This document shows, in pieces, positions 1 to 64,000 of a stretch of DNA of 64,000 bases. This DNA comes from Acidilutibacter cellobiosedens (GTDB taxonomy: Bacteria > Bacillota > Clostridia > Tissierellales > Acidilutibacteraceae). The notes below the pieces were generated by a model. It was not told the DNA's origin. It worked only from the letters and a program-made list of their open reading frames with translations, and searched no databases. Made by a program: the position numbers and the translations under genes. How positions within the stretch are numbered: the stretch's first letter is position 1; each line of letters begins with the position of its first letter. The stretch spans positions 2,780,673 to 2,844,672 of the forward strand of contig NZ_CP035282.1 in the NCBI RefSeq assembly GCF_004103715.1, in the 5' to 3' direction.

Positions 1-484
1 CACACTGATTTTCATCTGCTCCCAGATCAATAAATAAATCCAAAACTTCATCTACTACTTCCTTAGGCCTTGCATCAGGTCTGTCAATTTTATTGATACA
101 TACTATTACCGGTAATTTAAGGTCTAAAGCTTTTTTTAACACAAACTTGGTTTGAGGCATTGGTCCTTCAAAAGCATCTACAAGAAGTACTATTCCATTT
201 ACCATCTTTAATATTCTTTCCACTTCTCCGCCGAAATCCGCATGTCCGGGAGTATCCACAATATTTATTTTAATGTCCTTATAATAAATGGCTGTATTTT
301 TGGACAGTATAGTTATTCCTCTTTCTCTTTCAATGTCATTAGAATCCATTACCCTCTCTCTTACCACTTGGTTTGCTCTGAATATTCCGCTTTGTTTGAG
401 TAGAGCATCGACTAATGTAGTTTTTCCATGATCCACATGGGCAACTATGGCGACATTTCTTACATCGTTTCTCGTTTCCTTCAT
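1..484 (-). CDS. typA: TypA/BipA ribosome-associated GTPase, N-terminal part (cut by window edge)
   Basis: This is the first ~161 codons of a translational GTPase; the gene runs off the left edge. Visible G motifs are the P-loop AHVDHGKTT near residue 16, the DTPGHADF G3 motif and the NKIDRPDA G4 motif. The order and wording of these motifs match TypA/BipA rather than EF-G or LepA. TypA is a ribosome-binding GTPase that helps ribosome assembly and stress or cold growth. The ATG at 482-484 was chosen because the protein begins directly in the conserved family N-terminus ([13 protein letters not shown]). It lies downstream of the peptide-maturation operon but is separated from it by a strong terminator, so it is probably transcribed on its own. 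Confidence 0.93.
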
Positions 485-578
485 ACTTTTTACCACTTCC
501 TAATATTTTAAGAATTTATCAACAGAATTAATTTTACCACAAATCACAAAAAAATCAACAAAACAATAAAACAAACAC

Positions 579-628
579 AAATATACCTAAGATTTATTCC
601 TTTTTCGATTAAAATCTTAGGTATATTT
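579..628 (-). terminator. Rho-independent terminator of the peptide-maturation operon
   Basis: A 16-bp perfect stem (aaatatacctaagatt and its complement) lies about 50 nt downstream of the last permease gene. On the minus strand it is followed by a T-rich tract. It separates the operon from typA. Confidence 0.8.
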
Positions 629-676
629 AAAATAACTATTGGATTTTATGTTTTTTATATTAAACAACGTCCTTTT

Positions 677-2542
677 TTATTCTTCGCTTTTACTTAAAAG
701 TTCAAGGGGTTCCGCTTTTAAATTATTTTTAATGAATATTAATGAAATAACAAAAGATACAATAACCACCCCGAGGCATACTACAACCGGCGTCATGGGA
801 TTTGCCGATACGTTGATTTCACTTAAATTCGCCATCTTATCGGAATTGTTTACCCAATTGCTGAAAGCCGTGCTGTACAATTCCGTTTCCATGTTTGTCG
901 ACTTCGACATAATAAAATCTGCCGTCTTAAATCCGGCAAAACTTCCTGTAACTGCCCCTATGGATATAATTATAAGAATACCGTAGAGCATGGACAGTGT
1001 ACATTCCTTCCTGTTCATACCGAGAGAACGTTCTATTGCCGTACGCTTCTTCTGCTTCGAAATGAACAAAAATACGAAGAAAAACAGTATCGCCAGTGTC
1101 GTCGCCCCGCTTACCGCTACCAAAACTACGGCTACCGTTTTCAGATTCTGCATTCCTGAAGACAGCTTTTCATACCCTCCGTCATAAAATTCCACCTCCA
1201 AATTGCTGATGCCTAAAGCTTTGAATTTCTCCATGTATTCCTTTGTCGTCCCGTTGGGTATCTGAAAACATGTGTTGTATCCCTTCATGGGGCCGTAGCC
1301 TACAATGTTGTTTTCGTCGCTGTTTTTCACGGATTTTGAAGGGATAACCACCGCATTCCTTCCCAGTTCATACCCTGTGGGTTCTGCTTCCGTATTGGCG
1401 GTATTGCTGTAAAATCCTACAATTTTATAATTGCTGTCCTCAAAGACCGGATATTCTTCTCCTTGGGCATTGAGAAGCCCGAAATCCGACACAGTACCAT
1501 TTGCCCTAAATATCTGACTTGCCGATTTTTCATAATCTGCATAATACAGTTTAAGATTTAAATTATCTCCTACTTTTAAATTGTTTATTTGAGCAAATTT
1601 CCAATGTATAATACATACCTTATCACCTTCTTCGTACTCTTCCTTTGTGATATCACGTCCGTCACAAATAGATGCACTTCCTTGGTTAAACTCCATCAGA
1701 AACTCCGTCTTGTTTGTAGGAACAACGGGAAAGGTATCTTCGAAAAATCTGTCTTCTGCCTTTCCTAAGTTTTCCCATTTCTTTACTTTCTCAGTTTCAT
1801 AAAAATTATCAGTAACTTCTTCCCACTTTTCAGAAAGCATATCTTCCCCCGCAACCGTTTCTCCCTTCTTATTCCTTTGGGTTGAAATAGTAAGATTTTC
1901 CGGAATAAATTCATAAGATCTTTCCATATAAGAATCCTTATGTTCATTAGGAATTTGTTCAATAAATGTTATATATGTTTTTCCTTTCTCCAACAATCCC
2001 GGATTATCGTTAAATTCGTCGCAAAGCCAAATGTCAGTCCCCTCCAGATCAAACGTCCCATGAAGTACTCTTTTAACTTTCACTTTCACAGGATCTGAAG
2101 GAATACAGTCTCCATAGGCTACTATTTCCACAATAGAATTAAGTTTACTCTCAACATCTTCTTCATCCTTGGCAGACCTGATTTTTATACCGGGAGAATA
2201 AGCGCCGTAGTATGGCCTCTGCTCGGGTTTAATTATGTAACCAGCCCCTTTGAAATCAAGGAGAGAAATGGGTAAAATATAATCATATATAGGTTCATCC
2301 CAATAAGTATATTCCTTTCTTGCGGAATTCCAGCTCTGCTTTAACTCCACGGAATTTTCCTTTTGATTGACTACCCCCACAGTGGTAAAAACCTTTTCGT
2401 ACTTTTCCATATTATCATTACATGTCCGCCAAAGATTGATACCTAAGGACAAAAACGTAACCGTCAGTACCGTAAGCAAAAGAAAAACAATTGTTCTTGC
2501 CTTCGTCCTTCCCATTTGTTTCAGACTGTTTTTTAACAGCAT
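677..2542 (-). CDS. FtsX-type ABC permease with large extracellular domain, copy A
   Basis: The 621-residue membrane protein has one N-terminal transmembrane helix (about 17-37), then ~430 extracytoplasmic residues, then three C-terminal helices (about 475-500, 525-545, 590-612). This is the MacB/FtsX permease layout. ATG 2542 (MLLKNSLKQ) is preferred over an in-frame GTG nine bases earlier because it sits after GGAAGGTGAG and matches copy B. It is last in the operon, directly after precursor A. The first ~130 and last ~245 residues are nearly identical to the copy at 5809-7674, while the middle (about 130-330) has diverged. It probably works with the ATPase at 10877-11581 in export of, or immunity to, the modified peptide. 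The substrate is inferred from context only. Confidence 0.85.
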   Translation of the reverse strand: MLLKNSLKQMGRTKARTIVFLLLTVLTVTFLSLGINLWRTCNDNMEKYEKVFTTVGVVNQKENSVELKQSWNSARKEYTYWDEPIYDYILPISLLDFKGAGYIIKPEQRPYYGAYSPGIKIRSAKDEEDVESKLNSIVEIVAYGDCIPSDPVKVKVKRVLHGTFDLEGTDIWLCDEFNDNPGLLEKGKTYITFIEQIPNEHKDSYMERSYEFIPENLTISTQRNKKGETVAGEDMLSEKWEEVTDNFYETEKVKKWENLGKAEDRFFEDTFPVVPTNKTEFLMEFNQGSASICDGRDITKEEYEEGDKVCIIHWKFAQINNLKVGDNLNLKLYYADYEKSASQIFRANGTVSDFGLLNAQGEEYPVFEDSNYKIVGFYSNTANTEAEPTGYELGRNAVVIPSKSVKNSDENNIVGYGPMKGYNTCFQIPNGTTKEYMEKFKALGISNLEVEFYDGGYEKLSSGMQNLKTVAVVLVAVSGATTLAILFFFVFLFISKQKKRTAIERSLGMNRKECTLSMLYGILIIISIGAVTGSFAGFKTADFIMSKSTNMETELYSTAFSNWVNNSDKMANLSEINVSANPMTPVVVCLGVVIVSFVISLIFIKNNLKAEPLELLSKSEE

Positions 2543-2581
2543 ATTTCTCACCTTCCGCTTTTATTTTTCATTAATGAATGG

Positions 2582-2612
2582 GAGTCCGTCTACGGTACCG
2601 CAAACGGCTCTC
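2582..2612 (-). other. Stem-loop between precursor A and permease A
   Basis: An imperfect hairpin (GAG.GCCGTTTGCG... on the minus strand) lies in the precursor-permease gap and lacks a U tract. The same hairpin occurs in the second copy at 7711-7743, with a G-T pair here where copy B has an A-T pair. A role in mRNA stability or partial attenuation is inferred. Confidence 0.55.
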
Positions 2613-2667
2613 ATATTTCAAAATCAGTACATCTCATGGAAACCATTTATCTTATCATCCGTTATTT

Positions 2668-2841
2668 TTATACTCCAGTTGTTCTGTGTGGATTATTTGC
2701 ACTCATTTCATTTTCAAGATTACCATTAGTTGAATAAATAGAATGACATAAACACATTGTTGAACAGTACCCATCGCATGCACATCCAAAGGAATATACC
2801 GACTGGGCAGATATTTGATTTATTTTCTTAATCTTCTTCAC
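2668..2841 (-). CDS. Cys-rich RiPP precursor peptide A (Clo7bot-like)
   Basis: This 57-residue peptide starts at GTG 2841, seven bases after AAGGAGG; an upstream ATG reading would begin inside the exporter gene and before the ribosome binding site. The N-terminus KKIKKINQISAQSVYSF is leader-like, then comes a cluster of five cysteines (CACDGYCSTMCLC), then a polar tail ending PHRTTGV. From memory this matches the Clo7bot/CLI_3235-type Cys-rich peptides (TIGR04065) found beside the CcpM radical SAM maturase. It is the likely substrate of the radical SAM enzyme at 9415-10893 and of the protease and exporter just upstream. Leader, core and tail limits are inference. Precursor B (7800-7973) has the same length. 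Confidence 0.85.
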   Translation of the reverse strand: MKKIKKINQISAQSVYSFGCACDGYCSTMCLCHSIYSTNGNLENEMSANNPHRTTGV

Positions 2842-2857
2842 TTTATCGCCTCCTTGG

Positions 2858-4579
2858 TTAGTTTTGAGATGCACTGATATGAAATCTGTTTTCTGATTTA
2901 TTCACCCTTACCAATCTGCCTTCAGATAAGCGATATATGATATCCATACCTTCCAAATTATCATATCTGTGCGTTATCATAATCACGGATTTATCCTTAA
3001 GTTCATTCAGGATTACATCATGGAGGTATGAATCGGACTCCACGTCATATCCCGAAGTTGCCTCGTCAAGTATGACAATGGGCGAATCCTTTACAATTGC
3101 CCTGGCAACCGCAAGTTTCTGTTTTTCTCCGCCGGAAAGCCTTGCTCCGTTTTTCCCGATTTTGCTGTTTTCCTTCTTGGGTAATTTATCGATAAACTCA
3201 TTTGCTCCGCTCTGCCGGCAGGCCCTTTCCACCTTTTCTTCATCTGCACTGCCGTCAAGATTGATATTGTTCATAATAGTATCATGAAAGAGATAAGGCT
3301 CCTGACTGACAACAGAAAACAGTGAGCGGTATTTATCTATGCTGATTTGGTTTATATTTTTGTCACCAATGTATATTTCACCCTTTGTAGGTTCAATAAA
3401 ACGCAATAAGAGATTCAATATAGTTGTCTTACCGCTTCCGTTTGCTCCGATGATGGCGATCTTCTCTCCCTTTGAAAAAGTAAAGCTGATATCTTTTAAG
3501 ACTTCCCTGTTCTCCTCATAGGAAAAAGATACATTTTTGAATTGAATCATTTGATTTTCTTTCTCAACTTCCCTACCGTTTTCGGGATCTACCTCTTCTT
3601 CCATATCAAGAAACGAAAAAAGTCTTTTTGCAGACGGAAAAATCTTCGAGAAAAAATACCTGATGTTGAGTATTGAAGAAATCGGGCCGGTAACATAGCT
3701 GCTATATGAAAGAAATGCAAACACTCCTCCGATTGTAAGGGAACCGTTGACAATCAGAATCCCGCCGAGAATATATAGAATCCCCGTCACCGACCATTCA
3801 AGCATAACCTCATAAAATACATTCCAAGTATCCAGCATCGTGCTTTCTTTATTAATCTTCAGAATATCCTTCTGCTTTTTTTCAAAAGTTCTGTAACGCC
3901 GGTCATAAAGGTTCCATAGCTTTATTTCTTTCACGCCGCCGATATTGTCGTCAAACCATGCGGAAAAATCACGGTATATCTCAATCAATTTCTCCGTTTT
4001 CTTTTCTTTTCGTTTGGAAAGCTTCAGCACGGTAAAGTATTTGATCGGCGCCATTGCCAGAACAACAAGGGTTAACTTCCAGCTGATAATAACCAATCCC
4101 GCTATACCGCTGATTACCCTAAATATATAACTGATATTGACTGCTATGAAACGGCTTGTTACGGATGATACATTATCTACATCCATTTGTAGACTGTTTA
4201 TAATTTCGGAATTGTTCTTATCGCTGAAATATTCAGTTTTAAGATGAAGGAGCTTATTGAAAGCCTGATGTGAAAGCAGAAACTCCGATTCGTTATGAAT
4301 ATCCGTAAAAAGCTTTGTCTGCATCACCTCAATAAGCTGATTCACAAAAACCAAACCGAATAAAACAAACACGGAATATATAATAACCCGCAAATTTTTT
4401 TGTGACATACCGTTATCCGTAATGTTTCGGATGGTAAGGGGCTGGAAAAAGCCGACTAAGGTGGACAGGCCAAAACCGGCTATAATAAGCCATAACCTTT
4501 TTTTAAACGGTTCCAGATACTTTAATATTCTTTTGAGCAGCCCAAAATCGAATTTTTCGCTTTTCATATAAAATTTCAC
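2858..4579 (-). CDS. ABC exporter (fused membrane and ATPase domains) for the modified peptide
   Basis: This ~573-residue half-transporter has a six-helix membrane domain (about 20-310) followed by an ATPase domain. Walker A is GANGSGKTT, the signature is LSGGEKQK, Walker B is IVILDEATS, and an ITHRY H-loop is present. No C39 peptidase domain is seen, so leader removal must be done elsewhere, probably by the adjacent S8 protease. The open frame extends back into the protease gene, but GTG 4579 sits after AGAGG and starts the family-like region; ATG 4567 is the alternative. It lies 20 nt after the protease stop, and precursor A starts 16 nt after its own stop. Export of the Cys-rich peptides is inferred from position. 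Confidence 0.85.
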   Translation of the reverse strand: MKFYMKSEKFDFGLLKRILKYLEPFKKRLWLIIAGFGLSTLVGFFQPLTIRNITDNGMSQKNLRVIIYSVFVLFGLVFVNQLIEVMQTKLFTDIHNESEFLLSHQAFNKLLHLKTEYFSDKNNSEIINSLQMDVDNVSSVTSRFIAVNISYIFRVISGIAGLVIISWKLTLVVLAMAPIKYFTVLKLSKRKEKKTEKLIEIYRDFSAWFDDNIGGVKEIKLWNLYDRRYRTFEKKQKDILKINKESTMLDTWNVFYEVMLEWSVTGILYILGGILIVNGSLTIGGVFAFLSYSSYVTGPISSILNIRYFFSKIFPSAKRLFSFLDMEEEVDPENGREVEKENQMIQFKNVSFSYEENREVLKDISFTFSKGEKIAIIGANGSGKTTILNLLLRFIEPTKGEIYIGDKNINQISIDKYRSLFSVVSQEPYLFHDTIMNNINLDGSADEEKVERACRQSGANEFIDKLPKKENSKIGKNGARLSGGEKQKLAVARAIVKDSPIVILDEATSGYDVESDSYLHDVILNELKDKSVIMITHRYDNLEGMDIIYRLSEGRLVRVNKSENRFHISASQN

Positions 4580-4598
4580 TCTGCCTCTCATATCAATC

Positions 4599-5801
4599 TT
4601 AAGCATTGAATAATCCGATAACCCATTCAAAAATTTCTTGAGATGCCAAATCATCATTTGTTGATTCCAAATGACAGAATGGGCAGTCAAAGTGTCTTTC
4701 CTTTTCCGAAACAACTCCATCGATAAAACGGGAAGATACAAAAAAATTCAGCCATTTTTCATCAACCAACATGATGATGATATTTGCGTTTAAAAAACTT
4801 TCATAAAAGCATAACCATTCTTTTGTATTTTCTGCCGGCAATCTAAAACGGTTTTCTTCGAAACGGTTTTCCGAAATCATATCGCTGATACATACACAGT
4901 TGTACTCATTTTTTATGAATTTCCGCTGCAGCACCCTTGACAATTTTTCAATATTTTTTTTATTTAAAGGATCATATTCAACAGCTATTATCGGTATCTG
5001 CATTTCCTCTATATCCTTTGTTTCCGGTAAGGTTCTTGATAAAAAACAACCGTAACTGTCACTTATAACCTTTAATTTTTTTTTCTTTGCCAGGAGCTTT
5101 TTTATAAGCTTGATATCGGCAATTTTTTCTTCCCTCAAAATAATTTCTGCGATCTGTGCGGCAACAACCGGTGCGATAATACTGTTGGCCGATGACAAAT
5201 AATAGCCGAAATCCCGTTCCAGCTTTTTCAGCACATTTAATTCGGGAACATATTCCCGGACATCTATGCCGTCTGCCGGACTGATATAAAATGTTTCTTC
5301 CTCTGAAGCCGAATCAGCTGTCTTTACCCCTATCACGGAAGGCAAACATGCGGGATAAGTGACGATGCCGTCATTTGCCCCGGCGGCAACTATAATTGTA
5401 TTGTTCTTTTCGGCTTTTTTTGATACTTCAATTATCCTGTCCGCGGAAACGAACTGTTTCAAACCGATACTCAAACTAATCAAGTTCACTTTATTGTCAA
5501 TGCTCCATTGAATTGCTCCGCTCAGTTTCCGGAGATTATTCCGCTTCTCCATGTCCAAAACCGAGATACTTACAATTTGGACATCATTTAAAATTTTTTC
5601 TGTCTCCAGGCTCTCCAGTAAAATCAAGGTACATACCGTTCCGTGATTAATCATCTGCAGCGGAGTTGTATACTGGGCAACACAAGTACCCTTCCATGCC
5701 TGGAGACAAGTAATTTCATTTTTTTTATCTCTCATCCTATGTATCAGCCCCATATTTATTCCGTCATCTATAACCGCTATTTTCAGTTTGCCTTCTGCCA
5801 T
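4599..5801 (-). CDS. Subtilisin-like (S8) serine protease, cytoplasmic, probable leader peptidase
   Basis: The first ~220 of 400 residues form a subtilase fold with the catalytic triad Asp12 (AVIDDG), His53 (NHGTVCT) and Ser207 (ANSIIAP), and oxyanion Asn143 (AAGAND). The remaining ~180 residues are an unrecognised domain containing a CPFC pair. No signal peptide, propeptide or membrane segment is visible, so it should act inside the cell. It sits between permease B and the exporter, 7 nt after permease B ends. With no C39 domain on the exporter, cleavage of the peptide leader is the natural guess. The Ser motif deviates from the usual GTSMAAP, so activity is likely but not certain. Confidence 0.8.
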   Translation of the reverse strand: MAEGKLKIAVIDDGINMGLIHRMRDKKNEITCLQAWKGTCVAQYTTPLQMINHGTVCTLILLESLETEKILNDVQIVSISVLDMEKRNNLRKLSGAIQWSIDNKVNLISLSIGLKQFVSADRIIEVSKKAEKNNTIIVAAGANDGIVTYPACLPSVIGVKTADSASEEETFYISPADGIDVREYVPELNVLKKLERDFGYYLSSANSIIAPVVAAQIAEIILREEKIADIKLIKKLLAKKKKLKVISDSYGCFLSRTLPETKDIEEMQIPIIAVEYDPLNKKNIEKLSRVLQRKFIKNEYNCVCISDMISENRFEENRFRLPAENTKEWLCFYESFLNANIIIMLVDEKWLNFFVSSRFIDGVVSEKERHFDCPFCHLESTNDDLASQEIFEWVIGLFNA

Positions 5802-5808
5802 AACATAC

Positions 5809-7674
5809 CTACTCCTCGCTCTTACTTAAAAGTTCAAGAGGTTCCGCTTTTAAATTATTTTTAATGAATACCAATGAAATAACAAAAGATACAATAACCA
5901 CCCCGAGGCATACTACAACCGGTGTCATGGGATTTGCCGATACACTGATTTCACTTAAATTCGCCATCTTATCGGAATTGTTTACCCAATTGCTGAAAGC
6001 CGTGCTGTACAATTCCGTTTCCATGTTTGTCGACTTCGACATAATAAAATCTGCCGTCTTAAATCCGGCAAAACTTCCTGTAACTGCCCCTATGGATATA
6101 ATTATAAGAATACCGTAGAGCATGGACAGTGTACATTCCTTCCTGTTCATACCGAGAGAACGTTCTATTGCCGTACGCTTCTTCTGCTTCGAAATGAACA
6201 AAAATACGAAGAAAAACAGTATTGCCAGCGTCGTCGCCCCGCTTACGGCTACCAAAACTACCGCTACTGTTTTCAAATTCTGCATCCCTGAAGACAGCTT
6301 TTCATACCCTCCGTCATAAAATTCCACCTCCAAATTGCTGATACCTAAAGCTTTGAATTTTTCCATGTATTCTTTCGTCGTCCCGTTTGGTATCTGAAAA
6401 GATGTGTTGTATCCCTTCATGGGGCCGTAGCCTACAATGTTGTTTTCGTCGCTGTTTTTCACGGATTTCGAAGGGATAACCACCGCATTCCTTCCCAGTT
6501 CATACCCTGTGGGTTCTGCTTCAGGATTGACGGTATTGCTGTAAAATCCTACAATTTTATAATTGCTATCCTCAAATACAGGATATACTTCTCCTTGGGC
6601 ATTAAGAATCCCAAAGTTCAGTACAGTAACACCTGCTGAAAATGTCTGGCTTGCCGATTTTTCATAATCCGCATAATACAGTTTAAGATTGAGATTATCA
6701 CCTACTTTTAATCCGTTTATCTGGGCAAATTTCTGGGGTATAATACATATCTTATCACCTTTTTCGTACTCTTCCTTTGTGATATCCCGTCCGTCACAAA
6801 TAGATGCATTTCCTTGGTTAAACTCCATCAGAAACTCTGTCTTGTTTGTAGGTACAACTGGAAAGGTATGCTTAAAGAATCTGTCTTTTGCATTCCCGAA
6901 ATTTTCCCATTTCTTTTCCCCCCCAGTTTCATAAAAGTTGTCCGTAACCTCTTCCCAATTTTCAGAAGGCACATCTTCCTCAACGACTGTTTCGCCTTTT
7001 TTGTTTCTTTGAGTTGAAACGGTAAGATTGTACGGAACAAATCCATAAGATATTTTCATATAAGAATCCTTATGTTCATTAGGAATTTGTTCAACAAATG
7101 TTATATATGTTTTTCCTTTCTCCATCAATCCCGGATTATCGTTAAATTCATCGAAAAACCAAATGTCGATCCCTTCCAAATCGGATGTACCATAAAGTAC
7201 CCTTTTAACTTTCACTCTTACAAGATCTGAAGGAATACAATCTTCATATGGTGTTATTTCCACAATACCGCTCGTTTTACCTTCAACGTATTCTTCTTCC
7301 TTTGCAGACCAAACTTTTATACCGGGAGAATAAGCTCCGTAGTAAGGCCTCTGCTCGGGTTTAATTATGTAACCAGCCCCTTTGAAATCAAGGAGTGAAA
7401 TCGGCAAAATATAATCATATATAGGTTCATCCCAATAAGTATATTCCTTTCTTGCAGAATTCCAACTCTGCTTTAACTCCACGGAATTTTCCTTTTGATT
7501 GACTACCCCCACAGTGGTAAAAACTTTTTTGTACTTTTCCAGGTTTCCATTACATGTCTGCCAAAGGTTGATACCCAGAGACAAAAACATAACCGTCAGT
7601 ACCGTAAGCAAAAGAAAAACAATTGTTCTTGCCTTCGTCCTTCCCATTTGTTTTAAACTGTTTTTTAACAGCAT
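5809..7674 (-). CDS. FtsX-type ABC permease with large extracellular domain, copy B
   Basis: This is the tandem duplicate of the permease at 677-2542, also 621 residues, with the same one-plus-three helix layout. The last ~245 residues differ at only about three positions, while residues ~130-330 of the extracellular part differ at many. ATG 7674 was chosen to match copy A and follows GGAAGGTGAAA. It directly follows precursor B and precedes the S8 protease by 7 nt. The pattern suggests recent duplication or gene conversion of the ends with divergence of the centre, perhaps because each permease serves its own precursor. That pairing is inference. Confidence 0.85.
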   Translation of the reverse strand: MLLKNSLKQMGRTKARTIVFLLLTVLTVMFLSLGINLWQTCNGNLEKYKKVFTTVGVVNQKENSVELKQSWNSARKEYTYWDEPIYDYILPISLLDFKGAGYIIKPEQRPYYGAYSPGIKVWSAKEEEYVEGKTSGIVEITPYEDCIPSDLVRVKVKRVLYGTSDLEGIDIWFFDEFNDNPGLMEKGKTYITFVEQIPNEHKDSYMKISYGFVPYNLTVSTQRNKKGETVVEEDVPSENWEEVTDNFYETGGEKKWENFGNAKDRFFKHTFPVVPTNKTEFLMEFNQGNASICDGRDITKEEYEKGDKICIIPQKFAQINGLKVGDNLNLKLYYADYEKSASQTFSAGVTVLNFGILNAQGEVYPVFEDSNYKIVGFYSNTVNPEAEPTGYELGRNAVVIPSKSVKNSDENNIVGYGPMKGYNTSFQIPNGTTKEYMEKFKALGISNLEVEFYDGGYEKLSSGMQNLKTVAVVLVAVSGATTLAILFFFVFLFISKQKKRTAIERSLGMNRKECTLSMLYGILIIISIGAVTGSFAGFKTADFIMSKSTNMETELYSTAFSNWVNNSDKMANLSEISVSANPMTPVVVCLGVVIVSFVISLVFIKNNLKAEPLELLSKSEE

Positions 7675-7710
7675 ATTTTCACCTTCCGCTTTCATTTTTC
7701 ATTAATGAAG

Positions 7711-7743
7711 GAGAGTCCGTTTACGCTACCGCAAACGGCTCTC
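7711..7743 (-). other. Stem-loop between precursor B and permease B
   Basis: A hairpin with GAGAG/CTCTC and CCGTTT/AAACGG arms around a short loop, equivalent to that at 2582-2612. No U tract follows, so it is not a full terminator. Confidence 0.55.
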
Positions 7744-7799
7744 GTATTTCAATCAATGCATCTCATAAATAATTACTTTCTATTATCTATTATTAACTT

Positions 7800-7973
7800 T
7801 TATACTCCCGTTGTTCTGTGCGGAGTATTTTCATTCAGTGAATTAATAAGATTAGACTTTCCCTTACTTGAAATGTTGCATAAACATACTACTTCACAAC
7901 GTCCATCACATGGGCAATAGAAAGAGTACACTGACTGTGCAGATATAGGATTTATTTTCTTGATTTTTTTCAA
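7800..7973 (-). CDS. Cys-rich RiPP precursor peptide B (Clo7bot-like)
   Basis: This 57-residue peptide starts at TTG 7973, seven bases after AGAGGTG. It shares the leader KKIKKINPISAQSVYSF and the tail PHRTTGV with precursor A. The five cysteines keep exactly the same spacing (CPCDGRCEVVCLC), but the residues between them and the linker to the tail have changed. It follows the acyl-carrier-like gene by ~50 nt, and that gap carries a vestige of the exporter's last codons. It is the probable substrate of the same radical SAM enzyme. The chemistry of the mature product cannot be read from sequence. Confidence 0.85.
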   Translation of the reverse strand: MKKIKKINPISAQSVYSFYCPCDGRCEVVCLCNISSKGKSNLINSLNENTPHRTTGV

Positions 7974-8021
7974 TCTAATCACCTCTTTTTTATTAATTTT
8001 GAGATGCATTAATATGAAATT

Positions 8022-8279
8022 CTATGTTAATACTGACTCCATAATTATTTTAGTAATGTCATTAATGGTATTAAATCTGTACCCTCCCAACTGTCTACTA
8101 TCAATGGCAATATTAAATTTGTCTTCAATTAAAATATAGAGGTATACAAGGTCTGAATAACCAAAGGAAAAATACCCAGTTAAGATTTTATCAAAGTTTT
8201 CTTCCCTGAATTCTTCATTTATATTGAAATATGTTGAAAAAATTTTTTTCAGTCCTCGGACAATTTCTTTTCTCTCCAT
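8022..8279 (-). CDS. Acyl-carrier-related protein of the peptide maturation system
   Basis: An 85-residue acidic helical protein whose segment GYSDLVYLYILIEDKFNIAI aligns with helix II of acyl carrier proteins (usually FDSLDLVEL...). Aligned on the DLV motif, the phosphopantetheine serine position is Tyr and the preceding Asp is Gly, so it probably cannot carry a 4'-phosphopantetheine arm. From memory the family is TIGR04069 (peptide maturation system acyl carrier-related protein). It starts 11 nt after the TIGR04066-like gene. A scaffold or recognition role for the precursor is a guess. Confidence 0.75.
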   Translation of the reverse strand: MERKEIVRGLKKIFSTYFNINEEFREENFDKILTGYFSFGYSDLVYLYILIEDKFNIAIDSRQLGGYRFNTINDITKIIMESVLT

Positions 8280-8290
8280 AAACTCTCCCC

Positions 8291-9418
8291 CTATACAATC
8301 AGCCCGTACGGTACATGAATTAAGCTGTTTTCTATTTCTTTAAAGACACGTTCCATATATTTCGGTTCGGTAAGATTGCCTAATATAAACGAAGACTCAT
8401 CAGACACTTCTTCAATAACTTCCTGAACTTTCCGGCCGGACATATGAACAAAACAAAGTTTATTTTTATCCATCTCATCCGTACTGTCTATCATCTTATT
8501 GCTGATATGAACCGCATCTATTTCATATCCGAACTTTGCCTGAAAACTGCCGCTCATCGGCTCCCAAAACTTCTCTGAGAAAAATCCGTATGGACTGCAG
8601 GCAATAAAAAAACTCGCCGGAACAGCCTGAGAAACCATATAAGCGGATAATCCGAAATCATACCTGACATCTTCATCAAACTTCATCATCGGTTTTGGCA
8701 ATTTGATGATGATGATGCCCGGATTTTCCTGCTCTTCAATATTCCTTACATATTTATTTACCCTATAGACACGGCTGCCCAACTCACCTCTCATATCCGA
8801 AAAATCAATTGTGTGGAAACCGAACAAACCGTTTGCCCTTTCCGGACCTATGGCGGACACTCTAAGACCCTTATCTTGGCACAGTTTAACCAAATTGTAA
8901 AATACCTCGTATCCCTGAACATTTTCTGCCAGTTCCCCGATAAAAACAACAGGTGCATAGGGATGATACAAGGGCTCCGAAATGTCCCTGTATGAAACCC
9001 GGGGAAGTTTGTCCTCAATGATACAGCGGAAGCCGATGTTTTCTTCATGACATATTTCTTTATACCGATTCATTGTTTCTCTGTCCAGATCCAGCAGGCA
9101 TATGATATCCTTTCTCTGCCTGATTGCTTCTTCCACTGCCTTTATCCCATAATCATATAAATGGCCGGATTTATCTTTTGATAATATAAGTACTGTATCA
9201 CATGATTTTATACTGTCATTCAGATTTGAAGTAACCGTATATCCTAATTCACACCTGTTTTCAGCAGCACCGATATCTTTCCCTTCCAAGCCCAATCCTC
9301 CTGGGGCAATGACGGAATCAACGACATATTCAGGCATAAAATTCGTCAGATTTATGATAACAGGTATATCTTCCGCCGAAAAGGGAACAGCACATATCGC
9401 CGATTTTCCCATAATCAT
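8291..9418 (-). CDS. TIGR04066-like peptide maturation system protein
   Basis: This 375-residue soluble protein has no catalytic motif I can name. It contains alternating beta-strand/glycine segments such as ICAVPFSAEDIPVIINL and VIAPGGLGLEGKDIG, which suggests a nucleotide- or cofactor-binding alpha/beta fold. Its position between the CcpM-like radical SAM enzyme and the acyl-carrier-like protein, and its size, fit the TIGR04066 family of uncharacterised peptide maturation proteins (recalled, not searched). The ATG at 9418 overlaps the radical SAM stop by 4 nt (ATGA); ATG 9412 is also possible and is better spaced from GGAGG. Function unknown. Confidence 0.7.
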   Translation of the reverse strand: MIMGKSAICAVPFSAEDIPVIINLTNFMPEYVVDSVIAPGGLGLEGKDIGAAENRCELGYTVTSNLNDSIKSCDTVLILSKDKSGHLYDYGIKAVEEAIRQRKDIICLLDLDRETMNRYKEICHEENIGFRCIIEDKLPRVSYRDISEPLYHPYAPVVFIGELAENVQGYEVFYNLVKLCQDKGLRVSAIGPERANGLFGFHTIDFSDMRGELGSRVYRVNKYVRNIEEQENPGIIIIKLPKPMMKFDEDVRYDFGLSAYMVSQAVPASFFIACSPYGFFSEKFWEPMSGSFQAKFGYEIDAVHISNKMIDSTDEMDKNKLCFVHMSGRKVQEVIEEVSDESSFILGNLTEPKYMERVFKEIENSLIHVPYGLIV

Positions 9419-10893
9419 TTCACCTCCCGGAATATATTTACATCGTTCAATGAATTCCCTTCTCCCGACAAATGCCTCTTTAACTCAAAGAGCAGAACCT
9501 TATTCTTTATTTTCGAGAAAGCCATTCTTTTTGATTCCTGACAATATTTTCTTTTCTTTTCCGCCGATAACTTCCCATCTTTGTCGGCTTTCTTTCCGCA
9601 GAGAATACACTGGGTAAACGCCCAGCAATTTCTGCACTCATCTTCCGTCAGTTTTCCGATATTAAGCAAGGAATTGATCTTATCCTTATCTAAACCCCTA
9701 TCCAAAGAGCCGATATTCATACACTCCGATATTTCGTTTACCCTCTCGCATGGGTAAAATTCACCTTTGCAGTTTATAAACAGCCTCATTTTGCCGGGGA
9801 TACACGGGCCTCCCGGCGCCGCCACATCCCCCAATACTCCATACCTTATTTTTTGTATTTCATGCTCCATATTTTCAATTTCATCAATTGTTGTCTTTCC
9901 GACTCCGGCTTTCTTGAATCGCCCGACTGTAGACAAAATACCCAAAAATTGATTGTAAAGGCTTTCATTCACATACTCATCCGAATAGTTCACCGTCTCT
10001 CCCTCATCTTTTTCCACAATCGAATGAAGGCATCTCATTTTCCTTATATACCTGTCATTAAATAATTTGTTTATTTCTTCATAGCTGTTCTCCGGATTGA
10101 TTACCATATTTATAGATACGGTTTTCGCAAATTCCGGATGATTCTCCCATATTTTTTTGATATTCCTTATTACCGTATCATAGGAACCTTTCTTATTAGC
10201 AGCAAAAACCCGATTCTGATTATGTATTGATTTCGGGCCGTCCAAGCTGATCATAAGATTGAATTTGTTTTCAGCAAGGTAATCTATAAGGTCGTCGGTT
10301 AACAATGTAGCATTGGTTGTCGTAGTAAAAGTAATATTCCGCCCTTCAAACACTCTTCTTGCATAGTCAACTACCTGTTTGATCAACTCTTCATTTAAAA
10401 AAGGCTCGCCGCCATAAAAGCTGATATTAGGCTGCTTTGTATCCATAGAATGCATGAAATAAAAATCCACTGCTTTTTTTGCCGTTTCAAAAGACATCAT
10501 TTTCTCCGAATGACTTCTCTGGCTGGGATAACTGTTCTCGGAATATACGCAATATGAACAGCGTAAATTACATTTCTGTGTCACTTGGAGAGTAATGCTG
10601 TCAATTTTTCGTTCCAAAAAAAGTTCCAATTCATCCGTTGCAGGATGTTTTATTTCTTTCACATGATTTGTACAAAGATATCCGCAGTCCTTCAAATCAC
10701 CATACTGACGGACAACTTCCTCCCCAAACTGGTGGATCTCCTGCTCATTATCCTGCATTACGGCATCAATATACTTATATAATTGTTCATTTACTGCCAC
10801 TATTTCATTCCTATTTGTTTCATAGAAATAAAACCCCAACGGAGTCTTAAAAGGCAGAATCAGTGGCTTAGACTGTTTAACTTGTTGTTCCAT
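9415..10893 (-). CDS. ccpM: Radical SAM/SPASM peptide maturase, CcpM-like
   Basis: The 492-residue protein has a radical SAM cluster motif CNLRCSYC (Cys108, 112, 115) followed by a YGGEPFLNEE element, typical of SPASM peptide maturases. C-terminal cysteines (GGPCIPG, INCKGEFYPCE, DECRNCW, CILCGKK, YCQES) bind auxiliary 4Fe-4S clusters. The N-terminal ~95 residues resemble a RiPP precursor recognition region. From memory the family is TIGR04068, CcpM, the maturase of clostridial Cys-rich peptides. It should modify precursors A and B; the bond formed is not known to me. Its start overlaps the 3' end of the ATPase gene by 17 nt, which suggests translational coupling. Confidence 0.88.
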   Translation of the reverse strand: MEQQVKQSKPLILPFKTPLGFYFYETNRNEIVAVNEQLYKYIDAVMQDNEQEIHQFGEEVVRQYGDLKDCGYLCTNHVKEIKHPATDELELFLERKIDSITLQVTQKCNLRCSYCVYSENSYPSQRSHSEKMMSFETAKKAVDFYFMHSMDTKQPNISFYGGEPFLNEELIKQVVDYARRVFEGRNITFTTTTNATLLTDDLIDYLAENKFNLMISLDGPKSIHNQNRVFAANKKGSYDTVIRNIKKIWENHPEFAKTVSINMVINPENSYEEINKLFNDRYIRKMRCLHSIVEKDEGETVNYSDEYVNESLYNQFLGILSTVGRFKKAGVGKTTIDEIENMEHEIQKIRYGVLGDVAAPGGPCIPGKMRLFINCKGEFYPCERVNEISECMNIGSLDRGLDKDKINSLLNIGKLTEDECRNCWAFTQCILCGKKADKDGKLSAEKKRKYCQESKRMAFSKIKNKVLLFELKRHLSGEGNSLNDVNIFREVK

Positions 10894-11581
10894 TAAAACT
10901 TCCCCCTTTTGTTGCCAGCTTCCCGTCTTTCATGGTGTAAACAACGTCTGCCCTGTCGGCTATGCTCATATCGTGGGTTATGATAATCACTGCGTATCCT
11001 TCGTCATGAGCCAATTTCCCCAGCAGTTCCACTACTATGTTTCCGTTTGCGGTATCAAGGTTTCCCGTAGGTTCGTCGGCAAGGAGGATTTTCCCTCCCA
11101 CTGCAAGGGCTCTCGCTATTGCAACTCTCTGCTGCTCTCCTCCGCTCATCATAAGAGGAAGCTGATTATATATTCTTTCTTCGAGCCCTACTTTTGAAAT
11201 CAGCTCTTTTGCTTTTTCTTTGGCTTCTTTTGTGGGAACTCCTTTAAGCTCCATGGGATAAGCCACATTTTCGAGAGCCGTCAAAAGGGGAAACAGGTTA
11301 AAGGACTGATATACAACAGACGCCGTATTTCTCCTGTATTTATCCCTGTCCAATGTGCTCATGGGTTTGTCCTCCAAATAGATTTCTCCCTTCGTGGGCA
11401 GATCAAGGCCTGCCAAAAGGGAAAGAAATGTGGTCTTTCCACTCCCGGAATGGCCTACTATGGCATAGACTTTCCCCGTATCAAAGGTGCATGAAACGTC
11501 GGAAACCGCTTTAACCGTCTGATATTTGCTTTTATATATATAGCTTACTTCCTTTGCTTTTAATATACTCAATTTCACCAT
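10877..11581 (-). CDS. LolD/MacB-type ABC transporter ATPase
   Basis: A 234-residue ATPase with Walker A GHSGSGKTT, Q-loop VYQSFNLFP, signature MSGGEQQR, Walker B ILLADEPTGNLD and H-loop ITHD. The DEPTGNLD wording is that of the MacB/LolD/FtsE group, which pairs with FtsX-type permeases. It lies 8 nt after the permease at 11590-12813 and may serve the two large permeases at 5809-7674 and 677-2542 as well. Export of, or self-protection from, the modified peptide is the likely role. Confidence 0.88.
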   Translation of the reverse strand: MVKLSILKAKEVSYIYKSKYQTVKAVSDVSCTFDTGKVYAIVGHSGSGKTTFLSLLAGLDLPTKGEIYLEDKPMSTLDRDKYRRNTASVVYQSFNLFPLLTALENVAYPMELKGVPTKEAKEKAKELISKVGLEERIYNQLPLMMSGGEQQRVAIARALAVGGKILLADEPTGNLDTANGNIVVELLGKLAHDEGYAVIIITHDMSIADRADVVYTMKDGKLATKGGSFNGTTS

Positions 11582-11589
11582 ACCTCCCT

Positions 11590-12813
11590 TTAGTCCGTTT
11601 TGGATAATACCGCCATTACGCTGAATCTGTTCAGTAAAAGCAGTGCAATTGCTGTCCCCATCATGTAAAAAATCAGGAATACTGCTAAAACAGTTACAGT
11701 AGTTTTAAACATAAGGTTTACAATAAAACCCGATACAAAAGCTCCTATGATACTGCCTAAAAGTGCCAATATCATGCTTTCCAAAAAGATTATCCGAAAA
11801 CATTTTTCTTTACTTGTCCCTAAGGAACGCATAATGGCAAATTCATGCTGCCTGCTCTGCATCAATAAATAAGACGATATAAAGCCGATTGCGGCAACGA
11901 TTATAAAAATCAGCGGTGCAAAACTTTTTAGCATGTTCAGGCTTTCCGTAAGCTGAGTTGCCGACATGATGAATGTTTCGTCGTTTATGGTCAGGGCTTT
12001 TCCCACCCGTGAAAAACCTGAACGCATATTGGTAGGTAAAAATCCGATTTTCTCCATTTCATCTTTAAATTCGTTGATTTTGAGAGAATCCCTGAGGGTA
12101 AACCTTGCGGCGCTTGCATAGCTCTTAACATTTGTTCCTTCATAGATGCTTTCCACAAATTTGTCCGAGCTTATAATATAGGGCGCTTCATTGCGGCTCT
12201 GGGTTTTGGACTTATAGCTTCCGATCACCTTCATCTTCACAAGGCCTATTTTTTCAAAATCGTCTATGATTTGTCCTTCATCATCATATTTCGGTGCATA
12301 GGCCTCAACTTCCAATTCGTCTCCCAATTTGATATTCTGCTCCCTCATAAACCTGTCCCTTACAATACATACGGCTTCACTTCCCTTTAAAAAACTTTCA
12401 TCGTAGTTATCAATATATGAAACATCCTCAGGTGCGAATGATGAAAATATAGAAAAAGAATTGGTGCCTTCAAACCTGAATAAAATTCCCATAGCCGATT
12501 CGCTGTATGTACCGGGTAAAGCAGCCCATATTTCCATCGCAGTCACTTCGTCTTTTACAAGTCCCGTGTTGCGCATCTTTTTTAGCATCCCGAAATCAAT
12601 CTGAAGCCCCACATCCTGACTGCCATCCATATTGCATATGCTCCCCGTAACGGGAATGGTCCTTCCGAGCCTTAAAAGCTGGGCTTGATTTTTTTCTATA
12701 TTTCCCATGTACAACAGCAGAAATAAAACAATCATGCATGAAATCAGAACAGACAGAAAACTCTTTTTTCTGTGCCTTGAAATATTCTTCTGAATTGCAT
12801 GAAAAACAAACAT
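11590..12813 (-). CDS. FtsX-type ABC permease, first gene of the peptide-maturation operon
   Basis: A ~407-residue permease with an N-terminal helix (about 20-37), a ~230-residue extracytoplasmic domain and three C-terminal helices (about 295-315, 345-370, 380-400). A conserved LGTSKEKCFRIIFLES segment links helices 2 and 3. ATG 12813 follows GGTGGTG; an in-frame GTG at 12822 is less well spaced. It has the same topology as the two large permeases but a much smaller outer domain and little sequence similarity. It leads the operon and probably forms the permease of the adjacent ATPase. Confidence 0.82.
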   Translation of the reverse strand: MFVFHAIQKNISRHRKKSFLSVLISCMIVLFLLLYMGNIEKNQAQLLRLGRTIPVTGSICNMDGSQDVGLQIDFGMLKKMRNTGLVKDEVTAMEIWAALPGTYSESAMGILFRFEGTNSFSIFSSFAPEDVSYIDNYDESFLKGSEAVCIVRDRFMREQNIKLGDELEVEAYAPKYDDEGQIIDDFEKIGLVKMKVIGSYKSKTQSRNEAPYIISSDKFVESIYEGTNVKSYASAARFTLRDSLKINEFKDEMEKIGFLPTNMRSGFSRVGKALTINDETFIMSATQLTESLNMLKSFAPLIFIIVAAIGFISSYLLMQSRQHEFAIMRSLGTSKEKCFRIIFLESMILALLGSIIGAFVSGFIVNLMFKTTVTVLAVFLIFYMMGTAIALLLLNRFSVMAVLSKTD

Positions 12814-13099
12814 AATCACCACCGCCTTTTTAAAAAGTAAATAAATAAAATGACTATAATTGATAATAAATATCTATTTAAAATTTTTTATTTAATAAAC
12901 GCAGGATACATTATGGAATAAATTTTGGATTGAGTATTGGAATTCTTATGTCTGATCTTAAGAGATGACTTGCTATTATCCTGACAACTTTCTGTAGGAT
13001 TTGTTCTAAAGGGTTTGCCGGATTATTTATGTATTGCTTTTTTAATATCAATATTTACCTTTTTATCATAATAAAAGCATATATTTCTATTTGATTTAA

Positions 13100-13128
13100 A
13101 TTATATCGTTATTATATATATAAGTAAA
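13100..13128 (-). promoter_or_regulatory. Possible promoter of the peptide-maturation operon
   Basis: On the minus strand a TATAAT (13100-13105) stands 17 nt from TTTACT (13123-13128), ~285 nt before the first gene. The rest of the 12823-13186 gap is AT-rich with no gene. The long leader makes this assignment tentative. Confidence 0.35.
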
Positions 13129-13186
13129 TATATTTTATGTAAAAATTATGTAGAATTTATGGAAAAATATGAAATATATCAGGAAA

Positions 13187-13220
13187 AGCCCCTGCAATTT
13201 TAATTAAAATTGCAGGGGCT
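13187..13220 (-). terminator. Terminator after livF
   Basis: A 15-bp perfect stem (agcccctgcaatttt) is followed on the minus strand by a T tract, 14 nt beyond the livF stop. It separates the liv operon from the peptide operon. Confidence 0.88.
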
Positions 13221-13233
13221 CTAAAAGTATTTT

Positions 13234-13950
13234 TTATATTTTCTGTTTTGCCGTTCCCAGATAAGCCGATTTAATATTTGGATTTTCGGCAATTTCTTTC
13301 GCTGAACCCTTCATCGTTATCTTCCCTTGTTCCAGGACATAAGCCCTGTCGGCAACGGAAAGGGCTTTGTATGCATTTTGTTCCACCAATAGTATGGTCT
13401 TGCCCATCTTTCTTATATCCACTATTATATCAAATACTGTCTGAACCAAAAGAGGCGCTAATCCCAAAGAAGGTTCATCAAGAAGCATAAGATCAGGATT
13501 GCTCATAAGTCCTCTTCCCATGGCAAGCATCTGCTGTTCTCCGCCGCTCAAGGTACCCGCAATCTGGTTTTCTCTTTCCTTTAATCTTGGAAAAAGAGTA
13601 TATACCTTCTCCAAATCCTCTTTTATTTTTTTATTATCATTTCTCAAATAGGCTCCTAAATACAGATTATCTTTCACGGACAAATTGGCAAACACAAGTC
13701 TTCCTTCCGGTACCTGACATATGCCGTCTTTTACCACTTTGCTCGGATTAGACGGAAGATTTTCACCTTTATATGTTATCTTCCCTTCTTTATACTTTAA
13801 AAATCCGGATACGGCATTAAGCAAAGTCGATTTTCCGGCTCCATTGGCTCCGATTATAGTTACAATCTCACCGGAATTTATATCTATGGACACTCCTTTC
13901 AAGGCGTGTATCCCTCCATAATATACATGTAAATTGTCTACTTTCAGCAT
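13234..13950 (-). CDS. livF: Branched-chain amino acid ABC transporter ATPase LivF
   Basis: A 238-residue ATPase with Walker A GANGAGKSTL, signature LSGGEQQML, Walker B LMLLDEPSLGLAP and the LivF-typical VPEGRLVFANLSVKDNL segment. It is the last gene of the livKHMGF operon and starts 2 nt after livG. Together with LivG it powers uptake of leucine, isoleucine and valine, or a related amide/amino acid; the sequence does not fix the substrate. Confidence 0.95.
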   Translation of the reverse strand: MLKVDNLHVYYGGIHALKGVSIDINSGEIVTIIGANGAGKSTLLNAVSGFLKYKEGKITYKGENLPSNPSKVVKDGICQVPEGRLVFANLSVKDNLYLGAYLRNDNKKIKEDLEKVYTLFPRLKERENQIAGTLSGGEQQMLAMGRGLMSNPDLMLLDEPSLGLAPLLVQTVFDIIVDIRKMGKTILLVEQNAYKALSVADRAYVLEQGKITMKGSAKEIAENPNIKSAYLGTAKQKI

Positions 13951-13952
13951 TT

Positions 13953-14717
13953 CTATCCCTCCACTCCCAAATAGGCTTCGACTACTTTAGAATTTCCCTG
14001 TATTTCCGAAGGAGTTCCTTCAGCTAATTTGCAGCCGAAGTTTAGAACCACTATTTTTTCGCATATACCCATAACAAGATCCATATGATGATCTATAATC
14101 AAAACAGATACTCCGAATTTTTCCCGTATATATGATATCAGGCTCATCAACTGTTCCGTTTCGTCAGGGTTCATGCCGGCAGCCGGTTCATCCAACAATA
14201 AAAGCTGAGGATTTAATGCCAGTGCTCTTGCTATCTCCAACCTTCTCTGAAGCCCATAAGGAAGATTATCGGCTATCATTTCTTTTCTGTCCATAAGCCC
14301 CATTATTTCAAGAAGTTCTTCTGTTTGGCCTTTTAACTTTCTTTCCTCTTTTCTGCATTTAGGAAGTCTCAAAAAAGTTTCGACAATATTATAATTTCCG
14401 TTATAATGACAAGCCGTAAGAACATTTTCATAAACAGTAAGCTTTTTAAAAAGCCTGATGTTTTGAAAAGTCCTGGTAATACCGCATTGGGCTATTAAAT
14501 AAGGCTCTTTATTTGTAATTTCATTTCCCTGAAATATTATATTTCCCTCGGTAACCTTGTAGACTCCCGTTATAAGATTAAATATGGTTGTCTTGCCGGC
14601 ACCGTTAGGACCTATAAGCCCTACGATATTGTCATCGTCTACGGTAAAATCCACATTTCCTACCGCCGTAAGTCCGCCGAAACGCTTTGTGACATTCTTA
14701 AATTCCAACATAGCCAT
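13953..14717 (-). CDS. livG: Branched-chain amino acid ABC transporter ATPase LivG
   Basis: A 254-residue ATPase with Walker [10 protein letters not shown], the LivG-type [13 protein letters not shown]-loop region, signature [15 protein letters not shown] (the LivG form of LSGGQ), Walker [14 protein letters not shown] and IIDHHMDLV. It lies between livM and livF with gaps of 2-4 nt, so the operon is tightly coupled. Confidence 0.95.
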
Positions 14718-14721
14718 TTTA

Positions 14722-15618
14722 TTATTTCCCTCCTTCAGTATCTTCAGCAGGGTTCTTTTTATGTTTGCCTATCCTCGAAAACAGTTTTTTCATACTTGAA
14801 GGAGTAAATTCATATCCGCCCATAAGGCCTTCGGGCCTTGTTATCATAATAACGATTACGGCTAATCCGTAAAAAACAAGCCTCCAACTTGAAAATGCCC
14901 TTAAAATTTCAGGTAAAGCAGTTAATATAAGGGTTCCAAGTACACTTCCGGATATACTTCCGAGGCCTCCGAATATAACTATTATTGTGAGTTCAGTGGA
15001 CTTTACAAGACTGAACATTTTAGGTTGCAAAAACGTCATATAATGACCCATAAGTCCTCCTGCAATACCTGCATAAGCAGCGCTTATCATCAATGAAATG
15101 AGTTTATATTTAAAAACATTTATGCCGACTGTTTGGGACGCCAGCTCCTCTTCCCTTATAGCAATCATATTTCTTCCGTATTTTGACCGAATTAAATTTG
15201 CAAGTAGAAATATTCCGATTATATTTATAACAAGAACATTGGTCAAGTTCGTATAATTAGGAATTCCGGGCCAGCCTCTTGCACCGCCGAAATATTGAAC
15301 ATTATCAAGAATCAGTCTTACGGCTTCTCCAAATCCCAATGTCGCTATACAAAAATAATCTCCTTTAAGATTAAGAGTCAATCTCCCTATGAAAATACTA
15401 ACTACAGCGGCCGACAATCCCCCAATCAGCAAGGCAGGTATAAAAGGCCAGCCGTATTTTACGGTCATCATGGCTGTCGCATATCCTCCTATTGCCATAA
15501 ACCCAGCATGTCCAAAGGAGAACATCCCCGTAAATCCTGTCAAAAGAGATAATCCCAATACAGTCATCAGATTTATTCCCGATAATATCAAAATTCCTTC
15601 TATATAATACATATCCAT
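14722..15618 (-). CDS. livM: Branched-chain amino acid ABC transporter permease LivM
   Basis: A ~298-residue permease with about eight hydrophobic helices. It carries the family-typical [20 protein letters not shown] motif near the N-terminus and the [13 protein letters not shown] loop. The C-terminal ~30 residues are a charged cytoplasmic tail. It starts after AGGAG, 15 nt past livH. Confidence 0.94.
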
Positions 15619-15633
15619 TAGAAAATCTCCTTT

Positions 15634-16518
15634 CTATGCTTTATCCTCAGTAGTTTTACCCATAAGCCCAGAAGGTTTTACAACCAAAACCCCTATTAAT
15701 AGTACAAATGCTATTAAATCTCTATACTGAGATGATATATATCCCGATGTAAAGGTTTCGATTATTCCAAGTAAAACGGAACCTATAACGGCTCCCGGAA
15801 GGCTTCCCAGTCCCCCGAAAACTGCCGCTATAAAGGATTTATTTGTAATAACCCCTATCTGAGGATAAACCGTGTATTTCATACCAAACAATACTCCTGC
15901 TATTCCTGCAAAAAAACCCCCTAATGCAAATATGGCAATTATGATGAAATCCGTATTTATTCCCATAAGGGCACTTGCTTTTATATTGTAAGATGTAGCT
16001 TGAATCGCTTTCCCGATCTTCGTATGATCTATAAGGTAAACGAGAAGTAGCAGGCATATGGCAGATATGACAAACATAAGAGCATCTAACCTTCCGATAG
16101 AAATACTTCCCAAAGTAAAAGGCGTTTTATCAAGTACAGGAGGATAGGTCCTAAAAGTAGGACCTATGGACGGTATTGCTATTATAATATTTTCCATGAA
16201 TATGGATGCCCCCATGGCACAAATAATAAAATACAGAAACGGGGCTTTTCTGTCTCTCAACGGTTTATATGCGGTTCTTTCGATTATTACCGCAACTATT
16301 GCGGTACACAGAGCTGCAAATAAAAATGCCAAAGCAAAAGGAAGATTGTATTTTGTTAAAAAAAAGTACCCAAAATAAGCTCCGAACATTATAACTCCGC
16401 CATGAGCAAAATTGCTGAATTTCATAATACTATAGACTAAAGAATATCCGACAGCCATTAATGCATATACACTTCCGATGGATAATCCGTTAATAAGTTG
16501 TTGCAAAAATTGAGTCAT
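15634..16518 (-). CDS. livH: Branched-chain amino acid ABC transporter permease LivH
   Basis: A 294-residue permease with the LivH N-terminal LINGLSIGSVYALMAVGYSL segment, the FSNFAHGGVIMFGAY motif and the GGLGSLPGAVIGS cytoplasmic loop. It partners LivM in the membrane channel. It starts 50 nt after livK, and AGGAG precedes the ATG. Confidence 0.94.
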   Translation of the reverse strand: MTQFLQQLINGLSIGSVYALMAVGYSLVYSIMKFSNFAHGGVIMFGAYFGYFFLTKYNLPFALAFLFAALCTAIVAVIIERTAYKPLRDRKAPFLYFIICAMGASIFMENIIIAIPSIGPTFRTYPPVLDKTPFTLGSISIGRLDALMFVISAICLLLLVYLIDHTKIGKAIQATSYNIKASALMGINTDFIIIAIFALGGFFAGIAGVLFGMKYTVYPQIGVITNKSFIAAVFGGLGSLPGAVIGSVLLGIIETFTSGYISSQYRDLIAFVLLIGVLVVKPSGLMGKTTEDKA

Positions 16519-16568
16519 AAATCTTCTCTCCTTTAAAAATTATCTTCTCTCCCAATAAATTTAAGTTT

Positions 16569-17750
16569 TTATTGCGCAGCGGAATATTTTTTCTGGAATA
16601 CGTATTCTCCATTGACTAACTTAACTATTGCTGCTTCTTTTCCCTCCGGATTATGCGTATCTTTACCAACCTTTATTTTACCGGTTATTCCGACTATATC
16701 CGTAGTTTCAAGAGCTTTGGCAATTTTTTCGGAATCTGCTTCTCCTGCCCTTTCCATAGCGTCAACAAGCATCATTATAGCATCGTGAACCAAATATCCG
16801 TTGATCTCCATATTTTTGTTGTATTTTTCCTTGTACTCATTTTTTAAATCCTGCACGTCAGGGTCATCATAATTTACCTGATTAACTATATATGAACCTT
16901 CTACCGCATCCTTGGCCATAGTTATAAGTTGTTCCGAAGGCCAAGTGTCTCCGCCCATAAGAGTGGCTGTTATTCCCAATTCTCTGGCCTGATTTGAAGA
17001 TAGAGCAACTTCTTTATAAACAAATGGCATAAATATTACGTCAGGATTTGCAGATTTTATCTTGCTCAATTGAGGTCTAAAATCAACATCTCCGGTTTTA
17101 AAGGCTTCCTTGGCAACAATTTTTCCTCCCTTTTTAACAAAGGTTTCCTCAAAAAATTCACTTAATCCTTGAGAATAGTCATCGGACACGTCATAAAGTA
17201 TAGCCGCATTTTTTGCTTTCAGCTCGTCTGCTGCAAACCCTGCCGCTACCGCTCCCTGATATGGATCTATGAAACAAACTCTGAAATTATAGGGCTTAAC
17301 TTTTCCATCAACAACGGTGACCTTTGGATTCGTTGCAACTGTAGCAATATCCGCAACTTTTGCCTGTTCAAGTACGGGAGAAATGGGTATAGCAGTACCG
17401 CTTGTATTAGGCCCTAATATTGCAACCACCTTGTCCTGTCCCGTAAGCCTTTTGGCAACGTTTACAGCTTCCTGAGCATCACCTTTTGTGTCATATCCTA
17501 TAACTTCCAATTTCTTACCCAGAACTCCTCCCTTTTTATTAATATCATCAAATATCATCTTTACCGCGTTCAATTCACATTGTCCCCATACTGCTTGATC
17601 TCCCGTCAGGGATCCCATCCAGCCTACTTTTATAACGTTTTCATTCTCCGTCTTCTCTTTTTCGTTCTTAGAACATCCCGTAGTAATTACAGAAAAAATC
17701 ATTACAAATAATAACAATAATGATAAGGCTCTCTTTTGCATTTTATTCAT
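16569..17750 (-). CDS. livK: Branched-chain amino acid binding lipoprotein LivK/LivJ-type
   Basis: A 393-residue periplasmic-binding-type protein. Residues 1-26 are a lipoprotein signal ending in TTGC, so it is anchored to the outer face of the membrane by Cys26. The mature part has the type I fold wording of the family (IKVGWMGSLTGDQAVWGQ, ILGPNTSGTAIPISPVLEQ). It leads the operon and delivers the ligand to LivHM. The substrate class is known from the family; the exact amino acid is not readable. Confidence 0.93.
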   Translation of the reverse strand: MNKMQKRALSLLLLFVMIFSVITTGCSKNEKEKTENENVIKVGWMGSLTGDQAVWGQCELNAVKMIFDDINKKGGVLGKKLEVIGYDTKGDAQEAVNVAKRLTGQDKVVAILGPNTSGTAIPISPVLEQAKVADIATVATNPKVTVVDGKVKPYNFRVCFIDPYQGAVAAGFAADELKAKNAAILYDVSDDYSQGLSEFFEETFVKKGGKIVAKEAFKTGDVDFRPQLSKIKSANPDVIFMPFVYKEVALSSNQARELGITATLMGGDTWPSEQLITMAKDAVEGSYIVNQVNYDDPDVQDLKNEYKEKYNKNMEINGYLVHDAIMMLVDAMERAGEADSEKIAKALETTDIVGITGKIKVGKDTHNPEGKEAAIVKLVNGEYVFQKKYSAAQ

Positions 17751-17867
17751 TCCTCCTTAAATATTAAAATAAAATGGAATTTTTTTTATTATAATATTCA
17801 ATATTCAAAAAACTTCATAATGCTTCAAGAATATTCGAAATTTTTAAATGAATTTTATATTTCTCAT

Positions 17868-17916
17868 AATAACTGCCCCTATACAAGAACATTGTCCTTG
17901 TATAGGGGCAGTTATT
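17868..17916. terminator. 20-bp perfect hairpin between rpiR and livK
   Basis: Arms aataactgcccctatacaag and its exact complement enclose a 9-nt loop. It starts 12 nt past the rpiR stop, so it probably ends that transcript. Only a weak TTATTAT tract follows, so it may also act as an mRNA 3' stabiliser. Confidence 0.65.
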
Positions 17917-17928
17917 ACTTACTCAACA

Positions 17929-18771
17929 TTACTTTAACTTTGATAATAAATCATAATACTGATCCATAAATTCATCTACGGAATCGGTCTTTTGCTTAGC
18001 TAATCCTAAAAACAAAATATCTACTATAAACAGTTGCCCATATCTGGAAAAAATCGGAGCTAATCTCGTTGCATTAAGTTCTGTGCTTGGAACTAAAAGC
18101 TTTAAATCTGCTAAAGTTTCAAGCTCACTCTTGAAATTTCTCGTTATCGCTATACATTTTGCCCCGTTTTTCTTGGCTTCTTTGACAGCTAAATTTACCG
18201 CCTTAGTTTTGCCGCTAAAAGATATTGCTATTATTACATCTTCTTTAGTTGCAATTCTTGAATTCAGTACTCCAAAATTACTATCAATACTATATACACA
18301 ACGTTTTTCTAAGCGTATCAACTTTTGCATAAAATCCATTACTACGATACCGGATGATCCTACTCCAAAGAAGAATACAGTATTGGCAGCATTTATCCAC
18401 TCTATAGCCTGTTTAAATGGCCTGATACCGTTAACACCTATGACATCCTTACATGTTTTTGATATGCTGCTTATTATATTATTGGGCATTTCGTTAAATG
18501 AATCCGCCCAATTAAAAATTTTATTAGCATTATCATAAGCGTCGTTGTCATTACCGGAAGCAACCTCAATTTTTAATTCACCAAAAGATAATTTACAATA
18601 CTTACGAACAAATCTTGATATAGATGCCGATGAAACATTTAAAGTTTTTGCCATTGCATGTATATTTGCCTTTACAAATTTATCTGTATCCTTCAAAATA
18701 TAATTTGCGATAACTTTTTCGGTATCCGTCATCATATCATAATTTCTTTCTATTAATCTTAGGCTTTGCAA
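17929..18771 (-). CDS. RpiR/MurR family sugar-phosphate-sensing regulator
   Basis: A 280-residue regulator with an N-terminal HTH_6 domain (about 1-75, MTDTEKVIANYIL... SSASISRFVRKY) and a SIS sugar-phosphate-binding domain (about 110-240, VFFFGVGSSG, AISFSGKTKAV). TTG 18771 is preferred because GGAG lies 8 nt before it; the upstream in-frame ATG overlaps that ribosome binding site. It is transcribed in the same direction behind the mannose-type PTS operon, so it probably senses a hexose phosphate made by that system and controls it. Confidence 0.88.
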   Translation of the reverse strand: MQSLRLIERNYDMMTDTEKVIANYILKDTDKFVKANIHAMAKTLNVSSASISRFVRKYCKLSFGELKIEVASGNDNDAYDNANKIFNWADSFNEMPNNIISSISKTCKDVIGVNGIRPFKQAIEWINAANTVFFFGVGSSGIVVMDFMQKLIRLEKRCVYSIDSNFGVLNSRIATKEDVIIAISFSGKTKAVNLAVKEAKKNGAKCIAITRNFKSELETLADLKLLVPSTELNATRLAPIFSRYGQLFIVDILFLGLAKQKTDSVDEFMDQYYDLLSKLK

Positions 18772-18891
18772 CGGTATATCTCCTTCCATTTTACTAATTA
18801 ATTAGTATTCTATCATTATCCACACACTTAATTTTATTGTCTGGCTTTATGATAAATTTTACAGGGTTACCATATTCATTATACCATAATA

Positions 18892-19281
18892 CTAACATAC
18901 ACAATTAATTGAGTCCCTACCTGCTTCTATTGCTATATTAACAAGATTATTCAGATTCTCCTCACGGCTTAAAGCTAATGTTGTCTCTATAATCATGGGA
19001 AGATTTACGCCGGTTATAATCTTGATATTGCTTTTATTATTTTCCCGGATATATTTATAACTTTCATTAAAAGGTGTTCCTCCCATAATATCGGTAAATA
19101 TTAATACCCCATTATAGTGGGAAGTCAATGTATTCAGCTTCTTTGTCAGTTCCTCTTTATAATTGTTGTAGTCATCAAATTTTAAAACAAAAACATTATG
19201 ATTTTCTCCTGCAATCATTGCTAAGCTATTCAGCATCCCTTGGCATAAATCTCCATGGGAAGTCACTAATAATCCTATCAT
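18892..19281 (-). CDS. PTS mannose-family EIIA component
   Basis: A 129-residue stand-alone EIIA-Man domain. The phosphorylated histidine is His9 in LLVTSHGDL, and the FTDIMGGTPFNES motif of the family is intact. It takes phosphate from HPr and passes it to the EIIB at 23852-24316. It is separated from its membrane partners by the two isomerase genes within one minus-strand operon. Confidence 0.92.
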   Translation of the reverse strand: MIGLLVTSHGDLCQGMLNSLAMIAGENHNVFVLKFDDYNNYKEELTKKLNTLTSHYNGVLIFTDIMGGTPFNESYKYIRENNKSNIKIITGVNLPMIIETTLALSREENLNNLVNIAIEAGRDSINCVC

Positions 19282-19326
19282 TTATACCCCTCCAAATGTA
19301 ATTGCTTATTATAATGTGTTATGGAT

Positions 19327-20250
19327 TCATCGTCGTGGATAGTAAATTTTAAGAATGCGGCATCTTCCTTTTATTTTTATATTACCTGAAGAAGCCGGCA
19401 CAAATATTGTTTCTGTATATGATAAATTATATAGTTCGTCTTCACATTGTAATACGCAGTTCCCTTTAACACATGTAAGAATGTAATATTGTCCATTACT
19501 CAAAATATCCATTTCATTTTCTATGTCAATCACATCTGCGTGAAATAATATATGTTCAACCCCTACATGGCAATTATTGCTTTGAATTTGAGTTAAAGGA
19601 AAATGCTTAATTTCATATTTAGCATTAATGTCTAATGCCTCAAAGCCTTTCTCTAAATCTAACGGGCGAGGGCGGCCATAATCGTATATACGGTAAGTAA
19701 TGCCACCAAAACTTCCTATTTCAACCACTAACATATTTTTACCGCAAGCGTGCAAAAGACCGGCAGGAATTAATACAAAATCTCCCTGTTTTACAGGTAC
19801 TCGGTTGACATAATTCTCTAAAGTCCCATCTTCAGCCGCTTTACGCAATATGGCTTTATCTCCTATATTAACACCGGCTGTAATGTATGCTCCCTCATCT
19901 GCTTCTAAGACGTACCATGATTCCGACTTCTCATAATCATTTATTTTTTGAGCATACTCTTCATTAGGATGCACCTGTATTGAAAGGTCTTCCGCTGCGT
20001 CAATATACGCTACGCGTATTAATTGTGTATTCGGATCATCTCCCATTATTTCTTCATGATGATTTTCAATAATCTCTTTAATATTCTTCCCTGCAAATCC
20101 GCCTTCGGCAATTGAATTCTCCGAATTCTTATATGCACATACTTCTCTGGAAATACCAAAACCATGTTCATTCAAATTCCTTATTTTTTGCAGCCTATTG
20201 CCCGCCCATATACACTTCATATAAACGGGTTTCAATTTTAATGGTTTCAT
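19327..20250 (-). CDS. manA: Mannose-6-phosphate isomerase, class I
   Basis: A 307-residue zinc isomerase of the short Bacillus ManA type. The zinc ligand region LSIQVHPNEEYA, the ILIPAGLLHACG motif and the EIGSFGGITYRIYDYGR segment are all present. It converts mannose-6-phosphate to fructose-6-phosphate, taking the product of the PTS into glycolysis. It follows the larger ManA-like gene by 11 nt. The first ATG after AGGAG was kept. Confidence 0.92.
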   Translation of the reverse strand: MKPLKLKPVYMKCIWAGNRLQKIRNLNEHGFGISREVCAYKNSENSIAEGGFAGKNIKEIIENHHEEIMGDDPNTQLIRVAYIDAAEDLSIQVHPNEEYAQKINDYEKSESWYVLEADEGAYITAGVNIGDKAILRKAAEDGTLENYVNRVPVKQGDFVLIPAGLLHACGKNMLVVEIGSFGGITYRIYDYGRPRPLDLEKGFEALDINAKYEIKHFPLTQIQSNNCHVGVEHILFHADVIDIENEMDILSNGQYYILTCVKGNCVLQCEDELYNLSYTETIFVPASSGNIKIKGRCRILKIYYPRR

Positions 20251-20261
20251 TTTTGCTTCTC

Positions 20262-22124
20262 CTAACGATTTTTATATTTTTCATTTTTGTAATGAGTATA
20301 GTTATCACGTAAAAATGTTTTGTGGATAACTACAGGCTGGTATCCTTTTGCTTCAATAATATAATCATCAATTGTTGCAGGTATCGTAACAATTTCCAGA
20401 TATTTTTGTGTAAAACGGAATTCAGGATTACTTTTTGAATAAACCTCAATTTCTTCTCCATCCACTAATGTTATGACAGTAAACTGTCCGCTATTATTAC
20501 CTTCATACTTTCCATGTGTATTCAACTCTATACGATTAGTCTGATAGTACATCAAATCTGTTCTTCCAACGATATATTCTTTATAATCTTGGGATTCTGA
20601 AATTAATATGGGTTCTATGACTATATTTTGCCTTACCCATTCTGAATCCCGTTCAAAATGTAATACCTTTTCTGCATTCTTGGTATGAATAGGACGAAAT
20701 TGTCCTTCTTTGTCCTTACGATTATAATCATAAATTTTATAAGTATATGATCCAAGTGTTAAGCTGCCTAATTCTAAAATAAACTGATTTCTACCGGAAG
20801 CATGAATGGTACCGGCCGGTATCATAATTTGCTTCCCCGGAACAGACTCAACTGAATTTACGTATTTCTGATAGTCTATGTCTTGATGATCTCTTTCTGA
20901 TTTTTTAGCAAGTTCTACAAGTTCCTTGCCATCTCCCTTAAATCCAGCGTATGTTTTAGCTCCATGCCCTGTAGCAATAACATAATACGCTTCATCTTGA
21001 CGTCCTAACTCATTATAATTATCCATAACAAAATCTTCATCCGGGTGAACTTGAATAGACATATTTCCATCGCTATGCCACGTATCGTCATAATTAAATC
21101 TGATCGGAAAATATCCGTCAAATTCATCAAAACATTTTTGTCCCATCATTGACAGCCCTTTTTTCTGTACAAATGTATAGAAAGGAATGTCAACATAATT
21201 ACCGTCTATATCTACAACTATACTTGTTTCCATTGGTATAAATTCAAAAATCCAAGCTATATTAGAAGAAATATCCTGGGGAATATTCCTAATCTTACGT
21301 ATATATTCGCCTCCCCAGATTCCCTCCAGATAAACCGGTTTTGCCCTGAAAGGATAATGGACTAAAGTTTCCAAAACGGTTTCTAAACTTGAACCATCCA
21401 TTAACATATAATTATTATCGTCATTTCCAAGAATATAAAAATCAATACCATATTCATTAAGTAATTCTTCACGCAATTTAAATACAATTTCAAAATCAAC
21501 GAAATAATTCCTTCTCATAAGTAAATTGAATTCACGAGGGTTTTTATCACCTATATTGGCAAATCTCTTTTCTCTGGCGCGGATAGCTGCAACTTTTGGT
21601 GTGACATCAATGTAGGCTACCGCATCACAAAGATTGCGGATGTTTTTTATGGCGCTTCCCAGTCCGTATACTGCTGTTATACCTTCATTCTTTTTCTTTA
21701 ACACCCCACATAATGAATTTAATTTATCTTGATCCATTAAATCATCCATGCTTCCTTCGAAAAGTTTACCAAATAGCAGGACCGGATCATCATCATAATT
21801 TAGCGGTAGGCTTTTCTTTGTTAACTCGTCAATTTCCGATTCTGATTTATAGTAATCTTTTATATTAATAGTAGTTAATTTAATATTTCTCTTTTTGCAG
21901 TATTCTCTAATTCCTTTTAATACTACATCAAACTCTGCACTTACATATCCATCGATGGCTAAAGAATATCCATTGTTTTTCATATTTTCAATACAATGTT
22001 TTGCAATGGATATTCCTACCTTATCATTGCCAACCACCAAAGACTCCTTTACTTCTCTCGGTAAATCTATTTTATTTACAGCACTCATATCGTCATACGC
22101 TAGCGGTTTAAACATAAAACTCAT
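20262..22124 (-). CDS. Long ManA-like isomerase with N-terminal kinase-like domain
   Basis: A 620-residue protein. Residues ~1-255 resemble the uridine-kinase/P-loop domain found in long ManA homologues, but I see no intact GxxxxGK[ST] loop, so it is probably not a kinase. Residues ~260-540 form a class I phosphomannose isomerase with NMSIQVHPDEDFV, IMIPAGTIHASG, ELGSLTLGSYTYKIYDYNR. The last ~80 residues are a beta-rich cupin end. ATG 22124 follows GGAGG at 8 nt; the track start at 22148 lies upstream of that site. Its neighbour is a normal-size manA, so the two may differ in substrate (a hexose phosphate other than mannose-6-P) or one may be regulatory. Confidence 0.82.
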   Translation of the reverse strand: MSFMFKPLAYDDMSAVNKIDLPREVKESLVVGNDKVGISIAKHCIENMKNNGYSLAIDGYVSAEFDVVLKGIREYCKKRNIKLTTINIKDYYKSESEIDELTKKSLPLNYDDDPVLLFGKLFEGSMDDLMDQDKLNSLCGVLKKKNEGITAVYGLGSAIKNIRNLCDAVAYIDVTPKVAAIRAREKRFANIGDKNPREFNLLMRRNYFVDFEIVFKLREELLNEYGIDFYILGNDDNNYMLMDGSSLETVLETLVHYPFRAKPVYLEGIWGGEYIRKIRNIPQDISSNIAWIFEFIPMETSIVVDIDGNYVDIPFYTFVQKKGLSMMGQKCFDEFDGYFPIRFNYDDTWHSDGNMSIQVHPDEDFVMDNYNELGRQDEAYYVIATGHGAKTYAGFKGDGKELVELAKKSERDHQDIDYQKYVNSVESVPGKQIMIPAGTIHASGRNQFILELGSLTLGSYTYKIYDYNRKDKEGQFRPIHTKNAEKVLHFERDSEWVRQNIVIEPILISESQDYKEYIVGRTDLMYYQTNRIELNTHGKYEGNNSGQFTVITLVDGEEIEVYSKSNPEFRFTQKYLEIVTIPATIDDYIIEAKGYQPVVIHKTFLRDNYTHYKNEKYKNR

Positions 22125-22223
22125 ATTCTGTCCCTCCAATTTTAGCATTTACAGTTATCTTCTATAAACACTGATTTATAAAATCTACAATCAAATTTGC
22201 CTTGAGATATCCGTCAATTGGAA

Positions 22224-23798
22224 CTATAATATATTCAATAATACTCCAAATATTCCCATGGCAAATGACAAAGCCAATGTTATATACAAACCATTCTTGG
22301 GATATTTTTTTATAATATAATAAAATAGAAATACTGTACAATAAGGTAATAATTTTGGTATTACAGAGTTAATTACATCATTTAACACAATTTCTTTCTC
22401 TGCAAACTTAAACACCGGTGATAGATTAACCTTTACATAGTTGGTAATTAAACCGGCTGTAACCATCATACCAACAATAGTAGAACCCTCAACAAATTTT
22501 TGTATAATATTACTATTTTTCATTTTAAGTATGAATTTAGTTCCAAATTTATAGCCCATCATGGTACCATAGTATCTTACTAAAATACAAACTATTAAAT
22601 TGGGAATAATAAATACTAAAGGAGCAATCGGGTTTCCTTCAATTGCTAAAGCTGCAGCAAAAGCACCGGTGATAGTGACTACAACCCCCTTAAAGAAAGA
22701 ATCGCCAAACCCTGCTGTAGGTCCCATTAGGGCTGCTTTAGTAGCTGAAATGGACTGTGCTTCGATAGGTGCCCCCAAAGCTCTTTGCTCTTCTAATGCG
22801 ATAGTTACGCCCATGATTACATTATGCATAAAAGGATGTGAATTATAAAATTCAGTATTACGTATAGTTGCCTCTTTAAGGTCTTCACCTTTATATAATT
22901 TCTTTAAAGCAGGTAAAATTGCATAACAATATCCTAATCCCAAATATCTTTCATAATTTAAACATGCACCGGTAAAGTACGAACGACGGTATATGGATTT
23001 TAAATCCTGCTTTGTCAGAATCCTTTGTGAACTGTCTTCTTTAATCTCTCCACCGATTTCCTGGGATTCCTCTTCTTTGCCAAGAGTATAGATGGCCACT
23101 GCAACACCAATACTGAATATAGCTATGGATATGACGTTCATCTCTAAATAAGCCGTCATCACATATCCTATTGCTAAAAAACACCAATACCTCTTCAAAT
23201 TCATCATTTTTAGAAGCATTGCCATACCCATTGCTGGCATTATACCTCCCGCTACACTGAGACCTGTTCTTATAAATTCCGGTAAAATATTATATAGCCT
23301 TTCAACCCATGCACTTCCTAAATATATACCTAAGAAAGACGAAAGCGCCCAACAACCAAACATACAAATTAGGCAAAGCATTTGATGTGTTTTAACAGCA
23401 TCAACATTGCCATCCATTATTTTTTTGTCTGCTCTATGTGCAATAAACAGATTTATATTATAATCCAGTAATAATATAAATTGTGCAAATACGCCTATGG
23501 GAAACGCCAATGTTACACCTACCTCTGCATTTCCGCCGCTTGCTATGGCCAAAACAGTTGACATCATTCCTGCAAATTGTGCATTGGGAGGAACACTTCC
23601 ACCTACCGGGAATACACCCATAAACATTAGCTCTACCGTTCCTCCTACTATTAATCCTGTTCGTAAATCACCCATTAAAAGACCAATTATTGGACCCGCA
23701 AATACCGGACGGCTAATTTGGATATGTCCATATCCCAAATTTTCCGTTAAGAGAAGCGCCATAATTAATGCAATTACGATTGAAGTTGCTAATGACAT
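22224..23798 (-). CDS. PTS mannose-family EIIC-EIID fusion permease
   Basis: One uninterrupted 524-residue frame holds two domains that are normally separate genes. Residues ~1-245 are EIIC (sorbose/mannose type, with GPIIGLLMGDLRTGLIVGGT and GGSVPPNAQFAGMMS). Residues ~260-524 are EIID (LTKQDLKSIYRRSYFTG, NYERYLGLGYCYAILPAL, EFYNSHPFMHN). A short charged linker rich in Glu (about 243-262) joins them. It forms the sugar channel of the operon. The fusion order matches the usual gene order C then D. Confidence 0.9.
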   Translation of the reverse strand: MSLATSIVIALIMALLLTENLGYGHIQISRPVFAGPIIGLLMGDLRTGLIVGGTVELMFMGVFPVGGSVPPNAQFAGMMSTVLAIASGGNAEVGVTLAFPIGVFAQFILLLDYNINLFIAHRADKKIMDGNVDAVKTHQMLCLICMFGCWALSSFLGIYLGSAWVERLYNILPEFIRTGLSVAGGIMPAMGMAMLLKMMNLKRYWCFLAIGYVMTAYLEMNVISIAIFSIGVAVAIYTLGKEEESQEIGGEIKEDSSQRILTKQDLKSIYRRSYFTGACLNYERYLGLGYCYAILPALKKLYKGEDLKEATIRNTEFYNSHPFMHNVIMGVTIALEEQRALGAPIEAQSISATKAALMGPTAGFGDSFFKGVVVTITGAFAAALAIEGNPIAPLVFIIPNLIVCILVRYYGTMMGYKFGTKFILKMKNSNIIQKFVEGSTIVGMMVTAGLITNYVKVNLSPVFKFAEKEIVLNDVINSVIPKLLPYCTVFLFYYIIKKYPKNGLYITLALSFAMGIFGVLLNIL

Positions 23799-23851
23799 AA
23801 AAAAACCCCCTTTAAAATTAAATTTTTGTTTTTTATATCTTCTGACACTGT

Positions 23852-24316
23852 TTAAATTAAATCTAAAATATTCTTTTTTGACTCTGTCGGCAGTTTTTGT
23901 ATTTCACATACAATTCCCATATCAGTTATTTCACGTAAAGCATCTAACTCTTCCTCAGAAACATACACTGTCTTAAAGATTTCTTTTTTGCCGGGTTTGA
24001 AATGAATGCTTCCAATATTGAGATTGGTAATTTTCACTCCGTTTTTTATTAGGTTTAAAAAAGTTATAGGACTTTTAGCTATTATAAACATTTTCCTCGA
24101 GATGTTATTTATCTGTTCGATGGCATCGTTTTCATCAAAAACGCATAGTTTCTTACCTCTCGGGCAAGCCATCTCCAATAAGTCTTTAAGCATTTCATTT
24201 TTTGCCGAATCGTTATCCACTACAACAAAAGTATCAAAATTTATAGCCTGTGCCCAGGCGGTGCTAACTTGTCCGTGTATCAACCTTTCTTCCACTCTGC
24301 TAAAAACTATAGGCAT
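23852..24316 (-). CDS. PTS mannose-family EIIB component
   Basis: A 154-residue EIIB-Man/Sor domain with phosphoacceptor His14 in VEERLIHGQVSTAWA. It is the first gene of the operon and accepts phosphate from EIIA before passing it to the incoming hexose. The gap of ~50 nt to EIICD has no terminator. The start follows AAGGAGGGAGATA. Confidence 0.92.
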   Translation of the reverse strand: MPIVFSRVEERLIHGQVSTAWAQAINFDTFVVVDNDSAKNEMLKDLLEMACPRGKKLCVFDENDAIEQINNISRKMFIIAKSPITFLNLIKNGVKITNLNIGSIHFKPGKKEIFKTVYVSEEELDALREITDMGIVCEIQKLPTESKKNILDLI

Positions 24317-24345
24317 AACTTATCTCCCTCCTTAAATTTTGATCA

Positions 24346-24442
24346 TTTAATTTTTAAAATTAAATATCGTGAAATAATTCTTTATTATTAATATATCAGA
24401 AATTTAATTTATTTTCAATATATATTTTTAAAATTTAATTTC
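24346..24442. promoter_or_regulatory. Repeated AAATTTAATTT motifs upstream of the PTS operon, candidate operators
   Basis: The 24317-24530 leader carries a perfect palindrome TTTAATTTT.AAAATTAAA at 24346-24364. Two direct copies of AAATTTAATTT follow near 24400-24410 and 24431-24441. They could be RpiR sites. The region is very AT-rich, so chance is possible. Confidence 0.3.
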
Positions 24443-24534
24443 ATATACTATTTTATAATTAATCCTTTGTCTTTACCCCTACAGAGTTTTACTTGCATTT
24501 GATGTATCCGGCTGAATTATAAGAAAGTTATAAA

Positions 24535-24566
24535 AAAATAGAAGGAATAAAAATTCCTCCTATTTT
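24535..24566 (-). terminator. Terminator after the GlnL-like regulator
   Basis: A 12-bp stem (AAAATAGGAGGA on the minus strand, one mismatch) is followed by a run of T, ~30 nt past the gene's stop. Confidence 0.8.
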
Positions 24567-24594
24567 AACATTATTGTATTATTTATCTGAACTT

Positions 24595-25434
24595 CTAATA
24601 GGGCTTTTCACATAAGAAAAGTAACCCTTCAAAAAATTTATCGATGTTGACCTTTCCCCCTATATTTCTTTTCCCTCGTAAAAAATCCATTTCTGCCTTT
24701 ACATTTTCAAAATCAAACAACGTATTGAAATATGTTTGAAAAATTTCATTAGAATAATCTTCTAATCCTTCGCTGGCAATATTAGACAACCCTATTTTAA
24801 TTGCTCTTCTTATCCTTTGTTTTACTGTTTTGGGTTTGTCCTTGCTTATATATGAGCATAGATTATCTAAATTAAAATCTTCATAGGATTTTTCGGACTC
24901 TATAATATACATACAAATTTTAATAATATCGCTTGTCCCTTTTTCTCCCAGCATTCCGACCATACTAAGAGCATTTTTTATCTTGTTGATTTTGTTTTCT
25001 CTTTCAGTTTCTTCATGAGAATCCGAATCCTTAAATACCCTCTTTATTCTTTTCAACATCCTTTCCAACTCAATTTTTTGGGCTACTTTATTTGCAACTT
25101 TTTCAACCTCAATTATATTTATAGGTTTGTTTATAAAGAATTCTATTCCCAAATTATAGGCTTCTGTTATAAGGTCCGTATCTGAAACTTGAGATATCAT
25201 TATAAAATTTATTTCCGGTTTAATTTTTTTTATTTCTTTTACTAAACTATTTCCATCTAATTTAGGCATAAGCAAATCGACCAAAACAATATCAGGATTT
25301 ATAATGATAATTTCCTTTAAAGCCGTATCTCCGTCATTGGAAGAACCGACTACCTCTCCCAAATTGTTTTCTTCTATAATGTTGGCAAGTATTTTTACAA
25401 TATTTATATCATCATCTACAATATAATATTTCAA
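24595..25434 (-). CDS. glnL: GlnL/YcbB-like response regulator
   Basis: A 279-residue protein with a receiver domain (about 1-120) carrying Asp7-9, phosphoacceptor Asp53 (DIVLVDLLMP) and the FINKP lysine. The C-terminal ~150 residues match the YcbB-type DNA-binding domain of Bacillus GlnL (IKNALSMVGMLGEKGTSDI, KTVKQRIRRAI). Its start overlaps the kinase stop by 4 nt. In Bacillus this pair activates glutaminase and glutamine transport; neither gene is next to it here, so the target is elsewhere or different. Confidence 0.82.
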   Translation of the reverse strand: MKYYIVDDDINIVKILANIIEENNLGEVVGSSNDGDTALKEIIIINPDIVLVDLLMPKLDGNSLVKEIKKIKPEINFIMISQVSDTDLITEAYNLGIEFFINKPINIIEVEKVANKVAQKIELERMLKRIKRVFKDSDSHEETERENKINKIKNALSMVGMLGEKGTSDIIKICMYIIESEKSYEDFNLDNLCSYISKDKPKTVKQRIRRAIKIGLSNIASEGLEDYSNEIFQTYFNTLFDFENVKAEMDFLRGKRNIGGKVNIDKFFEGLLFLCEKPY

Positions 25435-26708
25435 AACAAATCCCTCCCGAAAACTTCTTTGGGTATATTTATGGTAAAAACAGTCCCCTTATTCAGTTCA
25501 GATTTTACAGAAATCTTTCCTTTAAATTTATTTTCCACAAGATCTTTTACCAATGCAAGACCTATTCCTCTTTCTATATTGCCTGTATCCTTATCAAACT
25601 TCGTGGAAAATCCCGGATTATATATATAATCCAAATTATCTTTCTTTATTCCCATACCGTTATCTGAAATATAAAATACATAATCATTCGTATATTCATC
25701 TATTAACACTTTCAATATGCCTCGTTTTTTATTTTCCATGGCTTCGATTCCGTTATTTATTAAATTCATGAATACGGACATAAGATAAAAATGATCCTTA
25801 ACATCAAAATTTACTTTGACATTAAAATTTAAAATTATATCCAATTTATTTCTTGCTATATATTCTTTCATATCGATCTCTAAAATTTTTATTATATCTT
25901 TAATGTTCATACAAGATACATCTGATTTATCTTCAGACATTTCTTCCAATCCTTTTATAACTCTTATATAATCCTTTTTTATTTCGTGGACATTTTTAGC
26001 AATGTCTAAAGATAAATTTTTAAGTTCTTCAGGATAATTGTTCTCCGAAATTGTCTTATAAGCAAAATATGATTTTTTCATTACCTCCTCAATCTCTGCC
26101 ATATTTTTATTCATAAAGTAAATCTCACTTTTAAAACTGGCAGTAAGCATCATCAATCTTCTGTATCTGAATTCATGTTCATCTTTTATAAGAAATGACT
26201 GGTATCTCTTTATTCCTATTACTATTCCCAGAACAGCAGCGGACCTTAACAATGCTATTAATATAAGCCCCTTGATAATCTCTATATCCATATCAACTAT
26301 TCCGGTCCTTATACTCATTTCTACCACGTTTGAAAGAAAGTCACAGGAAAAAGAGGCTGTTATAAAACTTGTAAGATTTTTTTCTGTTTTTCTATAATAA
26401 AATAAATAAAAAAATATACCATATGAAAAATAAAAAAATACATCAGGCATTACCATTATATATATTTGATGTATATCCTTAATTGTTATATAAAGAACTA
26501 TGCTTCTAAAAACGGGAGAAACTATCCCCGATGCAAAACCTACCCCTATAGGATTGACATCCTCATAATAATATAAAAGGACAGGAAGTATTATAATCGA
26601 AAGAGTTATGATGAACCCTTGAGAATAATAGTTTATATGAAACAGAGCGCCTATCGCTATACATACTGCAATAAAAACCGTATGCTTAAACTTTTTCATT
26701 TTTTTCAC
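25431..26708 (-). CDS. glnK: GlnK/YcbA-like membrane sensor histidine kinase
   Basis: A 425-residue kinase. The first ~170 residues are about six hydrophobic helices with short loops, as in GlnK-type kinases that lack a large outer sensor. A coiled region (about 185-255) holds the probable His in NVHEIKKDY. The ATPase domain has LINNGIEAM, SDNGMGI and ERGIGLALV motifs. It phosphorylates the overlapping regulator. The signal is likely a small molecule at or in the membrane. Confidence in the Gln assignment is moderate. Confidence 0.8.
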   Translation of the reverse strand: MKKMKKFKHTVFIAVCIAIGALFHINYYSQGFIITLSIIILPVLLYYYEDVNPIGVGFASGIVSPVFRSIVLYITIKDIHQIYIMVMPDVFFYFSYGIFFYLFYYRKTEKNLTSFITASFSCDFLSNVVEMSIRTGIVDMDIEIIKGLILIALLRSAAVLGIVIGIKRYQSFLIKDEHEFRYRRLMMLTASFKSEIYFMNKNMAEIEEVMKKSYFAYKTISENNYPEELKNLSLDIAKNVHEIKKDYIRVIKGLEEMSEDKSDVSCMNIKDIIKILEIDMKEYIARNKLDIILNFNVKVNFDVKDHFYLMSVFMNLINNGIEAMENKKRGILKVLIDEYTNDYVFYISDNGMGIKKDNLDYIYNPGFSTKFDKDTGNIERGIGLALVKDLVENKFKGKISVKSELNKGTVFTINIPKEVFGRDLF

Positions 26709-26813
26709 CTTATCATAAGCTATTATGAAATTGTTTTCCTTTTTATCTATAATACTAAATTTATATCTTCTTGTCCATATTGTTTTTCTGCTTTAATTTA
26801 TCTTTAAAGCAAT

Positions 26814-26853
26814 AAAAAATCTGCTTTGAAATTAATTTCAAAGCAGATTTTTT
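26814..26853. terminator. Bidirectional-type terminator after the YcdB/SLH gene
   Basis: Arms aaaaaatctgctttgaaatt and their complement form a near-perfect stem with A and T runs at the two feet, 6 nt past the stop at 26860. Confidence 0.85.
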
Positions 26854-26859
26854 CAAATT

Positions 26860-28938
26860 CTATTTAAATAGATAATTGTAAATCATTATGGCCGCACTTT
26901 CTCTGGTCAAATTGCTCTTAGGATTGAATTTACCATCAGAACCTTGAATGATTTTTAATCCATATGCAATATTTACATATCCTAATAATTTTGGATCTAT
27001 ATCCTTTGTATCCTTAAATATTTCTTTGTATATTCCTTCCAGATCTGCGACTTTGCTATATCCCAGAGCTCTTATAATAAATTTGACTCCTTCTTCCTTT
27101 GTAACGACTCTCTCCGGATCTCTTTCCCCTTCTTTTACTATTCCTTGAACCGTTAAATATTTATAAAGAGAATTATCAAAATCCTTAGAGTCCGGCTCAA
27201 AATAAGGATAAGCCGCTTTACAAATTAAATATAGGAAATCCTTCTGGATAATATTTTCTTTCGGTTTAAACTCATCCGATGAAAAATATATGCCATAATC
27301 AGCTAAAGTCTGAATCTGAACCTTTGCATTGCTATCATCAATATCCTTATAAACAGGGGCTACCTTTTCTTTATAAACGTTCCCGTTACTATCCAAAAGC
27401 TGTCCCGTAGTCGCACTGATATTTACAGGTTTATCCTGCTTTAACGTATAGCATAATTTTACGGACTTAGTATATTTAGGAGTCGTATAATCATATACAG
27501 TCACATATCTAAGTTCCATCCCTATATTACTATACAGAACGTCGTAAGCTTTGTCTGAAGATATTATCTTATCTTGAGACGGAAATTCTCCTTTATACCA
27601 ATCAATATTATACGATGTTATCTTTCCGTTCACACCATTAATTCCTACACTTATATCATCTCCGTCGACATAAGCTTCACCTGATTTTCTTACAAAATTA
27701 AAATATCTATAAATATCATTCTTTTGTACATTTCCCTGCTCCATCAATTCCACTTCTTTATACTTTGAAGGATTGAATTTTTGGATAAAATCCTGAGCGT
27801 TCTTTAACAGTTCTTTATCCGAATATTTTACGGAACCTGTACTCGCATTTGGATCCCCGTAATAAAAACTTATCAGTTCTCCCGTTTTAGCATCAACAGA
27901 CACCTCATAAGTTTCATAATTGTTATTCTCGGATTTTTTATTAAAACTAATCATCCATACATATTCGCCTTCGTTTTTCCAATAGGAATTTAAAGACTTA
28001 TCAACAACTTCAAATTCTTCACCTATATTTAACATTTTTCTTGCTTTATCTACGGCTTCATCACCATTTATAATTGAAGATATACTTTCAACGGCTTTAA
28101 TCTCGTCGGGAGATAAATTCTCTCCGTTACCGCCTGCATCTGCCATACTTTTTTCCTCTGCTCCTCCATATAGTCTGTAATAATCGTATGGCATCAATTC
28201 TCCCGTCAGTGCATCTACTCCCTTAGATTCTCCTATATAAGAGTATGCTAAATAATAGTTTGGCTTATCCTTTTCATAGGTATATTTATACACCAAATTT
28301 ATTCCTTTTTTATCTTTAAATGTGCTCTTTGCCTCATCTAAAGATATAATATTTTTGCTATCCGGAAACTTCAAGCTACTGTCCCAATTGAAATTGTAAT
28401 TTGTAACTTCTCCTGTATTTTTATCTACATATATGGTTGCATTATCATCACTATAAGGAATTCCGTTTACAATCCTTATGAATTCATAATCATATTCATT
28501 TGATCCAGGATTCAAAGATGTATTTTCATTGTCATATTTTACAGACTCAACTACTTTAGGATTGACTTTTTTCAAAAATTCCTGAGCAATTTTCAATCCG
28601 TCTTCCTTTGAAAGTTTAGGCAGTTTGTTATCTGATGTATTCTCGGAGTTATATTTATTGTAATTAAGAACCGTTCCTTCAGCATCAATAGTCACATTTA
28701 CTCCCTTAGAGTCCTCCTTGGAATTAGTCCAATTTAGATAGAATGTAACTTTTTCTCCCGAAGAGCTTACATTATAATCAAATTTATCATAAGTATCTGT
28801 AATATTAAACAGCTCTTTAGATCTTAATATTGCATCTTGAAGTTTTTTATCATATTGTTCTTCTCCAAATACTGCTAAAGGCAACATCAGAGAAATCATC
28901 AGCATAAAAGACACTACTTTTAATATTTTTTTTCTCAT
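26860..28938 (-). CDS. Secreted YcdB/YcdC-repeat protein with S-layer homology end
   Basis: A 692-residue exported protein. Residues 1-25 are a signal peptide (LMISLMLPLAVFGEE). It then has repeated ~100-residue YcdB/PepSY-like modules (KLSKEDGLKIAQEFLKKVNP; DEAVDKARKMLNIGEE; KYSDKELLKNAQDFIQKFNP). The C-terminal ~150 residues hold SLH-like segments (YKDIDDSNAKVQIQTLADYG; YGLKIIQGSDGKFNPKSNLT) that should bind the cell wall. The molecular role of YcdB modules is not known to me. It is single, followed by a strong terminator. Confidence 0.82.
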   Translation of the reverse strand: MRKKILKVVSFMLMISLMLPLAVFGEEQYDKKLQDAILRSKELFNITDTYDKFDYNVSSSGEKVTFYLNWTNSKEDSKGVNVTIDAEGTVLNYNKYNSENTSDNKLPKLSKEDGLKIAQEFLKKVNPKVVESVKYDNENTSLNPGSNEYDYEFIRIVNGIPYSDDNATIYVDKNTGEVTNYNFNWDSSLKFPDSKNIISLDEAKSTFKDKKGINLVYKYTYEKDKPNYYLAYSYIGESKGVDALTGELMPYDYYRLYGGAEEKSMADAGGNGENLSPDEIKAVESISSIINGDEAVDKARKMLNIGEEFEVVDKSLNSYWKNEGEYVWMISFNKKSENNNYETYEVSVDAKTGELISFYYGDPNASTGSVKYSDKELLKNAQDFIQKFNPSKYKEVELMEQGNVQKNDIYRYFNFVRKSGEAYVDGDDISVGINGVNGKITSYNIDWYKGEFPSQDKIISSDKAYDVLYSNIGMELRYVTVYDYTTPKYTKSVKLCYTLKQDKPVNISATTGQLLDSNGNVYKEKVAPVYKDIDDSNAKVQIQTLADYGIYFSSDEFKPKENIIQKDFLYLICKAAYPYFEPDSKDFDNSLYKYLTVQGIVKEGERDPERVVTKEEGVKFIIRALGYSKVADLEGIYKEIFKDTKDIDPKLLGYVNIAYGLKIIQGSDGKFNPKSNLTRESAAIMIYNYLFK

Positions 28939-28956
28939 AAATAACCCCCCTTGGTA

Positions 28957-29343
28957 TTACAAGTATTTAATAGCTATAATCTTATTTTTATTAACATAAA
29001 ACTCATCACTTAAGCCATTGGCAATTATCAGTCCTCTTCCACTGCATTTTAAATCTAAAGGATTATATTTATTGCAGTCAAAAATAAAACCTTCTCCTTC
29101 ATCTGATACTTCAATCTTTATTACTTTCTCCATCACCTCCAGATGGAGTTTAACACATTTATTTCTGTCATAATCATTTCCGTGTATGGCTCCGTTAGTT
29201 ACAAGCTCATTTAATATCAGCTTAACATCGAACATTACCGTTTCATCCGAAATTATTCTGCTCAATTCATTCAACACGTTTTGTAAAAAATCTTTAATAA
29301 TATACAAATCACTGCACACATAACCATTAAATATAAAGGACAA
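28957..29343 (-). CDS. Anti-sigma-factor-type ATP-binding protein (SpoIIAB/RsbW-like HATPase)
   Basis: A 128-residue single-domain HATPase_c protein with N-box ILNELVTNGAIHGND, G1 DEGEGF and the closing GRGLIIANGLSDEF motif. These are the marks of serine kinases of the SpoIIAB/RsbW group that bind a sigma factor or an anti-anti-sigma protein. No STAS partner or sigma gene lies nearby, so its partner is unknown. It is 18 nt upstream of the YcdB/SLH gene and may be co-transcribed with it. Confidence 0.8.
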   Translation of the reverse strand: MSFIFNGYVCSDLYIIKDFLQNVLNELSRIISDETVMFDVKLILNELVTNGAIHGNDYDRNKCVKLHLEVMEKVIKIEVSDEGEGFIFDCNKYNPLDLKCSGRGLIIANGLSDEFYVNKNKIIAIKYL

Positions 29344-29632
29344 CTAAATCACATCCATCTAATATATATTTTACGTTTTATGATTTTATTTAAACTATTT
29401 AATAGTTACCCATATTTTTGTCCTTCAACCTAATGTTTTTTACTTAATTTATAAAACTATATCTCTCCTTCCATATCAAATTTCTTAAAAATATTATATA
29501 ATTAAAATATCATAAATGGGTTACAAAACCATTACAATATTGTATAAACAAAAGTGGTTTAAAATAAGCAATAAGCGGGTATTATTTATTATGTTTAACT
29601 CATTATGACAAATTTATGAGGAGAGTGATAAA

Positions 29633-29794
29633 ATGGATAGATATGTTTGTGGTCCGTGCGGTTATGTTTATGATCCTAAAGTAGGAGATCCCGACGGAGG
29701 TATAGCTCCGGGAACCCCCTTTGAAAAACTTCCTGATGATTGGGTATGCCCAGTCTGTGGCGCTACAAAGGATCTTTTTGAAAAAGAAGAATAA
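29633..29794 (+). CDS. Rubredoxin
   Basis: A 53-residue rubredoxin, one of the few plus-strand genes. Four iron ligands are Cys6, Cys9 (YVCGPCGY) and Cys39, Cys42 (DWVCPVCGA), at the normal spacing, and PEKLPDDW-type wording is intact. ATG follows GAGGAGAG. It carries single electrons in the cytoplasm, often to rubrerythrin or oxygen reductases; a rubrerythrin gene lies at 46085-46672. Confidence 0.96.
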
Positions 29795-29800
29795 TAAAAG

Positions 29801-29825
29801 AGCAGCAATTATTTTAATTGCTGCT
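29801..29825. terminator. Shared terminator between rubredoxin and engB
   Basis: The stem agcagcaatt/aattgctgct lies 6 nt past the rubredoxin stop, followed by CTTTTC on the plus strand. On the minus strand the same stem includes the last codons and stop of engB and is followed by CTTTTATT. It serves two convergent genes. Confidence 0.75.
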
Positions 29826-30417
29826 TTTCATTTACTTCAAGTATTTCTTCTATTATTTCCCATATAAGTTCAATATTCATTCTCTTTTCTGCAGAATATG
29901 GAATTATCAAGTTTTCATCAGCAATTCCCAATTTCTTCTTTATTACAGAAATCTGTTTTGTAATCTGACTTTTAGATAGCTTATCGGATTTGGTACATAC
30001 AGCTATGCCGTTAAACCCATAGGATTTAATCCACTTATACATGGTTAAATCATGCTCCCCAGGTTCATGACGTATATCTAAAAGAAGAATTACTTCCACA
30101 AGGTTTTCTCTGTTGTGAAGATAATCATCAATCATTTTGCTCCATTTTTCTTTTTCTCCCTTAGACACTTGAGCATAACCATATCCGGGTAAATCTACCA
30201 GTCGAAATTGATCATTTATATTATAAAAATTTATAGTTCTGGTCTTCCCAGGTTTGTTGCTTGTCTTTGCTAAACTTTTTCTATTTGTCAATGTATTTAT
30301 TAGAGACGATTTCCCTACGTTGGATCTTCCTGCAAATGCTATTTCAAATTTATTATCTTTCGGATATTGTTTTTCATTAACTGCTAATGCAGTAATTTCA
30401 GACTTATTTATTTTCAT
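29809..30417 (-). CDS. engB: Ribosome biogenesis GTP-binding protein EngB/YsxC
   Basis: A ~202-residue GTPase with P-loop GRSNVGKSSL, G2 KPGKTRTINF, G3 DLPGYGYA and G4 CTKSDKL. This is the EngB (YihA/YsxC) family needed for 50S subunit assembly. The ATG at 30417 is preferred over 30426 because AAGG inside the end of lon lies at a good distance. It overlaps lon by 14 nt, a linkage common in Firmicutes. Confidence 0.95.
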   Translation of the reverse strand: MKINKSEITALAVNEKQYPKDNKFEIAFAGRSNVGKSSLINTLTNRKSLAKTSNKPGKTRTINFYNINDQFRLVDLPGYGYAQVSKGEKEKWSKMIDDYLHNRENLVEVILLLDIRHEPGEHDLTMYKWIKSYGFNGIAVCTKSDKLSKSQITKQISVIKKKLGIADENLIIPYSAEKRMNIELIWEIIEEILEVNEKQQLK

Positions 30418-32764
30418 TTTTATCATCCTTATTCAGCAAAGAATATTTTAGCACCTCATCCATACTTCTCACAAATATAAATTGAGTCCTTTTCTTTATG
30501 TTCTTGGGGACTTCTTCCATATCCTTTTTATTTTCATAAGGAAGAATTATCCTTTTAATCCCCGCTTCACTTGCCGCAAGGACTTTTTCTTTAATTCCTC
30601 CTATAGGAAGGACTCTGCCCCTTAATGTTATTTCTCCTGTCATGGCCGTATCCCTTCTTATAGGCTTTCCGGAAAGAGCCGATATAACTGCCGTAGCCAT
30701 AGTAATACCTGCCGACGGACCATCTTTAGGTATTGCACCTTCCGGCACGTGAATATGAATATCCGTATCTTTATAAAACTGTTCGTCTATACCAAAATCA
30801 GAAAAATTCCCTCTTATATAACTTATCCCCGCCATGGCGGATTCTTTCATTACATCTCCGAGCTGTCCCGTAAGTTGGAGTTTACCTGTACCTTTCATAC
30901 AATTTACTTCTATAAAGAGTATTTCCCCTCCGAATACTGTCCATGCAAGGCCTGTTGCTATTCCTACTTGATTCTTTTCTTTTACTACTTCGTGCTTGTA
31001 TTTTTCTACTCCTAAGTAGTTATGCAAATTCCCGTTATTTATTCTCACCCTGTTGATATTTTCTTCAACTATTCTTTTAGCCGACTTTCTGCAAATATTG
31101 GCTATATTTCTCTCCAAATTTCTAACTCCCGCTTCTCTGGTGTAATTGCTGATTATAGTTTTTAATGCTGTCTCGGAGATATATAAATTTTTCATTTTCA
31201 AACCATTTTCTTTAATTTGCTTGGGAAGAAGATAGCCTTCCGCAATTTTTAATTTTTCTTCTTCCGTATACCCCGATATTCTTATAACTTCCATTCTATC
31301 GAGGAGTGCATCCGGTATAGTCATAGTAGTATTGGCAGTAGTTATAAAGAACACCTTTGACATGTCAAAAGGTACTTCCAAAAAGTGATCTGTAAAGGAA
31401 TTATTTTGTTCGGGATCCAGGACTTCCAGCAATGCACTTGCCGGATCTCCTCTGAAATCTCTATTTAATTTATCTATCTCATCAAATAAAAATACAGGAT
31501 TTTTTGAACCTGCCTTTTTAATTAAACTTATAATCCTTCCGGGCATCGCTCCTACATAAGTTCTTCTATGTCCTCGTATTTCTGCTTCATCTTGAATCCC
31601 TCCCAAGGACATTCTTACAAAGTTTCTATTTAAAGACTTGGCTATGGACTTAGCTATAGAAGTTTTCCCAACCCCAGGAGGTCCTACAAAGCACAGTATA
31701 GGTCCTTTCATATTTCCGGATAACTTTCTTATAGCTATATATTCCAATATTCTTTCCTTTACATCCGTCAGTCCATAATGATCCTTATTTAATATTTCTC
31801 TTGCCTTTTTTAGATCTACCTTATCTTTAGTTTCTTTATCCCAGGGAAGTTCTATAATCCAATCAAGATAAGTTCTTATAACTCCCGTTTCAGGTGAACC
31901 TGGAGAAAGCTTATATAATCTCTCTGCTTCAGTTATTGCCTTATCTCTTACTTCTTTAGGCATCTTTACTTTTTTAATTTTATTCTTGTATGATTCCACT
32001 TCCTCAGATACTTCGTCTTCTTCACCCAACTCCTTTTGAATTGCTTTCATCTCTTCCCTCAAATAATATTCCTTTTGCACTTGCGTGATCTGTTTCTTAA
32101 CTCTTTGATTGATATCAACTTTAATTCTCAATATTTCTATTTCTTCCTGAAGCATTTTATGAAGTATTTCCAATCTTTCATAAAAATCAAATGCTTCCAA
32201 TATTTTCTGATCGTATTCAGGCTTTAAATATATATAAGAAGCTATAATATCCGCAAACCTTCCCGGATCTTCTATTTCGGCAACAGTAACAATTACATCC
32301 TGAGATATTCTGTTGCTTAAGTTAGTATATTCCTGAAAATCATCCAGTACCAATCTCATTATGGCTTCCGTTTCCTTATCTTTTCCTATTTTCTCCGGAT
32401 CATAAGTAAGCTCTTCTATTTCGGCTTCAAAATATTTATCCGTTTCTGTAAAATCTACTATCCGTCCTCTGTTCAATCCTTCTATAAGAACTCTTATACT
32501 CCCTCCCGGAAGTTTAAGCATTTGTTTAATTTTCGAGACAGTCCCTATATGATAAAAATCATCTATCCCAGGTTCATCTATTTTGGGATCCTTCTGAGAA
32601 CATAGTAAAATTAGAGAATCATCTACCATTGCCTTTTCCAGTGCATTCACAGACTTATCTCTGCCTACATCAAAATGAATAATCATATAGGGAAAAACAG
32701 ATACTCCTCTTAAAGCTATGATAGGTATGGTTCTTTTTAAAATACTATATGGGTTTAACTTCAT
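30404..32764 (-). CDS. lon: ATP-dependent protease Lon (LonA)
   Basis: A 786-residue LonA. It has the N-terminal substrate domain (about 10-200), a coiled-coil, an AAA+ module with Walker [14 protein letters not shown] and Walker B FLFDEIDK, and a C-terminal Ser-Lys protease domain ([21 protein letters not shown]). It degrades misfolded and regulatory proteins in the cytosol. It lies between clpX and engB. A terminator after clpX suggests it has its own promoter; I saw no clear heat-shock operator in the 55-nt gap. Confidence 0.96.
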
Positions 32765-32835
32765 TTTTTCACTCCTTTATGTACATAACTAAATATAGTT
32801 TATCTTATTAAATTAATATTATGAAAAAATTAATG

Positions 32836-32865
32836 AAAAAGACTCACCAACATGTGAGCCTTTTT
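32836..32865 (-). terminator. Terminator after clpX
   Basis: AAAAAGGCTCAC/GTGAGTCTTTTT (minus strand) forms a 12-bp stem with one mismatch ending in T5, just past the clpX stop. Confidence 0.82.
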
Positions 32866-32867
32866 CA

Positions 32868-34148
32868 TTATGATGCAGTCTCTCTTTCCCCAGATTTTTT
32901 CTGTCTTGCTTTTTTCTTTCTATCAGAAATCACAAGAGTAGGTTCTCCACCATTCATAATTGTTTCCTTAGTTATAACACATTTCTCTATATCATCCCTT
33001 GAAGGTATTTCATACATTATATCCAACATTGTTTCTTCTATAATGCTTCTGAGTCCTCTTGCTCCGGTTTTTCTTTCAATGGCTTTTTGGGATATAAGAT
33101 CTAAAGCATCTTTCTCAAACTCAAGCTCCACATCATCCATTGCAAATAATTCTTTATATTGTTTTACCAAAGCATTTTTAGGTTCAGTAAGGATTTTAAC
33201 AAGAGATGGTTTATCCAATTCCTCTAATGTAACAACGACAGGAAGTCTCCCCACAAATTCAGGAATTAAACCATATTTAATTAAATCTTCAGGTCGAATA
33301 TATTTAAGTATATCTCCTACGCTCAAATTGGTTTTACTTTCAATTTTTGCTCCGAATCCCATGGAAGACTTTCCGGTTCTGTTCTGGATAATCTTCTCCA
33401 ATCCATCAAATGCTCCTCCAACTATAAACAAAATATTAGTTGTGTCAACTTGAATGAATTCTTGATGGGGATGCTTTCTTCCTCCTTGAGGAGGTACATT
33501 AGCTACAGTTCCTTCCAATATTTTCAAAAGTGCCTGTTGTACTCCCTCTCCGCTTACATCCCTTGTAATCGACGGGTTTTCCGTTTTTCTTGCTATTTTA
33601 TCAATTTCATCTATATAAACTATACCCTTTTCCGCTCTTTCAATATCATAATCCGCCGCTTGAATTAATTTTAGTATGATGTTTTCAACATCTTCTCCTA
33701 CATAACCTGCTTCTGTTAAAGAAGTTGCATCCGCAATAGCAAAAGGTACATTTAATATTTTGGCAAGAGTTTGAGCAAGAAGAGTTTTTCCTGAACCAGT
33801 AGGCCCAATCATAATAATATTACTTTTTTGTAATTCAATATCATTATTTTTATTTGATTTTCTGTTAATACGTTTATAATGATTATACACCGCTACAGCT
33901 AAGGCCTTTTTGGCCCTCTCTTGTTTTATAACATATTCATCAAGAGTTTCTTTTATTTTATAAGGTTTAGGAAGTTCTTTTACTTCATAATCAAAGGAAT
34001 CTTCAAATTCCTCATTTATAATCTCCTGGCAAAGTTCAACACACTCATCACATATATATACATTAGGTCCTGCAATAAGTCTCCTCACCTGGTCCTGAGG
34101 CTTTCCGCAAAAAGAACACCTAAGCTGCTTGTCATCATATTTTGCCAT
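32868..34148 (-). CDS. clpX: ClpX, ATP-dependent unfoldase of the ClpXP protease
   Basis: A 426-residue ClpX with the N-terminal zinc finger (Cys11, Cys14, Cys33, Cys36) and an AAA+ domain. Walker A is [13 protein letters not shown], Walker B is VYIDEIDK, and the GYVGEDVE pore loop and the [11 protein letters not shown] sensor-2 region are present. It feeds tagged proteins to ClpP, encoded 19 nt upstream. The C-terminal ~20 residues are a basic tail. Confidence 0.97.
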
Positions 34149-34167
34149 TGTGACACCTCACTTAAAG

Positions 34168-34752
34168 TTATTTTTTAAACTCAATCACTTCATCTATTAT
34201 ACCATATTTTTTAGCTTCGTCTGCATTCATAAAAAAATCTCTATCAGTATCTTTCGATACTTGTTCATAGGATTTTCCGGTTCTATCACTTAATATCTTA
34301 TTTATTCTCTCCCTCATTTTAATTATTCTTTCTGCTCGAATTTTAATATCTTCTGCCTGCCCTTGAGTTCCTCCTGAGGGTTGATGAATCATAATCTCCG
34401 AATTCGGAAGAGCAAATCTTTTTCCCTTTGCACCTGCGGCAAGTAAAAACGCTCCCATGCTTGCAGCCATTCCTACGCATATAGTAGAAACATTGGGCTT
34501 TATATACTGCATAGTATCATAAATTGCAAAACCAGATGTAATAACACCACCAGGAGTATTTAAATAAAGTTGAATATCTTTGTCGGGATCTTCCGCTTCA
34601 AGAAACAATAACTGTGCTACAACTAAATTTGCAGTAACATCATTTATTTCATCTCCAAGAAAGATAATCCTTTCCTTTAATAATCTTGAATATATATCGT
34701 AAGATCTTTCACCCCTATTAGTTTGTTCTACTACCATTGGAATTAAAGCCAT
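34168..34752 (-). CDS. clpP: ClpP, serine protease subunit of ClpXP
   Basis: A 194-residue ClpP with catalytic Ser98 (GMAASMG), His123 (MIHQPSGG) and Asp172. The length and N-terminal [22 protein letters not shown] are canonical. ATG 34752 sits 7 nt after GAGGGG; the TTG just before it is less likely. It lies between tig and clpX, the usual clostridial order, and all three probably share a transcript. Confidence 0.97.
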
Positions 34753-34773
34753 CAAAACACCCCTCTCATAACA

Positions 34774-36063
34774 TTATACGAATTTTACATTTTTAATAAG
34801 CAATTCAATTGCCTTATCTTTAATTATACCCGATTTAATCCATTCTAAATCTCCCTTTTTTACGTCTTCTTTAAACTTTTCTGTATCTTTTGGATTATAT
34901 TCCGCAGCAATTTTTTCTATTTCTTTATCTATCTCTTCTTCTGTAGCCTGAATATTTTCCTGTTTTGCCAATTCACCCAATACAAGGTCAGACTTAACTT
35001 TGTTACCAGATCTTTCTTTAAATTGCTCTTTTAATTTTTCCAAAGAAGTATTTGCAAATTCAAAATATTTATCAAGAGACAATCCTTGCATTTTCAGCCT
35101 ATAATCAAATTCCGATACTTCATCATCTATTTGTCTGTCAATCATAACTTCAGGAATTTCAACTTCTGAAATCTCCATCAATTTTTCAATAGCTTTTGTT
35201 TCATTTTCAACTTTCTCTTTATCTTTTGCTTCCTTCTCAAGTTTCTCTTTTATACTCGATTTAAGTTCATCTAAAGTATCAAACTCACTTACATCTTTTG
35301 CAAATTCATCATCTAATTTTGGTTTTTCTTTAATCTTAATTTCCTTTATCTCAACTTTAAAGAGTGCATCTTTAGATCTTAATTTTTCTTCAAAATAATC
35401 ATCGGGAAATTTTACATTAACATCCACTTTTTCTCCTACTTTTTTCCCTATAAGCTGTTCTTCAAAACCAGGGATAAATTTTTTTGAACCCAATTCCAAA
35501 TTTTGATTTTCAGCCGTTCCACCTTCAAATTTTTCTCCATCCATATATCCTTCAAAATTTATTGTTAATATATCTCCATTTTCCGCTTCTTTATCATCAG
35601 CATCAATAAGCCTGGAATTCATATCCTGCATATTTTCAATTTCTTTTTTTACATCTTCTTCAGTAACATTATACTTTGCCTTTTCTATTTCTATACTTTT
35701 ATAGTCTCCAAGCTTTACTTCGGGTTTTACGGTCACATCAAGTTTTAGTATAACAGGTTTACCTTTTTCCAATTGTTCAATATCCACTTGAGGTTGATCT
35801 ACAGGTTCCAATTCTAACTCTTTAACTGCTTCCTCATAAGCTTCTGGTAATAATATATTCAACGCCTCTTCATAGAATATGCTTTCTCCGTAATTTAGCT
35901 CAATAATTTTTTTTGGAGCTTTTCCCTTTCTAAATCCGGCCACATTAAATTTATTTCTAATCTTTAAGTATGCTCTATCTATAGCTCTTTCAAATTTATC
36001 CTCTTCAATTTCGGCTTTAAAAGTAACTATATTATTCTCCTTTTTTTCTACGTTAAAATTCAT
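34774..36063 (-). CDS. tig: Trigger factor, ribosome-bound chaperone and prolyl isomerase
   Basis: A 429-residue trigger factor. It has the N-terminal ribosome-binding domain with the signature NVAGFRKGKAPKKII (about 38-52), the FKBP-type isomerase domain (about 155-240; GDILTINFEGYMDGEKF) and a long helical C-terminal chaperone domain. It meets nascent chains at the exit tunnel. It heads the tig-clpP-clpX group, and AGGAGG precedes the ATG. Confidence 0.97.
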   Translation of the reverse strand: MNFNVEKKENNIVTFKAEIEEDKFERAIDRAYLKIRNKFNVAGFRKGKAPKKIIELNYGESIFYEEALNILLPEAYEEAVKELELEPVDQPQVDIEQLEKGKPVILKLDVTVKPEVKLGDYKSIEIEKAKYNVTEEDVKKEIENMQDMNSRLIDADDKEAENGDILTINFEGYMDGEKFEGGTAENQNLELGSKKFIPGFEEQLIGKKVGEKVDVNVKFPDDYFEEKLRSKDALFKVEIKEIKIKEKPKLDDEFAKDVSEFDTLDELKSSIKEKLEKEAKDKEKVENETKAIEKLMEISEVEIPEVMIDRQIDDEVSEFDYRLKMQGLSLDKYFEFANTSLEKLKEQFKERSGNKVKSDLVLGELAKQENIQATEEEIDKEIEKIAAEYNPKDTEKFKEDVKKGDLEWIKSGIIKDKAIELLIKNVKFV

Positions 36064-36165
36064 GTTTTCCCTCCTAACTTAATATTTGACTCTTCAAAGC
36101 TAATATACACTATCTTATAAAATTATATCATAAAAAGTAAATATTTGAACTGTCAAATGTCAAAA

Positions 36166-36193
36166 ATAAAAAAGCCACTGGAGTAACCACTGG
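36166..36193 (-). terminator. Probable terminator of tRNA-Leu
   Basis: CCAGTGG-TTACT-CCAGTGG (minus strand) can pair except for a central G-G mismatch. It is followed by CTTTTTTATTTTT, immediately downstream of the tRNA. Confidence 0.6.
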
Positions 36194-36201
36194 TTTCATC
36201 T

Positions 36202-36285
36202 TGGTGCGGGAAAGAGGACTTGAACCCCCACGTCAATGACACTAGATCCTAAGTCTAGCGCGTCTGCCAATTCCGCCATTCCCGC
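36202..36285 (-). tRNA. tRNA-Leu (anticodon UAG)
   Basis: An 84-nt class II tRNA with encoded CCA. The acceptor GCGGGAA/TTCCCGC, the anticodon stem CTAGA/TCTAG around loop CTTAGGA (anticodon TAG), a variable arm and the GGTTCAAGTCC T-loop are all visible. It reads CUA-type leucine codons. It lies upstream of tig, with its own terminator between. Confidence 0.96.
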
Positions 36286-36428
36286 TTATCTGTATAGATT
36301 ACCTTTTTCATTATAACATTTCACATTAAATTGTCAATATTATTTTTTGTGTTTGGTTTCCATAAAAAACTACAGCTTTGTTATTCTAAAACTGTAGTTT
36401 TAATGATTTTATTCAAAATATTTGCAAT

Positions 36429-36653
36429 TTATTTTAAAAATACTTTGGTAAAAAACAGAATAAATAAACCAAATACAATAGCGCCTAATACTACTATAGG
36501 AAATATTATCTGAAAAGCTGCTATTATCATTGCTAAAATATCTTTCTTAGTGAATTTGTATGGTTCTTCAGCATTTTTTCTGTCAATTTCTCTTTTCAAA
36601 TCCCTTTCCTGTTCTTTTATAGTTTTTTTATTTGGCAAAGTGGCACGCCACAA
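36429..36653 (-). CDS. Small single-pass membrane protein downstream of oppF
   Basis: A 74-residue protein overlapping the 3' end of oppF by 26 nt. TTG 36653 is the best start because GGGAGGAG lies just before it within oppF; the longer ATG reading has no ribosome binding site. A charged N-terminal half (KKTIKEQERDLKREIDRKNAEE) precedes one strong hydrophobic helix (about 45-70). I do not recognise a family. It may be a small accessory protein of the Opp transporter, by position only. Confidence 0.55.
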   Translation of the reverse strand: MWRATLPNKKTIKEQERDLKREIDRKNAEEPYKFTKKDILAMIIAAFQIIFPIVVLGAIVFGLFILFFTKVFLK

Positions 36654-37602
36654 AGTGTTCTCCTCCCAGATTTCTAAATTCAGGAATTTCTTCCTTACAT
36701 ATATCTTTTGCATAAATACATCTTGTATGAAATTTGCAACCCGAAGGAGGATTAGCCGGACTTGGAATATCCCCTTCCAAGATTATTCTTTTAATTTTTG
36801 TCTTAGGATTGGGTACAGGTATCGCGGAAAGCAATGCTTGAGTATAAGGATGCTTAGGATCATTGAACAGGTCCTTTTTATTTGCCATTTCAACTAAAGA
36901 ACCCAAATACATTACTCCGACTCTATGGCTTATATATTTAACAACCCCTAAGTCATGAGAAATAAACAAGTATGAAAGCCCTCTGTCTTTCTGCAAATCC
37001 GTCAAAAGATTTATAATCTGAGATTGAATCGAAACATCAAGGGCAGAAACCGGTTCGTCGGCAACTATAAAAGAAGGATTAAGGGCCAAAGCTCTTGCTA
37101 CCCCTATTCTTTGCCTCTGTCCTCCGGAAAATTCATGAGGATATCTGTTTAAATGATATTTAGCCAATCCACATGATACAATAACTTCTGTTATATAATC
37201 ATCTAATTTCTTCCCCTTTTTGTACAATCCATGTTCGACTAATGATTCTCCGACTATTTGAGACACTGTCATCCTCGGATTAAGAGAACTGTAGGGATCT
37301 TGAAATACTATCTGCATCTCTCTCCTTAATTTCATCATTTCATCCTTGGAAGCATTTAGAACATCTTTTCCTTTATAATATACCTTCCCTTCATTGGCAT
37401 CCAGTAGCCTTAAAATTGTTCTGCCAGTCGTAGACTTTCCGCAGCCCGACTCTCCTACCAACCCTAAGGTTTCTCCTTCTTTTATATAAAATGAAATATT
37501 GTCAACTGCTTTTACATCTCCTACTTTTTTTCTAAAAATTCCTTTATATATAGGAAAATATTTTTTTAAATTATCCACTTCAAGAAGTGCATTCTCGATC
37601 AT
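36628..37602 (-). CDS. oppF: Oligopeptide ABC transporter ATPase OppF
   Basis: A 324-residue ATPase with Walker A GESGCGKSTTGR, signature FSGGQRQRIG, Walker B FIVADEPVSALD and the C-terminal oligopeptide-transporter domain with three cysteines (GCKFHTRCIYAKDIC), which binds a 4Fe-4S cluster in relatives. ATG overlaps the oppD stop as ATGA and follows AGGAGG. It energises peptide uptake together with OppD. Confidence 0.95.
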   Translation of the reverse strand: MIENALLEVDNLKKYFPIYKGIFRKKVGDVKAVDNISFYIKEGETLGLVGESGCGKSTTGRTILRLLDANEGKVYYKGKDVLNASKDEMMKLRREMQIVFQDPYSSLNPRMTVSQIVGESLVEHGLYKKGKKLDDYITEVIVSCGLAKYHLNRYPHEFSGGQRQRIGVARALALNPSFIVADEPVSALDVSIQSQIINLLTDLQKDRGLSYLFISHDLGVVKYISHRVGVMYLGSLVEMANKKDLFNDPKHPYTQALLSAIPVPNPKTKIKRIILEGDIPSPANPPSGCKFHTRCIYAKDICKEEIPEFRNLGGEHFVACHFAK

Positions 37603-38576
37603 TTTGTCACCTCCTCAGCCCTAAAACAGCTAACCTTATGATTTGAACTCAATTCTCTTAAAGCCGGCTGAGATTTTTTACATTCATCTGTTGCCCATTT
37701 ACATCTCGGGTTAAAATAACAGCCCCTCGGAAGATATAACGGATTCGGAACAGAACCCTTTATGTTTTCAAGCCTTTTTCCCTCTTCAATCAGAGACGGA
37801 ATGGAGGTCATGAGGCCTATTGTATAAGGATGTTTGGGATTATCAAACAATTCATATACGGGAGCATCTTCAACGACCTTTCCGGCATACATTACTATAA
37901 CATGGTCAGCCATTTCGGCTATAACTCCTAAATCATGAGTGATAAGCATAATAGAAGTATTCAACCTGCTCTTTAAATCATTCATCAATTCGAGAATCTG
38001 GGCCTGTATAGTAACATCCAATGCGGTAGTCGGTTCATCTGCGATTAATAGCTTAGGCTGACAAGCCAAAGCCATGGCTATCATTACTCTCTGCCTCATT
38101 CCTCCTGAAAGCTGATGGGGATACTCATCAACTATCTTTTCAGCTCTGGGAATCCCTACAATTTTTATCATCTCAATAGTCCTTTTTCTGGCTTCTTCCT
38201 CAGTCATATGCTGGTGAAGCATCAGAACTTCGGATATTTGAAATCCTACGGTAAATACAGGATTCAGCGACGTCATAGGCTCTTGAAATATCATTGAAAT
38301 ATCATTTCCGCGAATATCTCTGATTTTATTTTCGGAAACTTCTAAAAGATCTTCCCCATTAAATGTTATCCGTCCATTGACAATTTTTCCGGGAGGACTT
38401 GGTATTAAACGCAATATAGACATAGCCGTAATGCTTTTGCCACAGCCTGACTCTCCTACTATTCCTATGGTCTTCCCCGATTCGACATCAAAATCCACAC
38501 CATCTACGGCTTTCACTACTCCATCGTCAGTATAAAAATAAGTCTTTAAATCTTTTACTTTCAATAGTTTATCCAT
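37599..38576 (-). CDS. oppD: Oligopeptide ABC transporter ATPase OppD
   Basis: A ~325-residue ATPase with Walker A GESGCGKSITAMS, signature LSGGMRQRVM, Walker B LLIADEPTTALD and the C-terminal cysteine motif (GCYFNPRCKWATDEC). ATG 38576 (MDKLLKVKDL) follows GGGGATAGAGG; the longer reading would overlap oppC. It is the partner ATPase of OppF. Confidence 0.95.
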   Translation of the reverse strand: MDKLLKVKDLKTYFYTDDGVVKAVDGVDFDVESGKTIGIVGESGCGKSITAMSILRLIPSPPGKIVNGRITFNGEDLLEVSENKIRDIRGNDISMIFQEPMTSLNPVFTVGFQISEVLMLHQHMTEEEARKRTIEMIKIVGIPRAEKIVDEYPHQLSGGMRQRVMIAMALACQPKLLIADEPTTALDVTIQAQILELMNDLKSRLNTSIMLITHDLGVIAEMADHVIVMYAGKVVEDAPVYELFDNPKHPYTIGLMTSIPSLIEEGKRLENIKGSVPNPLYLPRGCYFNPRCKWATDECKKSQPALRELSSNHKVSCFRAEEVTK

Positions 38577-38589
38577 ACCTCTATCCCCC

Positions 38590-39540
38590 TTATTTAGACT
38601 TAGGATCAATGGCATCTCTTAATCCGTCGCCAAACAAATTGATTCCCATAACCGCTAAAAAAATAGCAATTCCCGGCGGTAACCACAACCATACACGATT
38701 TTTCAATACATATATATCCCTTGCATTTTGAACAAGATTTCCCCAAGTAGGTACGGGAGGAGTTACGCCAAGTCCTAAGAAGGACAAAGCCGCCTCACTC
38801 ATTATTGCTGCCGCCATCCCCATTGTGGCGCTGACAATTATATAACCAACCGTATTGGGTATTAAATGTCTCCATATGATTTTACTGTCCCTGATCCCCA
38901 AAGCTCTTGCAGCCTGAACAAATTCCTGTTCTCTTAACGAAAGTATCTGGCCTCTTATCATTCTGGCAAGTCCTGGCCAACTCAATACTCCTATAATAAC
39001 CATAACTATATACATTTTTTGTTCCGGCTTAACGCTGGTTCCAACTACTGCCGATATAGTAATGGCTAAAGGCAGAAAAGGGAACGACATGAATATTTCA
39101 TCAATTCTCATCAATAAATTATCTATCCATCCTCCATAAAATCCCGCTACTCCTCCGACTAATGCGCCTATTACTATTTCTATTCCAACGGCAAAAAGTC
39201 CAACTTTCATAGATACTCTGCCGCCATACAATATCCTTGTCAGATAATCTCTTCCTACCTCGTCAGTTCCCATAAGATGTTCTCTGGAAGGCGGCTTATT
39301 TATTTGAGTAAAATCCATAGTATAAGGGTCATAAGGAGTCAAAACAGGAGCAAGTAAAGCGGACAACACCAAAATTAAAAATATAAACAGCCCCACCATG
39401 GCTACCTTATTCTTTATGAACTTCCTAAAAACCAGCTTCCAAGGAGTAATAATTTCCTGCTTTCTTTTATTTTCATCGTCGGTAATATCACCATCAATAT
39501 CATTTTCCATTTTAACATCTGCATCTTTATCAGTCATCAT
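38590..39540 (-). CDS. oppC: Oligopeptide ABC transporter permease OppC
   Basis: A 316-residue permease. A ~35-residue charged N-terminus precedes six helices, and the EAA loop (QAARALGIRDSKIIWRHLIPN) and HLMGTDEVGRDYLTRILYGG signature are intact. It pairs with OppB; the gap is 9 nt. Confidence 0.95.
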   Translation of the reverse strand: MMTDKDADVKMENDIDGDITDDENKRKQEIITPWKLVFRKFIKNKVAMVGLFIFLILVLSALLAPVLTPYDPYTMDFTQINKPPSREHLMGTDEVGRDYLTRILYGGRVSMKVGLFAVGIEIVIGALVGGVAGFYGGWIDNLLMRIDEIFMSFPFLPLAITISAVVGTSVKPEQKMYIVMVIIGVLSWPGLARMIRGQILSLREQEFVQAARALGIRDSKIIWRHLIPNTVGYIIVSATMGMAAAIMSEAALSFLGLGVTPPVPTWGNLVQNARDIYVLKNRVWLWLPPGIAIFLAVMGINLFGDGLRDAIDPKSK

Positions 39541-39549
39541 GTTCCCCCC

Positions 39550-40512
39550 TTAATCGACCTTAATTCTTGGATCTACCAAGGCATAGCCTATATCCGCCAA
39601 AAGATTGCCAAGAAGAGTAAGGAGTGCAAAAAACATATTTAAAGCCATCATCATGTTATAATCCCTGGCACTGATAGCATCCATCATAACATTTCCTATT
39701 CCAGGCCATACAAATATTCTTTCAAGTATTACGGCCCCCGAAAATAATCCCGGAATAGAAAATCCCACTATGGTTACTATAGGTATTAAGGCATTTCTGA
39801 AAGCATGTTTATATATAACTATTTTTTCCGTTAATCCCTTAGATCTTGCGGTACGAATATAATCCTGATTAATAACTTCCAGCATACTTGTCCTTGTATA
39901 CCTTATTAAGCTTGCCATACTTCCGAATGTCAGAACTACTGCCGGAAGAACCATATGATATATAATATCCTTTGCTCTTGCCAATCCTATGGCGTTTTTC
40001 CCCGGCGTTATCATGCCGTTTATAGGAAACATATTTAATTTGACCGAAAAAATATATATCAAGAGTAAACCGAAAAAAAATGACGGCATAGATATCCCTA
40101 TAATAGAAAACACAGTCCAAAAATTGTCCGTAGTCGAATACTGTTTAACCGCACACACTATACCGATTGGTATGGATATGGCAAATGCCAAAAAGTAAGT
40201 TACAATATTTAAAATAAAACTGTTTTTTATAAATCCGGGCACTACTTTGCTTACAGGCTGTTTATACATGTAAGAATCCCCGAAATCGCCTTTTACAGAT
40301 CGCCTCAGCCAATTAAAATACTGAACCGGTATAGGTTTATCCAAACCTAATCTGGCGCGCTCAGCCGCTTTCTGCTCAGCCGTAGCTTTAGGATCCAGCC
40401 TTGACCCTACCGGATCTCCGGGAGCCATTTTAATAATTCCAAATATCAAAACCGATATGATAAATATTACGGGAATCAGATGTAGTAACCTTCTCAGTAT
40501 ATATTTTAGCAT
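39550..40512 (-). CDS. oppB: Oligopeptide ABC transporter permease OppB
   Basis: A 320-residue permease with the family N-terminus LRRLLHLIPVIFIISVLIFG, the GDPVGSRL motif, six helices and the EAA loop (RTARSKGLTEKIVIYKHAFRN). It follows oppA after a ~100-nt gap that holds a hairpin. The start follows AGGAGG. Confidence 0.95.
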   Translation of the reverse strand: MLKYILRRLLHLIPVIFIISVLIFGIIKMAPGDPVGSRLDPKATAEQKAAERARLGLDKPIPVQYFNWLRRSVKGDFGDSYMYKQPVSKVVPGFIKNSFILNIVTYFLAFAISIPIGIVCAVKQYSTTDNFWTVFSIIGISMPSFFFGLLLIYIFSVKLNMFPINGMITPGKNAIGLARAKDIIYHMVLPAVVLTFGSMASLIRYTRTSMLEVINQDYIRTARSKGLTEKIVIYKHAFRNALIPIVTIVGFSIPGLFSGAVILERIFVWPGIGNVMMDAISARDYNMMMALNMFFALLTLLGNLLADIGYALVDPRIKVD

Positions 40513-40550
40513 AATTTCCCTCCTTTAATGAAATAAAGTTGTTCTTCTAT

Positions 40551-40586
40551 GATATAAACCCGGTATTTACCGACCGGGTTTATATC
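40551..40586 (-). terminator. Intercistronic hairpin between oppA and oppB
   Basis: A 13-bp perfect stem (gatataaacccgg) has a 10-nt loop and no U run. Such hairpins after binding-protein genes commonly let more binding protein than permease be made. Confidence 0.7.
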
Positions 40587-40612
40587 ACTTTATATTATCA
40601 AAACAGCTATTG

Positions 40613-42304
40613 TTACAATTCAACATTTAAAATGGTCACTGGGTAAGTAAAATCTTCGTATGGAGAAGTGTTGAAATTCTTAACTCGATTATTCACCACA
40701 TCCCAAACTAAATTTTGTGTCATGAACATATATGGGAGTTCTTCATTTATAAGTTCTACCCATTTATGATATATTTCTGCCCTTTTCTCTTGGTCAAATT
40801 CCATTCTTCCTTCATCTATAAGTTTATCATTTTCCTCATTGCGGAATCCCCCTGAATTAAATCCGCCGAGAACATCTGCCGAGCTATGAAATACTTCCTT
40901 TGAATCCGGATCTATACTTAAAGACCAAGCCATATTGAACATTTCAAAATCCTGCTTATCATATACTTTTTCCGTAAGAGCGGCAAATTCCATTAAATTA
41001 GGTTCAACCTTAACTCCGATCTTCTCCCAATCGGCTTTAAGCATAGGTATTAAAGTTTCAACGTATTTACTGTCCGTATAGGTATCCCATACAAATTCAA
41101 GACGCTTGCCGTCTTTTTCCCTGATGCCGTCTGCCCCCGGTTTCCATCCTGCTTCGTCAAGAAGAGCCTTTGCCTTTTCCGGATCATATTCATATTTGTT
41201 TATATCTTCGGTATAAGCCCATGAAACCTGAGAAACAGGTACATTTGAAACCTCGGCATACCCCTGATAATAAACGTCAACAAACTGCTGCCTGTTGAAT
41301 CCATAGGTCAAAGCCTGACGAACTCTCTTATCGGAAAGTCTTTCATCTCTTAAGTTAAATCCCATGTAACCATATCCGTTGTCAGGAAAACTGTGAATAT
41401 TTAAAAATTCTGCATCGTCTACCATATTTTTATTTTCTTCTTTTGGAGGAACGGCTAACTGAACGTCAATGGTTCCCTTTTCCAACTCCTGCATCTGAGT
41501 TTCAGCAGTCGTAAATTTCAAAATCAATTTTTTAATCTTGGGTGCTCCGAGAAAATAATTCTCATTTGCCGTAAATTCTACATATTGTTTCGGTTCGTAT
41601 TTCGCAAGGATAAAACTTCCCGAACCTATAGGAGTGTTCATCTTATCCTTTATAGGTTGAATATTTCCCTTTTCGTAAGCATAAATATGGGAAGGCATAA
41701 TCCCTATTATTAAATCCCAAATATGTGTAATCATTGCGGTTTTAAATGTAAATGAAATGTTATGATCATCAATAACCTTTATTCCTGCCACATTGGTAGC
41801 GCTTCCATTATGGTATTCGTCATATCCTACCAAATCCTCCACATATGAAGACCTGGGCCCGTCGTAAGAAGGGTCACATAAAAACGTATAAGTAAATTCC
41901 ACATCCTTAGCTGTCAATGGAGTACCGTCGGTAAACTTAACTCCCTCTACCAAATGAAAGGTATAAGTTTTATGATCTTCGGAAATATCCCAATTTTTAG
42001 CCAAATGAGAGGTAGGATTTCCCTCCTTGTCATTGGAAATAAGTGCATCAAAAATTAAAGATGTAACATACCCGTCATATACTTCCCCTGCAATTCCGGG
42101 AACAAAATCGCCTTTTGTTTCATGGGTCCCTATTATTAAAGTATCTGATGCGCCGTCTCTTGTTTTTGCCGGATTGACAACAGTTTCTTCCGTTTCATCT
42201 TCTCCGCCCGTTACAGGAGCGGGTTCTTCTTTTTTACCACACCCTGACAACACTGCCGATAAAACCAGAACCAAACAAAGAATTAAACAAATCTTTCTTT
42301 TCAT
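40613..42304 (-). CDS. oppA: Oligopeptide-binding lipoprotein OppA
   Basis: A 563-residue extracellular solute-binding protein of family 5. Residues 1-22 are a lipoprotein signal with lipobox LSGC, followed by a Glu/Pro-rich linker. The mature part has the DGTPLTAKDVEFTYTFL motif and the RQALTYGFNRQQFV segment of peptide-binding proteins. It binds short peptides outside and passes them to OppBC. A strong promoter lies upstream at 42362-42391. Confidence 0.94.
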   Translation of the reverse strand: MKRKICLILCLVLVLSAVLSGCGKKEEPAPVTGGEDETEETVVNPAKTRDGASDTLIIGTHETKGDFVPGIAGEVYDGYVTSLIFDALISNDKEGNPTSHLAKNWDISEDHKTYTFHLVEGVKFTDGTPLTAKDVEFTYTFLCDPSYDGPRSSYVEDLVGYDEYHNGSATNVAGIKVIDDHNISFTFKTAMITHIWDLIIGIMPSHIYAYEKGNIQPIKDKMNTPIGSGSFILAKYEPKQYVEFTANENYFLGAPKIKKLILKFTTAETQMQELEKGTIDVQLAVPPKEENKNMVDDAEFLNIHSFPDNGYGYMGFNLRDERLSDKRVRQALTYGFNRQQFVDVYYQGYAEVSNVPVSQVSWAYTEDINKYEYDPEKAKALLDEAGWKPGADGIREKDGKRLEFVWDTYTDSKYVETLIPMLKADWEKIGVKVEPNLMEFAALTEKVYDKQDFEMFNMAWSLSIDPDSKEVFHSSADVLGGFNSGGFRNEENDKLIDEGRMEFDQEKRAEIYHKWVELINEELPYMFMTQNLVWDVVNNRVKNFNTSPYEDFTYPVTILNVEL

Positions 42305-42361
42305 TAAAATATACCCCCTTTTATTAATTATACTTAATAATAATTAATTATAATTAAATGT

Positions 42362-42391
42362 ATTATATCATCCGACTTTCATGGGTGTCAA
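42362..42391 (-). promoter_or_regulatory. Strong vegetative promoter of the opp operon
   Basis: Perfect TTGACA (42386-42391) and TATAAT (42362-42367) hexamers, 18 nt apart, point to oppA with a ~50-nt leader. Confidence 0.85.
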
Positions 42392-42950
42392 CGGGCAACG
42401 TAGATATAGTACATTTAAATTTAAAATAATAAAAGTATATTTATACTAATATACACATATATATTCTTATCTGATAAAAATATTTTGTTTGCCGTATTTA
42501 TAATATTTATTAGGTTTTTTTGAATATCCCACTACAATCAAGCGCATCACTAATTTATTATTCATTCACATAAACTAATATTCTTAAAGTATAAATAATT
42601 CTGATTTTTATTTATTTTTTATTATTTTATATTAATATAAATATTAAAAATATTATGATCTGTAACTTTTTCTTGTTAATATTTATCAATTTTTCTTTTA
42701 AATATATTAATTTAATGAAAATTTAATTATATAATGGGTATAAATGAATATATATTAATAAAATAGATAAAAAATAATATTTTTTAATATTTCTTAATTT
42801 TTCGTAAAACTAATCAGCCCTTTATATTTCTACGTAGTAAATTCTTTTAATTTCACTTATTAAAGTGGTAAATGTATTTTTTGCACAAAAGGAGGATTTT
42901 AAGATTATTTGTCTAATTTATAATTATGAAAATACAATTGGGGTGATATC
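42392..42950. other. AT-rich divergent intergenic region without a gene
   Basis: About 560 bp of very AT-rich DNA lie between the opp promoter and the small gene at 42951. I see no gene, tRNA or clear hairpin in it. It must hold the promoter of the small plus-strand gene; a TATAAT at 42729-42734 has no good -35 partner. Confidence 0.5.
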
Positions 42951-43115
42951 ATGGGAAAAATAGAAAATGATATTGAAAAACTATGTATAGACCTAATAGT
43001 GATTCTTAATGATTTAAAAATCAGTGGGAAAATATCTGAAGAAGAATACAAAGAATATATAAAAGAAAAATTAATATTTATATCAAAACATATGGATTTT
43101 TCCAACACCTGTTAG
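42951..43115 (+). CDS. Small 54-residue protein, SHOCT-like helical pattern
   Basis: ATG follows GGGGTGAT at good spacing. The 54-residue product is amphipathic and helical: MGKIENDIEKLCIDLIVILN, then LKISGKISEEEYKEYIKEKL, resembling the L..L...G.IS.EEY...K..L pattern of SHOCT-type short domains. No membrane helix or signal is seen. It converges on mnmA, and its last nine codons lie inside the 21-bp hairpin at 43090-43134. Function unknown; the strong ribosome binding site is the main reason to believe it. Confidence 0.6.
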   Translation: MGKIENDIEKLCIDLIVILNDLKISGKISEEEYKEYIKEKLIFISKHMDFSNTC

Positions 43116-43134
43116 GTGTTGGAAAAATCCATAT
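43090..43134. terminator. 21-bp perfect hairpin between convergent small gene and mnmA
   Basis: The arms are perfect complements around a 3-nt loop and include the small gene's last codons and stop. It ends one base before the mnmA stop. T and A runs lie inside the arms rather than after them, so it is a non-standard, probably two-way terminator. Confidence 0.65.
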
Positions 43135-44214
43135 TTAAAACACCTGCTTTATAATGCCTCCGCCTAATACTAAATCTTTTTTGTAAAATACAACCGATTG
43201 TCCCTTTGTAATTGCCCTCTGAGGACACTGAAATTCCAATATTACCCCATCATTATGAGGAGTAACTGTTCCTTCCCCTTCTTTCATTGTTGATCTTACT
43301 TTAGCGGTAATATTTTCCTTCTTTGTCAGCTCTTCCACCGGAATGATATTTAGCTCATCTGCATATAACCTTTCTTTGAATATATCCTCCTCATTTCCCA
43401 AGACAACTAAATTCTTATCAGGAATTATCTCTTTAACAAATACCCTCTTGCCCAACGCGATTCCCAGTCCTTTTCTCTGCCCTATGGTGTAATGAACAAT
43501 TCCCTTATGTTTTCCCAATATATTTCCCTTAGTATCCACAAAGTACCCTTCCGTAATCTTTTCAGGAATCCTATTTTCTAAAAACTTTCCATAATCATTA
43601 TCGGGAATAAAACATATTTCTTCACTGTCCGGCTTATTATAGACCTTCAGCCCGATATTCTCCGCTATCTTTCTTACTTCATCTTTATTATAATATCCCA
43701 AGGGCATAAGAGTATGTTCCAATTGATATTGAGTCATTGTATATAAAAAATAGGTCTGGTCTTTTTTAGGATCCACAGATTTTTTCAAAAGAAATCTGTT
43801 GGTTTTTTCGTCTTTTTCTATCTTAGCATAATGTCCTGTAGCTATATAATCTGCCCCAAGCCCTTGAGCTTTTCTTAAGAATTCATCGAACTTTATATAT
43901 TTATTGCATGATATACATGGATTTGGAGTTCTTCCCTCCAGATATTCATTAATAAAATAATCTATTACTTTTCTCTCAAATATTCCTTTAAAATTCATGA
44001 CATAATGAGGAATATTAAGTTGCTCGGCTACCCTTTTAGCATCATATACTGAAGAAATAGAACAACATCCTCCTTCTCGTTCATCATATACCTCATCATG
44101 AGGAATAACCGTCATAGTAACTCCTATTACATCATATCCTGCTTTGAGAAGTAAATAAGCTGTAACGGAACTATCCACTCCTCCACTCATCCCTACTATA
44201 ACTTTCTTCTTCAT
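43135..44214 (-). CDS. mnmA: tRNA-specific 2-thiouridylase MnmA
   Basis: A 359-residue enzyme with PP-loop [10 protein letters not shown], the catalytic Cys in TPNPCISCN and the second catalytic Cys in SEEICFIPD. The C-terminal beta-barrel starts near residue 280. It activates U34 of Lys, Glu and Gln tRNAs with ATP and inserts sulfur. The gene is single here, without the usual nearby cysteine desulfurase. Confidence 0.96.
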
Positions 44215-44257
44215 ATTAACACCTGCTTTTCTAACAGTCTATATTACAAAAAAATTT

Positions 44258-44989
44258 CTATATAAAAACAGTTTCCACATTTGGACTTACTTTATATATT
44301 ATATCTTTCCTTTCAACTACAATGGAAATTTTCTTATATAAATCTTTATCCTTCTTAAGTACTTGAAGCAAATCCCAATTTGGGTTAACCGCTGTCGGAT
44401 TTCCTACCATTCTAAGCATGGACAAATCACCCGTTGTGTCTCCATAGGAGTAGCTTTTATCAAGATCCACTTCATATTTTCTTACAAATTCATCAATAAT
44501 GTTTTGCTTATTTTCCGAGTCCCACATTTTTATAATTTCCCCGGTAAAATTATTATTTTCATCTACTATATATCTGCTTCCTCTGCATTCCGTAATTCCA
44601 TATTTTAATGCCATTTTTTCTACTAAAAAATCAGGACTTCCCGATATAAAAAATACTTTATGTCCTTTTTGCTTATGCCATTCAATTTTGTGTCTGGTAT
44701 ATTTATAGACATTTTCTCCATTTAATTTTATAACCTGACTTGATACAAAATCTATGTAATTTTTATTTATACCCTTAAGTCCTTTCAAATAAAAATCAGC
44801 CAATTCCTCAAGATAATCTTCAAAATTCCCGTATCTTTTTTCCCATTCGGTATATGTATGCTTTACATGGTTATACCATACAGAGGGATCTATAATTTCA
44901 TATTTAATTAATTTTTTGAAATGCTGTATCATTAAAGAATTTCTATACAAAGTACCATCTATATCAAAAAAGGCACCTATATTATTCAA
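44258..44989 (-). CDS. HAD-IB family phosphatase (SerB-like)
   Basis: A 243-residue haloacid-dehalogenase hydrolase. Motif I is FFDIDGTLYRN with nucleophile Asp8 and Asp10, motif II is FISGSPDFL, motif IV is SYGDTTGDLSML. A helical cap lies at about 20-95. These marks fit the HAD-IB (phosphoserine phosphatase-like) group. The substrate is not readable. It is 43 nt upstream of mnmA and could be co-transcribed with it. Confidence 0.85.
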   Translation of the reverse strand: MNNIGAFFDIDGTLYRNSLMIQHFKKLIKYEIIDPSVWYNHVKHTYTEWEKRYGNFEDYLEELADFYLKGLKGINKNYIDFVSSQVIKLNGENVYKYTRHKIEWHKQKGHKVFFISGSPDFLVEKMALKYGITECRGSRYIVDENNNFTGEIIKMWDSENKQNIIDEFVRKYEVDLDKSYSYGDTTGDLSMLRMVGNPTAVNPNWDLLQVLKKDKDLYKKISIVVERKDIIYKVSPNVETVFI

Positions 44990-45092
44990 TGTTAAATCTC
45001 CCCTTCAACCTATTTTAATCTTATAATACCCAAAATTATAATTTTCCTTTAGAATCTATTTGAAATAGAGGTGACATTCGCCATATCCATTA

Positions 45093-45929
45093 TTAAAATG
45101 CTAAAACTATTCCTCCCTTATCAGCATAAGCACTGCTTAATCCACCTGTTCTCAATATTATTATCTCTTTAAAATTATATTTCTTTTCTATCATTGCTTT
45201 AAGAGCTTCTGCTTTTTCTAATGCATCACAATGGGCAATCCCCAAAATTTTATTTTCAAATTTATATCCATTTTCTCCTATTATTTCAACAAGTCTGTTA
45301 AATGCTCTTTTAGCTCCCCTCACATTATCAAATAGCTTAACATTTCCAGAACCATCTGAACCCATAATAGGTTTAAACGACAACAGAGATGCAATGCGAC
45401 CTGCTATTTTATGAAGTCTTCCAGCTTTAATTAAGTTATCAAGATTTTCTAATATAAAATAAGTTTTCATTTCCTTTATATATTCTTCAGCTGCTCTTAC
45501 TATTTCATATTTATCATATTTTTTTTGTATCAATTCAAATATTTTCATACTGACTAATGTTTCACCTATGGATGCACTCAAAGAATCAAATATATGGATA
45601 AATTTCTTTGTACTTTCAAGGGTAAGTTTTTTAGCAAGTACTGCATTATTATAAGTACTACTCAATTGAGACGAAAGTGTAACCACAAAGATCTCATCCC
45701 CTCCTTCATATGCCTTCATAAAGTCAGCCGGAGATGGGCTTGAGGTACGGATACCGGTTTTACTATTCCCCATAGTATAAAGAAAATTTTCAATATTCAA
45801 ATTCTCATCGTCTATGAAGTATTTCTCTCCTATATCTATTTTCAACGGCACTAAAGAAATATTCATTTCTTTCTTCAATTCCTCGTTTAGATCGCAACTG
45901 CTATCGGCAACAATTTTAAAAGTCATCAC
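45093..45929 (-). CDS. DegV family fatty-acid-binding protein
   Basis: A 278-residue DegV protein: KIVADSSCDLNEEL at the N-terminus, the TSSPSPADFMKAYE motif, VVTLSSQLSSTYNNAV, and GRLHKIAGRIASLL. DegV/FakB proteins bind a fatty acid so that FakA kinase can phosphorylate it. No fakA is near. Several paralogues per genome are usual in Clostridia. Confidence 0.9.
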   Translation of the reverse strand: MMTFKIVADSSCDLNEELKKEMNISLVPLKIDIGEKYFIDDENLNIENFLYTMGNSKTGIRTSSPSPADFMKAYEGGDEIFVVTLSSQLSSTYNNAVLAKKLTLESTKKFIHIFDSLSASIGETLVSMKIFELIQKKYDKYEIVRAAEEYIKEMKTYFILENLDNLIKAGRLHKIAGRIASLLSFKPIMGSDGSGNVKLFDNVRGAKRAFNRLVEIIGENGYKFENKILGIAHCDALEKAEALKAMIEKKYNFKEIIILRTGGLSSAYADKGGIVLAF

Positions 45930-46013
45930 TACACCTCTTCTATTTAATTTAAAGTTATACTAATAGTACCACTTATCTTATAAGGACACAATAAAAAATA
46001 AATCAAATTATGC

Positions 46014-46054
46014 AAAAAGACCTCATATATAAATTATCCAAATAATATGAGGTC
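46014..46054 (-). terminator. Terminator after rubrerythrin
   Basis: GACCTCATAT/ATATGAGGTC stem on the minus strand, followed by TTTTT, ~30 nt past the rbr stop. Confidence 0.85.
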
Positions 46055-46084
46055 AGCAACATAATATCCTGTTATATTTTACAA

Positions 46085-46672
46085 TTAATAATTCTCAGCT
46101 AATAACTCAAAATATCCTTGAGGATGAGCACAGGCAGGACATTTTTCAGGAGCAGACGTGCCTTCGTATATATATCCGCAGTTATTACATTTCCATCTTC
46201 TCACTGTTTCTTTCTTAAATACAGAATTATTCTCTAAATTGCTTAAAAGTTTCCTGTATCTCTCTTCGTGATGTTTCTCGACTTCTGCAATTTTCTCATA
46301 AACATAAGATATTTCTGGAAATCCCTCTTCGGCTGCAACTTTTCCGAACTCAGAATATAATTGAGACCATTCTTCGTGTTCTCCGTTAGCCGCGGACAAT
46401 AAATTTTCTTTAGTATTTCCTAAGTTGACAGGATAGGAAGCTTCTTTGATTTCTATCGATTCTCCTTTAAAATCTTCATTTAGAAATTTAAAAAATCTTT
46501 TAGCATGTTCCTTTTCATTTTCTGCCGTTTCCATAAAAATATTAGAAATCTGGACATATCCTTCCTTTTTAGCTGTAGATGCATAATAAGTATATCGAGT
46601 TCTGGCCTGAGCTTCTCCGGCAAATGACTTCATCAAATTTTCAGCAGTTTTTGTACCTTTTAGTGATTTCAT
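46085..46672 (-). CDS. rbr: Rubrerythrin
   Basis: A 195-residue protein with an N-terminal four-helix diiron domain (TAENLMKSFAGEAQARTRYTYY; EEGFPEISYVYEKIAEVEKHHEERY) and a C-terminal rubredoxin-like iron site (WKCNNCGYIYEG, CPACAHPQGYF). It reduces hydrogen peroxide in anaerobes. It is monocistronic with a good terminator. Rubredoxin at 29633-29794 is a likely electron donor. Confidence 0.95.
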   Translation of the reverse strand: MKSLKGTKTAENLMKSFAGEAQARTRYTYYASTAKKEGYVQISNIFMETAENEKEHAKRFFKFLNEDFKGESIEIKEASYPVNLGNTKENLLSAANGEHEEWSQLYSEFGKVAAEEGFPEISYVYEKIAEVEKHHEERYRKLLSNLENNSVFKKETVRRWKCNNCGYIYEGTSAPEKCPACAHPQGYFELLAENY

Positions 46673-46864
46673 TTATAATCCTCCAATCTTAAATTATTTC
46701 AATAAAGATTTTAATTACCATTTAAGAAAAATTGTTGAACTTATCCATTTCAACAAATCATTTTATAAATATTAGGTTTTCATTTATCCTTATTGGCTAA
46801 TTTATACATATCACATAACTTATATTATATCATCGATCATATAAAAAGTTAATCTATTTTATCA

Positions 46865-47755
46865 CTAAAAATAGCATCTATATGCATTTTCCAAAAATAT
46901 AAGCAAAAGTTCAACATTTAAATGATCGCCTGCCATTGATCTAAGAATTTTAAAAGCATGGGTAGGAGTAATTTTTTTCTTATATGCTCTATTTGTGGTT
47001 AAGGCATCATATATATCCGCGATAGCACAGATTTTTGCATAAAGGGGTATATCTTGCCCTTTTAGGCCATTTGGATATCCACTTCCATTTTCCTTTTCAT
47101 GATGCATTAGCACTGCTAATTTTACGTCTTCCGAAATGCTGTCTGCATTTTTAACAATATCATATCCTAAAAGGGGATGGAGCTTAATTATTTCAAATTC
47201 TTCTTTTGAAAGCTTTTCTTTTTTATTTAATAGCTTTAAGGGAATTTTTATCTTACCAATATCGTGAAGAACTCCGGCTTTAATAATTTCGCCCATATTG
47301 TAATGAGAAAATTTCAAATATTTTCCCAACACCATACAATAATATCCTACATTTAAACTATGAATATATGTATAACTGTCCCTTTCATATAGGTCAGTAA
47401 GATAATTATTAATAAATGGCTCATTAACTATTTTCTCAAATAATCCGTCCGAAATTTCATTTGCCTCTCTTGTCTCAAGCATTTTCCCCTGTGATAATCT
47501 TTCAAAGGTCTTTTTAATTATAACCCTGTCCTTCTCGTATATATCATTGATTTTCATTATTTTTTCTTCTTTTTCACTTTCTTGATTTTTATAAACATAT
47601 ATATATTGAACTCCCATCTCCATTAATTTCATTTTAATATTTTTATCAATTATTGTAGACTCCTTTATAAGAAGCTGCCCTACATTATCTACGATATTTT
47701 CAGCCAATATATCTCCATATTCACATGTCACGATGTCTCTTTTATTTTTAACCAT
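46865..47755 (-). CDS. HD-GYP domain protein, probable cyclic-di-GMP phosphodiesterase
   Basis: A ~296-residue protein. The first ~110 residues are an uncharacterised N-terminal part. The rest is an HD-GYP domain with YIHSLNVGYYC, GVLHDIGKIKIP (the HD pair) and HHEKENGSGYPNGL (the HHExxxGxGYP signature). Metal ligands look intact. ATG 47755 sits after GAGG; the GTG at 47770 is less likely. It is probably cytoplasmic, as no membrane segment is seen. A TTGACA/TATAAT pair lies upstream. Confidence 0.87.
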   Translation of the reverse strand: MVKNKRDIVTCEYGDILAENIVDNVGQLLIKESTIIDKNIKMKLMEMGVQYIYVYKNQESEKEEKIMKINDIYEKDRVIIKKTFERLSQGKMLETREANEISDGLFEKIVNEPFINNYLTDLYERDSYTYIHSLNVGYYCMVLGKYLKFSHYNMGEIIKAGVLHDIGKIKIPLKLLNKKEKLSKEEFEIIKLHPLLGYDIVKNADSISEDVKLAVLMHHEKENGSGYPNGLKGQDIPLYAKICAIADIYDALTTNRAYKKKITPTHAFKILRSMAGDHLNVELLLIFLENAYRCYF

Positions 47756-47937
47756 ATACACCAACCTCACCCTGATTTATGAATAATTCTCAAATTAACA
47801 ATTCGATCAACACGTAACTTAGTACAATAATAGAGTTCATTCTATATATGAATTTTCAAAATAATATAAATATATTTCGTCTTTTAATTCCATAAATTTG
47901 CACAATTCCTTAAAAAAATTTATATTACCAATAAAAT

Positions 47938-47964
47938 ATTATAACGTAATATTTTTCATGTCAA
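47938..47964 (-). promoter_or_regulatory. Possible promoter of the HD-GYP gene
   Basis: TTGACA (47959-47964) and TATAAT (47938-47943) are perfect hexamers, but the spacer is only 15 nt. The rest of 47771-48172 is AT-rich; the short plus-strand frame there has no ribosome binding site. Confidence 0.45.
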
Positions 47965-48172
47965 GTAATTCATTATTTTGTCATATGTCACATAAATCTT
48001 TACTATTAAATATAAAAACTTATTATATATTTTTACTTTATTCTATTAATTCTTCGACCTTTCCCATTGATTTGCTTCAAGGAATACCAATATATTTATA
48101 ATAACTCAAATATTTATTATTTTTATGCACATATATTTTTAAATCAAATATGGCTTCCCTATGGATTATAAA

Positions 48173-48222
48173 AAAGGTTCAATGAAAATTTATAACCATA
48201 AGTTAATTTTCATTGAACCTTT
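48173..48222 (-). terminator. Terminator after the GyrI-like gene
   Basis: An 18-bp perfect stem (aaaggttcaatgaaaatt) with a 14-nt loop, followed by TTTT on the minus strand. Confidence 0.85.
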
Positions 48223-48260
48223 CAATTTTTTATTTAATATAATTTGAAATTAAAGTAATT

Positions 48261-48707
48261 TTATTTTATTGGCATATATATGTCAAATTCTCCATTTTCC
48301 ATAAATCTATGGTCGTACAGTTCAAGTTGAGGTCTGCAATCCATCTCATGGCCTGAATCCGGCATCCATTTTGTAAATATGCTGTTATAAAATTCACCTA
48401 AATTTTTTAAGTCTCCGCAATAAGTATATACGACATACTTACCTTCAGGAACGACTTTTCCTTCCATTCCTTCCGGTATATCTTCAAAACTATCTACTTC
48501 TGCACAAGCGGTATAATGAAATTTTCCTTCAGAATCCACTTCATCACATATGCCATAACACAGCATAGATTGGCTCTTTCTTTTTATATAATTGTATCTT
48601 TTATTAAATACATCCCAGAGTTTTGGGATTTCTCCATTACTATTATCTCCAAAATAAGTAAGCCCTACAGCTTTAAAACCATTGATTTTCACTGCTTTTC
48701 CTTCCAT
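48261..48707 (-). CDS. GyrI-like small-molecule-binding protein
   Basis: A 148-residue protein made only of an AraC-type effector-binding (GyrI-like, SOUL/YtkR-type) domain: FKAVGLTYFGDNSNGEIPKL, YGICDEVDSEGKFHYTACAE, PEGKYVVYTYCGDL, and RPQLELYDHRF at the end. Such stand-alone domains bind drugs or hydrolyse some of them. ATG 48707 follows GGAGGGAGATATT. It may share a transcript with the WYL-type regulator 70 nt upstream. Confidence 0.83.
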   Translation of the reverse strand: MEGKAVKINGFKAVGLTYFGDNSNGEIPKLWDVFNKRYNYIKRKSQSMLCYGICDEVDSEGKFHYTACAEVDSFEDIPEGMEGKVVPEGKYVVYTYCGDLKNLGEFYNSIFTKWMPDSGHEMDCRPQLELYDHRFMENGEFDIYMPIK

Positions 48708-48779
48708 AATATCTCCCTCCATTCATTTAGTAACCCAATTATATCAAATAATTCTTGCCATCTGTATGTCAGGAATTTA

Positions 48780-49574
48780 TTATGGTTTATATAAATTTAA
48801 AATTTTTTGAGCTTTTAGGATTATATATTCTCTCACCTCTACAGGTTCTATAACTTCCAGCCTATCACTCAAAGTAAAAAGCATATTACAAGCAGTTTCA
48901 AAGCTTATCATATCTACATCACAAATTTCATATCCCTCTATTTCATTCTGAGAAAGTATAAAAAAACCTTTGAGCAAAGCTTCCATTTTTTCAAAAAATT
49001 TAATTTTTACAGGATATGCATTATAAACTTCATTAGATAATGACTGATTTACAAACTGCTCTTTGTTCTTTTCCCAGAAATTTTCTAAAGAAAAACCACA
49101 AGGCATAATAAAATTTTCATTTATTACTTCAATACTTTCTATCCTATTACACTTAAACGTTCTAATATCCTTTTTGGTCTCACAAAAAGCTACTACATAC
49201 CATTGAAGATTTTTTATCACTATCCCATAAGGTCTTATAATTCTTTCTGATGTTTCCCCATCATATTTTCTATACGTTATCTTTAACTTTCTAAGATCAA
49301 TTACAGACTTTTTAATTATGTCCACATTTTTATTTCCGCTTTCCCTGCCCCACCAGGGATCTGAATCAACAAAAAATTTCTCCTTAGCATTAATAATCTC
49401 TTTTCTGTGTTCTTCCGATACACTATTTTCAAGTTTAATAATGGTATTTTTAATCTGTTGTTCCATTTCCGTATTTCTTTCCGACGTTTCAAGTATTTTA
49501 GCCAAATCAGCCGATTTCATTACCCCTCTTGCATCAAGAAGCATAATAATTCCCAAAAGCCTATGAAGTCTCAT
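48780..49574 (-). CDS. WYL-domain transcription regulator with an internal deletion after the HTH
   Basis: A 264-residue YafY-type regulator. Residues 1-33 are the first half of the winged HTH (MRLHRLLGIIMLLDARGVMK, SADLAKILETSER). In the family this runs into TIYRDI and ~70 further residues of wing and linker. Here SER joins directly to NTEMEQQIKNTIIKLENSVS, which normally starts ~80 residues later. The WYL domain (about 80-190, ITYRKYDGETSERIIRPYGI, WYVVAFCE) is intact. The recognition helix is therefore lost and DNA binding is doubtful. ATG 49574 follows GGAG. Confidence 0.8.
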   Translation of the reverse strand: MRLHRLLGIIMLLDARGVMKSADLAKILETSERNTEMEQQIKNTIIKLENSVSEEHRKEIINAKEKFFVDSDPWWGRESGNKNVDIIKKSVIDLRKLKITYRKYDGETSERIIRPYGIVIKNLQWYVVAFCETKKDIRTFKCNRIESIEVINENFIMPCGFSLENFWEKNKEQFVNQSLSNEVYNAYPVKIKFFEKMEALLKGFFILSQNEIEGYEICDVDMISFETACNMLFTLSDRLEVIEPVEVREYIILKAQKILNLYKP

Positions 49575-49602
49575 AAACACACACTCCAATTAAGTTTAAA
49601 AA

Positions 49603-50103
49603 TTAGTTTGCTTGTCCATATCCATAATTACTGTTTAATGAAATTGACTTAACTTTTAATAGTCTATCCTCTTCAAAAACACATATATGTTCATATTTAT
49701 TATTTTCATTTAGCATCTTAGGCAAAAACATAGGAAGATTTAACGCAACTCCCGTATTTTTAGAGTCAAGAATCCATGATATATTTTTCCAGTCAAGAAT
49801 CCCTTCCCTTACTTTTCTTGGTGTTATATAAGAAAAATTTTTAGGGATATCCGCCACAAAAGCATACATACCTCCGCTAAAGATTCCATCCTTTACCCAG
49901 GTCACCACTCCTTTATACTCTACATTTTGAAGTCTTATAGACGTTTCTTCAAGAACTTCCCTTAATATACACTCTTCAGGTGTTTCTCCCTTCTCCAATT
50001 TTCCTCCGACACCATTCCAACTACCCATCCAACTTGGTTTTTCTCTATTAATCAATAATATATTGTCTCCCTGTCTTATAAAACAAATAGTATATTTAAG
50101 CAT
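49603..50103 (-). CDS. NUDIX hydrolase, 8-oxo-dGTP diphosphatase-like
   Basis: A 166-residue NUDIX protein with the full box GGKLEKGETPEECILREVLEET. The MLKYTICFIRQGDNILLINR start and the WNGVGGKLE context are those of the MutT/YtkD group of Firmicutes. It should remove oxidised or otherwise unwanted nucleotides. It is 14 nt upstream of the WYL gene's frame, so the cluster 48.3-50.7 kb may be one transcript. Confidence 0.88.
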   Translation of the reverse strand: MLKYTICFIRQGDNILLINREKPSWMGSWNGVGGKLEKGETPEECILREVLEETSIRLQNVEYKGVVTWVKDGIFSGGMYAFVADIPKNFSYITPRKVREGILDWKNISWILDSKNTGVALNLPMFLPKMLNENNKYEHICVFEEDRLLKVKSISLNSNYGYGQAN

Positions 50104-50136
50104 ATTAGTTCCTCCATTAATCTACTCAAATTAATA

Positions 50137-50688
50137 TTACACCTTACCATTTAACAAAACCATATGAATATGATCTTCCCATTTCCCATTTATTCTCAGA
50201 TATTTATACGCTATGCCTTCATTGTAAAACCCTAATTTTTGAATTACCCTTAATGAACGCTTGTTTTTAGGCATAATATTAGCTTCAATTCTATGTAGAC
50301 CTTTTTCGTTAAATATGATTTCAATTGCTTTTTGAATTGCTTCAGTAATATAACCTTGATTAATCTCATCTTTATCTAATTTATATCCAAGATGACAGGA
50401 TAAAAAAGAACCCTTCACGATATTATTAAAACTAACGGAACCAATTATTCTATTTTTGTCTTCCTTCTTAAAAATCCAGAATCTAAGGCAATTTCCTCTC
50501 CTTATATTAGTTAATTCCCCTTCCAGTTGTTCTTCTTGATATCTCTTTGTGTAAAATTCTTGGGTTTTTACAGGTTCCCATTCCTCTAAAAACGATTCGT
50601 TTCTTATGTAATAATCCAACACTAATTCTGCATAAGATTTATCTAATATTTTTAATACAAGACGTTTTGTTTCATAGAAATCCTCCAT
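50137..50688 (-). CDS. GNAT N-acetyltransferase, RimJ/RimL type
   Basis: A 183-residue acetyltransferase with FYETKRLVLKILDKSYAEL at the start and the acetyl-CoA fold IIGSVSFNNIVKG, LGYKLDKDEINQGYITEA, HRIEANIMPKNKRSLRVIQKLGF. This is the RimJ/RimL/SpeG subgroup. The target (ribosomal protein, amine or antibiotic) cannot be told. ATG follows a GGAGGG box. Confidence 0.88.
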   Translation of the reverse strand: MEDFYETKRLVLKILDKSYAELVLDYYIRNESFLEEWEPVKTQEFYTKRYQEEQLEGELTNIRRGNCLRFWIFKKEDKNRIIGSVSFNNIVKGSFLSCHLGYKLDKDEINQGYITEAIQKAIEIIFNEKGLHRIEANIMPKNKRSLRVIQKLGFYNEGIAYKYLRINGKWEDHIHMVLLNGKV

Positions 50689-50768
50689 ATAACTCCCTCC
50701 GATATTTTATCTTTCAAGAACTTATATTATCATCAAATTAAATTGTATAACTTATATGGACTAAAATA

Positions 50769-51626
50769 TTACAATTTCAAAGCCATTTCATATTGACCAA
50801 CTTTATATTTAAATCCCGATTTAAATATAAAGTTGGTCATGGATTCAGAATCTTCATCTATATTAAAAATTCTAATTTTTTGTGATTCCGTATTTTTTAA
50901 TAAATCCGTAATGATACTTCTTCCAATCCCCTTATGTCTATAATTCTTGTCTACTGCTATTTGAGGAATATCTCCTGTCTTTTTACTAACAATTCCATAA
51001 CCTATCTTTGTGTTATTAACACGAACAACGGAATACACGAATGTATCGGAAACAGCATTGATTGAATCTATAGAATTCTGCCATGATGGTATAAAATCCC
51101 AAAAACTCGTCATCAATTTCCATTCGTTAGATTTAATTCTATTGACATGTTCAACCTTATAAGCCATACTATGATCATACTCATCCTTATTATCCAATTC
51201 AAAACACAACAAATTTCTTATAATCTTAAATCCTTGTTTTTTATAAATCCGTACTGCTGACGTATTTGATTGGATTACTTCAAGAAGGTATCGGCTCACA
51301 TCTTTTTTGTTAAACAACTCTTTAACCTTTAGAAGCATATTATTCGTTATCCCTTGTTTTCTATATTCTCTTATAACACCTGTTCCTATATCATAGACAG
51401 TTTGCTCTCCTCTCCAGTTTCTCAGCCCATTCAAAACAAAACCTGCCAGTTCCTCATCTTTAAACGCACCTATCGAAATCCCAGGAACATAACCTCTTCT
51501 TTGCAACAATTGGCAAAAATCAAAAAGCGACAAATCTATTTCAACTTGATAATCGGAAAATGCCCCTAAAAATCCCTTATAAAGCATTTCAATATTTGTA
51601 TTTTCAAGGGTTTTATAATCAAACAT
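50769..51626 (-). CDS. Double-domain GNAT acetyltransferase
   Basis: A 285-residue protein with two GNAT folds: residues ~1-145 (IGTGVIREYRKQGITNNMLL, NTSAVRIYKKQGFKII) and ~150-285 (PQIAVDKNYRHKGIGRSII, FIFKSGFKYKVGQYEM). The second carries the clearer acetyl-CoA loop RHKGIG. The substrate is unknown. The last ~20 codons contain a perfect 20-bp inverted repeat (50795-50838). Confidence 0.85.
   Translation of the reverse strand: MFDYKTLENTNIEMLYKGFLGAFSDYQVEIDLSLFDFCQLLQRRGYVPGISIGAFKDEELAGFVLNGLRNWRGEQTVYDIGTGVIREYRKQGITNNMLLKVKELFNKKDVSRYLLEVIQSNTSAVRIYKKQGFKIIRNLLCFELDNKDEYDHSMAYKVEHVNRIKSNEWKLMTSFWDFIPSWQNSIDSINAVSDTFVYSVVRVNNTKIGYGIVSKKTGDIPQIAVDKNYRHKGIGRSIITDLLKNTESQKIRIFNIDEDSESMTNFIFKSGFKYKVGQYEMALKL
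50795..50838. repeat. Perfect 20-bp inverted repeat inside the GNAT reading frame
   Basis: Arms gaccaactttatatttaaat and exact complement enclose loop cccg. It encodes TNFIFKSGFKYKVG in the GNAT gene, ~25 nt before the stop. Confidence 0.9.
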
Positions 51627-51740
51627 ATTAGTTTTCTCCTTTTCATCCCTTCATCAATATAAATCATACATAAGCCATAAAATTTAAACCTTTTATAATT
51701 TATATTTATATTGCTGCTTTTTTCAGGCATATTAAATTTT

Positions 51741-52328
51741 TTATATAACCGATTGCTTGTACCTAACAAGGAGATAGTCATCATAATTTTTAAATCCCAA
51801 TGAAGTGTAAGCTTTGACAGCAGGTAAATTGTTCTTTACAACAGAAAGAGTCGGCAATTTTCCCCTCTCAACTATCCTTCTGCATATTTCCGATACAATT
51901 GCTTTACAATATCCCTTATTTCTTTCATCCTGAACTGTATAAACACCTCCGATTTGATTAATCTTAGGAGTATAAGTCTGGATACACGCCTGAGCTACAA
52001 TTTTACCGTTTCTTTCCCCAATGATAAAATCTTCTTCCTCTTCTCTTTGGATTAATGTGTTTTTAATGCTTTCTCTCGTCTGAATTTGGTTGAATCCATT
52101 TATGCGAGCATTCAACACAAAATCTACTACGTCTTTACTATCCACTCCCCTTATATCTCTAAAATTTAAATCATTTAATATAAAGGGTTTAAAATTCTTA
52201 TTTATAAAATACGAACCTTCACTATATTCCTCAATCTCTTTATAATCTTTGAGTCCTTCATATAAAGGCCTTACAATCCTGTTCATTCCCAATAAAAACT
52301 CAAACTTCCTCTTTTTCATAATTCCCAC
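51741..52328 (-). CDS. GNAT acetyltransferase, possibly shortened at the N-terminus
   Basis: A ~195-residue protein whose C-terminal half is a GNAT fold (FIIGERNGKIVAQACIQTYT, IGGVYTVQDERNKGYCKAIV, NLPAVKAYTSLGFKNYDDYL). Relatives of this FR47-like type are often ~250 residues. The start here (GTG 52328 or ATG 52319) has no clear ribosome binding site, so the 5' end may be truncated or misread. It precedes the GNAT at 50769-51626 by ~115 nt. Confidence 0.72.
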   Translation of the reverse strand: MGIMKKRKFEFLLGMNRIVRPLYEGLKDYKEIEEYSEGSYFINKNFKPFILNDLNFRDIRGVDSKDVVDFVLNARINGFNQIQTRESIKNTLIQREEEEDFIIGERNGKIVAQACIQTYTPKINQIGGVYTVQDERNKGYCKAIVSEICRRIVERGKLPTLSVVKNNLPAVKAYTSLGFKNYDDYLLVRYKQSVI

Positions 52329-52374
52329 AAATAAAGGAACAGCATCATCAACGATACACCTCCGTAAATAAAAA

Positions 52375-53538
52375 TTATAAGTAATGCGATGTTTCAGTGG
52401 GCATATCTTTTTTCTTTAATCTTTCTTCAATAATATCCTTAATTATAGAATAAATTATTGTAAATAAAGGAACTCCTATAATCATTCCTACTATTCCAAA
52501 TGCCTTTCCCATTACCAAAATGGAAAACAAAATCCAAAAAGCCGATATTCCAAGAGAATCCCCCAAAATTTTAGGTTCTATAAGATTGGCATCTGTTTGT
52601 TGTATTATTAATATAATAAGTAAAAACCATAGCGCTTTTATTGGCGAAACAAAAAATATTATTATAAAAGATGGAATAGCCCCAAGAAATGGGCCAAAAA
52701 ACGGAATAACATTTGTAATCCCTACCGTAAATGAAATCAACACAGCATAAGGCATTTTAAATATTGTTAAAACAATAAATGTTATTATTCCTATAATAAA
52801 TGCATCTAATATCTTTCCGCCTATAAATCTGTTAAATATATTATTGCTTCTATAAAATAACTTTAAGATTTCCATTGCTCCCGTTTTTGAAAATAAGGAA
52901 TAAACTATTTTTTTCCCTAAAGCAAAAAACCTTTCCTTATCAATTAAAACATAAATGGAGATAATCAATCCTAAAATTATATTCCAAATACCGGATATTG
53001 CTGTTTTAAATAAATTGCCCAACATAGGAACCAAATCGTCGGAAACATTATTAATATAATTTACAAATTCATTCCATTTTTCAACTGCGAAATCTAAATA
53101 TTCCTCTCTTATATTTAAGCGTGAGACTAAATTATTTAATAACTCGTCTCCTTTGTCAATATAATAAGGAATATTGTTTATTAAACCTACAATGCTGGCA
53201 GACAACTGAGGCAGTATAAAATTCATAAATAAATATAACATCAATAGAGTAGTAACATAGGTAAGCAAAATACCTATCCTTCTTTTATTTTTTTGTTTCA
53301 GTTTATTTAAAGTTCCAAGGGTTAATACTTTTTTTTCATAAAATTTTAATATAAAATTCAAAAGGTAGCCGATCGTCAAACCTATAATAAACGGCTGAAG
53401 CACTGATACAGCATTTGATACATGAACTCTAAGCGAACTTATCCGTGATATTATAAGGTAAAATATAATACTACAACAGATTACTATAAAAGAATACACG
53501 GATATTGTAGTATAATTTCTATTCCAATTTATTTTCAA
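52375..53538 (-). CDS. AI-2E family transporter
   Basis: A 387-residue membrane protein with about eight helices and the family pattern: PFIIGLTIGYLLNFILKF, the NNIPYYIDKGDEL region, GGKILDAFIIGIITFIVLTI, and the C-terminal GVTNVIPFFGPFLGAIPS plus PKILGDSLGISAFWIL. Members have been linked to sodium/proton exchange or signal export. TTG 53538 follows AGGAGAG; the ATG at 53595 is further from any such box. Its leader holds two tandem ~100-nt repeats. Confidence 0.87.
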   Translation of the reverse strand: MKINWNRNYTTISVYSFIVICCSIIFYLIISRISSLRVHVSNAVSVLQPFIIGLTIGYLLNFILKFYEKKVLTLGTLNKLKQKNKRRIGILLTYVTTLLMLYLFMNFILPQLSASIVGLINNIPYYIDKGDELLNNLVSRLNIREEYLDFAVEKWNEFVNYINNVSDDLVPMLGNLFKTAISGIWNIILGLIISIYVLIDKERFFALGKKIVYSLFSKTGAMEILKLFYRSNNIFNRFIGGKILDAFIIGIITFIVLTIFKMPYAVLISFTVGITNVIPFFGPFLGAIPSFIIIFFVSPIKALWFLLIILIIQQTDANLIEPKILGDSLGISAFWILFSILVMGKAFGIVGMIIGVPLFTIIYSIIKDIIEERLKKKDMPTETSHYL

Positions 53539-53584
53539 CTCTTTTTCTCTCCTAATATTAATAATATTTTTTATAACGAATAAG

Positions 53585-53785
53585 AAAGTTCCCACTTATA
53601 AAATACTGATTAAAAAGAACTTTCCGTAAATGAGTTTCAAGAAAAGCTTTCTTATAATATAATTTTTCGATAGAAGCTTTTCTTATAACCCATAGGGAAA
53701 TCAAGATTTCCTTAATATAAATTTCCCGTTAAGTGGGTTTCAAGAAAGGCTTCCTCATAATTCTTTGATAGAAGCTTTTCTTATA
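53585..53785 (-). repeat. Two tandem ~100-nt structured repeats in the leader of the AI-2E transporter
   Basis: On the minus strand each unit reads AAGAAAAGCTTCTATC-AA..AATTAT, then an A/G-rich return arm ending CTTTTCTT or CCTTTCTT, then GAAAC(C/T)CA(C/T)TTAACGGG-like sequence. Unit 1 hairpin is 53737-53785 and unit 2 hairpin is 53638-53690. Each folds as AAGAAAAGCTT/AAGCTTTTCTT. Confidence 0.65.
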
Positions 53786-53945
53786 TTGATTCTATTATAA
53801 ACATTAATTCTACCTATATGTCAATATTTTTTTAATAAAAAAGGTTTCTATTGAAATACCAATATGTTAAATAGGCCTTTTTTGAAATCCATTCCATGGA
53901 AAATATAAATTAAGGTAAAATATGTTTTCCTATGGGTTATAAGAA
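53680..53945. repeat. 21-bp inverted repeat (20/21) upstream of the AI-2E gene
   Basis: Arms at 53680-53700 and 53925-53945 share TTCTTATAACCCATAGG and differ at one of 21 bases. A related copy (TTCCCTATGGATTATAA) occurs alone at 48155-48171, so it may be a dispersed element. Confidence 0.7.
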
Positions 53946-53990
53946 TTAATTTTATTGTAATTATCTCAGAAAAAACTTTATATACAGCCT

Positions 53991-54023
53991 AAAAGGACAG
54001 TTTTTTAAAAAAACTGTCCTTTT
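53991..54023. terminator. Terminator after the chemoreceptor gene
   Basis: AAAAGGACAGTTTTTT and its complement form a 16-bp stem 23 nt past the stop, with T tract on the minus strand. Confidence 0.85.
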
Positions 54024-54045
54024 GATCTCTTATATTTTGAAATTT

Positions 54046-55320
54046 TTAATCCATTTTAAATTTTCTAACCATTTCATTAAGTTTCTGTGCAAGTTCCGCT
54101 TGCTCTTGAGCAACTTGAGCAACCTCTTCAACTCCTTGGGAAGAATCACTTATACTGTCTTCTATTTCGTGTGTATCCTCCGATACTTTTTGAGATGTAT
54201 TTGCCATAACTTGGATAGCTTCACTTACTTGTTCTACCGTTGCATTAATTTCTTCAGTCATAGAAGCAACTTCTTCTGATATTTCACTTAAGAAACCCGC
54301 ATCTTCATAATATTGTCTTCCTGTTTCTGCAAAAGAATTTAAATGCAAATTTATGTTTTCTTCCATGAATTTTAATATTTCACTTCCATTGTTAGATAAG
54401 TTAATAAAAGCATTCTTAACTATTTCCACAGTATCATATATATCCGATACCGATTGTGCAGACTGTTCCGCAAGCTTCCCTATCTCTTCCGCTACTACCG
54501 CAAACCCTTTTCCATGTTCTCCAGCTCTTGCTGCTTCTATAGATGCATTCAATGCAAGAAGGTTAGTCTTTGATGAGATACTTGAAATAGTATCTGCCAT
54601 TATTTTTATTTTATCTACTACCCTTCCATCTTCTATTGCTTTTAAAATAGCTTTCTTTTTCTCTTCATTCATTTGTTTCGTACTATCTACGGATTTCTTA
54701 GCCTCTTTCTGAACATTTAAAGCCTTTTCTTTTATGTCACTCGCATGATTATTTCCTTCAACTGCTCTGTCTGAAAGCTGTGAAATACTTGCATTCACTT
54801 CTTCTACGGACGCAGTTATCTCTTGTGCCGAAGAGCTGGAATCTTGAACACCTTTTACTATTTCCGAGGTGGAACCGTTTATTGTCTCAATCTTTGCTGC
54901 AATCTCTTCTACAGATGAAGAAAGTTCCTCACTTAGCGAACTTAAATTCCCTGAGGTATCCACAATATCTTTAATTATTCTGATTAACCCTTTTTGCATC
55001 GTTTCCACAGAATTTGCTATATCGCCTACTTCATCCTTTCTGTCCAAATACTTTTTAGGCACATGATATGTAAAATCTCCATTTGAAACAATCTTTAAAT
55101 GTTTAGAGGTGAGAATCATAGGAGCCACAATATCTTTATTTAGCATAAAACCGAGTATAATACAAAGAATAATTCCAAAGCCCGTCAATATTATCATTGC
55201 AAGTCTTAAATTGTCCTGATAAATACTATTAATTCCCACACAACCGATTATTACAATAAATAAAGCTATAAGTATAAATGATACCAATAATTTATACTTA
55301 ATTTTAAACTTCTTGCCCAT
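54046..55320 (-). CDS. Methyl-accepting chemotaxis-type signalling protein with minimal outer loop
   Basis: A 424-residue receptor. Two helices (about 12-32 and 40-60) are separated by only ~8 residues, so there is no ligand domain outside. A HAMP-like segment (about 60-115, [10 protein letters not shown] ... [12 protein letters not shown]) leads to the coiled MCP signalling domain with hairpin tip [20 protein letters not shown] and [23 protein letters not shown] 55320 is better spaced from AGGAGG than the ATG nine bases upstream. It may sense membrane or cytoplasmic signals. Its upstream region holds the inverted repeat at 55416-55609. Confidence 0.88.
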
Positions 55321-55415
55321 AATTTTCATTCCTCCTAAGTAAGTTTTAAATTGTCTAATAATTCTCAGCCTTTGTTTTTTGACAATTAATTTTTAAAGCT
55401 ATATTATTTATTAAA

Positions 55416-55609
55416 ACAATATAAATATTTTGTTTAAATTATCGGCAAATTTTTTTAATATGGAATTATTAATACGCCAATATATGACTTAATATTACAT
55501 TTATTTTATATTATGTTATATATATTGTTTGAATTTGTAAAAAAATTATTAAAAGTTGGTTTTTAAGATATATTATGTTATAATTTATTAAACAAAATAT
55601 TTATTTTGT
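55416..55609. repeat. 22-bp inverted repeat enclosing a promoter: candidate invertible switch
   Basis: Arms 55416-55437 and 55588-55609 match at 21 of 22 positions (17 consecutive: ATAAATATTTTGTTTAA). They enclose 150 bp with a promoter that now points to the tyrosine recombinase. The chemoreceptor start lies 96 bp beyond the other arm. Confidence 0.6.
55556..55584 (+). promoter_or_regulatory. Promoter inside the inverted repeat, facing the recombinase
   Basis: TTGGTT (55556-55561) and perfect TATAAT (55579-55584) with a 17-nt spacer; the start site would fall in the right arm, ~45 nt before the recombinase ATG. Confidence 0.6.
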
Positions 55610-55635
55610 ACCATTTTATGCTTAGGAGGAAAACA

Positions 55636-56235
55636 ATGGAGCAAAATTACAATAGACGAATAAAATATCTGACACAACAAGAAACAAGAAACCTTTTCAT
55701 GGAAATCAGCAACTTAAAAAACATTCATAACACAAGAAATTTGGCAATATTTAGGATTGCATACAGGTGTGCACTGAGAGCATCGGAAATAGCCCTAATA
55801 AGACTGCAAGACTATAATGCTGGGAAAGGGGAACTTTACTGTAAAAGGCTTAAAGGTAGCTGCAATAATACAATACGGCTTGATAGTAAAACAAAAGCAG
55901 CTTTAGACAAATATATAAGTGAAGCGAATATATCGTCTAACTCCGAAGTGCTTTTCAAAAGCCAAAAAAATAAACCCATTTCGAGGCAAACTCTTGATTA
56001 CTTAATGAAAAAATATTGTATGCTTGCTAAAATCGACGATAAAAGCAAACATCACTTTCATACCCTGAAACATACTGCGGCAGTTCACCTGGCCGAATCA
56101 GATATGGACATAAAGGAACTCCAGTGGTGGCTTGGTCATAAGTCCGTTTCAAATACAGAAATCTACTTTCAATTTACTACAAAGCAACAAGAAAAAATGT
56201 ACGCAAAACTTGAAAAAAACAGCGAAATGGTTTAA
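55636..56235 (+). CDS. Short tyrosine recombinase (phage integrase family)
   Basis: A 199-residue recombinase that is nearly all catalytic domain. The first Arg is in YRCALRASEIALIRL, the Lys in CKRLKG, then HFHTLKHTAAVHLAES, LQWWLGHKSVSNTEIY with the nucleophile Tyr in TEIYFQF. The second Arg of the usual HxLRH box is Lys (HTLKH), a variant I recall from other short Firmicute recombinases. ATG 55636 follows AGGAGG. Its size fits invertase-type recombinases of phase-variation loci, and the inverted repeat beside it is the likely substrate. It could instead belong to a lost mobile element. Confidence 0.87.
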   Translation: MEQNYNRRIKYLTQQETRNLFMEISNLKNIHNTRNLAIFRIAYRCALRASEIALIRLQDYNAGKGELYCKRLKGSCNNTIRLDSKTKAALDKYISEANISSNSEVLFKSQKNKPISRQTLDYLMKKYCMLAKIDDKSKHHFHTLKHTAAVHLAESDMDIKELQWWLGHKSVSNTEIYFQFTTKQQEKMYAKLEKNSEMV

Positions 56236-56244
56236 AAGGATGCC

Positions 56245-56412
56245 ATGGACCATATTCAAATCAACTATTGCAACAGTAATCTTGCTCACAAAGAATCTCT
56301 CGGTACTTTCATATCTCATCAAAAGTTACAATTTACAAGGATAATCCGTATTGACATATGTTTTCATTACAATTTGTACCTGAGCAAAGCGAAAGGATGT
56401 GAGTTAAAATGA
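56245..56412 (+). CDS. Possible 55-residue protein coupled to the glycosyltransferase
   Basis: A short frame starts 9 nt after the recombinase stop behind AAAAGG and ends in TGA overlapping the glycosyltransferase ATG (ATGA). The product begins MDHIQINYCNSNLAHKESLG and has no motif I know. The 4-nt overlap is the main support; it may be a gene remnant. Confidence 0.3.
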   Translation: MDHIQINYCNSNLAHKESLGTFISHQKLQFTRIIRIDICFHYNLYLSKAKGCELK

Positions 56413-57662
56413 AATATGGAATTATAACTATCGGTTCTCAAGGGGATATTAACCCCTTTATTGCCCTTGGAAAACGGCTTCAAAGCCGGGGACATCATGT
56501 GCGAATAGCAGCATTTCACAAGTTTGAAGAATATATCAGGTCAGAAGGCTTTGAATATGCACCACTGGCCGGGGATGCTGTCGATGTAATTCGATTGTTG
56601 ATCGGGGAACAAGTGTCCCCATTTCAATACTTCTATAATCTTGATACATTATTAAATCCCATAAAAGACGAGTTCCTTTCCGATGTGGTTTCTGCCTGCA
56701 AAGGTATGGATGCAATACTGTATTCGTTGCTTGGTGCTGTGGCATGGCATGTAGCGGACAGCTTGAATATCCCTTGCTTTCGTGTATTCTTTTTTCCGGC
56801 AGACCCGACAGGAGAATTTCCGGCAATGACAGCGCCTGGTTTACCTCTTGGTCCTGTCTATAATAGATTTACATTTGCCTGCGGGGATTTTCTTTGGACT
56901 CATGCTACGCGAAGGTTGCTAAACGATTGGCGGAAAAATTTAGGGCTTACAAAAATACGTCCTTTCTCTTTTCCCTATCGAAATTTACATGGAAAGCCAA
57001 TTCCTACCCTTTACGCATATAGCCCGATTGTTGCACCAAAACCTGATGAATGGGATGACGATAAACACATCACTGGATATTGGGTCCGTGATTCAAAAAC
57101 TGATTGGAAGCCAGACAAGACACTTGTTAACTTTTTGAAAACAGGAAGCCGGCCAATTTATATTGGCTTTGGCAGTATGGTCGGTGGTTCATTTCAACAA
57201 ATTCTTGATATTGTATTGGAGAGTCTTCGAATAACGAATCAACGCGCTATTCTTTCTGCCGGATGGGGCAATTTGCAGGAACAGCATTTACCCGACTATA
57301 TCCATCAAGTCGGATTTGTTCTCCATGAATGGCTCTTTCAACATGTTGCTGCTGTTGTTCATCACGGCGGAGCTGGAACGACGGCCACCGGATTGCGGAT
57401 GGGTGTTCCAACGATTGTAGTACCGTTTGGAGGAGATCAGCCCTATTGGGGCAATCGTGTTCATCAATTAGGAGTTGGACCAAAACCGATACCACGAAAA
57501 AAATTAGATGCAAAATGCCTTTCTGCGGCTATTTTACAAGCTATTAATAGCCAAGAAATAATTGCTAATGCTAAACATATTGGAGAAAAACTGTGTGCAG
57601 AAGACGGCGTCGGGAAAGCAGCGGATATTATTGAGCATAGAACCAAAATAGATAATTATTAA
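56409..57662 (+). CDS. GT1 family (MGT/GtfB-like) glycosyltransferase
   Basis: A 417-residue two-domain enzyme. The acceptor domain starts KYGIITIGSQGDINPFIALG. The nucleotide-sugar domain holds IYIGFGSMVG and the donor motif VVHHGGAGTTATGLRMGVPT, then PFGGDQPYWGNRV. This is the group of sterol, antibiotic and macrolide glucosyltransferases. Its base composition is visibly less AT-rich than the neighbours, a sign of transfer. No biosynthetic genes surround it, so inactivation of a toxic small molecule is one possible role. Confidence 0.88.
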   Translation: MKYGIITIGSQGDINPFIALGKRLQSRGHHVRIAAFHKFEEYIRSEGFEYAPLAGDAVDVIRLLIGEQVSPFQYFYNLDTLLNPIKDEFLSDVVSACKGMDAILYSLLGAVAWHVADSLNIPCFRVFFFPADPTGEFPAMTAPGLPLGPVYNRFTFACGDFLWTHATRRLLNDWRKNLGLTKIRPFSFPYRNLHGKPIPTLYAYSPIVAPKPDEWDDDKHITGYWVRDSKTDWKPDKTLVNFLKTGSRPIYIGFGSMVGGSFQQILDIVLESLRITNQRAILSAGWGNLQEQHLPDYIHQVGFVLHEWLFQHVAAVVHHGGAGTTATGLRMGVPTIVVPFGGDQPYWGNRVHQLGVGPKPIPRKKLDAKCLSAAILQAINSQEIIANAKHIGEKLCAEDGVGKAADIIEHRTKIDNY

Positions 57663-57752
57663 GTTGATTTTCTTAATGCATCACACAGAATTATTCATTA
57701 AAATGTATCAGAAATTTTTGTTCTGTACAACTCCAAAAAATCACAGGAATTT

Positions 57753-57779
57753 AAGGGCGGCAAGTTCGCTCTTTTTTTT
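57753..57779 (+). terminator. Terminator after the glycosyltransferase
   Basis: AGGGCG/CGCTCT stem followed by T8, ~90 nt past the stop. The rest of 57780-57967 shows no gene. Confidence 0.75.
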
Positions 57780-57967
57780 CGACACTTTTCAAATGACATA
57801 TACAAAAAATTTGTGAGGAACACTGTATCTCCGATGTGGTTCACTTTGAACATATATGGCTGGTACCTAAAGAAACAAGTAAATCTGAAAATATAAGATG
57901 GAAAGAAAATAAAAAAATTTGAAACGTTTTTATATAATCTAAGTCTTTATAGACGGGAGGTGAGAAA

Positions 57968-58444
57968 GTGAGGGACTTCGAAAAAATATATACAGAATAC
58001 TTTTCCGACGTATATAAATATGTGCTGACCATATGCCGGAACGGGGCCATTGCGGAAGAAGTTACACAGGAAACTTTTTTCAAGGCTATGCGGCATATAA
58101 ATCAATTCAACGGAAGCTGTAAATTATATGTATGGCTTTGTCAGATAGCTAAAAATACTTATTTCTCGCTTTCCAATAAGCAAAAGTGGATAAGCCCTGA
58201 TATAGATGTGGATTTCCCGGATACAACATCGGATTTAGAAAGAGATTACCTTGATAAAGACACGGCAAGGCGGTTACACGTTCTCCTTCATAATCTGAAT
58301 GAGCCATACAAAGAGGTCTTTACTTTACGGGTGTTTGGAGAACTGCCATTTTCTCAAATCGGTGAATTATTTGAGAAAACCGATAGTTGGGCAAGACTGA
58401 TTTTTTACAGAGCAAAAAAACAATTACAGGAGGCAATGAAATGA
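57968..58444 (+). CDS. ECF-type RNA polymerase sigma factor
   Basis: A 158-residue sigma-70 family protein with region 2 (about 10-75, YKYVLTICRNGAIAEEVTQE TFFKA, WLCQIAKNTYFS) and region 4 (about 105-155, LNEPYKEVFTLRVFGELPFS, ARLIFYRAKKQL). GTG 57968 follows GGGAGGTGAG. Its stop overlaps the anti-sigma start. With zf-HC2 anti-sigma and a BcrA-like ATPase downstream it forms a module that in Firmicutes often answers peptide antibiotics. Confidence 0.9.
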   Translation: MRDFEKIYTEYFSDVYKYVLTICRNGAIAEEVTQETFFKAMRHINQFNGSCKLYVWLCQIAKNTYFSLSNKQKWISPDIDVDFPDTTSDLERDYLDKDTARRLHVLLHNLNEPYKEVFTLRVFGELPFSQIGELFEKTDSWARLIFYRAKKQLQEAMK

Positions 58445-58773
58445 AAATATCTTGTGAAATCATAAGAGATTTACTGCCGTTGTACCACGATGGCGTTTGC
58501 AGTAACGATAGCAAAAAATTAGTTGAAGAACATCTTGCTTATTGTGATAGCTGTAAAGCCGAGTTGAAAGCAATGGACGATAAATTACCCATTAACGATG
58601 CGAAGCAAAATTTGAACGAAGCCGAAGCGGTAAAGAAACTGTCAAGGAGGTGGAAAAAAGGAATGATAAAATCGTTGCTGAAAGGCATTTTAATCACGAT
58701 TTTAGCCATTGCCGTTATTGTGCTTATTCTCTATTGCTTCATGGATTTTAGAATTACACCCAAACCCTATTGA
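58441..58773 (+). CDS. Zinc-finger anti-sigma factor, short form
   Basis: A 110-residue membrane anti-sigma factor. The N-terminal zf-HC2 zinc site (CEIIRDLLPLYHDGVC, EEHLAYCDSCKAEL) binds the sigma factor; a single helix lies at about 78-101. It stops nine residues after the helix, whereas relatives I recall carry a larger outer part. ATG 58441 overlaps the sigma stop by 4 nt (ATGA). The end, directly followed by the next gene's ribosome binding site, may mark a deletion. Confidence 0.82.
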   Translation: MKISCEIIRDLLPLYHDGVCSNDSKKLVEEHLAYCDSCKAELKAMDDKLPINDAKQNLNEAEAVKKLSRRWKKGMIKSLLKGILITILAIAVIVLILYCFMDFRITPKPY

Positions 58774-58788
58774 TTGGAGGAAAATAAT

Positions 58789-59346
58789 TTGAATGACTAC
58801 ATTTTAACAGCAGAGCATATCAAAAAAGAATACAACGGAAACACGGTTTTACGTGACGTTTCAATTTATATTAAGAAAGGTGAGATTTACGGCTTGATTG
58901 GTAAAAACGGTTCCGGTAAAACGACCCTGTTTCGTATTCTGACAGGACTTATTCAAAGATATAACGGAACGGTTTCCGTTGGAAAAGTTAATACTCACAA
59001 AAGCAAGGTTTCTGCAGTTATTAACTCTCCATCATTGTTTCTTAATTTGAGCGCATTTGAAAACATGAAAGCGCAAGCATTCCTGTTGGGAATTCACAAT
59101 GACAGCCGGATTAAACAAACCCTGAAAACTGTCGGATTACAGGATTATAAAAACATACTGGCAAAAAATTTCTCATTGGGCATGACCCAAAGATTGAAAT
59201 TGGGAATGGCACTGTTGAAAACCCCTGATATTCTCATTTTAGACGAACCTATTAATGGACTAGACCCCGACGGTATTGTAGAACTACGGGAACTGCTGCT
59301 CAACTTAAATCATACCGACGGAATGACAATTCTAACTTCCAGCCAG
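58789..59346 (+). pseudogene. BcrA-like ABC ATPase, truncated at the C-terminus
   Basis: The frame starts at TTG 58789 behind GGAGG and matches bacitracin/lantibiotic-type ATPases: Walker A GKNGSGKTT, signature FSLGMTQRLKLG, Walker B ILILDEPINGLDPDG. It breaks off after TILTSSQIL, where relatives read SSH and continue ~110 residues. From ~59336 the DNA belongs to the opposite-strand NUDIX gene. The H-loop His is changed or lost and the C-terminal domain and any permease are missing, so I regard it as a remnant. Confidence 0.8.
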
Positions 59347-59796
59347 ATACTTTGAAAGGAATTCCTCCACAATTTCTTCAATTGAAGAACTCAAATTTGA
59401 TGGTATTTTATCCAACGGGAAAAATCGTGCATCTCTACCTTCACTCGGATCAACTACTATTTCTCCAGAAAAATCTTTACATATATATGTAGCAGTAACA
59501 TTATAAACTTCATTCCCGTCCGGATATTTATAGTATAATTTCTCTCCTGAATAAACATTAAAAAGTTTTAGATCTCTACATATTAGTCCTACTTCTTCCA
59601 ATACTTCACGCTTAGCCGTTTGTTCAAAGCTTTCACCTAACTCCATCGCTCCACCTGGTAATCCCCACCAATCTCTGTCGATACGATGATGTAACAAAAT
59701 TTGACCTTGATCATTCAGTAAAATAACATTTGCTCCGCACATAATTATTGGTCTTGTGCCTATTAGTTTCCTTAAATCTCCAATATAATCTGTCAT
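59332..59796 (-). CDS. NUDIX hydrolase
   Basis: A 154-residue NUDIX protein with box GGAMELGESFEQTAKREVLEEVGL and the RPIIMCGANVILLNDQGQIL strand of the YjhB-like group. Its last residues (SKYLAGS) and stop are read from the antisense of the broken ATPase end, so the natural C-terminus may have been replaced. Substrate unknown. It lies ~190 nt from the TnpB remnant in a patchwork of transferred pieces. Confidence 0.85.
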   Translation of the reverse strand: MTDYIGDLRKLIGTRPIIMCGANVILLNDQGQILLHHRIDRDWWGLPGGAMELGESFEQTAKREVLEEVGLICRDLKLFNVYSGEKLYYKYPDGNEVYNVTATYICKDFSGEIVVDPSEGRDARFFPLDKIPSNLSSSIEEIVEEFLSKYLAGS

Positions 59797-59983
59797 ACCT
59801 GCCCCTCCAAAATTATACTTATTTAACCTAAATACTGATTAGCATCATAGAAATCTTACATAGCTTTCGAATCTCTGACATCTGCAACCTAACATTTCAT
59901 ATTATAATTATGGGTATTGCTAATTCTCACAAATTATATACTTTAATTGTATACATCGGCAATATCCCCTTTATGCATTATTA

Positions 59984-60037
59984 GTGAACTACACCCCACT
60001 TATAAGAAGTGGGGGCTTCGTACAGAAGATTTATAGT
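59984..60037 (-). mobile_element. IS200/IS605 right end, putative omegaRNA 3' part
   Basis: On the minus strand the tnpB tail runs into GAAGCCCCCACTTCTTATAA, a CCCCACTT/AAGTGGGG hairpin and then TAGTTCAC, which resembles the scaffold ends of IS605 elements. The ~16 nt after GTTCAC (59968-59983) would be the guide position. Confidence 0.6.
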
Positions 60038-60245
60038 CTAAGCTATCCTTATTCTAACAGGCGTATCCACTTCGCCACTACCGTATAGTGCTTTTATGCA
60101 CACAACGCTACTTTTTTTTAGTATATTCAATGCTCCGTTTACATCAGCATTTAAGCAATATCCTTTTTGGGTCTTATATAGTCCTCTTTTGCCACTGAAT
60201 TCATATTCCTTTGATGCGTTGGGATTATATTGATGTAACTTTGTA
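60038..60245 (-). pseudogene. C-terminal remnant of a TnpB RNA-guided nuclease gene
   Basis: The minus-strand frame reads NPNASKEYEFSGKRGLYKTQ, KGYCLNADVNGALNILKKS and ends VDTPVRIRIA before a TAG at 60038. The NADVNGALNI motif holds the last RuvC Asp of TnpB. Nothing of the earlier RuvC and zinc-finger parts remains, and a short piece between FSGKR and GLY seems deleted. This is therefore a dead ~70-codon tail of an IS200/IS605 element. Confidence 0.82.
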
Positions 60246-60350
60246 ATAAAGTTTAATCATTTTATTATATATATTATAAAAGTTTATTATAAATCCATAT
60301 CAACAGTGCAGAGTTAAAAAACAAAACTACATTCCTTTCAATGCTAAATT

Positions 60351-60962
60351 TTATTTTTGCAAAATATACCCTAATGCCTTTGCTGTACCAATGGGGTAAA
60401 GATATATATTATCAAAATCTAAATTTTTACACCCAGCTACTATATCAGCTCCATTATTTACTAATTCTCTCAATGTAGGCTTATAACTAACATTTTTAAC
60501 CACTTGCTCTCTAGTTAAAGCAATCACTCCTCCAACTTCATATTTTTGAAGGTTTTTAGGCTCTGTACTTAATCTTGCATTAAATATTATTATTTTATAC
60601 AATTGTCCTGCTTTTGGAGTTCCTTCTGCATGAATCATATCATATAACGCAAGAGGTTTTACATTATCCTCCACTTCAACATTCTCTATTTTACCATCAC
60701 TATGCATATACCACGTTTTTTCAGATGAAATTAGTTGTATATCAGCCTCTAATTCTTCCTTAACTTCTCGTTTCGCACAAGTAACAAAATCCTCCCCTTC
60801 CTCTAAATGACCTCCAATCCCTGCATAAAAAATATTATTTTTCATATTCTCATACTTTTTACCCGGTAAGAAAAATAAATATTTTTCATCAGTATACTTT
60901 AATGCTAATCCTACTCCAGTTTCTGTACTTTCCTTAATATAATCCGAAAGCTTATACAACAA
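60351..60962 (-). CDS. NUDIX-domain protein
   Basis: A ~203-residue protein with box GGHLEEGEDFVTCAKREVKEE. The N-terminal ~45 residues and the C-terminal ~60 residues (TLRELVNNGADIVAGCKNLD) are not typical of small MutT enzymes. TTG 60962 is 9 nt from AGGAG, whereas the ATG three codons upstream touches that box; either may be used. Substrate unknown. Confidence 0.78.
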   Translation of the reverse strand: MLYKLSDYIKESTETGVGLALKYTDEKYLFFLPGKKYENMKNNIFYAGIGGHLEEGEDFVTCAKREVKEELEADIQLISSEKTWYMHSDGKIENVEVEDNVKPLALYDMIHAEGTPKAGQLYKIIIFNARLSTEPKNLQKYEVGGVIALTREQVVKNVSYKPTLRELVNNGADIVAGCKNLDFDNIYLYPIGTAKALGYILQK

Positions 60963-61029
60963 ATCTATCATCTCCTAATTAATTAGTATAGTATTATCTC
61001 AATACTATCTATTTCATACACTGGAATTA

Positions 61030-61359
61030 TTATTGTTCTATTTCCCGAATCATTTTAAAAACATTATCATCAATAATAAATCTCAAGTTATAATAATCGT
61101 CTCCCTTTAAAAGGAGGCTCAAGTATTCTTTTTCAGATATGTTATTATATCCAATAGTTGTTTTTCTACAAACATCATACTTTTCATAATTGTTAAGAAG
61201 CCTTTCAACTAATAAAGAAAGATATTTTGCTTGATCATAAGATAAATGCATAGGGTATGCATGAACTTTATTCCAAAATACTGTTTCAATTTTTCTAGTT
61301 CCATATAGTTTATTAAACTTATCATAATCTTGATATAAAATAGTACCAGGATAAAGCAT
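61030..61359 (-). CDS. Unknown 109-residue protein, possibly a fragment
   Basis: The frame begins MLYPGTILYQDYDKFNKLYG and contains a Tyr/Leu-rich helical middle. I recognise no domain. There is no ribosome binding site before the ATG, and a terminator-like hairpin (61396-61441) lies just upstream, so this may be the tail of a lost gene. The 70 nt to the NUDIX gene would allow co-transcription. Confidence 0.4.
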   Translation of the reverse strand: MLYPGTILYQDYDKFNKLYGTRKIETVFWNKVHAYPMHLSYDQAKYLSLLVERLLNNYEKYDVCRKTTIGYNNISEKEYLSLLLKGDDYYNLRFIIDDNVFKMIREIEQ

Positions 61360-61395
61360 AGTTGGCTTAAGTGATACTCCGCAAATTTTGATAAA

Positions 61396-61441
61396 AACCC
61401 CGCAACAAATCAGAAATTATTCTGTATCTACTGCGAGGTTT
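61396..61441 (-). repeat. Hairpin copy 1 related to 61805-61852
   Basis: A CCCCGCA...TGCGAGG hairpin with GGGGTTTTT at its minus-strand foot. Its 46-nt sequence is clearly similar to the one at 61805-61852, in the same orientation. Confidence 0.6.
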
Positions 61442-61467
61442 CACAAAGTTCATTATTATAGAGTAAA

Positions 61468-61918
61468 TGTATATTTAAAATAAACTCCGCTCCAAACCGA
61501 AATCCCTCAAACCCTTATCCCTTCTCGCCTTATGCCCATTTTCCTAATTCTTTCCATATAATAAAGTCGGTTCAAAAATTCCATATTTTCATTCCATTTA
61601 ATAACATTTATTCCTTAATTCTTGTAGTAATTTTTAAAATAAAGTCGGTTCCAAATAGGGATAAGGTGAAAGGAAAAAGGTATAAGGTTGCATTTTCTAT
61701 TGTCTTATTTCAGTGTTATTTCAATCAACATATCGTTTTCAATTCCTTTAAAATCAATACCTTTAGCCTTATTACTTACCCCTTAACCCTTTCTTACAGA
61801 AAACAAACCCCGCAGCAAATGAAGATTTCTCCTGCATCTGCTACGGGATTTTGGAACGGACTTTATTTTTATGGAGCGAACTTTATTTTAATGGAGTCAA
61901 CTTTATTTGAATTATACA
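61468..61918. mobile_element. Gene-free ~450-bp element with Tn7-like ends
   Basis: Six copies of a ~20-bp motif (consensus AATAAAGTyssyTCCAwA) point inward. Three are spaced ~80 bp apart on the left (61477, 61560, 61636, plus strand). Three are contiguous at exact 20-bp steps on the right (61852, 61872, 61892, minus strand). The ends read TGTATATT and TGTATAAT, each 8-10 bp before the first motif. This asymmetric layout and the AATAAAGT core recall TnsB sites of Tn7. The interior has no convincing gene. No exact 5-bp target duplication is seen (AGTAA versus AGTTA). Confidence 0.6.
61805..61852 (-). repeat. Hairpin copy 2 at the inner edge of the right-end repeats
   Basis: CCCCGCAGCA...TGCTACGGG stem; on the minus strand it ends CGGGGTTTGTTTT, so it could stop transcription entering from the SIR2 gene. 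Confidence 0.6.
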
Positions 61919-62072
61919 TAGTTAAGGTCAAGAAGACTTGGGATAAGGAAATAAGCATTTTATATCCGTTATTCTATATAAACAACTGTAACTTGAAAGT
62001 CCACTATGCAAAATAAAGCCCTCATCAATTCTTCGTAGTAAATGTAAAGTTTCTTATCTGTTTAAGTAATAT

Positions 62073-64000
62073 TTATTTATTTTGTTTATACTCAATAAAT
62101 AGGTTTCCTGATTTACTTTTTATTACTGTGAAGTTCTTTTCTTTTTCATCTAACACTATATTTTTAGTCTCTATATAAGCGTCATCACAATGAATATGTG
62201 GGCGACCTAATGTTAATTCAGTTCCAAAGAGTTCTATAGTTTCTTCCTCTTCACCTTCTATATCAAATTCAAATGCATCGCTATTTTCTTTATTATATAA
62301 AGCAATTATCTTTTCATCTTCAACTGGCAATTCCTCAATATACAATTTACCATTGTTTTGAATGATATTACCTAGCCTATTAATTATATCGATATCATCA
62401 TATGATATTTTATCTGGCACGTTAAAATTAACATGAAAATATTTTTGTATTTTTATGAGGTTCGAGTAAGCAAATTCTTGCAGTTTAAACGATTCAATAA
62501 ATTCTTTCAAATTATCTTTTTCAATCGATATGTCAGGCAAATCAAAATGAATACTGTAATCATCTGCTCTATATAGTGATACTTTTTCTCCATTAAACCA
62601 CTTTAAAAGCAACTTTGAAACCTTACTTCCTTCATATATATCTGATGGTTTTAACCATTGAATATTAATTTTTTTATCTTCAATTATGCAATGATGCTCG
62701 TCTATACTTTTTAGTAAAAACTTGAATATTATTCTAAAACTTTTATGATTTATTTCAGTTTGTATTAAAAACTTAGAAACATATCTTTTAAATATGACAT
62801 TTTCAGGTTCATCTACGTCTTGAAAATATAGGTGTCCTACATACTCTTCCTCTGGATGAGGTATTAAATGTAAACTATTAGTTATCTGTAAACATTGTGG
62901 AACCGAATTTATGCTATAGCCATTAATTTTACTATCTATTTCTTTAATAAATTCACCAGGTATAGTAATAGGTTCAAAACTTTTACCATTCAAAAATTCA
63001 TATAATTTTTTCATTATATCAATATACTCTTCGTCTTTTTTATTACTTTCAAATCTAATGCTTAAGTTCATATTAACATTATCTGAATTACCATTTAATA
63101 AACCTATGGAAGATAAATATGGATACTGTCCGAAAATTTGGAAATCTAATTTTACTCCTTCTTTTTCAAAAACTTTTTTAACTTTTTGAAATTGTACTAA
63201 ACCTTTACTACAATCTTCAATTAATTTGTCTTTAATATCCTTTTCCAATTTAGGAATAATTTCTTCCGCAGACATCGGTATATAGGATATATTTTTTGTT
63301 GCTAAATAAGCCTGTTTATATTCAGGTAATTGTGGTATTGCTAAAAAACATTCATTACCAAATTGTCCCAACTTATCAATTATCTTATCAAAAATAAATT
63401 GGATATTAGGGTCTTCCAAAGAATATCCCACAAAAAAAATCGATTTCTTTGCAATAATAGATTTTATCTCTGTCCATAATGGCCTAAATATATCACTATC
63501 AAAAAACTTTAAATAATCCGATTTTGTTATTATGATTAAATCTGGATTAGTAAAATCAGAATGTATTTTAAATAACTTAACTTTATCAGAATTAATCGAT
63601 GAAAATGCTGTAGCAATAGACTCATCTCTAATAATTACCTCTATATCATTTCCATATGCTCTTTCAAATAAATCATCAAAATTTGTTGTAATAATTGTTT
63701 GTATTTGGGGTATGTTTTTTAATGAATTATGTACATATAAATCTGAAACATTAATGTCTACTTGCAAAGCATTTTTGATTATTGAAAATAACTCTGTTTT
63801 TTTATTATTACGCATTTTGACAAATTCTTCTGCTACTTCTGGTAAAGTGTTATAATGACTTAGTAGTTCCTTTTCACTTTGTGTCGCACTTGATTTAATT
63901 TTTTGTACTAATTCTGCTCCCATCGGCACTCCTGCGTATTTTGAGAATCCTGCTCCAACCCAAAGAACTACTTCATTATTTCTAATTTTATTTAATAGTT
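62073..64000 (-). CDS. SIR2-domain protein, probable anti-phage effector (5' end outside window)
   Basis: At least 642 residues; the frame stays open to the right edge. The N-terminal SIR2-like domain shows the NAD site VGAGFSKYAGVP (63915-63965 region, upstream of the first in-frame start), ITTNFDDLFERA, LFKIHSDFTNPD and FVGYSLEDPNIQFI. The remaining ~370 residues match nothing I recognise. SIR2 domains of this type (SIR2_2) serve in defence proteins that deplete NAD on infection. The usual HG pair reads HS here. No partner gene is visible downstream; any partner would be beyond the window. Confidence 0.8.
   Translation of the reverse strand, partial: LLNKIRNNEVVLWVGAGFSKYAGVPMGAELVQKIKSSATQSEKELLSHYNTLPEVAEEFVKMRNNKKTELFSIIKNALQVDINVSDLYVHNSLKNIPQIQTIITTNFDDLFERAYGNDIEVIIRDESIATAFSSINSDKVKLFKIHSDFTNPDLIIITKSDYLKFFDSDIFRPLWTEIKSIIAKKSIFFVGYSLEDPNIQFIFDKIIDKLGQFGNECFLAIPQLPEYKQAYLATKNISYIPMSAEEIIPKLEKDIKDKLIEDCSKGLVQFQKVKKVFEKEGVKLDFQIFGQYPYLSSIGLLNGNSDNVNMNLSIRFESNKKDEEYIDIMKKLYEFLNGKSFEPITIPGEFIKEIDSKINGYSINSVPQCLQITNSLHLIPHPEEEYVGHLYFQDVDEPENVIFKRYVSKFLIQTEINHKSFRIIFKFLLKSIDEHHCIIEDKKINIQWLKPSDIYEGSKVSKLLLKWFNGEKVSLYRADDYSIHFDLPDISIEKDNLKEFIESFKLQEFAYSNLIKIQKYFHVNFNVPDKISYDDIDIINRLGNIIQNNGKLYIEELPVEDEKIIALYNKENSDAFEFDIEGEEEETIELFGTELTLGRPHIHCDDAYIETKNIVLDEKEKNFTVIKSKSGNLFIEYKQNK

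Follow-up and report, generated by a model that had tools for sequence, protein, structure and literature searches.

What kind of element has the ends of a Tn7-like transposon and no gene between them, and does it move? We addressed this for a 451-bp element, A, at positions 61468-61918 (+ strand) of the window, as we call the whole 64-kb stretch of DNA analysed (C1:2780673-2844672 of a single-contig genome); its L end lies at the left and its R end at the right, facing glmS. From left to right, A consists of TGTATA, three L sites, a spacer, a hairpin, three R sites and TATACA. The left terminus TGTATA (61468-61473, +; TGTATATTTAAA opens 16 of 16 complete relatives) is followed on the same strand by L site 1 (AATAAACTCCGCTCCA, 61479-61494, one mismatch), a presumed TnsB site, L site 2 (AATAAAGTCGGTTCAA, 61560-61575, one mismatch) and L site 3 (AATAAAGTCGGTTCCA, 61638-61653, an exact match). 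The non-coding spacer (61654-61803, +) has a core, TTTAAAATCAATAC, that is kept in the aligned relatives, and is homologous in the C-type mini-element described below. On the − strand, which is the glmS-sense strand, come a hairpin with a U-rich tail, presumably an intrinsic terminator (approximately 61804-61851), and three exactly matching R sites, inner (AATAAAGTCCGTTCCA, 61852-61867), middle (AATAAAGTTCGCTCCA, 61872-61887) and outer (AATAAAGTTGACTCCA, 61892-61907); the right terminus TATACA occupies 61913-61918 (+).

The L sites are about 80 bp apart and the R sites follow one another in 20-bp steps. A preliminary description of this DNA had reported six inward-facing sites of this motif and spacing between TGTATA ends, and had likened the spaced L sites, packed R sites and TGT...ACA termini to those of Tn7, all of which was borne out. 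With up to one mismatch allowed, the motif occurs six times in the whole window, always inside A; 60 dinucleotide-shuffled windows contained 1.17 sites on average, four at most, and never more than two within 440 bp. The termini are short (TGTATA/TATACA) and the site arrays asymmetric, and simple terminal inverted repeats are absent. Among the ORFs of 61468-61918, none confined to A resembles a gene, in line with the earlier statement that no transposition gene lies inside; the longest ORF to overlap A (116 aa, GTG start, 61666-62016) extends beyond the element. Because the relatives of A differ in length, from 441 to 540 bp, a coding role for these mini-elements, or minis, is disfavoured.

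We searched one genome per species, in 84,980 species, for the exact 27-bp L end of A, and found it in 29 stretches, all from Clostridia and spread over many genera, including Lutispora, Thermotalea, Defluviitalea, Herbinix, Acetivibrio, Thermoclostridium and Thermoanaerobacterium; a class-wide search gave matches in 31 of 391 genomes. The possibility that the motif would be missing from Tn7-like elements of related genomes, which the preliminary description had named as the outcome that would count against it, is thereby removed. In nearly every copy with enough downstream DNA, the R end follows 441-540 bp from the L end with no gene between; the R-end pattern failed to close a few copies that lay close to a contig end or whose R termini were altered. 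Sixteen complete copies align end to end, with the same spacer and hairpin in different genera, and identities between genera are high (98.9% between Thermotalea and copy B of the present genome, 98.6% for Lutispora/Acetivibrio, 97.0% for Lutispora/Herbinix and 95.8% for Thermoclostridium/Clostridium sp. N3C). Distant blastn of plasmid and phage collections gave no match to the mini, and the exact L end was not found in viral contigs. TnsB is 88-98% identical to that encoded beside A in five named genomes with A-type minis, and about 97% identical in the genome G598; other mini-bearing genomes have a TnsB of only 57-58% identity or none, and some of the several without a close TnsB are incomplete. 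In G479, tnsB and tnsC are apparently split by frameshifts (L186 8864-12688), and minis are still present.

The machine that the preliminary description placed elsewhere lies in the same glmS island as A, so that its reading of A as a non-autonomous element moved by Tn7-like proteins held for the kind of machine and not for its location; it had also missed the relation to glmS, the hairpin (about 61804-61851) and the tns genes, which lie just outside the window. The search of the genome for tnsB that it proposed located the gene to the right of A, within tnsDCBA (window-equivalent about 64186-70724, −), which starts 2.3 kb away with tnsD. Pfam domains beside A are TnsA N and C, Mu-transpos_C, TniB/AAA, and TniQ with TnsD; none falls within A. 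Between A and tnsD lies a cargo gene with a SIR2_2 domain (62073-63998, −, its start beyond the window), for which ThsA is the best PADLOC hit. The search for the same motif array, likewise proposed, yielded copy B (C1:2868156-2868606), 26 kb from A and 98% identical to it, with the L part, spacer and hairpin identical and the differences confined to the R-site region. Far from the isolated oddity first suspected, A is one of two near-identical minis that bound a tns/cargo segment, and is the left mini of a composite unit, A - tns/cargo - B. A third, diverged mini, C, with the motif AAAAAAGTyrTGTCAA, starts at C1:2874276 and adjoins glmS, which is 32 kb from A. The order A - tns - B - cargo - C thus occupies the glmS site.

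Several further features of the island and its genome were recorded. Two genes upstream of tnsA (L014 11961-13630), one encoding 289 aa of unknown type and the other 267 aa with an M69-type PADLOC hit, are 89-98% conserved in several other genomes and may belong to the transposon core. The R-type sites upstream of B directly adjoin the end of an IS21-like istAB pair (L015 7369-9046). The cargo and mini C, 4.7 kb together, are 98.6% identical in G184, of another family of the order (L050 6413-11079 against L015), apparently by recent transfer. A second tnsABCD set, with a TnsB of 57% identity and minis of another motif type nearby, lies at C1:297824-304119 of G000 (L043, L044).

The tns/cargo segment, E, has edges of its own. 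It begins with TAGTTA directly after the TATACA of one mini and ends with CTAACTA directly before the TGTATA of the next; its left edge (TAGTTAAGGTCAAGAAGACTTGGG, 61919-62040, +) includes a conserved AATAAAGCCYTCATCA site at 62012, and its right edge has R-type sites of its own about 50 bp inside the junction. The inner junctions TATACA|TAGTTAG and CTAACTA|TGTATA recur across genera and the outer flanks vary; in other genomes TATACA|TAGTTAG adjoins tns genes or E edges. It should be borne in mind that the left-edge examples come partly from tns contigs, and that the right-edge examples were found through the L end of the mini and are biased accordingly. Many minis have two to five R-type sites in a row outside the L end, then about 50 bp of pyrimidine-rich DNA and CTAACTA|TGTATA (L015 9040-9155; L048 about 5410-5525, minus strand; L135, L148 and others). 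Where TAGTTAG and tnsD are separated by cargo, the cargo differs from host to host, with a SIR2/ThsA-like or an LmuB-like gene as examples, so that this is possibly a defence slot (L014 2745-4688, L136 172-3510, the start of L141, and L143).

Such an arrangement raises the alternative that A is no more than the left end region of a single large Tn7-like element, reaching to B or beyond, whose end structure is enlarged by the R array and hairpin inside it, and that the short form never moves as such. A mini R end followed by TAGTTA does precede the tns segment in the tns contigs whose left edge can be resolved (G000, Lutispora, Defluviitalea, T. saccharolyticum, G598 and G479), as this alternative would have it. 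However, minis also occur with no tns segment attached, they stand in tandem at glmS in Herbinix, and a solo mini in G451 has a target duplication of its own; we therefore regard this alternative as unlikely.

Evidence of movement comes from position and from target duplications, the latter read from the L and R flanks. Tn7 inserts just downstream of glmS with its R end towards the gene (PMC2918618), and Tn7 and related elements characteristically leave a 5-bp target duplication (PMC11406308). Eight genomes have a mini whose R end faces glmS, 24-26 nt past the stop codon of that gene. The solo G451 mini (540 bp) is flanked on both sides by a perfect 5-bp duplication, GCTGG, and lies inside an ORF: when the flanks are joined with a single GCTGG, a frame of 239 codons becomes open again, the product of which, judged by its sequence, is a putative IS256-type transposase. 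In the complete genome of G598, a composite unit of 57.65 kb (4844-62494), contained in one contig, has TTATC on both outer flanks, a mini at each end, and tnsDCBA and cargo between; the two minis, 57 kb apart, are each 97.8% identical to A, and the whole unit is nested inside the spacer of another, resident mini. The same resident mini contains a second, gene-free unit (62535-63875), in which 285 bp separate two minis and which has AATAC at either side. At least three tandem minis in Herbinix are separated by (A)CTAC, and ACTAC is also found after the glmS-proximal R end. No matching duplication was found around the lone glmS minis of Acetivibrio and a Peptococcaceae MAG, or around the nested minis of G532. 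TTTAT on both outer flanks in Defluviitalea was not counted, because the contigs are unjoined and the tns contig does not finish on the right with the E edge that would be expected.

The duplications in G598 imply that a composite has as its ends the outer L end of one mini and the outer R end of another, and that around the G451 copy implies that a single mini also moves alone. Comparison of genomes thus shows that the minis move alone and that two of them in direct orientation form the outer ends of a composite carrying the tnsABCD operon and cargo. The tandem and nested copies suggest that target immunity may be weak, or escaped. The preliminary description had called A a relic, which corresponds to a formerly full-size Tn7-like element, stripped of its genes by internal deletion and now immobile. 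L and R ends that lie close together with no gene between would look like this, and A itself has no matching target duplication. On the other hand, the same spacer and hairpin are found in many copies of different genera, near-identical copies (95-99%) cross genera, and both the solo copy and the composites are bounded by perfect 5-bp duplications. A dead relic is thus strongly disfavoured for the mini family, and for A itself we consider it very improbable.

The hairpin is at the same place in 24 of 24 R-end or relic copies, and is kept where the sequence is unrelated (C type and type 3). Its folding z, obtained with plain rather than dinucleotide shuffles, is about -6 to -8 in most copies, with weaker values for G206 and G032; double changes were seen in four pairs. 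A strong, conserved hairpin beside regularly spaced sites might instead mark a regulatory or structured-RNA locus, with repeats that bind a regulator. Yet an Rfam search of the locus returned no family, and sharply defined, conserved ends, an attTn7 position and copies in tandem or nested are features of a transposon, as are the target duplications, which already contradict this alternative; we give it almost no credence. The orientation of the hairpin is such that it would stop transcription coming from glmS. According to a reference cited in PMC2918618, the glmS terminator is where Tn7 inserts in E. coli, which makes it natural to suppose that the hairpin stands in for a glmS terminator displaced by insertion.

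The flanks of A record a less simple history. The left flank, GTAAA (61463-61467, +), recurs at nt 20-24 after the glmS stop codon, so that the left end of A marks the canonical attTn7 point; mini C and 69 extra bp intervene at the recurrence beside glmS. The 69 bp left of A that end in GTAAA (61399-61467, +), with a degenerate hairpin and an R-site relic, are identical to DNA 3' of glmS (L015 15759-15827). Neither A (GTAAA left, TAGTT right) nor the A-B unit (GTAAA left, TCAAC right) has a matching 5-bp duplication, and A, A-B and the whole island lack a clean one, with the sole exception of GTAAA at both outer positions. The island was likely rearranged after insertion, as reflected by the 69-bp duplication at both ends and the C-type mini beside glmS. 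DNA just 3' of glmS resembles a worn R end, with hairpin and R-site remnants, in L015, L149 and L152, as does the DNA left of a mini in L137 and that at window 61399-61467; from its sequence, it looks like an old transposon end turned glmS terminator.

We conclude that A is very probably a miniature, gene-free Tn7-like transposon mobilised by TnsABCD, and that such minis are also the complete ends of composite Tn7-like transposons. It is Tn7-like by its own ends and by the target and duplications of its relatives, a non-autonomous miniature by content, and a composite end module by arrangement. Mobilisation of the minis by TnsABCD is what we infer: the neighbouring TnsB would bind the L and R sites of A, TnsA and TnsB would cut at TGTATA/TATACA, TnsC with TnsD would deliver A to attTn7, about 25 nt past the glmS stop, and the hairpin just inside the R end would then replace the displaced terminator. 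Against this stand the missing duplication at A, the rearranged island, the mixing of A- and C-type ends and the several mini genomes with no close TnsB. Ends of the two types are sometimes mixed within one element, in mosaic minis (L145 7282-7716, the end of L143, and L089) that combine C-type L sites with A-type R sites, in T. saccharolyticum, or an A-type first L site with C-type sites, in G022. More tentatively, and with somewhat less than even confidence, we propose that there is a class of Tn7-like transposon whose ends are interchangeable and mobile by themselves: each end would be a full mini-Tn7 without genes, able to jump alone or, in pairs, to carry tns and cargo, and the divergence of its sites would let units stack at attTn7, in tandem and inside each other, in spite of target immunity.

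If this is true, Tn7-like transposons have natural non-autonomous miniatures, and glmS islands can be built and stacked by a route like that of IS composites, a possible explanation for the gathering of several cargo blocks at one site. Target immunity and the choice of ends would become testable with small natural parts, and the hairpin inside the R end suggests how insertion beside an essential gene can stay harmless.

With Tn7, the E. coli prototype, and other glmS-homing Tn7-like elements, the minis share a TnsABCD-type machine, spaced L and packed R sites, the 5-bp duplication and insertion immediately 3' of glmS, the R end facing the gene (PMC11406308, PMC2918618). They differ in that the mobile unit is gene-free, the composite has a complete mini at each end, the R end contains a presumed terminator hairpin, and copies stack at a single att site, in tandem and nested, despite the target immunity known for Tn7. 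Bacterial MITEs and TIMEs are likewise short, gene-free, multi-copy and mobilised in trans, and elements of the TIME type can form mosaic transposons (PMC4133298); they have simple terminal inverted repeats, whereas the minis have asymmetric multi-site arrays and a site-specific target. A review of prokaryotic MITEs mentions Tn7 for its target site only (PMC10969869). IS-flanked composite transposons also use two copies of a small element to mobilise the DNA between; here, in contrast, the flanking minis have no transposase, which is encoded in the carried segment. What PMC8649781 describes is composites of IS elements within Tn7-like transposons, not Tn7 minis as ends. In the open-licence literature on non-autonomous, MITE-like and tandem Tn7-like elements we found no description of natural gene-free Tn7-like elements, and in the open-licence literature no report of a composite with complete minis as its ends. 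Engineered mini-Tn7 vectors likewise consist of the Tn7 ends only, with the Tns proteins supplied in trans (PMC4321384); the minis described here share their design, and differ from them in being natural and widespread.
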